Positions 1-64,000 of a stretch of DNA of 64,000 bases are shown one piece after another. The notes beneath the pieces were generated by a model. The model saw only the letters and a program-made list of their open reading frames with translations, was not told where the DNA came from and searched no databases. Each line of letters starts with the position of its first letter. Positions within the stretch are counted from its first letter, which is position 1. The DNA is from Paracoccaceae bacterium (lineage in GTDB: Bacteria; Pseudomonadota; Alphaproteobacteria; Rhodobacterales; Rhodobacteraceae), in assembly GCA_009773055.1 (NCBI GenBank), contig WOUW01000007.1:1-64000 (forward strand), given 5' to 3'. The translations under genes were made by a program, and so were the position numbers.

Positions 1-2
1 AC

Positions 3-974
3 GACGACCTTTTCGACGGCAACCCCGCCATCGACCGCAAGGTCGAAAGCCTGAAGCAAGGCGCGCTCGAAGAACTCGCCCATATCGACGCGATGGGGGG
101 CGCCGTCGCCGCCATCGCCTACATGAAGTCCCGCCTGGTCGAGTCCAACGCCGAACGCCTGGCCCGCATCGAATCCGGCGAGACGACCGTTGTCGGCGTG
201 AACAAGTTCACCACCACGGAACCCTCCCCGCTGACCACGGGCGAGGGCGCGATCATGCAGGCCGACCCCAAGGCCGAGGCCGACCAATGCGCCCGCCTTG
301 CCGACTGGCGCAACCAACGCGACCCCGCCAAAGTCACCGAAGCCCTCGCTGCACTGCAGAAGGCCGCCCAGACTGGCGAGAACATCATGCCCGCCTCTAT
401 CCTTTGCGCCAAGGCGGGCGCCACGACCGGCGAATGGGGCGGTGCCATGCGCGCGCTTTACGGCGAGTACCGCGCCCCCACCGGCGTCAGCCAGCACCCC
501 TCGAACCGAACCGAAGGCCTGGAGCCCGTCCGCGACGCTGTCGCCGCCGTCGCCACCAAGCTCGGCCGCCCGCTGCGCCTCCTCCTCGGCAAGCCCGGCC
601 TCGACGGCCACTCCAACGGCGCCGAACAGATCGCCGCCCGCGCCCGCGACTGCGGGATGGAGATCACCTACGACGGCATCCGCCTCACTCCACAGGAGAT
701 CGTCACCGCCGCCACCGAGAAACAGCCCGACGTCATCGGCCTCTCCATCCTGTCGGGCAGCCACATCCCCTTGATCCGCGAAACGCTGGACCTCATGCGC
801 AACGCGGGCCTCACCCAGCCCCTCGTCGTCGGCGGCATCATCCCGGACGATGACGCGAAGACGCTGAAGGCGATGGGCGTGGCCCGGGTCTACACGCCCA
901 AGGACTTCCAGCTGAACCGCATCATGCTGGACCTCGTCGCCTTGGCCGATCCCGCCCCCGTGGCCGCCGAATAG
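3..974 (+). CDS. ecm: Ethylmalonyl-CoA mutase (MeaA-like), C-terminal part with B12-binding domain; 5' truncated by window edge
   Basis: Open frame runs from window start (DDLFDGNPAIDRKVESLKQGALEELAHIDAMGG...); B12-binding motif region GKPGLDGHSNGAEQIAARARDCGMEITYDGIRLTPQEI...GLSILSGSH...VVGGIIPDDD. Confidence 0.85.
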   Translation, partial: DDLFDGNPAIDRKVESLKQGALEELAHIDAMGGAVAAIAYMKSRLVESNAERLARIESGETTVVGVNKFTTTEPSPLTTGEGAIMQADPKAEADQCARLADWRNQRDPAKVTEALAALQKAAQTGENIMPASILCAKAGATTGEWGGAMRALYGEYRAPTGVSQHPSNRTEGLEPVRDAVAAVATKLGRPLRLLLGKPGLDGHSNGAEQIAARARDCGMEITYDGIRLTPQEIVTAATEKQPDVIGLSILSGSHIPLIRETLDLMRNAGLTQPLVVGGIIPDDDAKTLKAMGVARVYTPKDFQLNRIMLDLVALADPAPVAAE

Positions 975-1019
975 CCCAGCGCCGTTCGGAACATTCGTCG
1001 AAGAACCCGTTGCTGCGGT

Positions 1020-1772
1020 CTAGCACGCAGCGCCATCATCCGGTGCAGGGTCCGACTTGCGCCAGACCGACGCACCGTTTTCATACAGCTTCACCAGCCC
1101 GACGTCGGCGCGCGCCTGTCGCCCGATGTCAGCCACAAGCTCGCGATGCGTGTTGCCGCGCAGGAACATACAGCGCTTGGGCAGGGCGTGCTCTTCCAGA
1201 TGTGGGTTGATCTGGCGGTAGAACTGCTTTTCAGGGTCCAGTCCAGGCTGCATCCTTAGGGCGGCTTCGCGCAGGAACGCGCCCTCGAACACACCGGGCG
1301 AGGTCGAAAACGCGTTCACCAGCTTATCTTCGACAATCGTCCGCCCCTTCTTCACCACCCGGCGCGAGGTCTGATGATTTAGCCCCCGCGTATGCTTGTT
1401 GATGCACATGAAGGTCACTGCTCCCACGTCCGGCTCGAACAGGGGTTCGATCCGGTCCGGACCGAACGGCTCCAGCGCGACCCAGTCGTCCTCCAGATGC
1501 AACACGCGCGGCGCAGTCGTCGCAGCCCAGGCCCGCTTCACCGCCGAAGCGAAATCGGGCACCTCCGGCCGGAAGATCAACGCCTCGGGGAAATGCCGCC
1601 GGATCAGTGCTTCGCACCGGTCGCCTTCCGGGTCATCCCCCATGAAAGGGTCGATGTTGGCGATCAGGCGGCGGATCGGAAAGTTCGGAAACACGTCCTT
1701 CGCGAAGGAGTCCAGCGTCCGCGCCAGCAGCGCCTCGCGGTGGCCCGCGATCAGGGTCACGTCATAGTCCAA
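1020..1772 (-). CDS. Glycosyltransferase-like protein
   Basis: DYDVTLIAGHREALLARTLDSF...RVLHLEDDWVAL pattern; start uncertain (TTG 1772 or GTG 1760), ORF open to 1970. Confidence 0.5.
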   Translation of the reverse strand: MDYDVTLIAGHREALLARTLDSFAKDVFPNFPIRRLIANIDPFMGDDPEGDRCEALIRRHFPEALIFRPEVPDFASAVKRAWAATTAPRVLHLEDDWVALEPFGPDRIEPLFEPDVGAVTFMCINKHTRGLNHQTSRRVVKKGRTIVEDKLVNAFSTSPGVFEGAFLREAALRMQPGLDPEKQFYRQINPHLEEHALPKRCMFLRGNTHRELVADIGRQARADVGLVKLYENGASVWRKSDPAPDDGAAC

Positions 1773-2008
1773 GCCACACAGTCCTTGCCAAGGGTCGCAC
1801 ACTCCACCCGCCCCGGATAGCGCAGGTCGGGGCCACGAACCAACCCGATTTTTCCACTCTTGTCGGCCCCGCCCGCGCGGCCCATTAATGATGGCAAGTG
1901 CCAGACCGCAAGCCTGACACCTGCCAGACGCAGGGCAGACGCAAGGCAGACCGCAGAAATGGCCGCACATCAGTCGGTTACCCCCGACACCGGCAGGAAG
2001 AGGGACAC

Positions 2009-2713
2009 ATGACCTTTCACATCGGCGCCAAGCCGGGCGACATCGCCGAAACTGTGCTTCTGCCGGGCGACCCCTACCGCGCCCGCTGGGCAGCGCAGAC
2101 CTTTCTCAAGGACGCGGTCCTGGTGAACGAAGTCCGCGGCATGCTCGGCTACACCGGCACCTGGAACGGTCACCGGGTCACGATCCACGGCTCGGGAATG
2201 GGGATGCCGTCCCTGTCGATCTACACCAACGAACTGATCCGCGACTACGGGGCCAAGACGCTGATCCGCATCGGCTCTGCGGGTGCGCTGCCCACCCATG
2301 TCAAGGTCCGCGACGTGATCCTCGCGCAGACCGCTTCGACCATCGGCACCCCCTCGAGGTCGATCTTCAAGGAACTGAACTTCGCCCCCTGCGCCGATTT
2401 CGGCCTCCTGTCAAAGGCTTATGCGGCCGCCACAGCGAAGGGCACCCCGGTTCATGTCGGCGGCATCTACTCCTCCGACACCTTCTACGACGAACGCTCC
2501 GACCTGACAGAGCAGCTTCTGCGCCACGGTTGCCTCGGCGTGGAAATGGAGGCAGCCGAGCTTTACATCCTCGCCGCCCGCTACAAGGTTCGCGCCCTGG
2601 CAGTGCTGACGGTGTCCGACCACATCACGACGGGCGAAGCCCTGCCTGCCGACCAGCGCGAACGCAGCTTTGGCGCAATGATCGAAATCGCGCTGGAAGC
2701 GGCCTTTGCCTGA
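2009..2713 (+). CDS. deoD: Purine nucleoside phosphorylase, DeoD type
   Basis: [33 protein letters not shown]...[29 protein letters not shown]. Confidence 0.93.
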
Positions 2714-2791
2714 TCACCCTTCCGTGACGCCGCTGGCATCGCGGCTGGTCCGCATATAGCTCCAATCGTGACCAACTGATTGGACCTGCCC

Positions 2792-3727
2792 ATGAAAGCC
2801 GCCCGCATTCACGCCTATGGCGCCTCCTCCGAAATCCGGATCGAGGACGCTCCCCTGCCGACCCTCAACGACGACGACGTCCTGATCCGGGTGGTCGCGA
2901 CTTCGGTCAACCCGGTCGACTGGAAGATCCGAAAGGGCTATCTGAAATCCTTTATCCCCTACGAACTGCCGCTGATCATGGGCTGGGACGTTTCGGGGGT
3001 GGTCGAGAAAACCGGCCCAGCCGTCACCAGATTCAAACCCGGCGACGCGGTCTATTCCCGCCCCGACATCGTCCGCAATGGGGCCTATGCCGAATACGTC
3101 GCGGTCCGCGAAGCCGAGATCGCCTTCAAGCCCGCAACCATCAGCCATGTCGAGGCCGCAAGCCTCCCCCTTGTCTCGATCACCGCTTGGGAGTCGCTCT
3201 TCACCACGGCGGGCCTCGCAGCAGGCCAGCGCGTCTTGATCCATGCAGGCGCTGGCGGTGTGGGCTCCATCGCCGTGCAACTTGCCCGCGCCAAGGGCGC
3301 CCATGTCACCGCCACAGCTTCAGCAGGCAAGGCCGCCCTCGTCCGCTCTCTCGGCGCCGATGAGGTGATCGACTACCACTCCCAGGACTTCTCTGAAGTC
3401 GCCCGCGAGATGGACGTCGTCTTCGACACCATCGGCGGTGATGTGCAAGACAAGTCGTGGTCGGTGCTGAAACTTGGCGGGATGCTGGTCTCGATCACCG
3501 CCAAGCCCTCCGATGACCGCGCTAAGGCCGAGGGCAAACGCGCCGGATACGTCTTTATCGGCCCCAATGCGCCGATCCTGACAGAGCTGGGCCAGATGGT
3601 CGATTTCAGCCAGGTCCGACCGCTGATCGCCGCCGAATTCGGCCTGAACGACACGGCAAAGGCCCAGGACTTCAGCGAAACCGGCCGCGCCACCGGCAAG
3701 GTCGTGATCTACGTCGGTCACCCCTGA
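2792..3727 (+). CDS. Zinc-independent MDR family NADP-dependent oxidoreductase (quinone oxidoreductase-like)
   Basis: MKAARIHAYGASSEIRIEDAPLP...GWDVSGVVEKTG...VLIHAGAGGVGSIAVQLARAKGAHVTATAS. Confidence 0.85.
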   Translation: MKAARIHAYGASSEIRIEDAPLPTLNDDDVLIRVVATSVNPVDWKIRKGYLKSFIPYELPLIMGWDVSGVVEKTGPAVTRFKPGDAVYSRPDIVRNGAYAEYVAVREAEIAFKPATISHVEAASLPLVSITAWESLFTTAGLAAGQRVLIHAGAGGVGSIAVQLARAKGAHVTATASAGKAALVRSLGADEVIDYHSQDFSEVAREMDVVFDTIGGDVQDKSWSVLKLGGMLVSITAKPSDDRAKAEGKRAGYVFIGPNAPILTELGQMVDFSQVRPLIAAEFGLNDTAKAQDFSETGRATGKVVIYVGHP

Positions 3728-3784
3728 TCTGCCATTGCCTCAGGCGTGGACCTCTGGTTCTCATGGCGGATGAAGGAGACCGCC

Positions 3785-5104
3785 ATGCCCCAGCTCATCC
3801 CCCGCCCCTGGGTCCCAGCCGCGTGTGAGACCTACATCCAGCGCCTCGCCACCGATGCCGGGAAACCCTCTGTCCAGGTCGCCCATCGTCTCGACCAGCT
3901 GATCGCGCAGAACCGTCAGATCCACGATCAGGACTGCTTCAACCTCAACCCCGCGACGAACGTGATGAACCCAAGGGCCGAGGCAGCGCTCGCCTCCGGC
4001 ATCGGCTCGCGCCCCTCGCTCGGCTACCCCGGCGACAAGTATGAAATGGGGCTGGAAGCCATCGAGGAAATCGAGGTCATCGCCGCCGAACTTGCCGCTG
4101 AAATCTTCCACGCGAAATACGCCGAAATTCGCGTCGGCTCGGGGGCCTTGGCCAACCTCTACGGTTTCATGGCACTGGCCAAACCCGGCGACAGCATCAT
4201 CGCGCCCCCGGGAACCATCGGCGGCCATGTCACCCACCACAGCGCCGGGTGCGCGGGCCTTTACGGCCTGACCACCCACCCTGCCCCCATCGACGCCGAC
4301 GGCTATACCCTTGATCTGGCAGCGCTCCATGACCTCGCCCACGCCGTGCGACCCAAGATCATCACCGTTGGCGGCAGCCTGAACCTCTTCCCGCATCCCG
4401 TGGCCGAGGTCCGCAAGATCGCAGATCAGGTCGGCGCGAAGGTCCTCTTCGACGCCGCCCACCAGTGCGGCATCATCGCAGGTGGCACCTGGGCCAACCC
4501 GCTGTCCGAAGGCGCGCATCTGATGACGATGAGCACCTACAAGAGCCTCGGCGGCCCCGCCGGTGGCTTGATCGTCACCAACGACGCCGCCATCGCCGAA
4601 CGCCTCGATGCCATCGCTTTCCCCGGCCTCACCGCCAACTTCGACGCCGCGAAATCCGCCGCCCTTGCCTACACCCTCCTCGACTGGCGTGACCACGGGC
4701 GGGCCTATGCGACAGCCATGGTCGACCTTGCGCGCGCCCTCGCCACCGAACTCTCGACCCTCGGTCTTCCCGTTTTCGCCTCCGACCGGGGTGCCACCAC
4801 CTCGCACCAGTTCGCCATCGAAGCCGCAGCCTTCGGCGGCGGACAGGCGGCCTCGAAGACCCTGAGAAAAGCCGGGTTCCTCGCCTGCGGTATCGGCCTG
4901 CCCATCCCCGACGTGCCGGGAGATATGAACGGCCTCCGCATTGGCACGCCCGAGCTTGTCCGCCGCGGCGTCACCCCCGCCGACGCCCCGGCTTTGGCCA
5001 GCCTCATTGCCGAGAGCCTGCGGTCCAACGCCCCCGAAACCGTCGCCCCCCGCACGAAAACCTTTCGCGCCCGGTTCCAGGGCCTGCACTACATCAGCCC
5101 TTGA
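3785..5104 (+). CDS. Divergent serine hydroxymethyltransferase-fold PLP enzyme
   Basis: SHMT-like NLNPATNVMNPRAEAA...GYPGDKYEMG...IRVGSGALANLYGFMALAKPGD...DAAHQCGIIAGG...MSTYKSLGGPAGG; PLP-lysine motif differs from canonical THKTLRGPRGG. Confidence 0.7.
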   Translation: MPQLIPRPWVPAACETYIQRLATDAGKPSVQVAHRLDQLIAQNRQIHDQDCFNLNPATNVMNPRAEAALASGIGSRPSLGYPGDKYEMGLEAIEEIEVIAAELAAEIFHAKYAEIRVGSGALANLYGFMALAKPGDSIIAPPGTIGGHVTHHSAGCAGLYGLTTHPAPIDADGYTLDLAALHDLAHAVRPKIITVGGSLNLFPHPVAEVRKIADQVGAKVLFDAAHQCGIIAGGTWANPLSEGAHLMTMSTYKSLGGPAGGLIVTNDAAIAERLDAIAFPGLTANFDAAKSAALAYTLLDWRDHGRAYATAMVDLARALATELSTLGLPVFASDRGATTSHQFAIEAAAFGGGQAASKTLRKAGFLACGIGLPIPDVPGDMNGLRIGTPELVRRGVTPADAPALASLIAESLRSNAPETVAPRTKTFRARFQGLHYISP

Positions 5105-5151
5105 CCTAACCGATTCGTGGGGCTCTCCTGCCCTCCCCCAAAATGCAGGAG

Positions 5152-6079
5152 AGCCCGATGAAACAGCGCCGCCTTGGCCAGCACGGCCCCGAAGTCTCCG
5201 CCCTCGGCCTCGGCTGCCTCTCCTTCGGCGGCATGTTCGGCCCGACGACCGAGGCCGACTCCCTGCGCACCCTCGACGCCGCCTGGGACGCCGGGATCAC
5301 CTTCCTCGACACAGCCAACCGCTATGGCGAGGGCGTCAGCGAGACCTTTATCGGCACCTGGCTCAAACGTTCAGGAAAAAGCCCCCACATCGCCACCAAG
5401 GCCGCTTTCCTCGCTGCGGCGGCTGGGCGTGGACCATGTCACTCTCTTTTACGCCCACCGCCACGATCCCCAGGTCCCCGCCGAAGACCTTGCTGGGACG
5501 ATGCAACGCCTTGTCGAGGAAGGAAAGATCCTGGGCTACGGCCTGTCCGAAATCGGCCCTTACACCCTTGAACGCTGCCACGCCGTCCACCCGGTGATGG
5601 CGGTGCAGAACGAATACTCGCTCTGGACCCGCACGCCCGAGCTTGGCCTCATCCAGCGCTGCGCCAGTCTCGGTGTCGCCTTCGTCCCCTTCTCCCCCCT
5701 CGCGCGCGGAGCCTTCGGGACGCCGATGGCCGACCCCGCAATCTTCGCCCCGAAGGAATTCCGCACCCGTATCCCGCGCTTCCATCCCGAGAACTGGCCG
5801 CACAACCGCGCGAAACTGGACGCCTTCCATGACTTTGCCCGCGAAAGGGGCTGCACCCCCGCCGCCCTCGCGCTGGCCTGGCTTCTCGACCGCGCGCCGC
5901 ACATCCTGCCGATCCCCGGAACCCGGACGCCAGACCACCTCAGCGCCTGGGCGATGGCTCCCGAGATCGACCTGACCGACGACGACCGCGAGGAGATCGA
6001 CCGCCTTCTCCCTGTCGGCTGGGCCTGGGGCGACCGCTACGACGACCTGCAGGCGCAGACGGTGGAACGCTATTCCTGA
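5152..6079 (+). pseudogene. Aldo/keto reductase disrupted by internal deletion/frameshift near 5401-5412
   Basis: N-term MKQRRLGQHGPEVSALGLGCLSFGG...TANRYGEGVSE...HIATKA in frame of 5143-5571; C-term SSLRRLGVDHVTLFYAHRHDP...YGLSEIG...PIPGTRTPDHL in the frame of 5174-6079; expected ~25 residues between them absent. ATG chosen just after ORF start region; exact N-terminus approximate. Confidence 0.65.
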
Positions 6080-6936
6080 CCGTGGCTTCGGTCATAGGGG
6101 TTCGCGCCCGGCGAACACCATCCGACCGGAGGCGCCTTCGGCTTGAACACCTGCACCAAGAGCGGATGGCAGACGGCGGCGTCCGAGGAATGCTCGGCCG
6201 AGCAATCGCCACCGGGGCAGGCCGACAGCGCGCCAAGTAGGTCGATCTCCGCCATGAACTCCAGATAATCCCCCGGCCGCACCGGCGAGGCTTTCATGAA
6301 ATACTGCCCGGTGTCGCGCGTAAAACCGGTGCACATGAAGACGTTCAGCACGTCATGCACATGCAGCTCCGCCGCGTGCAAAGGCAGACCCGACTGCGCC
6401 GCAACCGCCCGGGTCAGGTTCGAATGGCAGCAATGGTGATATTGGTCACCGTCTGACAAAAGCGTATGGGTGTAGGGATCGCAGCGCGTGCCGATCACGT
6501 CATGCACACTGCCGCCAAAATCATCGAACCCGTACCAGTCCAGCGTGTCCTCGGTCACCGTCGCCATCGGCCGCAGGTAGGGCAGACAGGACCACATCCG
6601 ATCCCCGGTGGACAAATGCGTCCCATGCAGCGCCCGAGTCTTGCCGCTGAAGAACCGCTCCCCCAGGTTCCCCGCCGCGAACAAGTTCAGATCACCAACC
6701 TGCGGCCCCTCGACGCTGACAATGCGGAAGAACCACCCCGCAGGGACCTCGAACGTCCGCCCATCGCGCGCAGGGACCAGCACTTCCGAGATCAGACTCC
6801 ACCCCTCACGCGCCGCGCGGTAGGCGGGCAGGTTGGGGACAGGCAGACCCTCGACCGGGTAGCAGATCACCGGACGGATGGCCTTTCGGGTGGCGGCGTC
6901 GGACGGGGCGGGGTGTTCGGGATGATCGGGCTTCAT
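6070..6936 (-). CDS. Urea carboxylase-associated / DUF1989 family protein
   Basis: AGWFFRIVSVEGPQVGDLNLFAAGN...STGDRMWSCLPYLRPMATVTEDT...HDVLNVFMCTGF...SPVRPGDYLEFMAEIDLL. Confidence 0.75.
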   Translation of the reverse strand: MKPDHPEHPAPSDAATRKAIRPVICYPVEGLPVPNLPAYRAAREGWSLISEVLVPARDGRTFEVPAGWFFRIVSVEGPQVGDLNLFAAGNLGERFFSGKTRALHGTHLSTGDRMWSCLPYLRPMATVTEDTLDWYGFDDFGGSVHDVIGTRCDPYTHTLLSDGDQYHHCCHSNLTRAVAAQSGLPLHAAELHVHDVLNVFMCTGFTRDTGQYFMKASPVRPGDYLEFMAEIDLLGALSACPGGDCSAEHSSDAAVCHPLLVQVFKPKAPPVGWCSPGANPYDRSHGQE

Positions 6937-6990
6937 CCCAGCACCCTTGCGCCGTTTGACTTCGCGTTCAAGCCCGCCCGCGAGCGCAAT

Positions 6991-7398
6991 CTACGCCGGC
7001 AAATCAACCACCGGCAGCCTGCGGAACATCTCCAGCACTTCGTCCTCGGTCGCCCGCTCAGGCACGCCTGCATCGACCTCGGCGCGCGACCAGACCCAGG
7101 ACGCCGCCGGATCGTCCCGCATTGCCCAAGCCCCGAACATCCGCGCATCATCTGCAATCATCCGGCGCGTCAGACGACGCACCTCGATATGCCGGTCATC
7201 GGCGCAGATCCGGGCATAGGTCGCCTCGACCGCCTTTTCCGGCCCCTCCAGAAGCTGCAGGAACAGGTCATCCCGGCAGATCAGCGCCCCGGTAATCCCG
7301 TCGCGCGTGTTGCAGCGCCGGGCGTCGAACAGGATGCTGGTCAGAATACCCGCATCAAAGCCGAAGGGTCGCGAGGCATAGGTCAGTTGCAGAAGCAT
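6991..7398 (-). CDS. BLUF-domain blue-light sensor protein, short single-domain
   Basis: LLQLTYASRP...ILFDARRCNTRDGITGALICRDDLFLQLLEGPEKAVEATYARICADDRH...MFGAWAM matches BLUF pattern incl. Tyr, Asn and Gln flavin-site residues. Confidence 0.88.
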   Translation of the reverse strand: MLLQLTYASRPFGFDAGILTSILFDARRCNTRDGITGALICRDDLFLQLLEGPEKAVEATYARICADDRHIEVRRLTRRMIADDARMFGAWAMRDDPAASWVWSRAEVDAGVPERATEDEVLEMFRRLPVVDLPA

Positions 7399-7487
7399 CG
7401 CGCCGTTCCTTCCATCGCCCGGCCCGGACAGCGGGGCACGGGCAAGCCTAGTCCGCCCCAGCCCTCAAATCCAGCAGCCCGTTGCGG

Positions 7488-8264
7488 TCAGACGACCCGC
7501 TCGACCATCATCTTCTTGATCTCGGCGATCGCCTTGGCCGGGTTCAGCCCCTTCGGGCAGGTCTTGGCGCAGTTCATGATCGTGTGGCAGCGGTACAGCT
7601 TGAACGGGTCTTCCAGATCGTCCAGCCGCTCCCCGGTGGCCTCGTCCCGGCTGTCGATGATCCAGCGGTAGGCGTGCAGCAGTGCCGCCGGGCCGAGATA
7701 GCGGTCGCTGTTCCACCAATAGCTCGGGCAGGATGTCGAACAGCAGGCGCACATCACGCATTCATAAAGCCCGTCGAGCTTGCTCCGATCCTCGATCGAC
7801 TGCTTCCACTCTTTCGCAGGGCGGTTGGTCTTGGTCTCCAGCCAGGGCATGATGCTGGCATGCTGGGCGTAGAAGTGCGTCAGGTCCGGGATCAGGTCCT
7901 TGATCACCGCCATATGCGGCAAGGGGTAGATCTTCACGTCGCCCTTGATCTCGTCCAGCCCATAGATGCAGGCCAGTGTGTTGATCCCGTCGATGTTCAT
8001 CGCGCAGGACCCGCAGATGCCCTCGCGGCAGGACCGCCGGAAGGTCAGCGTCGGGTCGATGTCGGTCTTGATCTTGATCAGCGCGTCCAGAACCATCGGG
8101 CCGCAGGTATCCATGTCGACGAAATAGGTATCGACGCGCGGGTTTTCGCCATCATCCGGGTTCCAGCGATACACCTGAAACTTGCGCACGTTCTTTCCGT
8201 CCGGCTTTGGCCAGGTCTTGCCCGTGCGGATCTTGGAATTCTTCGGCAGAGTGAACTGGACCAT
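7488..8264 (-). CDS. sdhB: Succinate dehydrogenase iron-sulfur subunit
   Basis: [49 protein letters not shown]. Confidence 0.97.
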
Positions 8265-8267
8265 GGG

Positions 8268-9068
8268 TCAACCTTTCCGGGTCTTCGTCTTGGCAACGGG
8301 CTTGGGTTCATTGGCGGGCTTTGTCAGCTCGTAAAGCGTTTCGCCGCGCATCAGGGCATAGGTGGACACGTCAGGCTCGACTGAAACGAACTCATGCAGC
8401 GCGAATCCCGCCGCACGCATGTGGTCCTTCAGGTCCCGCCCGAAATAGCGCGCGTGGTCCTTCTGGCCGAAGTGAAGCATCCGCTCGCGCGCAGTCTGGA
8501 TCGCGGGGTTCTCGTAGGTCGTCTCCCAGGCGTCGATCACCGGGGTCGTGACCACCAGCCGCCCTCCGGGCGTCAGGCAGCGGAAACATTCCGCCAGCGC
8601 CTTGTGGTGGTCGACATGCTCAAGGATCTGATGCGCGACGATCAGATCGAAACTGCCAGCGTCCAGGTCCAGCGCCTCGATGTTCAGCTTGCGGTCAACC
8701 TTGCTGCGCATGAAATCGGCCGTGACATAGGTCCCGGCCAGCCCGCGCAGGATCGGCTCGAACACCGGTTCGGGCGCGAAATGCAGGACAGCCATGTCCC
8801 TGGTGATCCCGCCCCGCCGGTCGATCCACAGCTTGAACAGCCGATGCCGTTCCCGCGACCGGCACAAGGGGCACAACCCGTCCAGCCGGGGCGGTTCGCC
8901 CACCGGAGCAAACTCACCGACATAGCCGCAAACCGGGCAGGTCCGCGTGAACCCGGTCGTCATCATCGCTTCGAACTCGCGCACGCGCCGCCGCCGGATA
9001 CGCTCCAGCGCACCTTTCGCAAAGCGCACCTGACGCGGGTCGGGCGTGGGGATCACATCCTTGGCCAT
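8268..9068 (-). CDS. Class I SAM-dependent methyltransferase with N-terminal CxxC...CxxC region
   Basis: CPVCGYVGEF...GLCPLCRSRERHR; FDLIVAHQILEHVDHHKALAECFRCLTPGGRLVVTTP. Confidence 0.75.
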   Translation of the reverse strand: MAKDVIPTPDPRQVRFAKGALERIRRRRVREFEAMMTTGFTRTCPVCGYVGEFAPVGEPPRLDGLCPLCRSRERHRLFKLWIDRRGGITRDMAVLHFAPEPVFEPILRGLAGTYVTADFMRSKVDRKLNIEALDLDAGSFDLIVAHQILEHVDHHKALAECFRCLTPGGRLVVTTPVIDAWETTYENPAIQTARERMLHFGQKDHARYFGRDLKDHMRAAGFALHEFVSVEPDVSTYALMRGETLYELTKPANEPKPVAKTKTRKG

Positions 9069-9361
9069 CAGCGCCAGTCCGGTCGCAGGTAAAGCGGACG
9101 GCTCGGCGGCTGGCCCGCCTTCTGCATCACGCAGGATTCGTAGACCGCCGAAGGGTCCTTCCCCAGCAGGAAGTCGGAACTGACATTCAGCTCCAGCCCC
9201 GCCGAGGTCCGCCCGTCCGAGCTTGCGCCGACCGTGACCTCGCCCCGCGGCTGCTTGGCCAGCCGCGCGCGTTCAAAGCACTGCCGCTCCGCCTGCGCCA
9301 GCGTCATCGGCCCGCAAGCAGCAAGCCCGAACAGCACCGCTAGGATCGCTGCGGCCCGCAT
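9068..9361 (-). CDS. Small putative lipoprotein/secreted protein
   Basis: MRAAAILAVLFGLAACGPMT lipobox-like signal; 1-nt TGATG overlaps with both neighbours. Confidence 0.55.
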   Translation of the reverse strand: MRAAAILAVLFGLAACGPMTLAQAERQCFERARLAKQPRGEVTVGASSDGRTSAGLELNVSSDFLLGKDPSAVYESCVMQKAGQPPSRPLYLRPDWR

Positions 9362-10209
9362 CACGCGCTCCTCGCCACGGGCACTTCGGCCCGAATCGTG
9401 CCCAGAGGCACCAGTTGCCGCTTGCCCATCGGCCCCCGGCCCGGGGTGAAATCCTCCAGCACCTGCAAGCCGTTCGCCCGAACCCGCGATGCGCGCAGAT
9501 GCACTTTCCGCACCCGCTGGTCGGCCAGAGCGAACTTCAGGAACCGCTCGGAATGCAGCCTTTTGCCGCGTGCGCAATACTCGCCCATCCGGTCCGCCCG
9601 TTTGCCATAGGCCGCGATCCCGTCCGCGCCCTTGGCCAGCGCAAAGCGGTCGTTGAGGCCGAACCATTCCGACCAGTCCGGCACCAGCACGAACTGGCGA
9701 TGCGCACGGGACAAAAAGTCCAGATGCTCGGCCATGCTATCATGATACAGAAGGTCGGGTCGGGCGAAGATCACGATGTCGGGCTGGAACCCCTCGACCA
9801 GCAGCGTCGCCCGTTTCAGCGAATGGAGCTGGTGCACAAGGTTCCGGAACGACGCGAAGTCGTCCCCCCAGATATCCCCGCGCGCCTGCATTTCGGCCAT
9901 CGGATACTGCCTCAGACAGGCACCCGGAGCCTCGGTCTCGACTGCGTCCAGCGCAAGCAGCTTGTATTCCTCGGGGTCGAGGTCACCTTCCTCGCCGGAT
10001 CGCGCGTTGCGGATCTCGGTCTGGGTGAAAAGATGCCCGAAGGTCCGCACCTCACGCGCAATCGCCCGGGCGGGGGAGATCAGGTTTTCCGTGATCGCGG
10101 GCAGGGTCAGCCGTAAGGACCGCGTGATACCGAAGAACACGATGGCGACCTTCAGGTCCGCTTTCACGCGTCCCTTGACCGCCTCCTGCGCTTTGGCACC
10201 GTCACCCAT
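9361..10209 (-). CDS. Hypothetical protein, glycan/capsule-biosynthesis-like
   Basis: VAIVFFGITRSLRLTLPAITENL...PDIVIFARPDLLYHDS...HSERFLKFAL pattern resembling glycosyltransferase-like proteins. Confidence 0.5.
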   Translation of the reverse strand: MGDGAKAQEAVKGRVKADLKVAIVFFGITRSLRLTLPAITENLISPARAIAREVRTFGHLFTQTEIRNARSGEEGDLDPEEYKLLALDAVETEAPGACLRQYPMAEMQARGDIWGDDFASFRNLVHQLHSLKRATLLVEGFQPDIVIFARPDLLYHDSMAEHLDFLSRAHRQFVLVPDWSEWFGLNDRFALAKGADGIAAYGKRADRMGEYCARGKRLHSERFLKFALADQRVRKVHLRASRVRANGLQVLEDFTPGRGPMGKRQLVPLGTIRAEVPVARSA

Positions 10210-10216
10210 GCGTCTG

Positions 10217-10540
10217 TCAGCCGCCAACGAGCGGCGGCACGCCATTGGCCGCAAAGCACGCCTGCGCAGCTGGCCGCACGGCGATGGACCGGATCGTGGC
10301 CTTGGTCGCGGTCCCCGCTTCCACCCCCACATCGCGCGCCAAAAGCCGCAGCTCGGCCTCGCTGGATGTGTCCAGAATGCAGTTCGTCGCCTTCCGCGCC
10401 GGGTCCGCCGGCATGTCGATGTTCACGACCGGAAAGACCACCGAATACGCCGTCCGCTTCAACGCGTTGTCGACCAGTTCTGCAGGGTCGCAGGCAGACA
10501 CCGCCATCAACGCCAGTAGGAGAAGGGGCACCCTCAACAT
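10217..10540 (-). CDS. Small putative lipoprotein encoded next to sdhA
   Basis: [21 protein letters not shown] lipobox; TGATG overlap with sdhA stop. Confidence 0.6.
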   Translation of the reverse strand: MLRVPLLLLALMAVSACDPAELVDNALKRTAYSVVFPVVNIDMPADPARKATNCILDTSSEAELRLLARDVGVEAGTATKATIRSIAVRPAAQACFAANGVPPLVGG

Positions 10541-12345
10541 CAGAACTTCCTTTCCGCCGGGGCGATCGTTGTCAGCGCGATCCCGCCTTCTGCCTCGGTG
10601 GTAAGAGGGTCGGTATGCACTGCCCGGTAGTCAAGCGTCACCTTGGCCCCATCCACCCAGGCCAGCGAATGTTTGCGCCAGTTGGCGTCATCCCGCTTCG
10701 GATGGTCCTCGTGCGCGTGGGCGCCGCGGCTTTCGGTCCGGGCATGCGCACCATAGATCGTTGCCAGGGCGTTCGGCATCAGGTTGGTCAGTTCCAGCGT
10801 CTCCATCAGATCGCTGTTCCAGATCAGGCTACGGTCGGTGACGTGCAGGTCATTCATCTTGCCCGCGATCACCGTCATTTTCTTCTCGCCCGCCGCCAGC
10901 GTCTCTTCGGCCCGGAACACCGCCGCATCCGCCTGCATGGTCTTCTGCATCTCCAGCCGCAGGTCCGCCGTCGGCACCGCGCCCTTGGCGTTGCGCAATC
11001 CGTCGAACCGGGCGAGCGACTTTTCTACCTCGGCCTTGTTCGTGCCGGGAACCGCTGCCTCGCGGTCCACCACCGCCCCGGCCCGGATCGCCGCAGCACG
11101 GCCGAACACCACCAGGTCGATCAGAGAGTTCGACCCCAGCCGGTTCGCGCCATGCACGCTGGCGCAGCCCGCCTCGCCCACTGCCATCAGGCCCGGGAAC
11201 ACCGCGTCGGGGCTTGCCGCCGTGGGGTTCAGCACCTCGCCCCAATAGTTCGTCGGGATGCCGCCCATGTTGTAGTGCACGGTCGGCAGCACCGGGATCG
11301 GCTCTTTGTGCAGGTCTACGCCCGCGAAAATCCGGGCGCTTTCCGTGATCCCCGGCAGCCGCAGGTCCAGCGATTCCTTCGGCAGGTGCGACAGGTTCAG
11401 GTGGATGTGGTCGGCATTCGCCCCAACCCCCCGGCCCTCGCGGATCTCGATCGTCATGCAGCGGCTGACATAATCCCGCGGCGCCAGGTCCTTGTAGTGC
11501 GGCGCATAGCGCTCCATGAACCGCTCGCCCGCGCTGTTGGTCAGATACCCGCCCTCGCCCCGCGCGCCTTCGGTGATCAGACAGCCCGACCCATAAATCC
11601 CCGTCGGGTGGAACTGCACGAACTCCATATCTTGCAGCGGCAACCCGGCCCGCGCGACCATCCCGCCACCGTCGCCAGTGCAGGTGTGCGCCGAAGTCGC
11701 GCTGAAATAGGCCCTTCCGTAGCCGCCCGTCGCCAAGACCACCATCTTCGCGTTGAAGACGTGGATCGTGCCGTCATCCAGCTTCCACGCGACGACACCT
11801 GTGCAGGCCCCGTCGGTGATGATCAGGTCCAGCGCGAAGTATTCGATGTAGAACTCGGCGTTGTTCTTCAGTGACTGCCCGTAAAGGGTATGCAGGATCG
11901 CATGCCCCGTCCGGTCCGCCGCCGCACAGGTGCGCTGCACTGGCGGGCCGTTGCCGAACTCGGTCGTGTGCCCGCCAAAGGGCCGCTGGTAGATCTTGCC
12001 TTCTTCCGTGCGGGAAAACGGCACCCCGTAATGCTCCAGCTCGTAGACGGCTTTCGGAGCCTCCCGCGCGAGGTATTCCATTGCATCGGTGTCGCCTAGC
12101 CAGTCGCTGCCCTTCACCGTGTCGTACATGTGCCACTGCCAGTGGTCCGGCCCCATGTTGCCAAGGCTGGCGGCAATCCCGCCCTGCGCAGCAACGGTGT
12201 GGCTGCGGGTCGGGAACACCTTCGTGACGCACGCCGTGCGCAGCCCCTGCTCGGCCATCCCCAGCGTCGCGCGCAAGCCCGCGCCGCCAGCCCCCACCAC
12301 AACCACGTCATATTCATGCGTCTCGTACGGATAGGCAGTCATCAT
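10540..12345 (-). CDS. sdhA: Succinate dehydrogenase flavoprotein subunit
   Basis: [71 protein letters not shown]-type motif ([20 protein letters not shown]). Confidence 0.97.
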
Positions 12346-12353
12346 CAGGTCCT

Positions 12354-12725
12354 TCACAGCGCCATGCGGGCCAGGGCGAACAGCCCCGTCGCGGCGATCA
12401 CCCAGGAAAGCGAAATCACGAAGATGATCAGCATCTTGCGCGTTGTGCCCCGGGCGTAATCCTCGATCATCGTGGTCGCACCCATCGCGAAGTGGCGCAT
12501 CCCGACGACCAGCACCAGCGCCGTCAGGATCGCCGGAAGCGGCCGCGCGAAGGTGTCCAGCACCACGTCACGCGGTGCGCCAAGCGCCTTGCCGAAGATG
12601 TACAGCCAAAGCGGCACCAGAAACGCCAGCCCAACAGCCGAAACCGTCATCGACCAGTGATGCTCGGTCCCGGCATGGCCGGCACCCTTGCCTTCGGCAC
12701 GCTTGCGGGGGGTCAGATAGCGCAT
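12354..12725 (-). CDS. sdhD: Succinate dehydrogenase hydrophobic membrane anchor
   Basis: Three TM segments; [28 protein letters not shown]...[19 protein letters not shown]; operon position. Confidence 0.9.
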
Positions 12726-12732
12726 GTCAGCC

Positions 12733-13140
12733 TCACTGAACCAGAAGAATTGTGATCACAGTCAGCACGACCGACCCGATGATGCAGGCCCAGCCCAGCT
12801 TTTCCGCCGTCGGGATGTCCATCCCGTGCCCTGAGTCATAGTAGAGGTGCCGCAGCCCGGCCAGGTAGTGATACCACACCGCCCACAGCGATCCGGTGAA
12901 CACCAGATCCCCGAACCAGCTGGTCGCAACCGCATCTGCCACCGCAAAGTAGCTGTCCGAGGTTGCCGCCGCCAGCAGCCACCAGACCGCCAGCACCACG
13001 CCCGCGACCAGCGCATGTCCGGTGATCCGCGTCAGGATCGAGGTCAGCATCGGCACTTGCCAGCGATAGATCTGCAGGTGCGGCGAGAGCGGGCGCCCCG
13101 CTGAACCGGCTACGGGCGCGGCCCGCTTTGCGTCTGCCAT
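12733..13140 (-). CDS. sdhC: Succinate dehydrogenase cytochrome b556 subunit
   Basis: RPLSPHLQIYRWQVPMLTSILTRITGHAL...HYLAGLRHLYYDSGHG. Confidence 0.95.
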   Translation of the reverse strand: MADAKRAAPVAGSAGRPLSPHLQIYRWQVPMLTSILTRITGHALVAGVVLAVWWLLAAATSDSYFAVADAVATSWFGDLVFTGSLWAVWYHYLAGLRHLYYDSGHGMDIPTAEKLGWACIIGSVVLTVITILLVQ

Positions 13141-13287
13141 GATCGGTCCTCACGTCTGGCGGCGCGGGTCCAATGCCCTCGCCTGGCTGTCGTTCACCAC
13201 TCTGAATAGCGCGGATTTCGCGCGTGTCACGCCCGGAATGCCGCAACTGCAACATGTTGTCGCTATCAGGTCCGATTTTCTGGGCTT

Positions 13288-13318
13288 TGTGATCACATAT
13301 TTTCTGGGTGTGATCACA
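13288..13318. promoter_or_regulatory. Two perfect TGTGATCACA palindromes at 13288-13297 and 13309-13318, 21 bp apart, upstream of sdhC
   Basis: Direct reading: ttTGTGATCACAtattttctgggTGTGATCACAcaag. Confidence 0.75.
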
Positions 13319-13416
13319 CAAGCGCCCCGCTCCTTGGCGTCGGCCGTGCGGTGCGAAAGTCTGGCGTCATACCTATGCTCAGTCCCGTGGAGCATGACGC
13401 CGATGCCGCAGCCAGC

Positions 13417-13827
13417 CTAGCGAAGGTTCTCCATCACCTTTTCCAGGTCGGTGTTCAGTGTGAACGAGATGACCCTGTGCCCATCAGCCTGCGGAACCGC
13501 CAGCCAGTAGCCGAACAGCGGCCCGACCTTGCCGTTGAACATCACGACGTTCTGCACCATTCCGCCCAGATCGGTGCGTTGTGCAATCGTGGCGCAGCCG
13601 TCGAATCCGTCGCCATAGATGTCGGGAAGGCCATCCAGACTGGTCCCAAGGTCGATGCCGATCTCGGTCTTGATCGCCGACACAAAGCCCGCAAAGTCCA
13701 GATCCAGCATCATCTGGTTCATCGCCTCGACCTTGGCAACGACCGTTCCGCCGTCGGGCGCACAGCCCTCGGCCAAGGCAAAAGTCGGGGCCAGGCATAC
13801 AAGACCCGCAGCAATCATGGCTTTCAT
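13417..13827 (-). CDS. Secreted hypothetical protein
   Basis: MKAMIAAGLVCLAPTFALAEGCAP signal peptide. Confidence 0.6.
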   Translation of the reverse strand: MKAMIAAGLVCLAPTFALAEGCAPDGGTVVAKVEAMNQMMLDLDFAGFVSAIKTEIGIDLGTSLDGLPDIYGDGFDGCATIAQRTDLGGMVQNVVMFNGKVGPLFGYWLAVPQADGHRVISFTLNTDLEKVMENLR

Positions 13828-13893
13828 GGTTTCTTCCTAAGTTGATCCAAAATCTTCTTCTCGCGTCGCACATTCCGCGCAATGCCGCGACTC

Positions 13894-14925
13894 TTAAATC
13901 GGCACCAGCGCCCAGTAATCGAGGTCCAACAGCACCTCGGGCAGGTATTTCCCATCCGGTCCCCGCAATTCCCCCGCCTTGCCCCGCGTCGCCACCAGCC
14001 GCAATCGCAGCGCCCCCACACCCGGCGCCGAGGTCTCGGCCTTGTCCAGCACCTCGGACCAGGCCCGCACGGTATCTCCCGCAAAACAGGGGTTTGCATG
14101 CGCGCCTGCGTTCAGCGCGACGATCATCTGCGCATTGGCCAGCCCATTGAACGACAACGCGCGCGCAAGGCTGATCACATGCCCGCCATAGATCAGCCGC
14201 TTGCCGTCCTCGCGCTGCGTGACGTCGAAATGCACTTTTGCCGTGTTCTGCCACAGCCGCGTCGCCAGCATGTGCTCGGCCTCTTCGACCGTCACCGCAT
14301 CGACATGGTCGATCACCTCGCCCACGGCATAGTCGCCCCAGCGATGCGGCTCCCCCGCCAGTCCGAAATCGTAGCGGCTGAAGTCCAGCCCCTCCGGCAC
14401 CACCAGCGCCGCAGGATCAACCACCGAGGCCAGCACAGGCACCGAAACCGGCACCACCACTTCGCGCCGCCGCTTCCGGACCATCACCCAGCGCACAAAC
14501 TCCAGCACCACATCCCCGTGCTGGTTCAGCCCGCGCGTCCGCACCCAGACCACCCCCGTCGCACCGGATGAGGTCTCCTTCAGCCCGATCACCTCGGATT
14601 CCGACCGCAGCGTATCCCCCGGCCAGACCGGCTTCAGCCAGCGTCCTTCGGCATAGCCAAGGTTCGCGACGGCGTTCAGGCTGATATCCGGCACCGTTTT
14701 CCCGAAGACTGTATGAAACGCCACCAGATCATCCAGCGGCGCGGCCTTCAGCCCCACGCCCTTCGCAAACTCATCCGACGAATACAAAGCCCCTCGCGCC
14801 GGATAGAGCGCATGGTAAAGTGCCCGCTCCCCAAGCCCCACCGTGCGCGGGACCGCATGACGGATCACCTCGCCCAAGGTGTAATCCTCGAAGAACCGCC
14901 CCGGCCCCGTCTTCATCGAATGCAC
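13894..14925 (-). CDS. mch: MaoC-family mesaconyl-CoA hydratase (ethylmalonyl-CoA pathway)
   Basis: MKTGPGRFFEDYTLGEVIRHAVPRTVGLGERALYHALYPARGALYSSDEFAK...; double MaoC-like layout, next to sdh. Confidence 0.8.
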   Translation of the reverse strand: MHSMKTGPGRFFEDYTLGEVIRHAVPRTVGLGERALYHALYPARGALYSSDEFAKGVGLKAAPLDDLVAFHTVFGKTVPDISLNAVANLGYAEGRWLKPVWPGDTLRSESEVIGLKETSSGATGVVWVRTRGLNQHGDVVLEFVRWVMVRKRRREVVVPVSVPVLASVVDPAALVVPEGLDFSRYDFGLAGEPHRWGDYAVGEVIDHVDAVTVEEAEHMLATRLWQNTAKVHFDVTQREDGKRLIYGGHVISLARALSFNGLANAQMIVALNAGAHANPCFAGDTVRAWSEVLDKAETSAPGVGALRLRLVATRGKAGELRGPDGKYLPEVLLDLDYWALVPI

Positions 14926-14929
14926 TTCG

Positions 14930-15133
14930 TCATTGCTCGCCCAGCTTCACATCCGGGTGGTAGTCGCCCGCCACTTCCTTCACCACCGCCTGACCGCAAC
15001 GCATCACGCCATTGGCCGCGTCGAAGGCATAGGTCGGGCCACCATGCAGTTCCCACCCCTTGTTAAGCGCCGCCGTCACCTTGTGACAGAAGACCGAGGT
15101 GTCGTCCGCGCTCAGAAACCGGTAAAGCTTCAT
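14930..15133 (-). CDS. DUF1737-like small protein
   Basis: MKLYRFLSADDTSVFCHKVTAALNKGWELHGGPTYAFDAANGVMRCGQAVVKEV. Confidence 0.7.
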   Translation of the reverse strand: MKLYRFLSADDTSVFCHKVTAALNKGWELHGGPTYAFDAANGVMRCGQAVVKEVAGDYHPDVKLGEQ

Positions 15134-15170
15134 CCCCTCACCCAACTCCCGACAATTCGACCAGGTTTGT

Positions 15171-15200
15171 CTTGCTCGTTTCCGAAATACTCCACCGGGG
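15171..15200 (-). repeat. Dispersed GAGTATTT 3' element, copy a
   Basis: minus strand: CCCCGGTGGAGTATTTCGGAAACGAGCAAG. Confidence 0.6.
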
Positions 15201-15241
15201 TAGCCCGTTGGTTTCGCCATCGGTTCGCGAACCCAGCGGGC

Positions 15242-15259
15242 TGGGGGGGTGCCCCCCCA
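15242..15259 (-). terminator. G/C hairpin 3' of nnrU-like gene
   Basis: TGGGGGGGTGCCCCCCCA perfect inverted repeat directly after the 15268 stop. Confidence 0.5.
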
Positions 15260-15267
15260 ATGCTCCG

Positions 15268-15816
15268 TCAACCCCAGGGTTGCACCCCCAGCCAGTTGTG
15301 CACCAGCATGATGCCGACCAGCACCACCACGGCGCCCACGACCGCCCCGATTTCCTTGCCCATCGGCGCAGGCTCTGGCAGCGGCCCGCGCGGCACGGAC
15401 CTGTTGATCACGATCACCTCCACCACCGCCCAGGCCAACAGCCCCCCGAACAGGATCACCGACGCAAGGTCCCCGTTCACAAGAAGGTGCGCCACCGCCC
15501 AGGTCTTGACCGCCGTCAGTTGCGGATGCCGGATGACCCGCGTGATCCGCGTCTTCATGCCTGACGCCGCATACAGGTAGACCGCGAACAGCATCAGCAG
15601 GTTGTTCACATGGGTCAGGAAGGCCGGCGGATACCACAGGTCGATCTGTTCGACCCCCCGATAGCCCATCACCATCAGCACGACGCCCGCCAGCACGCCG
15701 ACCGTGACCAGCCCCTTGCCCGCGTCGCCGAGGCTTGCCCGCGACCCCGGGGCCAGCCGCTTCCACAGATGCGCCGCCCACCACAGTGCCAAACCCAATA
15801 CGATCAGTGTCATCAC
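15268..15816 (-). CDS. NnrU family membrane protein
   Basis: MMTLIVLGLALWWAAHLWKRLAP...TRITRVIRHPQLTAVKTWAVAHLLVNGDLASVILFGGLLAWAV. Confidence 0.85.
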   Translation of the reverse strand: MMTLIVLGLALWWAAHLWKRLAPGSRASLGDAGKGLVTVGVLAGVVLMVMGYRGVEQIDLWYPPAFLTHVNNLLMLFAVYLYAASGMKTRITRVIRHPQLTAVKTWAVAHLLVNGDLASVILFGGLLAWAVVEVIVINRSVPRGPLPEPAPMGKEIGAVVGAVVVLVGIMLVHNWLGVQPWG

Positions 15817-15851
15817 AGGCCTCCAGCCGGTTCATCGGGCGCACCCTGCCC

Positions 15852-16697
15852 TCAAACCGCAACCGCCGCAATCGCCTCGGCCTTCGCGATCAGCGCTTCG
15901 GCCGTCGCGACATGCAGGTTCTCGACGATCCTGCCGTCCACCACCGCGACGCCCTCGCCCCGCGCCCGCGCTTCGGTGAAGGCCGCGATCTGGCGGCGGG
16001 CCAATTCCACCTCCGCCTCAGACGGCGCGAAGACTTCGTTCGCAATTTCCAACTGCGCAGGATGGATCAGCGTCTTGCCGTCGAACCCCATGTCGCGGCC
16101 CTGCTCGCATTCCGCCCGCAGCCCCGCCTCGTCCTTGAAGGCGTTGAACACCCCGTCGACGATCACGCGCCCCTCCGCCCTTGCCGCCAGCACGCAGGCC
16201 CCAAGTCCCGCCATCAACGGCAGCCGATCCGCCCGAAACCGCGCTCCCAGTTCCTTGGCCAGGTCGTTGGTCCCCATGACCATCCCTTCCAACCGGGGAT
16301 GGGACGCAATCGCCGACGCGTTCAGACACCCCTTAGCCGTCTCCAGCATCGCCCAAAGCGGCGCTTTCACCCGTGCCCCAACCGCATCCAGATCGGCCCC
16401 CGAATTCACCTTCGGCAGCAGCACCGCATCCACCCCCGGATGCGTCCCGAACGCCGCCAGATCTCCTTCGGCCCACTCCGTCCCAAGCCCGTTCACCCGC
16501 ACGATCCGCGCCCGCGCCCCGAAATCCGTACTGCTCAGAACCCGCGCCAGCAACTCCCGCCCCCGAACCTTCTCCTCGGGCGAAACCGCATCCTCCAGAT
16601 CGAAGATGATCGCATCCGCCGCCAGCTCCCGCGCCTTTTCCAATGCCCGCTCGCGGGACGCCGGGATATACAGGACAGACCGATAGGGGTGGACCAC
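15852..16697 (-). CDS. mcl2: HpcH/HpaI-citrate lyase family, (3S)-malyl-CoA thioesterase-like
   Basis: RSVLYIPASRERALEKARELAADAIIFDLEDAVSPEEK...ETAKGCLNA...GTNDLAKELGAR...GFDGKTLIHPAQLEIAN; ~281 aa; located near mch. Confidence 0.75.
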   Translation of the reverse strand: MVHPYRSVLYIPASRERALEKARELAADAIIFDLEDAVSPEEKVRGRELLARVLSSTDFGARARIVRVNGLGTEWAEGDLAAFGTHPGVDAVLLPKVNSGADLDAVGARVKAPLWAMLETAKGCLNASAIASHPRLEGMVMGTNDLAKELGARFRADRLPLMAGLGACVLAARAEGRVIVDGVFNAFKDEAGLRAECEQGRDMGFDGKTLIHPAQLEIANEVFAPSEAEVELARRQIAAFTEARARGEGVAVVDGRIVENLHVATAEALIAKAEAIAAVAV

Positions 16698-16708
16698 GAC
16701 TCACCTCT

Positions 16709-16725
16709 GCGCAACATTCTTGCGC
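16709..16725. promoter_or_regulatory. Inverted repeat GCGCAA-CATTC-TTGCGC just upstream of mcl2
   Basis: Direct reading. Confidence 0.35.
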
Positions 16726-17142
16726 TTGAAAGCACGGATCGGACAGAAACGGCAAGCCCTTTTTCGCCGCAGCGCAGAAAGATCACGCGCCCGCAGCGCA
16801 ACTCGCCCGCCGCGTTAATCACCCGTCAGCCCATTCCGGGCAGCCTTTCCCGCATCCCGAACGCCAGAAAGGCCCGCCCATGACCCAGCAGATGCTCGCC
16901 CTTTCCCTTGGCCTCGCCGGCATGATCGCCGCCGCAGACCTCGCCCACGGTGCCCCGCAATGCGACAGCCGCGACGCTGTGACCGCGCTTCTCGCCGACC
17001 GTTACGGCGAGACCCGCCGCGCCGTCGGCATTGCCGGTCAGGACGCCGTGATGGAGGTTTTCGCCGCCGACGCCACTGGGACCTGGTCGATCACCATGAC
17101 CCTGCCGGACGGTATGATGTGCCTGATGGCCTCGGGTTCGGG

Positions 17143-18786
<1,644 letters not shown>

Positions 18787-18797
18787 GCGCACGCCAC

Positions 18798-18826
18798 GGC
18801 AGGCCCCGCAAAGCCGGGGGCCTGCC
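18798..18826 (+). terminator. mdh terminator hairpin
   Basis: GGCAGGCCCC...GGGGGCCTGCC 12 nt after mdh stop. Confidence 0.6.
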
Positions 18827-19097
18827 CGCGTGTCGCTCTGCCGCCACCGCGAACCAGTCAGCCCCGCGAAAGCGGGGACCCTTCTTCAGCCATACCGATC
18901 TGTGAGCATCCACGTGATGCCCGGTTTCGCCGCGATGCGAGACCTCGCGCGCGTCATCATCGACCGGACGACGTTACGGCCAAAGCGCTGGACACGTCTT
19001 TCAGGTCTCACCCTGCACTTGGCGACTTGCCCAACTCCTTGCGAAATGGGCCGCCGCGGGTCAAACCGAGGCGAAAATGCGCATTCCGGAGACCCTC

Positions 19098-19274
19098 ATG
19101 GACTACTCGAAATCCGGCAATCCCAAAGGCACCCGCCACACCCTGCGCGGCCCCGACCACACCCAGAAGGGTGCGCCAAAGTCCGTCACCCCGCCGCGCG
19201 AAACCAAGGAACAGCTTCTCGCCCGGATGAAGGCCGCCGCCAAGGCCGCCCCCCAGAAGGACCCCAAGGCCTGA
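19098..19274 (+). CDS. Small basic hypothetical protein
   Basis: MDYSKSGNPKGTRHTLRGPDHTQKGAPKSVTPPRETKEQLLARMKAAAKAAPQKDPKA. Confidence 0.5.
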   Translation: MDYSKSGNPKGTRHTLRGPDHTQKGAPKSVTPPRETKEQLLARMKAAAKAAPQKDPKA

Positions 19275-19936
19275 CCCGCCCCCCTGCGCCAAGACCTGCC
19301 TCCCCCTACCTCGCCCCCGGCTTTTACGCCGACGCCATCGCCAAGGGTCGCCACCGCGACATCGTCGGCGGCCGCTGGGACGAAACGGGCCGCGCCCAGA
19401 TGCAGGTTCTCCTCGCCGCTGGCATGACCCCCGACGACCACCTTCTCGACATCGGCTGCGGTTCGCTTCGCCTCGGCCACAAGGCCGTCCCCTACCTCAA
19501 ACCCGGCCACTACTGGGGCACTGACGCCTCGCACGCCCTGATGCGCCACGGTCGCCTGACCGAACTCCCCGACCCCGAAGCGCTCCCCGAAGATCACCTG
19601 GTCGAGGACGCCGCCTTCGCCTTCCCCGGCATCCCCGACACCATCACCTTCGCCATCGCCTTCGGGGTCTTCACCCATCTCCCCCATGCCGACCTGGCCA
19701 CCGCCCTCACGAACCTCCGCCGCTTCCCCAACCTCCGCTCCGCTCTCTTCACCGTCTTTCTCTCCGACGCCGCAACTCCCACCCGCCAGCCCGACGGCGT
19801 TGTCACCCACCCCGGCCGCCCACCCTACCACCTCCCCGAAGCCCAGGTCGCCCAGACCATCAGCGCTGCGGGCTTCACCCCTGCACGCCAGACGACCCTC
19901 CTTCCCCGCGGTCAGGTCCTCTGGGCGGCCACCTGA
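19270..19936 (+). CDS. Class I SAM-dependent methyltransferase; start codon not identifiable
   Basis: YLAPGFYADAIAKGRHRDIVGGRWDETGRAQMQVLLAAGMTPDDHLLDIGCGSLRLGHKAVPYLKPGHYWGTDAS...; no in-frame ATG/GTG/TTG upstream of the conserved N-term. Start coordinate is approximate (lies in the frame of ORF 18662-19936). Confidence 0.65.
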
Positions 19937-20002
19937 GGTCTTCCCGACTTGCGCGCCTCTCCGCATGGCTCCACATTCCGCTGAGCAACGCCCGGAGGCC
20001 CC

Positions 20003-30346: not shown

Positions 30347-30814
30347 ATGACTCACACCACCCCCACCGCCGCGACAAGCGCCTCCCCACCCCCTCGTGGG
30401 GAGGGGATGGGGGTGGGGGGCGTCCTGCTGGCCCTTGCTCTAACGACCCCCGCCCTGGCCCAGGTCATCCCCACCGGCACCCCCGCCGCCGATATTCTCC
30501 TGTCGCAAGCCATCGCCGAACACCGCGTCTTCCTCACCTGCTCTGCCCTCGACCCGGCACTCCACCAGCAAATCCTGACCAACTGGCAGCGTGACACTGC
30601 CGCCGCCGCCGCCATCCTGAAGACCCACAATGTCCCGCCCGAGGCGATCGCTGCCTTCACCACCGCCGCCGACCCCAAGGCCCTGATGCCCACCGAAGAC
30701 ACCCCCTGGGCGGAGGTCAAAGGCCTCTGCGACACCCATCCCGACTGGCAGCAGCGCTATTTCCAGTTCAACCTGATCCTCCTCGACCTCAAGCTTCCTG
30801 CGGCCTTCGAATGA
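30347..30814 (+). CDS. Secreted hypothetical protein with palindromic repeat in signal-peptide coding region
   Basis: MTHTTPTAATSASPPPRGEGMGVGGVLLALALTTPALAQVIPTG. Confidence 0.6.
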   Translation: MTHTTPTAATSASPPPRGEGMGVGGVLLALALTTPALAQVIPTGTPAADILLSQAIAEHRVFLTCSALDPALHQQILTNWQRDTAAAAAILKTHNVPPEAIAAFTTAADPKALMPTEDTPWAEVKGLCDTHPDWQQRYFQFNLILLDLKLPAAFE

Positions 30815-30905
30815 CCCGCAACCCGCCCAGACCCCGGCTCCCGCTCTTGACACCGACCGCGACCCGCCCTCCGGTATCCCCAAAGCACACCACCGGAGCC
30901 GCCTG

Positions 30906-32474
30906 ATGTTCATCCCTGCCAAGGGCCTCGACTACCGCGATTTCCTCGACGCCCTGCACCAGCAGCTGCGTTTCGACTGGTATCTCGAGGTCGGCTCGCA
31001 GACCGGGCGGTCGCTGGCGAAATCCCGCAGCCCGTCCATCGCGGTCGATCCGGTCTTCCGCATCAAATACGACGTCGCGGGCAACAAGCCGCACCTGCAT
31101 CTTTACCAGGCCACCAGTGACGACTTCTTTGCCGCCGGGCACCTCAAGGCCCTGAAAGCCAAGCCTGATTTCAGCTTTCTCGACGGCATGCACCTCTTCG
31201 AATACCTCCTGCGCGACTTCATCAACGCCGAGGCCGCGGGCAAGCCGACCTCGGTCATCGCCATGCACGACTGCTGCCCCTTTGGCCACGCGATGACCAC
31301 CCGCGACATCGACAACATCCCCCGCGGGGCCTGGACGGGCGACGTCTGGAAGCTGATCCCGATCCTGCAGGACTATCGCCCCGACCTGACGATCCAGGTC
31401 CTCGACTGCGCGCCCACGGGCCTTGTGGTCGTCTCGAACCTTGACCCGAAGAACAAGGCGCTGACCAAAGCCTACGACAAGATCCTCGCCCGCTATACCA
31501 ACCTGACCTTGGCCGATTACGGGGTGGAGAAGTACTATTCCAGCTTCACCTATGTCGATCCCATCAAGCTGGCCAACGACGGCTTCCAGACCTTCCGCCC
31601 CGCCGCCCGCGACTACATTCCCGCCGAAAAGCCGCTGGTCGCCCCCGAGCCGCCGCCCCCGGCCGAACCGGTGAACATCCAGAAGACCACCGTCCACAAC
31701 GTCGACCTCTACTCGGGCCACCGCGTCCTGCGCGACTTCGGCAACGACCTTGCGCGCTGCATCACCGGGCCACTGCCGGAACCCGTGGATGTCTATGTCG
31801 GCGTCCATGTCATTGACCGCCCGCTTGACACCGGGCGCTTCAAGATCGGCATTCAGACCGAACAATACCTCGACAAAACCGGCCAGCCGATGTGGCGCAT
31901 CCCCAAGGAACGCTTCCGGCAAAGGCACGCGACCTTTTACGATGTCCTCCTCGACTTCAGCGCCGACAACGCCCCAGCCTACGACTTCCTGCCCGAAGCC
32001 CTGCGCGCCAAGCTGGTGTTTGGCCCACACATCTTCCCCGAAGGCCCCATCGCTCCGGATTTCCAGCCCACCCCTCCGGTGTTCTTCGGCGCGCTGAACG
32101 ACCGCCGCCGCAGCCTTCTGGAGAAACTCAAGGCGGACCGCCCCGTCGAGGTCGCCCCGCATGGCACCTTCGGCCGCCCACTCGACGCGCTGATCGCCCA
32201 GCAGGGCGCCGTCCTGAACCTGCATTTCCGCGACGGCACCTATTCCGAATACCCCCGCTTCCTGAAGGCCTACCTGCGCGGAAAGCCGGTAATTTCGGAA
32301 CCCCTCGCCCCGCCCCTGCAGGCCGGGACGCATTACTTCGACCTCGCGGCCCGGCCGACCGAGGTTGCCACCGCGCAGATCTTCCGCAACCTTGCGACCT
32401 TCGCGGCCCAGCACAGCTTCCCCGCCTTCCTTGCGGATGCTCTCGGCCGCACCCGGCTTCGGAAGGCAGGCTGA
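30906..32474 (+). CDS. Two-part protein: methyltransferase-24-like N-terminus plus glycosyltransferase-like C-terminus
   Basis: FDWYLEVGSQTGRSLAKS...DFSFLDGMHLFEYLLRDF; C-terminal LNLHFRDGTYSEYPRFLKAYLRGKPVISEPL. Confidence 0.55.
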   Translation: MFIPAKGLDYRDFLDALHQQLRFDWYLEVGSQTGRSLAKSRSPSIAVDPVFRIKYDVAGNKPHLHLYQATSDDFFAAGHLKALKAKPDFSFLDGMHLFEYLLRDFINAEAAGKPTSVIAMHDCCPFGHAMTTRDIDNIPRGAWTGDVWKLIPILQDYRPDLTIQVLDCAPTGLVVVSNLDPKNKALTKAYDKILARYTNLTLADYGVEKYYSSFTYVDPIKLANDGFQTFRPAARDYIPAEKPLVAPEPPPPAEPVNIQKTTVHNVDLYSGHRVLRDFGNDLARCITGPLPEPVDVYVGVHVIDRPLDTGRFKIGIQTEQYLDKTGQPMWRIPKERFRQRHATFYDVLLDFSADNAPAYDFLPEALRAKLVFGPHIFPEGPIAPDFQPTPPVFFGALNDRRRSLLEKLKADRPVEVAPHGTFGRPLDALIAQQGAVLNLHFRDGTYSEYPRFLKAYLRGKPVISEPLAPPLQAGTHYFDLAARPTEVATAQIFRNLATFAAQHSFPAFLADALGRTRLRKAG

Positions 32475-32478
32475 CCCG

Positions 32479-33456
32479 ATGACCGCCGCTCCTGCACCCG
32501 ACCCCAAGACTCCGGTCGCGCTGGTCAGCAGCATGCGCAACGAAGGCATCCACCTTCTGGAATGGCTCGCCTATCATCGGGTGATCGGCTTTGACCCCGT
32601 GGTCATCTGCACCAACGACTGCGACGACGGCTCCGACCTCCTTCTCGACTGCCTTGCCGCTTTGGGAGTGGTCACACATCTGCCGAACCCCCTCAGCCCC
32701 GGCACCCCGCCGCAGGCCAGCGGCATCGCCCGCGCGATGGCGCATCTGGTTGCCCATCTCGACAGCGACGAATTCCTGAACATCGCCACGGACGACACTT
32801 CCGGCGCCGACCCCGTCCAGACCCTGACCGCCCGAGCCGAGGACGCCCACGCCATCGCCCTGCCCTGGCGCATGTTCGGCGACAACGGCCACCGCACCTG
32901 GCCCGGCGAAACGCTTCCCGCTTTCACCGCATGCGAACCCGCGCCCGACCCCGCCACCGTCAAGTTCAAATCCCTCTTCCGCTTCCGCGACTTCGCCTCC
33001 GCCTCCGACCACATGCCCACCCAACCCCGCATCGACGCCCCCCTCGCCGTCAACGCCGCAGGCGAACCCCTCTCCTCCGCCGCCCTCCACGGTCCGCCAC
33101 GATCCCGCTACAAGCCGGTCGAAACCGCGATCCGGGGCGGGGCCGTTGTCAATCACTACGCCACCCGGTCCACCGACGTGTTCCTCCTGAAGAACGACCG
33201 CGGCCGCGGCATGGGTCCGCCCTCGGACAAGTATCACCTCGGCTCGAAGTGGCATGCCCGCGCCAATCGCAACGATGTGCAGGACCGCACGATCCTGGCC
33301 CGTTGGCCCGAGGTCGCCGCCGAGCTTACCCGGCTCCGCGCCCTTCCCGGTGTCGCCAAGGCGGAAAGCACCTGCTGCGACTGGTTCGCCGCCACCACGA
33401 CCCGGCGCCTGACCACCGCCACCATCGCCCGCTGGACAAAGAAGGCCGCCGCATGA
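32479..33456 (+). CDS. Family 2-like glycosyltransferase
   Basis: VALVSSMRNEGIHLLEWLAYHRVIGFDPVVICTNDCDDGSDLLL...HLDSDEFLNI. Confidence 0.75.
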   Translation: MTAAPAPDPKTPVALVSSMRNEGIHLLEWLAYHRVIGFDPVVICTNDCDDGSDLLLDCLAALGVVTHLPNPLSPGTPPQASGIARAMAHLVAHLDSDEFLNIATDDTSGADPVQTLTARAEDAHAIALPWRMFGDNGHRTWPGETLPAFTACEPAPDPATVKFKSLFRFRDFASASDHMPTQPRIDAPLAVNAAGEPLSSAALHGPPRSRYKPVETAIRGGAVVNHYATRSTDVFLLKNDRGRGMGPPSDKYHLGSKWHARANRNDVQDRTILARWPEVAAELTRLRALPGVAKAESTCCDWFAATTTRRLTTATIARWTKKAAA

Positions 33457-33848
33457 CACCCGAGCTGACCGCCCTCGCCCTTGCCGGCCTCCTGCAAGCC
33501 GTGCAGTTTCACCTCTTTGCGGTCCCTGCGAACCTGGAACTGGGCACCGGCTACACCTCCAGCCCCCGCGACCGTCCCCCGTCCCGTCAGATGTCCATCC
33601 TGACGGGCCGTCTGCAGCGTGCGATGAACAACCACTTCGAAGGGCTGATCCTCTTCACCCTCGCCGTGCTCGTGGTGACACTGGGCAACCAGTCCACGCA
33701 AGTCACTCAATTCTGCGCCTGGGCCTACCTCGGCGCCCGCGTCCTCTACATCCCTGCCTATGCCTTCGGCTGGCGCCCTTGGCGCTCGGCCATCTGGAGC
33801 GTAGGCTTCTTCGCAACCCTCACGATGATCGTGGCCAGCCTGATCTGA
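33453..33848 (+). CDS. MAPEG family membrane protein
   Basis: LQRAMNNHFEGLILFTLAVLVVTLGNQST...WAYLGARVLYIPAYAFGWRPWRSAIW; ATGA overlap with previous gene. Confidence 0.85.
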   Translation: MTPELTALALAGLLQAVQFHLFAVPANLELGTGYTSSPRDRPPSRQMSILTGRLQRAMNNHFEGLILFTLAVLVVTLGNQSTQVTQFCAWAYLGARVLYIPAYAFGWRPWRSAIWSVGFFATLTMIVASLI

Positions 33849-33878
33849 CCCGATCCCCACCACCCAAGGACCTGACCC

Positions 33879-35267
33879 ATGGCAGACTTCGACACCATCA
33901 TCATCGGCGCCGGACCCGGCGGCTACGTCGCCGCCATCCGTGCGGCGCAACTGGGCCAGAAGGTCGCCTGTGTCGAAGGGCGCGAGACGCTGGGCGGCAC
34001 CTGCCTCAACGTTGGCTGCATCCCATCGAAGGCGATGCTCCACGCAACGCACATGCTGCACGAAACCCACGAGAACTTCGAAAAGATGGGCCTGATCGGC
34101 GCATCCCCGAAAGTCGACTGGTCGAAGATGCAGGCCTACAAGGATGACGTGGTCAACGGCAACACCAAGGGGATCGAGTTCCTGTTCAAGAAGAACAAGA
34201 TCACCTGGATCAAGGGCTGGGCAACCATCCCGGCCGCCGGACAGGTCAAGGTCGGCGACGACGTCCACACCGCCAGGAACATCGTCATCGCCACCGGGTC
34301 CGAGGCCTCCAGCCTTCCCGGCGTGACCGTGGACGAGGAAACCATCGTCACCTCCACCGGCGCCCTCACGCTCGCAAAGCCGCCGAAGACCATGGTCGTC
34401 ATCGGCGCAGGCGTCATCGGCCTTGAAATGGGTTCGGTCTACGCCCGCCTCGGCACGCAAGTCACCGTGGTCGAATACCTTGACGCCATCACCCCCGGCA
34501 TGGATGCCGAGGTTGCCAAGACCTTCCAGCGCATCCTGACGAAGCAAGGCCTGACGTTCGTCCTTGGGGCCGCGGTCCAGTCTGTGACCAAAGGCAAGAA
34601 GGGTGCCACCGTCAGCTACAAGCTGAAGAAGGGCGACACCGAGGCGACCCTCGACGCCGACATCGTCCTCGTCGCGACCGGGCGCAAGCCCTATACCTCC
34701 GGCCTCGGGCTAGAGGCGCTGGGAGTGGAGATGGGACCGCGCGGCACCGTCAAGACGGACGCGCACTTCCAGACCAACATCCCCGGCCTCTACGCCATCG
34801 GCGACGCCATCGTCGGCCCCATGCTGGCCCACAAGGCCGAAGACGAAGGCATGGCCGTGGCCGAGATCCTGTCGGGCAAACATGGCCATGTGAACTACGG
34901 CGTCATCCCCGGCGTAATCTACACTACGCCCGAGGTCGCCAATGTGGGCCTCACCGAGGAACAACTGAAAGCTGAAGGCCGCGCCTACAAGGTTGGCAAG
35001 TTCTCCTTCATGGGCAACGCCCGCGCCAAGGCCGTCTTCCAGGCCGAGGGCTTCGTTAAACTGATCGCCGATGCCACCACCGACCGCATCCTCGGCTGCC
35101 ACATCATCGGCCCGGCCGCGGGCGACCTGATCCACGAGGTCTGCGTCGCAATGGAATTCGGCGCCTCGCCTCAGGACCTTGCGCTCACCTGCCACGCCCA
35201 CCCGACCTGGTCCGAAGCCGTCCGCGAAGCCGCCCTCGCTTGTGGCGACGGCGCGATCCACGCCTGA
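33879..35267 (+). CDS. lpdA: Dihydrolipoyl dehydrogenase
   Basis: [54 protein letters not shown]. Confidence 0.96.
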
Positions 35268-35432
35268 AACACCGCTCGTCGTTCGACTTCGTCTTCTCCT
35301 CGCGACCGCCCGCGAAGGGATGATGAAGTCAGCGACGCGGCCCTGCAACCCCGGCTGCGTCAGCCACGCCATCTGTCCGGGCTTTCGCCCCGGCGTAGTC
35401 GCCGGTCCTTCGACCAAACCGTCGGACAGGCG

Positions 35433-36125
35433 TCAGGCGACCTTGCGCACCGTGGGGGCAAAGGGACTAAGCTTCAGCCACTGTTGCATCGCATGGCCGA
35501 TCGCCGGATCGCCGTCGAGGTGCACGCGTCCAGCCCGAACCTCGGCATCCAGCCGTGACAGGCCCATCCAGATCGAGGTCATCGTCCGCAGCGAACTCGT
35601 CACCAAGAGGTCGATGTCGAAGCCCGGGTCGGTGTGGCACAGGTCGACGTCCTGCGATTCGACGATCAGCCAGTAGTTGCGATGGGTCAATGCCAGCTCG
35701 GGATACTGAAACTGTATCGTGCAGCGGCGCGGCGGCAGCGGATCGGTGCTCAGGTTGCGGCGCATGTCCCACATCAACAAGGTCGGGTCCAGATTGCGCA
35801 GCGACAGCCGGGATTCGACCCAGCGCTGTCCCCAGGACCCGATGCCAAGAACGATCGGGCGCAACTCTTCCCCGGCTTCGGTCAACTGGTATTCATGCGC
35901 CCCGCCCGCCGTCGGAACTGTCCGGACAACCCCCGCCAGCTCCAGCTCTTTCAGGCGTTTCGACAACAGCGTCGGCGACATGCGCGGCAGGCCGCGGCGC
36001 AGGTCATTGAACCGCGTCGACCCGCACAGCATTTCCCGCAGAAGCACAATCGTCCAGCGCGAGCAAAGGATCTCGGCGGCCATCGAGACCGGGCAGAACT
36101 GGCCGTAGCTTGAGGTTTCAGGCAT
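35433..36125 (-). CDS. HxlR-family transcriptional regulator with C-terminal SCP2-like region
   Basis: CPVSMAAEILCSRWTIVLLREMLCGSTRFNDLRRGLPRMSPTLLSKRLKELELAGVV. Confidence 0.85.
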   Translation of the reverse strand: MPETSSYGQFCPVSMAAEILCSRWTIVLLREMLCGSTRFNDLRRGLPRMSPTLLSKRLKELELAGVVRTVPTAGGAHEYQLTEAGEELRPIVLGIGSWGQRWVESRLSLRNLDPTLLMWDMRRNLSTDPLPPRRCTIQFQYPELALTHRNYWLIVESQDVDLCHTDPGFDIDLLVTSSLRTMTSIWMGLSRLDAEVRAGRVHLDGDPAIGHAMQQWLKLSPFAPTVRKVA

Positions 36126-36250
36126 GCCGGTCTCCTTGCTGAAAGATGCAACACTATCACCCGCTGAACCTGCGACCTAGTACAGTTCGTGGACTGGCCG
36201 GGACCGCAGCTTTGCGGGACCATGGGGCATTCAAGCAAAGGAGTGGACCG

Positions 36251-37399
36251 ATGGTTTTGATGGCAGAAGAAAGGGTCGAAACGACCTTGGATCCAGTGAC
36301 GATTGCCGAAGGTTTGTCGGAAAGGATTGCAGCTGGCGCGTCGCGGGCAGATGCCGAGGACCGGTTTGTCGCCGAAAACTACGCGCTTCTGAAAGACGCC
36401 GGCCTGGTCGAAGCCGGCGTCCCCCATGAACTCGGCGGCGGCGGTGCCGAAGTGCGGGACCTTGCGGCCATGCTGCGCGTCTTGGGCCGGGCTTGCGGCT
36501 CGACCGCGCTGGCGTTCTCCATGCACACCCATCAGGTCGCAATCCCGGCCTGGCGCTGGCGGCATCAGAAGGTTGCAGCGGTCGAACCGCTCCTGAAACG
36601 GATCGCGGCGGACCGGATCATCCTTCTGTCCAGCGGCGGATCGGACTGGATCAACGGGTCCGGCGTCGCACGCAAGGTGGACGGCGGCTACCGGATTACC
36701 GGGCGAAAGATCTTCACCTCGGGTGCGGCGGCGGGGGATGTCTTCATGACCGGCGCCGTGCTTGAAGAAGACGGCGAACGTCACGTGCTGCATTTTGGTG
36801 CGCCGATGAAGGCGGCCGAGGTGAAGATCCTGGATACCTGGCATACCCTCGGGATGCGGGGAACCGGGTCGCATGACGTCATGCTGGAAGATCTCTTCGT
36901 CCCGGACGCCGGCGTCGCGCTGAAACGGAAAGCCGGGGAATGGCATCCCCTCTTTCACACCATCGCGACCATCGCCTTCCCGCTGATCTATTCGGCCTAT
37001 CTCGGGGTTGCCGACAGCGCCTGCGAGATCGCTCTGGACCTGGCAAAGAAGCGCCCCGTCACGCATGACTCGCGGGCATTGGCCGGAAAGATGATGACCG
37101 AACTGCGCGGCGCCGAGATGGCACATGGCGCGATGCTTGCAGCGGTCGAACGCAACGCGCCCTCCGCCGAAACTGTCAACGAGGTGATGATCGGCAAGTC
37201 GCTCGGGGCGGACCACATGCTCCGCGCGGTCGAACTCGCGATGGAGCTTGGCAGCGGCGCAGGCTTTTACCGCTCGGCCGGGCTGGAGCGCCGGTTCCGC
37301 GACATTCAGGGCGCACGCTACCATGCGATGCAGCGTGGCCCACAGGCGCAGTATGCCGGTGCCTTGGCGCTGGGCGAGTCGGTGGCGAAGGTGTTCTGA
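36251..37399 (+). CDS. Acyl-CoA dehydrogenase family protein
   Basis: DAGLVEAGVPHELGGGGAEVRDLAAMLRVLGRACGSTALAFSMH...GYRITGRKIFTSGA...TWHTLGMRGTGSHDVMLEDLFVPD. Confidence 0.88.
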   Translation: MVLMAEERVETTLDPVTIAEGLSERIAAGASRADAEDRFVAENYALLKDAGLVEAGVPHELGGGGAEVRDLAAMLRVLGRACGSTALAFSMHTHQVAIPAWRWRHQKVAAVEPLLKRIAADRIILLSSGGSDWINGSGVARKVDGGYRITGRKIFTSGAAAGDVFMTGAVLEEDGERHVLHFGAPMKAAEVKILDTWHTLGMRGTGSHDVMLEDLFVPDAGVALKRKAGEWHPLFHTIATIAFPLIYSAYLGVADSACEIALDLAKKRPVTHDSRALAGKMMTELRGAEMAHGAMLAAVERNAPSAETVNEVMIGKSLGADHMLRAVELAMELGSGAGFYRSAGLERRFRDIQGARYHAMQRGPQAQYAGALALGESVAKVF

Positions 37400-37497
37400 T
37401 CCTTCGGTGGGGCGGCCAAAGGGTCGCCCCGACCTCAAGCGCCGTCCGACAAGAGTGGAGTCCGGTTTTGTCGAAAGACCTGCGACCACGAAGAAAC

Positions 37498-37539
37498 TAG
37501 AGCCTGTCTGACGCTTCTGTCTGCGTCGGACAGGCTCTA
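37498..37539. terminator. Bidirectional terminator
   Basis: TAGAGCCTGTC...GACAGGCTCTA between convergent genes. Confidence 0.7.
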
Positions 37540-38439
37540 CGGCTGACTGCGCAGCAGAAGGCCGACGCCAAGGACAATGATCGCCATGCCAAGCACCTGG
37601 CGGGCACTGACGTTCTGCCGGAACAGCAAACGCGATACGCCTTGCGCGAAGATCACCTCAATCAGCGCCAGAGTGCGGACATTGGCGGCAGAGGTCAGTG
37701 AAAAGCCGATGAACCAGAACTGCGAGGCGAAGGCCCCAAGAAACCCAGCGGCAAGCGAGGGTCTCCAGGCGCGAAGCGAGGCGACAAGGGCCCCCCGATC
37801 AAAGGCCAGCAGCCAGACACCCAGGGTCAAAGCCTGCAGCGTCAGACCAAGCGCAAGGATTGTGGTGGCGCGGATCAGAAAGTCGCCTGTGGGCAGGGCA
37901 ACGATGGCCCCGCGAAAGCCGATGGCGGACAGACCGAACAGCGCCCCGGCCAGAAGCCCGGTCAGCGCCGGGCCGCCATCTCGCCACATCGCGGCTGAGG
38001 TGCCCGGTTTCAGCGACATCAGGACAACCCCCGCCGTTGCAGTCGCAATCGCCAGCAGCATCGGCAAGCTCAGCGGGTCGCCCAGCACGGCGGCAGCGGT
38101 CAGGGCGACAAGGACGGGTTCTGTCTTGAGCCAGGCCGTGGTCACCGCAAAGGACTGCGATTTCATCAGGAACAGCATAAGCGCGGTTGCCGCGATCTGT
38201 GACATCGCTCCCAACACGGTAAAGCCAAACGCTTTCAGGGTAATTGCCGGCACCGGCTGGCCGTGCAGGCTTGCGACAAGGGCAAGGAAGACCAGTGCAA
38301 ACGGCAGCCCGAAAAGAAACCGCACATGTGTGGCCCCGATGGTGCCGATGGCGCGCGTCAGGCTGGCCTGGGTGGCGTTGCGGGCCGTCTGGGCGGCGGC
38401 CGCGATCAGCGTCGCAAGAACCCAGCCAAAACCTGCCAT
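37537..38439 (-). CDS. EamA/DMT family transporter
   Basis: ~10 TM segments; LLMLFLMKSQSFAVTTAWLKTEPVLVALTAAAVLGDPLS. Confidence 0.8.
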   Translation of the reverse strand: MAGFGWVLATLIAAAAQTARNATQASLTRAIGTIGATHVRFLFGLPFALVFLALVASLHGQPVPAITLKAFGFTVLGAMSQIAATALMLFLMKSQSFAVTTAWLKTEPVLVALTAAAVLGDPLSLPMLLAIATATAGVVLMSLKPGTSAAMWRDGGPALTGLLAGALFGLSAIGFRGAIVALPTGDFLIRATTILALGLTLQALTLGVWLLAFDRGALVASLRAWRPSLAAGFLGAFASQFWFIGFSLTSAANVRTLALIEVIFAQGVSRLLFRQNVSARQVLGMAIIVLGVGLLLRSQP

Positions 38440-38461
38440 TGCGCTCCCCTGCCCCGGATCT

Positions 38462-39490
38462 TCAGGTCCCGCGCACCGTGTCGATCATCAGCTGCACGTT
38501 GTCCGGGTGCGCGTCCGGGGTGATGCCGTGGCCCAGGTTGAAGATATGCGGCCCCTTGGAAAACGCTTTCACCACATGCTGCGTCGCTGCGATCAAGGCC
38601 TGACCGCCCGTCACCATATGCTCGGGCGCAAGGTTGCCCTGCACCGGACCGTCGATCTGCACATTCGCCGCCGCCCATTCCGGGCTGACCGAATTGTCGA
38701 TTGCCACGCAATCCGCCCCGGTCCGATGCGCAAAGCCGATATAGCCCTGCCCCGCCTCGCGCGGGAAAGCGATGACCGGGATACCCGGATGCCGCGCCTT
38801 CAGCGCCGCGATGATCTTCGCGGTCGGAGCTTCGGCAAAATCGCGGAAGTCCTGGCCTTTCAAGGACCCGGCCCAGCTGTCGAACAGCTTCACCACCTCG
38901 GCCCCCGCCTCGATCTGGGCCGAAAGATACTCCACCGTGGCTTCGGTGATCCGGTCTATGAGCGCCTTGAAGGTCGCCCGGTCACCGGCCTTCAGCGCAT
39001 GCGCCGCCGCCTGATCCTTCGAGCCCTTCCCCGCGATCATGTAGGTCGCCACCGTCCAGGGCGCGCCCGCAAAGCCGATCAGCGTCGTCTCCTTCGGCAG
39101 CTCTTTCGCCAGGATGCGCACGGTCTCATAGACCGGGGCCAATGTCTCGTGGATCGCCTCGGTGGGCTTCAGGTTCGCGACCTGCCCGGGCGTGTCCGTC
39201 GTCTCCATCCGCGGACCTTCGCCGGTCTCGAACCAAAGCTTCGGCCCCAGCGCTTGCGGCAGCAGCAGGATATCGGCAAAGAGGATCGCTGCGTCAAAGC
39301 CATAGCGGCGGATCGGTTGCAGCGTGACTTCGGCGGCAAGGTCCGGATTGTAGCACAAACTCAGGAAATCCCCCGCCTTCGCCCGCGTCTCGCGGTATTC
39401 CGGCAGGTAGCGGCCCGCTTGTCGCATCATCCAGATCGGCGGGGTTGGCAGCGCCTCACCCTTCAGCGCGCGCAGGATCGTCTTGGTCAT
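38462..39490 (-). CDS. hemE: Uroporphyrinogen decarboxylase
   Basis: [59 protein letters not shown]. Confidence 0.97.
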
Positions 39491-39583
39491 TCCGGGGCCC
39501 TTTCTATCGCGTCCATGGGTCGGCTGCGGGGCCAAGGATGTCAAGAGTTGTCAGTCCCGCCTGACAGCGCTAAGCCTTGCCGC

Positions 39584-40522
39584 ATGAGCGATGATCTGCC
39601 CACCCCCGCCCGCCCCCTCAAGATCGGAACCCGTGGTTCGCCGCTTGCGCTCTGGCAGGCGCATGAGGTGCGGCGTTGCCTGATGGCCGCCCTTGCCCTG
39701 CCCGAACCCGCCTTCGACATCGTGGTGATCAAGGTCACCGGCGACCAGATCCAGGACAAGGCCCTGCGCGACATCGGCGGCAAGGGTCTTTTCACCCGCG
39801 AGATCGAAGAGGCGCTTCTCGACGCAAGCATCGACATCGCCGTCCACTCGATGAAGGACATGCCGACCCAGCAGCCCGACGGCCTGATCCTCGACTGCTA
39901 CCTGCCCCGCGCCGATGTGCGCGACGCCTTCGTTTCGCCCCGCTTTTCGTCGATCGCCGACCTGCCGCAGGGGGCCACGGTCGGCTCCTCCTCGCTCCGG
40001 CGTCGGGCACAACTGGCGCTGCGCCGGCCTGACCTGCAGCTGGTCGAGTTTCGCGGCAACGTCCAGACCCGGATGCGCAAACTAGACGAAGGCGTCGCCC
40101 ACGCCACCTTCCTCGCCATGGCGGGACTGACCCGTCTGGGCATGACCCACGTCGCCCGCGCGGCCATCGCGCCCGAGGAGATGCTTCCAGCAGTGGCCCA
40201 AGGGGCCATCGGGATCGAGCGTCGCGAAGCGGACACCCGCGTCGCGGACTTCCTCGCCCACATCCACGACACCGCGACCGGTCTCCGCCTTGCAGCCGAG
40301 CGCAGCTTTCTCGCAACCCTCGACGGCTCTTGCGAAACACCCATCGCAGGCCTTGCGGTGCTCGACGGTCCCGACCTCTGGCTCCGGGGCGAGATTCTTC
40401 GCCCCGACGGCTCGGCCGCCATCACCGGCGACCGCCGCGGCCCCGTCAGCAACGGCACCGACCTCGGCCGCGCTCTGGCCGAAGAGCTTCTCAGGCGCGC
40501 AGGGCCGGGGTTCTTCGCCTGA
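39584..40522 (+). CDS. hemC: Hydroxymethylbilane synthase
   Basis: LKIGTRGSPLALWQAHEVRRCL...DIAVHSMKDMPTQQPDG...GSSSLRRRAQLALRRPDL. Confidence 0.97.
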   Translation: MSDDLPTPARPLKIGTRGSPLALWQAHEVRRCLMAALALPEPAFDIVVIKVTGDQIQDKALRDIGGKGLFTREIEEALLDASIDIAVHSMKDMPTQQPDGLILDCYLPRADVRDAFVSPRFSSIADLPQGATVGSSSLRRRAQLALRRPDLQLVEFRGNVQTRMRKLDEGVAHATFLAMAGLTRLGMTHVARAAIAPEEMLPAVAQGAIGIERREADTRVADFLAHIHDTATGLRLAAERSFLATLDGSCETPIAGLAVLDGPDLWLRGEILRPDGSAAITGDRRGPVSNGTDLGRALAEELLRRAGPGFFA

Positions 40523-40630
40523 CAACGGGTTGGACCCGCAGGCTGACCTGGCTGGCGCGTCTGCAGGTGGCGCGCGCCGTTTCCTGACGCCTTTCGGCCC
40601 TGACTCACGGCGGGGGGCCTGGCGCCGGCT

Positions 40631-40660
40631 TCATTTCTCCGAATACTCCCGCCGGGTGCA
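40631..40660 (-). repeat. Dispersed GAGTATTT 3' element, copy d
   Basis: minus strand: TGCACCCGGCGGGAGTATTCGGAGAAATGA. Confidence 0.6.
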
Positions 40661-40710
40661 CCCTTACCCAATCACCGCCACAAATCCTTGCGAAACCGTT
40701 AACTCACACT

Positions 40711-40762
40711 GCCAACCCATTGAAACATATCTAGCAGAAACCCTGTCCACGCGTGGCGCTCA
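40711..40762 (-). repeat. Stop-codon-abutting repeat, copy 1
   Basis: minus strand: TGAGCGCCACGCGTGGACAGGGTTTCTGCTAGATATGTTTCAATGGGTTGGC. Confidence 0.5.
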
Positions 40763-42283
40763 CACCACCTCGCCCGCCTCCAGCCGGGCAAGCACCGCTT
40801 GCGCCCCCGCCAGCACCGCCTCGCGGCGCCCGGCCTCCATCCCATCCCAGACCCGGTACATCTGCCCCATCCGGGGATTGCTGCGGAACCGCTCCCGGTG
40901 CCGCACGAGGAAGTGCCAGTAGAGAAGATTGAACGGACAAGCCCGCTCCCCGACCTTCTCCTTCACAAGGTACCGGCACCCCCCGCAGTGGTCCGACATC
41001 CGGTCGATATAGGCCCCCGACGACACATAGGGCTTCGATCCCAGCATCCCGCCATCGGCGAACTGGCTCATCCCCAGCGTATTCGGCGCCTCCACCCACT
41101 CGAAGGCATCGACATAGACCGACAGGTACCACTCATGCACCTTGGCTGGATCGACCCCCGCCAGAAGTGCAAAATTCCCCGTCACCATCAGCCGCTGGAT
41201 GTGGTGGGCATAGCCAAGGTCCTGCGTCTGCCCAACGGCGGCCTTCATGCAGGCCATCCCCGTCTCGCCGCCCCAATACACCCCCGGCAAAGCCCGTGAG
41301 TGCCCCAAGGCATTCCGCACCAGGTATTCCGGACCGGTCAGCGCCCAGATCCCCCGCACATACTCCCGCCAGCCGATCACCTGCCGGATGAACCCCTCTG
41401 CCGCAGCAATCGGCACCCGCCCCGCCTGCCACGCGGCTTCCACCGCCCGACATACCTCCAGCGGTCCCAGCAGTCCTAGGTTCAGATAGGGCGAGATCAC
41501 CGCGTGGCTGAGGTACGCCTCCCCCTCCAGCAGCGCATCCTGTTCCTCCCCGAACCGGGGCAGCCGCTCCGCCACGAACTCGGCCAGCGCCGCCAAGGCC
41601 CCCGCCCGGTCCGTCGCCCAGCGAAACGGCCTGAGCCGCCCGAAATGCGAAAACCGGGCTTCCACCAGCCCCAACACCCCTTCCACCACTGCATCCGGCG
41701 CAAAGTCCCGGGGCTTGGGCCGCAAGAGATCGGCCTTCGCCGGTTTCCGGTTGTCGTGGTCAAAATTCCACTGACCGCCGACGGGCTGGTCCCCCTCCAT
41801 CAGCAACCCGGTCTTCCGTCGCATCTCGCGGTAGAACCACTCCATCCGCAGCTGCTTGCGCCCCTCCGCCCAGGTTGCGAACTCGGCTTCGGAACACAGA
41901 AAGCGGTCGTCCGCCAAGACCCGCACCGGCACCGGCAGCGCTTCCAGATCGGCAAGCACCCGCCACTCCCCCGGCTTCGTCGCCAGAACCTCCGTCGCCC
42001 CGAATGCAGAAGCCCGCCGCAAAAGCTCACCAGACAAGGTTTGCGAATTCTCCGCGTCATCCAGTCGCGAATAGGCAACCCGCCAGCCGTCGGCCTCCAA
42101 CCCCGCCGCGAACTTCCGCATCGCCGCCAGGATCAGCGCGATCTTCTGCGGATGATGCGGGACGGATGTTCCCTCCCCCATCACCTCCGCCATCACCACC
42201 ACGTCCCGCGCTTTGTCACCGGCCTTCAGCGCCGCCACGTCGGGCGTCAACTGGTCTCCCAGCACAAGGACAAGCCTCACCAC
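40760..42283 (-). CDS. cryB: Cryptochrome/photolyase, iron-sulfur bacterial class (CryB/PhrB-like)
   Basis: RLVLVLGDQLTPDVAAL...QWNFDHDNRKPA...GFIRQVIGWREYVRGIWAL...DHCGGCRY...ERACPFNLLYWHFL. Confidence 0.88.
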   Translation of the reverse strand: MVRLVLVLGDQLTPDVAALKAGDKARDVVVMAEVMGEGTSVPHHPQKIALILAAMRKFAAGLEADGWRVAYSRLDDAENSQTLSGELLRRASAFGATEVLATKPGEWRVLADLEALPVPVRVLADDRFLCSEAEFATWAEGRKQLRMEWFYREMRRKTGLLMEGDQPVGGQWNFDHDNRKPAKADLLRPKPRDFAPDAVVEGVLGLVEARFSHFGRLRPFRWATDRAGALAALAEFVAERLPRFGEEQDALLEGEAYLSHAVISPYLNLGLLGPLEVCRAVEAAWQAGRVPIAAAEGFIRQVIGWREYVRGIWALTGPEYLVRNALGHSRALPGVYWGGETGMACMKAAVGQTQDLGYAHHIQRLMVTGNFALLAGVDPAKVHEWYLSVYVDAFEWVEAPNTLGMSQFADGGMLGSKPYVSSGAYIDRMSDHCGGCRYLVKEKVGERACPFNLLYWHFLVRHRERFRSNPRMGQMYRVWDGMEAGRREAVLAGAQAVLARLEAGEVV

Positions 42284-42936
42284 GGCACGACCTCGCCCTT
42301 CCAGTCGTAGAATCCGCCCGAGGCTTCCGGCCCAAGCCCCTCCAGCACCGAAAGCAGGTTCCCCGCCGCCGCCGCCGGTGACACCGCCGGATGCCCCGTC
42401 CGCTGCGCCGGGGCCAGCCCCGTCTCCACCGTCCCCGGATGCAGCGCCACGAACACCGACTGCGGATGCGTCCGCGCAGCCTCGATGGACGCCGTCCGCA
42501 CCAACTGGTTCAGTGCTGCCTTTGCCGCCCGATAGCCATACCAGCCGCCAAGCGCATTGTCCCCGATCGACCCCACCCGCGCCGACAAGACCGCCAGCCG
42601 CGACACCCGGTCACGCGGCAGCAACCTTAGCGCATGCTTCATCACCAGCGCGGGGCCAATCGCATTCACCGCAAACTGCGCGGCCAGCCCCTCCGACGTT
42701 ACCGCGCGCAACGTCTTCTCCGGCCCGACGCCCCCCAGGACCAGCGCCCCGGTCGCCACGACCACCAGATCGAACGGCCCCTCCAGCGCGCCCAGCGCCG
42801 CCGCGACCGACGCTTCATCCGTCACGTCCATACCGTTGCCCGACCGCGACACCCCCACGACCTCGCCGCGATCCGCCAAGGCGTTCACCAGCGCCGAGCC
42901 GATCCCGCCCGACGCCCCCACAACCAATGCCCGCAT
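42277..42936 (-). CDS. SDR family oxidoreductase
   Basis: MRALVVGASGGIGSALVNALADRGEVVGVSRSG...YGYRAAKAALNQLVRT; overlaps photolyase start. Confidence 0.85.
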   Translation of the reverse strand: MRALVVGASGGIGSALVNALADRGEVVGVSRSGNGMDVTDEASVAAALGALEGPFDLVVVATGALVLGGVGPEKTLRAVTSEGLAAQFAVNAIGPALVMKHALRLLPRDRVSRLAVLSARVGSIGDNALGGWYGYRAAKAALNQLVRTASIEAARTHPQSVFVALHPGTVETGLAPAQRTGHPAVSPAAAAGNLLSVLEGLGPEASGGFYDWKGEVVPW

Positions 42937-42990
42937 GTTCCCTCCAAGCCAGAGGCAGCAGATAGCGCCCCGCTCCCGCGCGACCATGGC

Positions 42991-43022
42991 TTGCTCATTT
43001 CCCAAATACTCCCGCCGGAGGC
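42991..43022 (-). repeat. Dispersed GAGTATTT 3' element, copy c
   Basis: minus strand: GCCTCCGGCGGGAGTATTTGGGAAATGAGCAA. Confidence 0.65.
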
Positions 43023-43205
43023 GACACCCTGTCCACCAGCACCACGCCCGCCGCATTTTCGGCAGCAGCGCGGTCAAGCGGGGTGCAAGCCGGACTAGGG
43101 AAGGCGCCAGTGGCGCGTTTTTCCGCCGCAGCGGATGGCCCCCGAGACGGCTCCCCCGCCGATGGAGGCGCTGCGCAACATGGTTAAGCCCACGCGAACG
43201 CGGCC

Positions 43206-43262
43206 AGCTAACCCATTGATTTCACTTATATGGAAACCCTGCCCGCGCGCGGGCGGCGCTCA
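43206..43262 (-). repeat. Stop-codon-abutting repeat, copy 2
   Basis: minus strand: TGAGCGCCGCCCGCGCGCGGGCAGGGTTTCCATATAAGTGAAATCAATGGGTTAGCTG. Confidence 0.5.
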
Positions 43263-43763
43263 GACGACGATCTCGCGCGGGATGGTGAAGTCGACCGTCA
43301 CCCCCGACCCGAAGGTGACGTCGCCCCAGTCCGCGACATCGAAATCCACAACCAGCGTCGCCCCCGTAGGATACCGCCCGAACTCGGGGTTCGCGGGTGG
43401 ATGCGCCACCAGACGGGTTGCAAATTCTGCAATCCCCGGGTTGTGGCCGATCATCATCACCACGTCCGCCTTGGCGTGGCGCAGGACCGCCATCATCACA
43501 TCCGGGCCCGCGTGATACAGCGCCGGTTTCAGCTCAAGAACGGGTGCCCCCGGCAGCGCCGGCGCGATCCCCGAAAAGGTCTTTCGGGTCCGCACCGCAT
43601 CAGAACACAGCACCTCGCTGGGCACATAGTCCCGGCTGGCAAGCCATTGCCCCAGGTCCGCCGCCGCCGCCTTGCCGCGCTCGTTCAGCGGCCGGTCATG
43701 GTCCGGGGTCAAGGGATCGTCCCATGAGGATTTCGCGTGCCGCGTCAGGATCAACCGCTTCAT
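43260..43763 (-). CDS. SixA-like histidine phosphatase
   Basis: MKRLILTRHAKSSWDDPLTPDHDRPLNERGKAAAADLG...VVMMIGHNPGI. Confidence 0.9.
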   Translation of the reverse strand: MKRLILTRHAKSSWDDPLTPDHDRPLNERGKAAAADLGQWLASRDYVPSEVLCSDAVRTRKTFSGIAPALPGAPVLELKPALYHAGPDVMMAVLRHAKADVVMMIGHNPGIAEFATRLVAHPPANPEFGRYPTGATLVVDFDVADWGDVTFGSGVTVDFTIPREIVV

Positions 43764-44416
43764 CTGTGGAATTGCCCCATGTGATAGGCCGACTGTTCGG
43801 GCAGTCTTGCATAGCTTTGCGATACCGGGCAAGCGCGGCGCACAAGGCAGCCTCCAGACAGGCAGTCCGCCCCCTCGGGCAGGTCCAGGAACGCATGGCA
43901 GGCGGGCACGTCATACCGCTCCCCGGTCAGCGCTGCCGCGGGGCAGGCCGTCAGGCAGGGGGCCGGGCAAGCGTCGCAGGGCCGGGTCCCCGGGGGCGGC
44001 ATCTCGACGACTTCCTTCAGCGCCAAAGCGCCGCGAAAGCTGACCATCAGCCCCTGCCCCGCATGCACCAGAAGCCGCACCGGGCTGTCCCAGACCCGCC
44101 CGGTCCGTAGCGCCCATTTGTAGAACGGATGGTACGGCGGTCCCCCGAACGGGAACAGCGCCTTGGCCCCCAGATCGCAGGCAATACGCCCGATCACCCG
44201 TCGCGACCAGCGGTCCACCGGGTCCGGCCCATCCCATTCCGGCTGCGTCTGCAGATGCGCCCAGAAGCCCGGCTCCTTCGGCCCCAGCATCAGCATCGTT
44301 CGCGCCCCCGCCGGAAAGCCCGCTTCGCCCGGACGCACGACGAAGCCGCCCAGAACTTCAAGCCGCGCTTCGGCCAGCCGTGCCTCTAGCGCCGGAAGGG
44401 CAGCCCCAGTGCCCAT
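43760..44416 (-). CDS. QueG-like/4Fe-4S ferredoxin-type protein
   Basis: CDACPAPCLTACPAAALTGERYDVPACHAFL...CLSGGCLVRRACPVSQ. Confidence 0.65.
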   Translation of the reverse strand: MGTGAALPALEARLAEARLEVLGGFVVRPGEAGFPAGARTMLMLGPKEPGFWAHLQTQPEWDGPDPVDRWSRRVIGRIACDLGAKALFPFGGPPYHPFYKWALRTGRVWDSPVRLLVHAGQGLMVSFRGALALKEVVEMPPPGTRPCDACPAPCLTACPAAALTGERYDVPACHAFLDLPEGADCLSGGCLVRRACPVSQSYARLPEQSAYHMGQFHR

Positions 44417-45177
44417 CCCAGCCTCGCCGGTCTTTCGTCCTGCCATTCCAGCCCCACGGTCATCGCCTCGTGCCCCTGCTTTGGTTGTGGCACATGAGTG
44501 CGGAAAAGCCGGTCCCAAACCGACAGGCAGAAGCCGTAATTGCTGTCATGCTCGGCCCGGTGGATCGAATGATGCACCCGGTGCATGTCGGGCGTGACCA
44601 GAACCAGCCGGACCAACCGGTCCAGGCGGACAGGCAACGCGATGTTGGCATGGTTGAACAGGGCCGTGCCGCTCAACAGGATCTCGAACACCAGCACTGC
44701 CAGCGCAGACGGACCCAGAGCGTAGACCAGCCCGATCTTCAGGATCATCGACGCCAGGATCTCCACCGGATGAAACCGGAAGCCCGTCGTCACGTCCATG
44801 TCGCGGTCGGCATGGTGGACCCGGTGAAACCGCCAGAACAGCGGCACCTTGTGCGTGATCAGGTGCTGCGCCCAGATCGCAAGGTCAAGGATCAGGACGG
44901 CAAGCAGAAGCTCCACCGAGGCAGGCCAGTCCAACTGGTTGAACAGCCCCCAGCCCTGGGCCCCGGCGTCCAGCGCCGCCCCGATGGCCAGAAGCGGCAG
45001 CAGGATCGCCAGCCCCCGCAGTGCCAGCGTGTTCAGCACAGTCATTGCCAGATTGGTCGGCCAGCGCCGCGTCCGCGTCAGGCTGCGCGCGCGACGCGGC
45101 ACCAGCGCCTCCAGCCCCGAGAAAAGGGCAAAGAGGCCAAGGAACACACCGCCGCGCCAGAGAAGTTCGCTTTCCAT
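44386..45177 (-). CDS. Sterol desaturase / fatty acid hydroxylase family protein
   Basis: HLITHKVPLFWRFHRVHHADRDMDVTTGFRFHPVE...FNHANI...DMHRVHHSIHRAEHDSNYG. Confidence 0.9.
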   Translation of the reverse strand: MESELLWRGGVFLGLFALFSGLEALVPRRARSLTRTRRWPTNLAMTVLNTLALRGLAILLPLLAIGAALDAGAQGWGLFNQLDWPASVELLLAVLILDLAIWAQHLITHKVPLFWRFHRVHHADRDMDVTTGFRFHPVEILASMILKIGLVYALGPSALAVLVFEILLSGTALFNHANIALPVRLDRLVRLVLVTPDMHRVHHSIHRAEHDSNYGFCLSVWDRLFRTHVPQPKQGHEAMTVGLEWQDERPARLGWALGLPFRR

Positions 45178-45298
45178 GCCTTGACCCTACACCCGATTCG
45201 CTGACGGAGGTTAACGGGTCTGGCGTGTTCCACGATGGAAAACGCAACATATTTAGCCGTTTCAGCCGGTTACTACACGGACCGGTGATCTTCGCCGC

Positions 45299-46198
45299 TC
45301 AGCGCCGGACATGCGGCTTCACCCGCGGTTCGGTCGAACGGATCTGGCTGCCCGCACCATGGTCGGTGAACAGTTCCAGCAGGCAAGCGTTCGGCACCTT
45401 GCCGTCCATGATCGTGACTGCCCGTGTCCCCTGTTCGATGGCCATCAGCGCGGTCTCGGTCTTCGGAATCATCCCGCCCGAGATCACCCCCTCAGCGGTC
45501 ATTTCGCGAATTTCCTCGGGCGTGATCTGGGTCATCACCTGGCCACTGGCATCTTTCACCCCCGGCACATCGGTCAGCAGCAAAAGCCGGTCCGCCTGCA
45601 AGGCCCCGGCAATCGCCCCTGCCGCCGTGTCGCCGTTCACGTTGAAGGTCTCGTTGTCCTTCATCCCCGTGGCGACCGGGGCCACCACCGGGATGATCCC
45701 GGCATTGTAAAGGTCGCGCAGCACCTGGACATTCATCTCGACCGGGCGTCCGACAAACCCCAGTTCGGGGTCATCGGCCTCGCAGACCATCAGATCGTCG
45801 TCCTTGCCGGAAATGCCCACCGCGCGCCCGCCCGCATCCATGATCGCCTGCACGATCCGCTTGTTCACAAGGCCTGACAGGATCATCTCGACCACTTGAA
45901 CGGTGGCCTTGTCCGTCACCCGCTTGCCCCGGACGAATTCGGATTTGATCCCAAGCTTTTCAAGCATCTCGTTGATCATCGGCCCGCCGCCGTGGACCAC
46001 CACCGGATGCACGCCGACCTGCTTCATCAACACGATATCGCGGGCGAATTCCGCCATCGCCGCATCGTCGCCCATCGCGTTGCCGCCGAACTTCACCACG
46101 ACCACCGCGCCTTCAAAGCGCTGAAGGTAGGGCAGCGCCTCGGACAACATCTTTGCGGTGGTGATGGCATCTTGCATGGTCAGGGTCTGCTTCTTCAT
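45299..46198 (-). CDS. argB: Acetylglutamate kinase
   Basis: [47 protein letters not shown]. Confidence 0.97.
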
Positions 46199-46302
46199 CG
46201 GGACCTCCATCTTGACGGGCCGCATACGGCTTTTCCACCCCCCTGCCAAGCCTTGCGTTCCCCATCGGCAAGCGTAGCTTGTCACGCCAAAGGAGACCGC
46301 CG

Positions 46303-47034
46303 ATGTCCGAACAGAAGACCCTTGTCCTGACCGGGGCCAGCCGCGGCATCGGACATGCCACCGTCAAGCGCTTTTCTGCCGAGGGCTGGCGCGTCCTGAC
46401 CTGCTCGCGCCAACCCTTCGACCCGCGCTGCCCCTGGCCGGGGGGCGAGGAAAACCATATCGAGATCGACCTCGCCGACCCCAACAAGACCATCGCGGCC
46501 ATCGAGACGATCAAGAGCAAGGTCGGCGGACGCATTCATGCGCTGGTAAACAACGCCGGGATCAGTCCCAAGGGCCCCGGTGGCGCGCGCTTGAATACCA
46601 TGACCACCGACCTTCGGACCTGGGGCCATGTCTTCCACGTCAACTTCTTCGCCCCCGTCATCCTTGCGCGCGGCCTGAAGGACGAGTTGACGGCCACCAG
46701 GGGCTCCATCGTCAACGTCACCTCCATCGCCGGGGTCCGCGTCCACCCGTTCGCAGGGGCGGCCTATGCCACGTCGAAGGCCGCGCTCGCGGCGCTGACG
46801 CGGGAAATGGCCCATGATTTCGGACCCTTGGGCGTTCGCGTCAACGCCATCGCCCCCGGAGAGGTCGAGACGGCGATCCTGTCGCCCGGCACCGACAAGA
46901 TCGTCGAGCAGCTGCCGATGCGCCGCCTTGGCCAGCCGAAGGAAGTCGCCGACGCGATCTGGTTCCTCTGCTCGGACCAATCCAGCTACATCTCGGGCGC
47001 CGAGATCGAGGTCAACGGCGCGCAGCACGTCTAG
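46303..47034 (+). CDS. SDR family oxidoreductase
   Basis: [31 protein letters not shown]...[38 protein letters not shown]. Confidence 0.88.
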
Positions 47035-48698
47035 GGTGCGAAATCGCCGGTCCGGGTGACGCGGAACGCTTTGGCTCCTGTTGTGCGGCTGGCCAGATCT
47101 TCCCGGGTGATGTGGTTGTTCACCACCATGATTTCATCAAGCGATCGAAGCTCGACCGGGTCCAGCCGGTAAAGCGCGGCATCAAAACTGTCGGGCGCAG
47201 CAGCCGTGGCCAGTTGCGTCAGGAAATCATCGCCGAAGACGACCGCCCCATCAAAATCAGCCCGTTTCAGGAAGGTGCCGCCGAAATCCGCCGCAAGGAT
47301 CACCGCGCCGCGCAAAGTTGCCGCCGACAGGTCAGCATTGCTGAAATCGGCCCCGTCCAGCAAAGCGCCATCAAAGTTCGCTGCGGTCAGTGCGGCACCG
47401 GAGAAGTCACTGTCGATGATCGTGGCGCGCTGAAAGTCCGCGCCATACATCCGCGTCAGCGTCAGCCCGTCCTGTGCGGGCAGCGGCGGACGGACCTGGT
47501 CCGGCCCCAGCGCAGCAAAGCGGGTGCGCGAGATGTTGGCCAATCGAAACCGACTGTTGTCCAGGATCGCCGTCCCGAAGTCGCACTCGACGATGTAACT
47601 CCCTGAAAAGTCGGCATAAGCCAGCCGCGCCTGCTGGGCCGTGACAAGGTTGAGGTCGCTCGCCCGCAGCATCGCGAAATCAAGGTCCAGACCGGCAAAG
47701 GTCAGTAGCTCCAGGTTCCTGACCCCGCTGGAAACCAGCACCCGCAACAACTGCCCGCGTTCCGGGCTCGCGGGTCGGTCGGTCAGTGCTGTGGCGTCCG
47801 TCCGCTCCTCCCAACCAAAATACGCTGCAGACTTGTCATAGCGGTCGCCCAGCGCCTCACGGCGCCGCATCAGCGCCACGCGCAGCCCGTCAGTCATGTC
47901 CTCGGAACGCAGGCCGGTATCAAGAAAGCGGTAGGGCAGCAGCGCCCTTGAAATCGAAGTGATCCGCAAGACCAGACTGCGGTCCAGATCGGCCACGGGA
48001 TCAAGGACATTCACCGGATTGACCGCACCGCCCCCGTTCACTCGGTCGACCACCCGGCCCAGTTCCGCAGCGATATCGGTGATCTCGACGGCAAGCGCCG
48101 CATTCCGCGCCGCCTCGGCCAGCTGCACGTCAGTCTGGATCAGTTGCGTCTGCTCCTGGATGCGCGTGTTCTGTTCGCGCAAAAGGTCGGTCTGAACTGC
48201 GATCAGCTGGTTCTGCTTGAAAAGCAGCGCTGTTCCGGCCAGCGCCGCCATCGCGGCAATCAGGGCCGTCAGCGAGGCAATGATCCAGCGCCGCGTGCTG
48301 ATCCAGGCATAGCGGGCCAGCACCATCGCCACCAGATCGCGCGCCGCCGAAGTTGCGCCGACCGGATCGCGATCAAAGGCACGGTCAGCAATCCGGGCCA
48401 GCGGGTCGGCAATCTGCTCCAGCGCGACGTCGGCATGGCCGAAAAGCCTGCGAAGCAGCGTCTTGCGCAACGCGAAGATCAGGACGCCCAGAATCAGCAC
48501 CACCAGCAGCGCCGACAGGAATACAGACAGGATCAGCCCGGCGCTGTCCGCCAGAAAGCCGACCGCCACATAGGCCCCCAGCACGCCTGCCGCGATCCCG
48601 AAGGCGAAGAACAAAAGTCCCATGCCTCCCGCCGCAAGGCCCGGGCCCGACGTGGCCGCCCGCGCCGCAGCGTCGGCTCTTTCTTCCGGTGTCGCCAC
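47031..48698 (-). CDS. Pentapeptide-repeat membrane protein
   Basis: TM segments, coiled-coil-like EQNTRIQEQTQLIQTDVQ, then ADFQRATIIDSDFSGAALTAANFDGALLDGADFSNADLSAATLRGAVILAADF; GTG start inferred. Confidence 0.8.
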   Translation of the reverse strand: MATPEERADAAARAATSGPGLAAGGMGLLFFAFGIAAGVLGAYVAVGFLADSAGLILSVFLSALLVVLILGVLIFALRKTLLRRLFGHADVALEQIADPLARIADRAFDRDPVGATSAARDLVAMVLARYAWISTRRWIIASLTALIAAMAALAGTALLFKQNQLIAVQTDLLREQNTRIQEQTQLIQTDVQLAEAARNAALAVEITDIAAELGRVVDRVNGGGAVNPVNVLDPVADLDRSLVLRITSISRALLPYRFLDTGLRSEDMTDGLRVALMRRREALGDRYDKSAAYFGWEERTDATALTDRPASPERGQLLRVLVSSGVRNLELLTFAGLDLDFAMLRASDLNLVTAQQARLAYADFSGSYIVECDFGTAILDNSRFRLANISRTRFAALGPDQVRPPLPAQDGLTLTRMYGADFQRATIIDSDFSGAALTAANFDGALLDGADFSNADLSAATLRGAVILAADFGGTFLKRADFDGAVVFGDDFLTQLATAAAPDSFDAALYRLDPVELRSLDEIMVVNNHITREDLASRTTGAKAFRVTRTGDFAP

Positions 48699-48786
48699 CC
48701 CGTGCCTCTCCCGTTTTTGCCGGTTTGACGATGACAAAGCCCGGCCGTTATGGCAATCGGCATGGGCTGCCTCAAGGTGACACCCA

Positions 48787-49653
48787 ATGCTTGACGACAC
48801 CGACGACATCCACCCCCTGTTCCACGGCGCCCCCAAGGGACTGGAGTTTCGCAAGCTCCGCAAACGCCTGGTGCAACAGGTGCGCGAAGCGATCGACACC
48901 TATGGGATGGCGCGAGCGGGCGACCGCTGGCTGGTGTGCCTGTCGGGCGGCAAGGACAGCTATACGCTGCTGGCGATCCTGCATGAGCTGAAATGGCGCG
49001 GCCTTCTGCCCGTGGACCTTCTGGCCTGCAACCTCGACCAGGGCCAGCCCGGCTTTCCCGCCACCGTCCTGCCGGAATTCCTGACCCGTATGGGTGTCCC
49101 GCACCGGATCGACTATCAGGACACCTATTCCGTGGTGATCGACAAGATCAAACCCGGGGGAACGATGTGTTCGCTCTGCTCCCGCCTGCGTCGGGGGAAC
49201 CTCTACCGCATCGCGCGCGAGGAAGGCTGTTCGACCGTGGTGCTGGGCCACCACCGCGACGACATTCTGGAAACCTTCTTCATGAACCTCTTCCACGGTG
49301 GACGCCTAGCTTCGATGCCGCCGCGCCTGTTGAACGAGGACGGCGATCTGTTCGTCGCCCGCCCCTTGGCCTTCGTCTCGGAAGAAGACTGCGGCAGGTT
49401 CGCTGGAGCGATGGGCTATCCCATCATCCCCTGCGACCTTTGCGGCAGCCAGGAAGGGCTCCAGCGCGCCCAGGTCAAGAAGCTTCTGGACGAATGGGAG
49501 GCGCGCACGCCGGGACGCAGGCAGGTGATGTTCCGCTCGCTGATGAACGTGCGCCCCTCACACCTGGCCGACCCGGCGCTGTTTGACTTTGCGTCGCTCA
49601 CGTCCGCTCTGGCAGATGGCGAAAATTCTACGCAACTTTCGGCAGAGCGTTAA
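48787..49653 (+). CDS. ttcA: tRNA 2-thiocytidine(32) synthetase
   Basis: [41 protein letters not shown]. Confidence 0.93.
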
Positions 49654-49730
49654 GGAACTGATCAGGAACATCCGCCTAGCCTGACCTCTGATCCGCGGGT
49701 GATTTGCCCGCCAGAACGGGGGCACCTCGC

Positions 49731-51218
49731 ATGACTTTCGCGCTGCAACGGCTGGCGTACCATCCCTGGCATTTTCTTGCGCTTGCCCCGCTCGTGGCAC
49801 TTGTCGCCTTCTGGGCCGGGGGTGAAACCGCGCTTGCCGCCTTCGCGGTCGCTTTGCCGGTCATGGTGTTGGCGCTTGGGCAGCACACATCGCCCGCCAC
49901 CCTCGGGGCAATGTCCGACCAGGTGATCGCGCGGCTGGATGCAACGCTGGCCGAGGTAAAGGCAAAGGGTGGCGCGACCGGGTGCTTCGTTATTCAGTTC
50001 GACGACGCGGCCCAGCTTTGCGACCGCTTGGGCCGTGCTCGCCAAAGCGAGGTGCTTTCCACCTGCGTCGCCCGCCTGCGCGGCGCATTGCGACCGGGTG
50101 ATCTTCTCTACGCGCTGGAAGATGGCAGCCTCGCCGTGGCGCTTGGCCCCTCGCCCCGGCTGGACCTGGAAATCATGGTGCGGATCGCCGCCCGTTTGCA
50201 GCTTGTGGCACAACAGCCCGTCATGCTGGCCACGGGTCTGGTGCAGGTCACCTGTTCCGTCGGATTCTGCCATGCGCAGCAGCTGGCGCAGCCTTCTGGC
50301 CGCGCGTTGCTCGATGCCGCTCAAGTCGCAGGGGACGAAGCCACGGGGTGCCGCCCCGGCGCCATCCGCGGCTATTCCGCCGATCTCGCCCGCGCCCGGG
50401 CCGACCGGGACGCGCTGCGGGCAGGTTTTGCCGCTGCCGTTGACCGGGGCGAAGTGCGGGCCTGGTTCCAGCCGCAGGTCTCGACCGACAGCGGTGAGGT
50501 GACGGGGGTCGAAGCGCTGGTGCGGTGGCATCATCCCGACCGGGGATGTCTTGCACCCGGCGTCTTCCTGCCCGCTCTCGAAGGCTCTGACCTGATGGAT
50601 CTTCTGGGCCAGACCATGCTGACCCAGTCGCTTGCCGCCCTGGCTGAATTCGACCGCAAGGGCCAGCGCATCCCGACCGTGGCCGTCAATTTCTCGGCCC
50701 AGGAACTGCGCGACCCACAGTTGCCCGAACGGTTGGGCTGGACGCTCGACCGCTTCGGCCTCGCGCCTTCGCGGTTGACGGTGGAAGTGCTGGAATCGGT
50801 GGTTGCGGGCGACGGTGAGGATATCATCGCCTCGAACATCGGCCGGATCGCCGCGATGGGCTGCGCTGTCGACCTTGATGACTTCGGCACCGGCCATGCC
50901 TCGATCACTGCGATCCGCCGCTTTGCGCTGAACCGGCTGAAAATCGACCGCAGCTTCATCCGCGATGTCGATCAGAACCGCGACCAGCAGAATCTGGTGA
51001 CCGCGATCCTGTCGCTGGCCGAACGTCTTGGCCTGGAAACGCTGGCCGAAGGAGTCGAGACGCCGGGAGAACACGCGCTTCTCGCGCAGCTTGGGTGTGG
51101 ACATGTTCAGGGCTTCGTCATCGCCAAACCCATGCCCGTGGAAGACCTTGCCACCTGGCTTTCCGCGCATCGCGAAACCAGGGCCCAGGCTCTGCGCATC
51201 GGCGTCCGGGCGCGGTAA
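49731..51218 (+). CDS. Membrane-anchored c-di-GMP phosphodiesterase: degenerate GGDEF plus intact-looking EAL
   Basis: EALVRWHHPDRG, NFSAQELRD, VDLDDFGTGHASI, LKIDRSFI, ETLAEGVET, QGFVIAKPM; GGDEF replaced by ALEDGSL. Confidence 0.88.
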   Translation: MTFALQRLAYHPWHFLALAPLVALVAFWAGGETALAAFAVALPVMVLALGQHTSPATLGAMSDQVIARLDATLAEVKAKGGATGCFVIQFDDAAQLCDRLGRARQSEVLSTCVARLRGALRPGDLLYALEDGSLAVALGPSPRLDLEIMVRIAARLQLVAQQPVMLATGLVQVTCSVGFCHAQQLAQPSGRALLDAAQVAGDEATGCRPGAIRGYSADLARARADRDALRAGFAAAVDRGEVRAWFQPQVSTDSGEVTGVEALVRWHHPDRGCLAPGVFLPALEGSDLMDLLGQTMLTQSLAALAEFDRKGQRIPTVAVNFSAQELRDPQLPERLGWTLDRFGLAPSRLTVEVLESVVAGDGEDIIASNIGRIAAMGCAVDLDDFGTGHASITAIRRFALNRLKIDRSFIRDVDQNRDQQNLVTAILSLAERLGLETLAEGVETPGEHALLAQLGCGHVQGFVIAKPMPVEDLATWLSAHRETRAQALRIGVRAR

Positions 51219-51343
51219 ACCTTTGCCTTCAGACCAAGCGGGCCAGACCGGCTTCTGCCCACGGGATATCCCGGCCAGCGACTGCGCTCGGACGGACGGC
51301 CTTGGACGTTTTGCCAATACCAGCCGCAAGTTCTGGACCGTCT

Positions 51344-51601
51344 TCATCCCACCTGGTCCAGCCGAAACAACTTGTCGCGCGACGTCGCCCCTCGCACGAG
51401 GCTCAGCCGGGTCTTTGCCACACCCAGCGCCTTGGCCAGACTTGCCCGGGCCGCCTCCGTCGCGCGTCCAGCTTCGGGCGTTTCAGTCACGGCGATCCGG
51501 ATGACGCCGTCCACCACCTCAACCCCCGCCCGCCGCGCATTGGGCGTAACCCGTATCGCGAATGTCGTGCCCGCCATGGCCAGATGGGAAAGGTCGGTCA
51601 T
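51344..51601 (-). CDS. DUF167 / YggU family protein
   Basis: FAIRVTPNARRAGVEVVDGVIRIAVTETPEAGRATEAARASLAKALGVAKTRLSLVRGATSRDKLF. Confidence 0.85.
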   Translation of the reverse strand: MTDLSHLAMAGTTFAIRVTPNARRAGVEVVDGVIRIAVTETPEAGRATEAARASLAKALGVAKTRLSLVRGATSRDKLFRLDQVG

Positions 51602-51696
51602 GCCCCAGCAAATGCCCTCCCGCGAGCGACCTGACAAGCCCGAAGTCCGCAGCGGAAGCCCAGACCGACCGCTTCTTGCTGCCATCAGACGCAGCC

Positions 51697-52656
51697 TCAG
51701 ACCCCGACATCGATCCCCAATCCCCGCTCACGCGCCCGGGCGACGGCGACCGCCGCGACCGCCAGATCCTGCAAGCCAACGCCGGTCCCGTCATACAGCG
51801 TGATCTCCTCCGCGTTGCCGCGCCCCGGATGCCTGCCGATCAAGACATCGCCCAAAGGCACAATTGCGCTTGCGTCCAAGAGACCCGCGCCCACCGCATG
51901 CTGCGCTTCGCCGATCGAGACCGACTGCGCCACCTCGTCCGTGAAGACCGACGCCGAGGCAACGAGCGCGGGTTCCACCTCCTGCTTGCCCCGGGTGTCG
52001 GTCCCCATGCACGACAGATGCGTTCCCGGCGCGACGTGCGCCGCCATCAGACTTGCCGCAGGTGACGACGTGATGGTCACGATCACGTCGGCCTCGCGCA
52101 TCCGCTCCAGCGGCACTGCTTCGAATGGCAGACCAAGCTCTGCGGCGACCGCTCCCAGCTTTGGCAACATCTCCGGATGCAGGTTCCAAGCGATCACCCG
52201 GCGAAACCGGCGGACCCGCGCTGCCGCGCGCAGCTGAAACCCGGCCTGATGCCCTGCGCCGACAATCCCCAGCACCTCGGCCTCCGGTCGCGCCAACCGG
52301 TCGATGGCAATCGCCGACGCCGCCGCCGTCCGCAGCGCGGTAAGAAGGTTTCCGCCCACCATCGCCACCGGACGTCCGGTCTCGGGATCGAACAGGAAGA
52401 CCGAAGACTGATGGTTGATCAGCCCCTTCGCGGCATTGCCCGGAAAATAGCCCCCGGCCTTCACCCCCAACTGAGCGCCAGCCCGGTCCAGCCCGGACTT
52501 GAAGCCATATTGCCGACCCTCTCCCAACGCCTCGCGCACGACGGGGAAGTTGTAGGCATCGCCCCGGGCCATGGCCGCGAAAGACGCCTTTACAGCGTCG
52601 AACGCATCCTCGGGGGTCACAAGCGAAGCGATCATCGCCTCGGGAACGATCAGCAT
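51697..52656 (-). CDS. bhcD: Ornithine cyclodeaminase/mu-crystallin family; iminosuccinate reductase (BhcD) by context
   Basis: MLIVPEAMIASLVTPEDAFDAVKASFAAMARGDAYNFPVVREALG...GIVGAGHQAGFQLRA; last gene of bhcABCD arrangement. Confidence 0.82.
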   Translation of the reverse strand: MLIVPEAMIASLVTPEDAFDAVKASFAAMARGDAYNFPVVREALGEGRQYGFKSGLDRAGAQLGVKAGGYFPGNAAKGLINHQSSVFLFDPETGRPVAMVGGNLLTALRTAAASAIAIDRLARPEAEVLGIVGAGHQAGFQLRAAARVRRFRRVIAWNLHPEMLPKLGAVAAELGLPFEAVPLERMREADVIVTITSSPAASLMAAHVAPGTHLSCMGTDTRGKQEVEPALVASASVFTDEVAQSVSIGEAQHAVGAGLLDASAIVPLGDVLIGRHPGRGNAEEITLYDGTGVGLQDLAVAAVAVARARERGLGIDVGV

Positions 52657-52685
52657 TTCGGCCTTCCCAGGGACCCGGTCCCCGA

Positions 52686-52717
52686 TTTGCTCATTTCAAG
52701 AATGCTCCGGCCGGAGT
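52686..52717 (-). repeat. Dispersed GAGTATTT 3' element, copy e (divergent)
   Basis: minus strand: ACTCCGGCCGGAGCATTCTTGAAATGAGCAAA. Confidence 0.55.
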
Positions 52718-52750
52718 CACCAACCGTCGGGCCGGTGCCACGCCCGCAGG

Positions 52751-53923
52751 TCAGTAGGCCTTGCCGCGCGCCGAGACCGGCCAGACGACCTCGACCCTCC
52801 CGCCCCTGACGCCGACATACCAATCATGCACGTTGCAGGTCGGGTCGCAGTGGCCGGGGACCAGCCGCAGCTTGTCGTTGACTTTCAGCACGCCATGCGG
52901 GTCCTCGACAACGCCGTGTTCGTCCGAGCACTTGACGTATTTCACATCCGTGCGCCCAAAAACCACCGGCAACCCGCTGTCCACCGACTGCGCCTTGAGG
53001 CCCGCGTCCACGATGGCCTTGTCGGGCTTGGCGTGGCTCATCACCGAGGTCAGGATGAACAGCGCGTTTTCCCATTCACCCTGGTCGATCCGCTTGCCGT
53101 CCTTGTCCAGGATGCGGCCGTAATCCGCATCCATGAAGGCGTAGCTGCCGCATTGCAACTCGTTGTAAACCCCTGAAGTGCTTTCGAAATAGTAGCTCCC
53201 CGTGCCCCCGCCGCCAACGATGTCGCAAGCGATGCCCTCGGCCTTCAGCGCATCGACCGCGTCTTTCACCTGGGCGACGGCCAGGTCGATCTTTGCCTTG
53301 CGGTCGGCATAGCTGTCCATGTGCTGCATCGCGCCCTGATAGGCCTGGATGCCGGCAAACTTCAGCCCCGGGGCTGTCTCGATGGCCTTGGCCAGTGCCA
53401 CCACTTCTGGCGTGGTCTTCACCCCGCAGCGTCCGGCGCCACAGTCGATTTCCACCAGGCACTCGATCTCCGTGCCGTGCTTGACCGCCGCAGCGGACAG
53501 GTCGGCCACATTGTCCAGCATGTCGACGCAGACAATGGTCCGCGCGCCAAGCTTCGGCATCCGTGCCAGCCGGTCGATCTTCACCGGGTCGCGCACCTGA
53601 TTGCTGACCAGAACATCCTTGATCCCGCCGCGGGCAAAGACCTCGGCCTCGCTGACCTTCTGGCAGCAGACCCCGACCGACCCGCCCAGACGTTCCTGCA
53701 GCTTGGCCACGTCGACCGACTTGTGCATCTTGCCATGCACCCGGTGCCGCATCCCGTGCGCCTTCGCATAGTCGCCCATCTTGACGATGTTCCGCTCCAG
53801 CGCGTCAAGGTCCAGAACCAGACAGGGCGTCTGGATGTCGGCCTCATCCATCCCCGGCAGGGCCGGAATGTCGTAGCCCACCTCAAGCCCCTGGAAATCC
53901 GTATGTTTGTTCATCGTGTTCAT
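52751..53923 (-). CDS. bhcC: D-threonine aldolase-like; beta-hydroxyaspartate aldolase (BhcC) by context
   Basis: QTPCLVLDLDALERNIVKMGDYAKAHGMRHRVHGKMHKSVDVAKLQ...EIDCGAGRCGV...GGGGTGSYYFES...CDPTCNVHDWYVGV. Confidence 0.85.
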   Translation of the reverse strand: MNTMNKHTDFQGLEVGYDIPALPGMDEADIQTPCLVLDLDALERNIVKMGDYAKAHGMRHRVHGKMHKSVDVAKLQERLGGSVGVCCQKVSEAEVFARGGIKDVLVSNQVRDPVKIDRLARMPKLGARTIVCVDMLDNVADLSAAAVKHGTEIECLVEIDCGAGRCGVKTTPEVVALAKAIETAPGLKFAGIQAYQGAMQHMDSYADRKAKIDLAVAQVKDAVDALKAEGIACDIVGGGGTGSYYFESTSGVYNELQCGSYAFMDADYGRILDKDGKRIDQGEWENALFILTSVMSHAKPDKAIVDAGLKAQSVDSGLPVVFGRTDVKYVKCSDEHGVVEDPHGVLKVNDKLRLVPGHCDPTCNVHDWYVGVRGGRVEVVWPVSARGKAY

Positions 53924-54891
53924 CCTTTCATCCAGGGTAGCGTATCAAGATCCACATTTCCGCCAGTGATGATCACTCCGACCCGGCGGCCCCGGAAGAC
54001 GTCCGGGTTCGCCAGCATGCAGGCCAGCGGGACGGCGCAGGACGGCTCCATCACGATCTTCATCCGTTTCCAGGTCAGCTTCATCGCCTCGACGATCTGA
54101 TCTTCTGTCGCGGTGAAGATGTCGGTCACGTGGCGCGACACGAAGTGCCAGGTCAGGTCCTTCAGCGGGACCTTTAGCCCGTCCGCAACCGTCTCTGGCG
54201 CGTCGTCGGCGATGATCCGACCGGCTTTGAAACTGCGGAAGGCGTCATCGGCATTCTTCGGCTCGGCCGCATAGACGTCGACGCCCGGGGCGGTCGATGA
54301 CACGGTCAGGCAGGTGCCCGAGATCATGCCGCCGCCGCCGATGGGGGCGATGACTGCGTCCAGCCCATCGACCTGCTCCAGCAGCTCACGCGAGCAGGTG
54401 GCCTGCCCGGCGATCACGCGGGGATCATTGTAGGGGTGCACGAATTCGCCGCCAGTGCGGGCCTGAACTTCGGCAAACACCGCCTCGCGGCTGGAGGTGG
54501 AGGGCTCGCACTCGGTGATCACCCCGCCATAGCCACGCACGGCGTCTTTCTTGGCCTGCGGGGCCGTCCGGGGCATCACGACATTGCAGGGAATTCCCCG
54601 GCGACCCGCCGCGTAGGACAGGGAAAGCGCATGGTTGCCCGAGGAATGCGTGCAGACCCCCTTCGCAGCCATCTCATCCGACAGGCCGAAGACCGCATTG
54701 CAGGCGCCACGCACCTTGAACGCCCCGGCCTTCTGGAAGTTCTCGCATTTGAAGAACAGCTCGGCCCCGGTCAAGCTGTTGAAATAGCTGGAAGTCAGGA
54801 CAGGCGTGCGGTGGATATAGGGGGTGATGCGGGCATGGGCTGCCAGCACGTCCTCATAAGTCGGAATCAACATCTGGGTCAGGTCCTTCAT
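53920..54891 (-). CDS. bhcB: Threonine dehydratase-like; beta-hydroxyaspartate dehydratase (BhcB) by context
   Basis: YIHRTPVLTSSYFNSLTGAELFFKCENFQKAGAFKVRGACNAVFGL...SSGNHALSLSYAA...IGGGGMISG. Confidence 0.87.
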   Translation of the reverse strand: MKDLTQMLIPTYEDVLAAHARITPYIHRTPVLTSSYFNSLTGAELFFKCENFQKAGAFKVRGACNAVFGLSDEMAAKGVCTHSSGNHALSLSYAAGRRGIPCNVVMPRTAPQAKKDAVRGYGGVITECEPSTSSREAVFAEVQARTGGEFVHPYNDPRVIAGQATCSRELLEQVDGLDAVIAPIGGGGMISGTCLTVSSTAPGVDVYAAEPKNADDAFRSFKAGRIIADDAPETVADGLKVPLKDLTWHFVSRHVTDIFTATEDQIVEAMKLTWKRMKIVMEPSCAVPLACMLANPDVFRGRRVGVIITGGNVDLDTLPWMKG

Positions 54892-54894
54892 GGT

Positions 54895-56112
54895 CTATTC
54901 CGCTGCCAGTGCCAGCGCGGGCACCGTGCCCCGATAATACTCCTGCGCCGCCGCAACGCCTGTCCCCAGCTTCACCGGCCAGCCAAGATCAGCCATGCAC
55001 ATCTCGGCCACGCACAGGCCCGAGAGGACCATCGCTTCGGTCAGCATCCCCAGATGCCCGATGCGGAATACCTTTCCAGCCACTTCCCCCAGCCCGACGC
55101 CGAAAGCCATGCCGTATTTTGTGGCCGCCAGTTGCACGAGAGCCGTGCCGTCGCAGCCCTCGGGCACTTTCACCGCCGTCACAGTGTCGGAGTAAAGGTC
55201 AGCCGTGGAAGCAAAAGGCGTCATCCCCCAGGCAAAGACCGCCCGACGCACGCCTTCGGCAAGACGCTGGTGACGGGTGTAGACGTTGTCCATCCCTTCG
55301 GATTCCAGAAGGTCGATGGAATGCGCCAGACCGGCGATCAGGCCGACCGCCGGGGTATAGGGATAGCCGCCTCGGGCATATGCCGACAGCATGTCATTGA
55401 AATCAAAGAAGGTTCTCGGCAGACCCGCCGTCTCCATCGCCGCGATGGCTTTGGGGCTTACTCCAAGGATCGCCAAACCCGCAGGCAGCATGAAACCCTT
55501 CTGGCTGCCTGCCACCGCGATATCGACACCCCAACCGGCAAAGTCGAACGGCATGGACGCAATCGACGACACCCCGTCGACGAACAGCATCGCCCCATGA
55601 CCCGCCGCATCCAACGCCCGGCGGATGCCCGCGATGTCGGACTTTACGCCGGTCGCCGTTTCATTGTGCGTGGCGAGCACCGCCTTGATCTTGCCCTCGT
55701 GGTCGGCGCGCAAAGCCGCCTCGATCGCCGACACCGGGGCACCTTGACCCCATGGCGTCTCGATGATCTCGACATTCAGCCCGTGCCGCTGGCAAAGGTC
55801 GATCCAGCGGTGGCTGAACATGCCAAACCGGGCCGCCAGCACTGTGTCGCCAGGGGAAAGCGTGTTCGTCACCGCTGCTTCCCAGCCGCCGGTCCCGGTC
55901 GAGGGGATCACGATGACCTCCCCGTCACTCATCTTCAGCACCCGCCGCACGCCTTCGACCGCAGGCTTGAACATCCGGGCAAAGGCGGGCGAGCGGTGGT
56001 CCAGAGTGCCCATGTCGCAGGCCTTGCGGACCGAATCCGGGATATTCGTCGGGCCCGGAATAAACACGGGGTTCTGCATGGACATCGGGCAACTCCCTGA
56101 AAGATCGCCCAC
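54895..56112 (-). CDS. bhcA: Serine-glyoxylate aminotransferase-like; aspartate-glyoxylate aminotransferase (BhcA) by context
   Basis: NPVFIPGPTNIPDSVRKACDMGTLDHRSPAFARMFKPAVEGVRRVLKMSDGEVIVIPSTGTGGWEAAV...VDGVSSIASMPFDFAGWGVDIAVAGSQKGFMLPAGLA. Confidence 0.88.
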   Translation of the reverse strand: MGDLSGSCPMSMQNPVFIPGPTNIPDSVRKACDMGTLDHRSPAFARMFKPAVEGVRRVLKMSDGEVIVIPSTGTGGWEAAVTNTLSPGDTVLAARFGMFSHRWIDLCQRHGLNVEIIETPWGQGAPVSAIEAALRADHEGKIKAVLATHNETATGVKSDIAGIRRALDAAGHGAMLFVDGVSSIASMPFDFAGWGVDIAVAGSQKGFMLPAGLAILGVSPKAIAAMETAGLPRTFFDFNDMLSAYARGGYPYTPAVGLIAGLAHSIDLLESEGMDNVYTRHQRLAEGVRRAVFAWGMTPFASTADLYSDTVTAVKVPEGCDGTALVQLAATKYGMAFGVGLGEVAGKVFRIGHLGMLTEAMVLSGLCVAEMCMADLGWPVKLGTGVAAAQEYYRGTVPALALAAE

Positions 56113-56145
56113 AAAAGCTACGCCCCTCGACCAAGTCGCGCAATT

Positions 56146-56155
56146 TTTTCGAAAA
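56146..56155. promoter_or_regulatory. Perfect palindrome TTTTCGAAAA in bhcA-bhcR divergent intergenic region
   Basis: Direct reading: caatTTTTTCGAAAAGATTTTTCATTGTCGCAAT. Confidence 0.4.
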
Positions 56156-56237
56156 GATTTTTCATTGTCGCAATCCCATGCTATTCCCCAGTCCAGTCAA
56201 TAACTTGCGCTTTTTCACCTCGTAGGAGATTCGGATC

Positions 56238-57050
56238 ATGGCTCAGAAACCCCGCGGCCGCCCGAAGGCGTTCAACGACAAGACCGACCAGAACACCGTC
56301 CAGGCGCTCGACCGGGGCCTCGACATCCTGACCCATGTCGCGCTGAACCCCGGCCGCACGCTGTCGGAGATCGCCGAAGACACCGGCGAGGCGATCGCCA
56401 CCGTTTTCCGCGCGCTGGTCACCCTGCAGGGACACGGTATGGTCGAGGTCGACGAACCTGGCCAGTTCTGGCACATCGGCCCCGGTGCCTTCCGCGTTGG
56501 GTCAGCCTTCCTGCGCCGCACCAAGGTGGTGGAACGTGCCCGCCAGCCGATGGACGCGCTGATGCGCGAAACCGGGGAAACCGCGAACCTCGGGATCGAG
56601 GTCAAGGACGAGGTCTTCTTCGTGGCCCAAGTCGAAACCTACGAAGCGATCCGCGCCTTCTTCCCGCCGGGCACCCGCGCGCCGATGCATTCTTCCGGCA
56701 TCGGCAAGGCGCTTCTGGCCTGGTATCCCGAGGAAAAGACCCGCGGAATCCTCGCCCGCAAAGGGTTGGAAAAGTTCACCTCTCTGACGCTGACCAGCGA
56801 TAGCGCCCTGATGCGCGACCTCTCCCGTACCCGCGACCGGGGCTTTTCGATAGACGACCAGGAACGCGCCGAAGGGATGCGCTGCGTCGCCGCACCCATC
56901 TTCAACGCGCATGGCGAGCCGGTGGCGGGCCTCTCCGTCTCGGGCCCGGCCTTCCGCATGGGGCTCTCCGACGCGACCCGCATCGGCGCGCTGGTGCGGG
57001 CGGCGGCGGACCAGGTGACCGAGGCGACGGGTGGCACCCAGCCCGCGTGA
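56238..57050 (+). CDS. bhcR: IclR-family regulator; BhcR by context
   Basis: VQALDRGLDILTHVALNPGRTLSEIAEDTGEAIATVFRALVTLQGHGMV...GVEVKDEVFF-like effector domain; divergent from bhcABCD. Confidence 0.85.
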   Translation: MAQKPRGRPKAFNDKTDQNTVQALDRGLDILTHVALNPGRTLSEIAEDTGEAIATVFRALVTLQGHGMVEVDEPGQFWHIGPGAFRVGSAFLRRTKVVERARQPMDALMRETGETANLGIEVKDEVFFVAQVETYEAIRAFFPPGTRAPMHSSGIGKALLAWYPEEKTRGILARKGLEKFTSLTLTSDSALMRDLSRTRDRGFSIDDQERAEGMRCVAAPIFNAHGEPVAGLSVSGPAFRMGLSDATRIGALVRAAADQVTEATGGTQPA

Positions 57051-57138
57051 CGCTTTCGACATGTGCCGGTCGGTTGGGGGCCAGACGGCAACCCCCGACC
57101 GGCTAGACAGGCATTCGAATACAGGGAAGGACCACCAG

Positions 57139-58641
57139 ATGACAAAGCCCAACCTTTTGATCCTGATGGTCGATCAGCTGAACGGCACGCTCTTCCCCGA
57201 CGGCCCGGCGGATTTCCTGCACACCCCGAACCTGCGCGCCCTCGCCGCCCGATCGGCCCGGTTCAAGAACTGCTACACCGCCTCCCCCCTCTGTGCGCCC
57301 GCCCGCGCCAGCTTCATGTCCGGCCAGTTGCCCTCCCGCACCCGTGTCTACGACAACGCCGCCGAATTCGCCTCGGACATCCCGACCTACGCCCACCACC
57401 TCCGCCGTGCGGGATACCAGACCGCCCTCAGTGGCAAGATGCACTTCGTCGGCCCTGACCAACTCCATGGCTTCGAGGAACGCCTGACCACCGACATCTA
57501 CCCTGCCGATTTCGGCTGGACCCCGGACTACCGCAAACCGGGTGAGCGGATCGACTGGTGGTATCACAACCTCGGCTCGGTCACCGGCGCAGGCGTGGCC
57601 GAGATCACCAACCAGTACGAATACGACGACGACGTGGCCTTCCAGGCGGTGCAGAAGATTTACGACCTCTCGCGCGGGCAAGACCCTCGTCCCTGGGCTC
57701 TGACCGTCAGCTTCACCCACCCGCACGACCCCTTCGTCGCCCGCCGCAAATACTGGGACCTCTACGAAGGCGCCCCCGAATGCGAGCCGCCCGAACCCGT
57801 CGCCTATGAGGACATGGACCCCCACTCCCAGCGCCTGATGGACGCCTGCGACTGGCGGGGCATGGAAATCACCCCGGGCCACATCCGCCGCGCCAAGCAG
57901 GCCTATTTCGCCAACATCAGCTACATCGACGACAAGATCGGCGAGATCCTCGCGGTGCTGAAGGCCACCCGCCAGGACGCCCACGTCGTCTTCCTGTCGG
58001 ACCACGGCGAAATGCTTGGGGAAAAGGGCCTCTGGTTCAAGATGAACTTCTTTGAAGGCGCGGCCCGCGTCCCCTTGATGATCGCGGCGCCCGAGATGCC
58101 TGCGGGTCTCATCGAAACCCCGGTCTCGTCCATCGACCTCGCCCCCACCCTTGCGGCGCTGGCCGGCATCTCGATGGACGAGGTCGCGCCCTGGACCGAA
58201 GGCGTCAACCTGATCCCCGTGGCAAACGGTGCCCCCCGTCCGCCCGTCGCGATGGAATACGCCGCCGAAGGCACGATCACCCCGATGGTCGGCCTGCGCG
58301 AAGGCGCCTGGAAATACATCCGCTGCCCCGTAGACCCCGAGCAGCTTTTCGACGTGGCAAACGACCCCCTGGAGACGACGAACCTCGCCCAGGACCCCCG
58401 CGTCGCCGAAATCCTGACCCACTTCCGCACGCTCGCCGACCAACGCTGGGACCTTGCCACCTATGACGCCCAGGTCCGCGAAAGCCAGGCCCGCCGCTGG
58501 GTGGTGTATCAGGCTCTGCGCAACGGTGTCTATTTCCCGTGGGACCACCAACCGCTCCGCGCGGCCTCGGAACGCTACATGCGCAACCATATGGACTTGA
58601 ACGTGCTGGAAGAGTCGAAGCGGTTCCCACGCGGCGAATAG
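57139..58641 (+). CDS. betC: Choline-sulfatase
   Basis: MTKPNLLILMVDQLNGTLFPDGPADFLHTPNLRALAARSARFKNCYTASPLCAPARASFMSGQLPSRTRVYDNAAEF; sulfatase CxPxR motif. Confidence 0.93.
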   Translation: MTKPNLLILMVDQLNGTLFPDGPADFLHTPNLRALAARSARFKNCYTASPLCAPARASFMSGQLPSRTRVYDNAAEFASDIPTYAHHLRRAGYQTALSGKMHFVGPDQLHGFEERLTTDIYPADFGWTPDYRKPGERIDWWYHNLGSVTGAGVAEITNQYEYDDDVAFQAVQKIYDLSRGQDPRPWALTVSFTHPHDPFVARRKYWDLYEGAPECEPPEPVAYEDMDPHSQRLMDACDWRGMEITPGHIRRAKQAYFANISYIDDKIGEILAVLKATRQDAHVVFLSDHGEMLGEKGLWFKMNFFEGAARVPLMIAAPEMPAGLIETPVSSIDLAPTLAALAGISMDEVAPWTEGVNLIPVANGAPRPPVAMEYAAEGTITPMVGLREGAWKYIRCPVDPEQLFDVANDPLETTNLAQDPRVAEILTHFRTLADQRWDLATYDAQVRESQARRWVVYQALRNGVYFPWDHQPLRAASERYMRNHMDLNVLEESKRFPRGE

Positions 58642-58717
58642 TCCGGCAAGGTCCAGCCAGCCTAGCTTGCGAACCGAGGGTGCGACCGCGACCGCTCTTG
58701 GCCGTTCCGGCCAATTC

Positions 58718-58748
58718 ACCCTCGGGAGTATTTGAAAAGAATGCGCAA
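58718..58748 (+). repeat. Dispersed GAGTATTT 3' element, copy f1
   Basis: ACCCTCGGGAGTATTTGAAAAGAATGCGCAA. Confidence 0.5.
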
Positions 58749-58754
58749 CTCCGC

Positions 58755-58786
58755 TGATTTGCCCTTTTCACAAATACTCAAACACC
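58755..58786 (-). repeat. Dispersed GAGTATTT 3' element, copy f2 (overlaps betA-like stop)
   Basis: minus strand: TGTTTGAGTATTTGTGAAAAGGGCAAATCAGC. Confidence 0.5.
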
Positions 58787-60435
58787 ACGCGGAAACCTGT
58801 CGATGCGCCAAAGGTCCAGTCGACCGGCCGCAAGCTGCGATGGCAATGCCGCTGGCGGGGGCTCGATGCCCCCGACGGGGGCGGCCCGTTCCCCGCGATG
58901 ATGTTCGGGAAGGCACTGGCGTCGATCACCCGCAGGCCTCCGACCCCATGCACCCGCAGGCCCGCATCCACGACCGACGTCGCGGCATCCGGCCCCATCC
59001 GGCAGGTGCAGCTTGGGTGATAGACCGTCCCCGACCGCGCGCGGAAATCGGCGATCAACTGTTCGTCCGTCACCACCTCCGACCCCGGCCGCAGTTCTTC
59101 CTTGATCAGCCGCGCAAGCGCAGGCGCAGCCGCGATCTTGCGCAGGAATTTCACCGCCGCCAGCATCTCTTCGACATCGTTGTTGGTGGAATAGGCATTC
59201 GCCGTGATCACCGGATGATCCTCGGCCCGTCCGGTGCGCAGCCGGATGTGCCCCCGGCTGGTCGGGCGGCAGTTCGACAATCCGATAGACATCCCCGACC
59301 AGGGGTCAGGCGTCAGCAGCGGTCGCTCGCCGTTTCGCGGGATCAGCGTCGAAAACGCCTGGAAATACAACTGCATGTTCGGCCGGTCGAGGTCGTCCCT
59401 GGTCCGGAAGAACCCGCCACCGTGATTGATCGACTTGGCCAGCGGCCCGCCACCGCCAAGGAAATACTGCAACCCCGCGCGCAGCTTGCCCCACCAGGGG
59501 CGCAGCTCGTCATTGTAGGTCGGCACCCTCATCGACCAGGTGTAGTTCAGTCCCTGATGGTCGCTCAGGTGATCGCCCACGTTCGGGTTGTCGCGCAGCA
59601 CCGGGATGCCCAATCCTTGCAACAGCGCCCCCGGCCCGATCCCCGACAGCTGCAACAGCTGCGGCGAGTTGATCGCACCCCCCGCCAGGATCACTTCGGC
59701 GCGCGCCCGCAGAACCCGGGTTTCGCCCCCCCGGCGGTATTCCACCCCGACGGCCCGGCCACTCTCGACCAGAACCCGGGTTGCCAGCGCCCGGGTGATG
59801 ACCCGCACGTTTGGCCGCTTCATCGCCGGGCGCAGAAAGGCCCGCGCCGCCGAATTGCGCCGCGCGCCCTTGATGGTCATCTGGTAGACCCCGGCCCCCT
59901 CCTGCCGCGCCCCGTTGAAATCCGGGGTCGCCGCCAGCCCCGCCTCGCCGCAGGCTGCGACAAAGGACGGAACAAGGGGATGCAGGCCGCCCTGGTTGGC
60001 CGAGATGAACAGCGGCCCGCCCTGACCGCGCCAGGCATCGCTGCCCGCCTCGTTGTCCTCGATCGCCCGATAGGCGCTCAGGCACTCCTCCCAACCCCAG
60101 CCGGGATTGTCGTGGCCCCAATCCTCGTAGTCGGCCTGATGCCCCCGGATCCAGACCATCGCGTTGATCGAGGACGACCCGCCCAGCACTTTGCCCCGCG
60201 GCCAGTGATCCCGGTTCCCGGCCATCCCGGGGTCGGGTTCGGTCTTGTAAAGCCAGTTCACGGCGGGGTCGTAGAACAGCTTCCCGTAGCCCAGCGGAAG
60301 GTGGACATAGAACCGACGGTCGCTGCCCCCGGCCTCAAGCACCGTAACGTTGTGCTTGCCATTGGCCGACAGTCGGTCGGCCAGCACACAACCCGCAGAG
60401 CCTGCGCCCACGATGATGTAATCCGTCTCGTCCAT
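58768..60435 (-). CDS. betA: GMC-family choline dehydrogenase-like protein with disrupted C-terminus (possible pseudogene)
   Basis: YIIVGAGSAGCVLADRLSANGKHNVTVLEAGGSD...GGSSSINAMVWIRGH...SCTCRMGPDAATSVVDAGLRVHGVGGLRVIDASAFPNIIAGN then non-homologous GPPPSGASSPRQRHCHRS. Confidence 0.8.
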   Translation of the reverse strand: MDETDYIIVGAGSAGCVLADRLSANGKHNVTVLEAGGSDRRFYVHLPLGYGKLFYDPAVNWLYKTEPDPGMAGNRDHWPRGKVLGGSSSINAMVWIRGHQADYEDWGHDNPGWGWEECLSAYRAIEDNEAGSDAWRGQGGPLFISANQGGLHPLVPSFVAACGEAGLAATPDFNGARQEGAGVYQMTIKGARRNSAARAFLRPAMKRPNVRVITRALATRVLVESGRAVGVEYRRGGETRVLRARAEVILAGGAINSPQLLQLSGIGPGALLQGLGIPVLRDNPNVGDHLSDHQGLNYTWSMRVPTYNDELRPWWGKLRAGLQYFLGGGGPLAKSINHGGGFFRTRDDLDRPNMQLYFQAFSTLIPRNGERPLLTPDPWSGMSIGLSNCRPTSRGHIRLRTGRAEDHPVITANAYSTNNDVEEMLAAVKFLRKIAAAPALARLIKEELRPGSEVVTDEQLIADFRARSGTVYHPSCTCRMGPDAATSVVDAGLRVHGVGGLRVIDASAFPNIIAGNGPPPSGASSPRQRHCHRSLRPVDWTFGASTGFRVVFEYL

Positions 60436-60524
60436 GTTGCCCCCGGCCCGTAGCGGCACCCTAGCCGGGCACAAGGCTGCGAACCGTTCGCTTTGCGACA
60501 CCGAATGTCGCGGCAGCGCAGAGA

Positions 60525-64000: not shown

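Follow-up and report, generated by a model that had tools for sequence, protein, structure and literature searches.

Paired palindromes upstream of sdhC and sucC as predicted operators of an AkgR-type GntR regulator in a member of the Rhodobacteraceae

The closest described system to the one considered here is the AkgR regulon of Rhodobacter sphaeroides. For the activator AkgR, GTGATCAC has been published as a motif (PMC6365646), and in the same species the GntR protein RSP_0981 has succinyl-CoA synthetase, succinate dehydrogenase and oxoglutarate dehydrogenase as its predicted targets, with the sdh genes, RSP_0974-6, numbered nearby (PMC4344238). From family and targets, we infer that RSP_0981 is AkgR; the assignment of AkgR to RSP_0231 was rejected, that gene being motB. 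Control of succinate dehydrogenase is also predicted for RSP_1663 (PMC4344238). In Pseudomonas simiae, PS417_07240, a GntR-like regulator of deoxyribonate oxidation, is reported to be 32% identical to AkgR (PMC6365646).

Here, we analyse a 64-kb stretch of DNA (hereafter the window) from a member of the Rhodobacteraceae, for which a preliminary description had proposed a candidate TCA regulon marked by a paired palindrome. Judged from the sequence, it is highly likely that an AkgR-type GntR/FCD regulator (C63:44635-45279) has its operators in the paired palindromes, from which it would activate the sdh and suc operons.

The paired palindromes and their conservation

Both palindromes described upstream of sdhC were confirmed as exact matches to TGTGATCACA, set at a 21-bp step and lying 148-178 bp before the sdhC start (Table 1). 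Copies of TGTGATCACA with at most one mismatch number seven in the window versus 1.07 expected from shuffles, and no shuffle reached seven. Genome-wide statements derive from pattern searches: the assembly (2.26 Mb in 87 contigs, ~59% complete) holds five perfect copies, every one of them inside the window, and the paired pattern, with up to three mismatches allowed, occurs at sdhC and sucC only, which bears out the earlier impression that, within the window, the pair is restricted to these two TCA operon promoters. The sucC promoter had been described as having the same architecture as that of sdhC; the 21-bp spacing is indeed shared, but the sucC array comprises three sites and not two. A third site with at most two mismatches is present in 13 of the 64 sucC promoters, and in most relatives ~118 bp separate the last site of the array from sucC. 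The array region (22689-22955) is divergent intergenic DNA that also serves a minus-strand gene for a class III aminotransferase (21360 to ~22688), and this gene might respond to the array too.

Conservation at sdhC was assessed in 80 named loci from relatives (e.g. Tabrizicola, Gemmobacter, Pseudorhodobacter and Defluviimonas), which were retrieved by protein. The pair was present in 79 of these, usually in the form TGTGATCACG-N11-CGTGATCACA, with 21-bp spacing in 78 and 20-bp spacing in one (L076); the sole exception was L093, where no pair was found at sdhC. All 64 scored sucC promoters carried the pair (62 at 21 bp; L110 and L111 at 20 bp), but loci L094-L123 were found through the motif, and the sucC set is therefore biased in part, whereas the sdhC set is unbiased. 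The sequences between the sites vary between and within genomes while the sites stay conserved at the two promoters. These counts support the proposed TCA regulon, and the lack of conservation at sdhC that the preliminary description had named as an argument against it was not observed. In L044, L056, L059, L073, L076 and L080, mostly Pseudorhodobacter, there is one additional, unpaired perfect copy of TGTGATCACA at a distance of 265 to 341 bp upstream of sdhC.

Across the family, 176 of the 199 Rhodobacteraceae genomes contained a relaxed form of the pair, as a rule at two places each, and the reversed control gave none. In a class-wide sample, the pair occurred in all five Rhodobacteraceae and in five of 380 genomes of other families; none of sdhC, sdhA and sucC was found at the five pair loci outside the family. 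At L213, a locus from another family, a spaced GTGATCAC pair adjoins a GntR gene whose product is 32% identical to the regulator of the window genome.

Table 1. Coordinates of genes, predicted sites and promoter elements (window positions unless a contig is named).
Feature	Position	Strand	Basis or remark
sdhA, flavoprotein subunit	10540..12357	-	TIGR01816
sdhD, membrane anchor subunit	12354..12725	-	PF01127; TIGR02968 just below cut-off
sdhC, succinate dehydrogenase cytochrome b556 subunit, first sdh operon gene	12733..13140	-	TIGR02970, PF01127
Single TGTGATCACA within sdhC 3' end	12751..12760	-	exact match
Predicted sdh -10, TATTCA	13203..13208	-	conserved block 16 bp past -35
Predicted sdh -35, GTGACA	13225..13230	-	conserved block, fixed distance from pair
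Degenerate CceR-like operator TGATAGCGACAACA, identity inferred	13255..13268	-	conserved block between pair and predicted -35
Proximal predicted AkgR-type site, sdh promoter, TGTGATCACA	13288..13297	-	exact; core nearly invariant in 72 non-redundant promoters
Distal predicted AkgR-type site, sdh promoter, TGTGATCACA	13309..13318	-	exact match; kept in 79/80 relatives
sucC array site 1 (extra), TGTGATCACG	22791..22800	+	one mismatch
sucC array site 2, TGTGATCACA	22812..22821	+	exact match
sucC array site 3, TGTGATCACA	22833..22842	+	exact match
sucC, succinate-CoA ligase beta subunit	22956..24149	+	NF001913
Candidate GntR/FCD regulator	G000:C63:44635-45279		PF00392 + PF07729

Promoter anatomy and neighbouring elements

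The anatomy of the sdh promoter was derived from 72 non-redundant sdhC promoters aligned on the pair, in which the 8-bp core of the palindrome is nearly invariant. Behind the pair, the alignment contains a CceR-operator-like block followed by GTGACA and then TATTCA, the last two 16 bp apart. These hexamers are the predicted -35 and -10 elements of sdh, with a predicted transcription start at about 13196, and the two palindromic sites lie ~117 and ~96 bp upstream of this start. For sucC, the promoter alignment yielded no confident assignment of -35 and -10 elements. Short A-tracts at steps of about two helical turns recur in the sdhC promoters of L014-L093 (offsets 15-18, 39-41, 60-62 and 100-104), and these might bend the promoter DNA.

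With at most one mismatch allowed, 22 of 79 sdhC promoters contained the CceR-like sequence TTANCGNTAA at a single shared offset, the window copy being degenerate and not matched, and in sucC promoters it has two preferred offsets. RSP_1663 is here taken to be CceR, of the LacI family, and CceR is likely a partner of the regulator that acts at the pair, not itself the binder of TGTGATCACA.

The further single site within the 3' end of sdhC coincides with the codons GTG ATC ACA, which are found there in 33 of 81 rows, ACA making up 62 of the 732 Thr codons elsewhere in sdhC; the outer T before these codons is retained in only 15 of the 33 rows. As evidence for a functional internal site, the codon usage is suggestive, yet inconclusive because the outer base is not retained.

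A candidate regulator on another contig

No obvious regulator gene had been noted beside either operon, which is true of the window; the likely regulator is encoded on another contig. Five FCD-domain proteins are present in the genome, and the regulator of the pair is very probably the GntR/FCD protein listed in Table 1. In four relatives, orthologues of this protein, ~80% identical, are encoded downstream of sdhC at a distance of 6-9 kb, and in 17 of 63 other genomes no more than 30 kb separate the regulator gene from a pair. Its GntR/FCD class, the motif, the targets and the gene neighbourhood together suggest that the protein is an AkgR orthologue.

The regulator and the pair largely occur together. 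Among 199 family genomes, 173 have both, 17 have neither, six have the regulator only and three the pair only, an association with a Fisher p of 6e-17 when kinship is ignored. One of the six regulator-only genomes (G040) contains a degenerate pair, and in two of the three pair-only genomes, G097 (77% complete) and G115 (320 contigs), the pair is retained at sdhC in assemblies that are incomplete or fragmented. Where both regulator and pair are absent from a genome, the sdhC promoter is also without the pair. On an SdhA tree of 26 genomes, the regulator switches between present and absent at least eight times on the best tree and three times on supported branches; the kinship-aware test offers only three well-supported independent comparisons, of which those differing in the sites all point the same way, although their number is too small to reach significance. 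In the class-wide sample, the regulator was found at E <= 1e-60 in 5 of 5 Rhodobacteraceae and in none of 380 other genomes.

The most direct link from sequence between the C63-type protein and the motif is the palindrome in the regulator's own promoter. Seven of the regulator loci retrieved first have a perfect TGTGATCACA no more than 60 bp ahead of the gene, in most cases at ~20 bp and behind a TTGAC box. When two family-wide searches were joined, TTGAC-N-GTGATCAC was found directly before the ATG of at least 64 of the 149 placed regulator genes. For the regulator gene of the genome analysed here, no palindrome was found in the promoter. In many relatives, the single site overlaps the regulator's own promoter, an arrangement that would permit self-repression.

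Proposed mechanism, alternatives and comparison with known systems

We propose that each 10-bp palindrome is probably bound directly by one dimer of the regulator and that, with 21 bp corresponding to two helical turns, two dimers would sit on one face of the DNA. At sdh they would stand ~96 and ~117 bp ahead of the predicted transcription start, and their placement at sucC would be similar. Because the spacing puts both dimers on the same face, they may cooperate, binding together upstream of the sdh operon and of the suc operon (succinyl-CoA synthetase / oxoglutarate dehydrogenase) and activating both, presumably in response to a metabolic signal.

Many GntR/FCD proteins are repressors, and the single own-promoter site, overlapping the promoter, is itself repressor-like. 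It is conceivable, although unlikely, that the same AkgR-type protein binds the pair and represses sdh and suc, but the distance of the sdh pair from the predicted start is activator-like, and the R. sphaeroides protein has been called an activator (PMC6365646). We consider it very unlikely that a different factor, such as a GntR paralogue or some unknown protein, binds the pair and that the correlation with the C63 protein reflects shared ancestry. In favour of this reading, many genomes yield an additional hit to the GntR protein (E <= 1e-40), and comparisons are too scarce in the test that allows for kinship; against it, regulator and pair are both tied to the Rhodobacteraceae, and in at least 64 genomes the palindrome stands immediately ahead of the gene for the regulator.

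The sequences TGTGA and TCACA are CRP half-sites, with which the halves of the palindrome agree. A box of the CRP or FNR type is nevertheless scarcely credible and is ruled out by half-site spacing, given that TGTGA-N6-TCACA needs a six-base spacer whereas the half-sites here are adjacent; the near invariance of the 8-bp core in the 72 promoters also argues against it. The core contains GATC, as a methylation signal would, but that the sites are such a signal or a dispersed repeat without a regulatory role has a negligible chance of being correct. All five perfect copies of the ~59% complete assembly fall in the window, and the copies are conserved at two promoters where the inter-site sequences differ; this placement and conservation rule the reading out and speak against the objection, named in the preliminary description, that the sites might prove to be a known unrelated repeat.

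Activation of both operons by the AkgR-type regulator would give a likely regulator to a signal conserved in the promoters of two central TCA-cycle operons and would widen a regulon known from work on a single species so that it covers most Rhodobacteraceae. The predicted architecture, with two dimers upstream of the promoter at a spacing of two helical turns, is precise and easily testable. A broader picture, to which we lend about equal belief and doubt, is that most Rhodobacteraceae possess a small dedicated TCA switch, in which one GntR regulator acts on essentially two target operons through rotationally fixed double (sometimes triple) operators, with a CceR operator at helical-phase distance in some genomes, and that regulator and sites have been lost together in several lineages.

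Among the known systems, PS417_07240 shares the GTGATCAC palindrome, which has been proposed for that regulator too (PMC6365646), but it differs in having a single site, other target genes and another lineage. With the CceR regulon, the promoters studied here have in common the predicted control of succinate dehydrogenase and, in some sdhC and sucC promoters, a CceR-like operator at a fixed place by the pair, but the CceR operator is a different palindrome from TGTGATCACA. A literature search for the literal motif returned nothing relevant, and no description of the double site, the sucC triple site or self-regulation was found in the literature searched, the original AkgR paper being outside its scope. 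The comparison with AkgR- and CceR-type regulons advised in the preliminary description favours AkgR, which fits by motif, GntR family and targets: GTGATCAC stands at the target promoters, the targets are sdh and suc/oxoglutarate dehydrogenase, and a GntR/FCD gene is present in the genome. With the motif and the GntR target prediction already in the literature, this is therefore best classed as a known TCA regulon, of the AkgR type, in a further Rhodobacteraceae genome. It shares with the R. sphaeroides regulon the GntR family, the motif and the predicted sdh, suc and oxoglutarate dehydrogenase targets, and it differs from AkgR as described in details that our analysis adds, namely the 21-bp double site fixed family-wide, the triple site at sucC and, in many genomes, the own-promoter site with its pattern of putative self-regulation.
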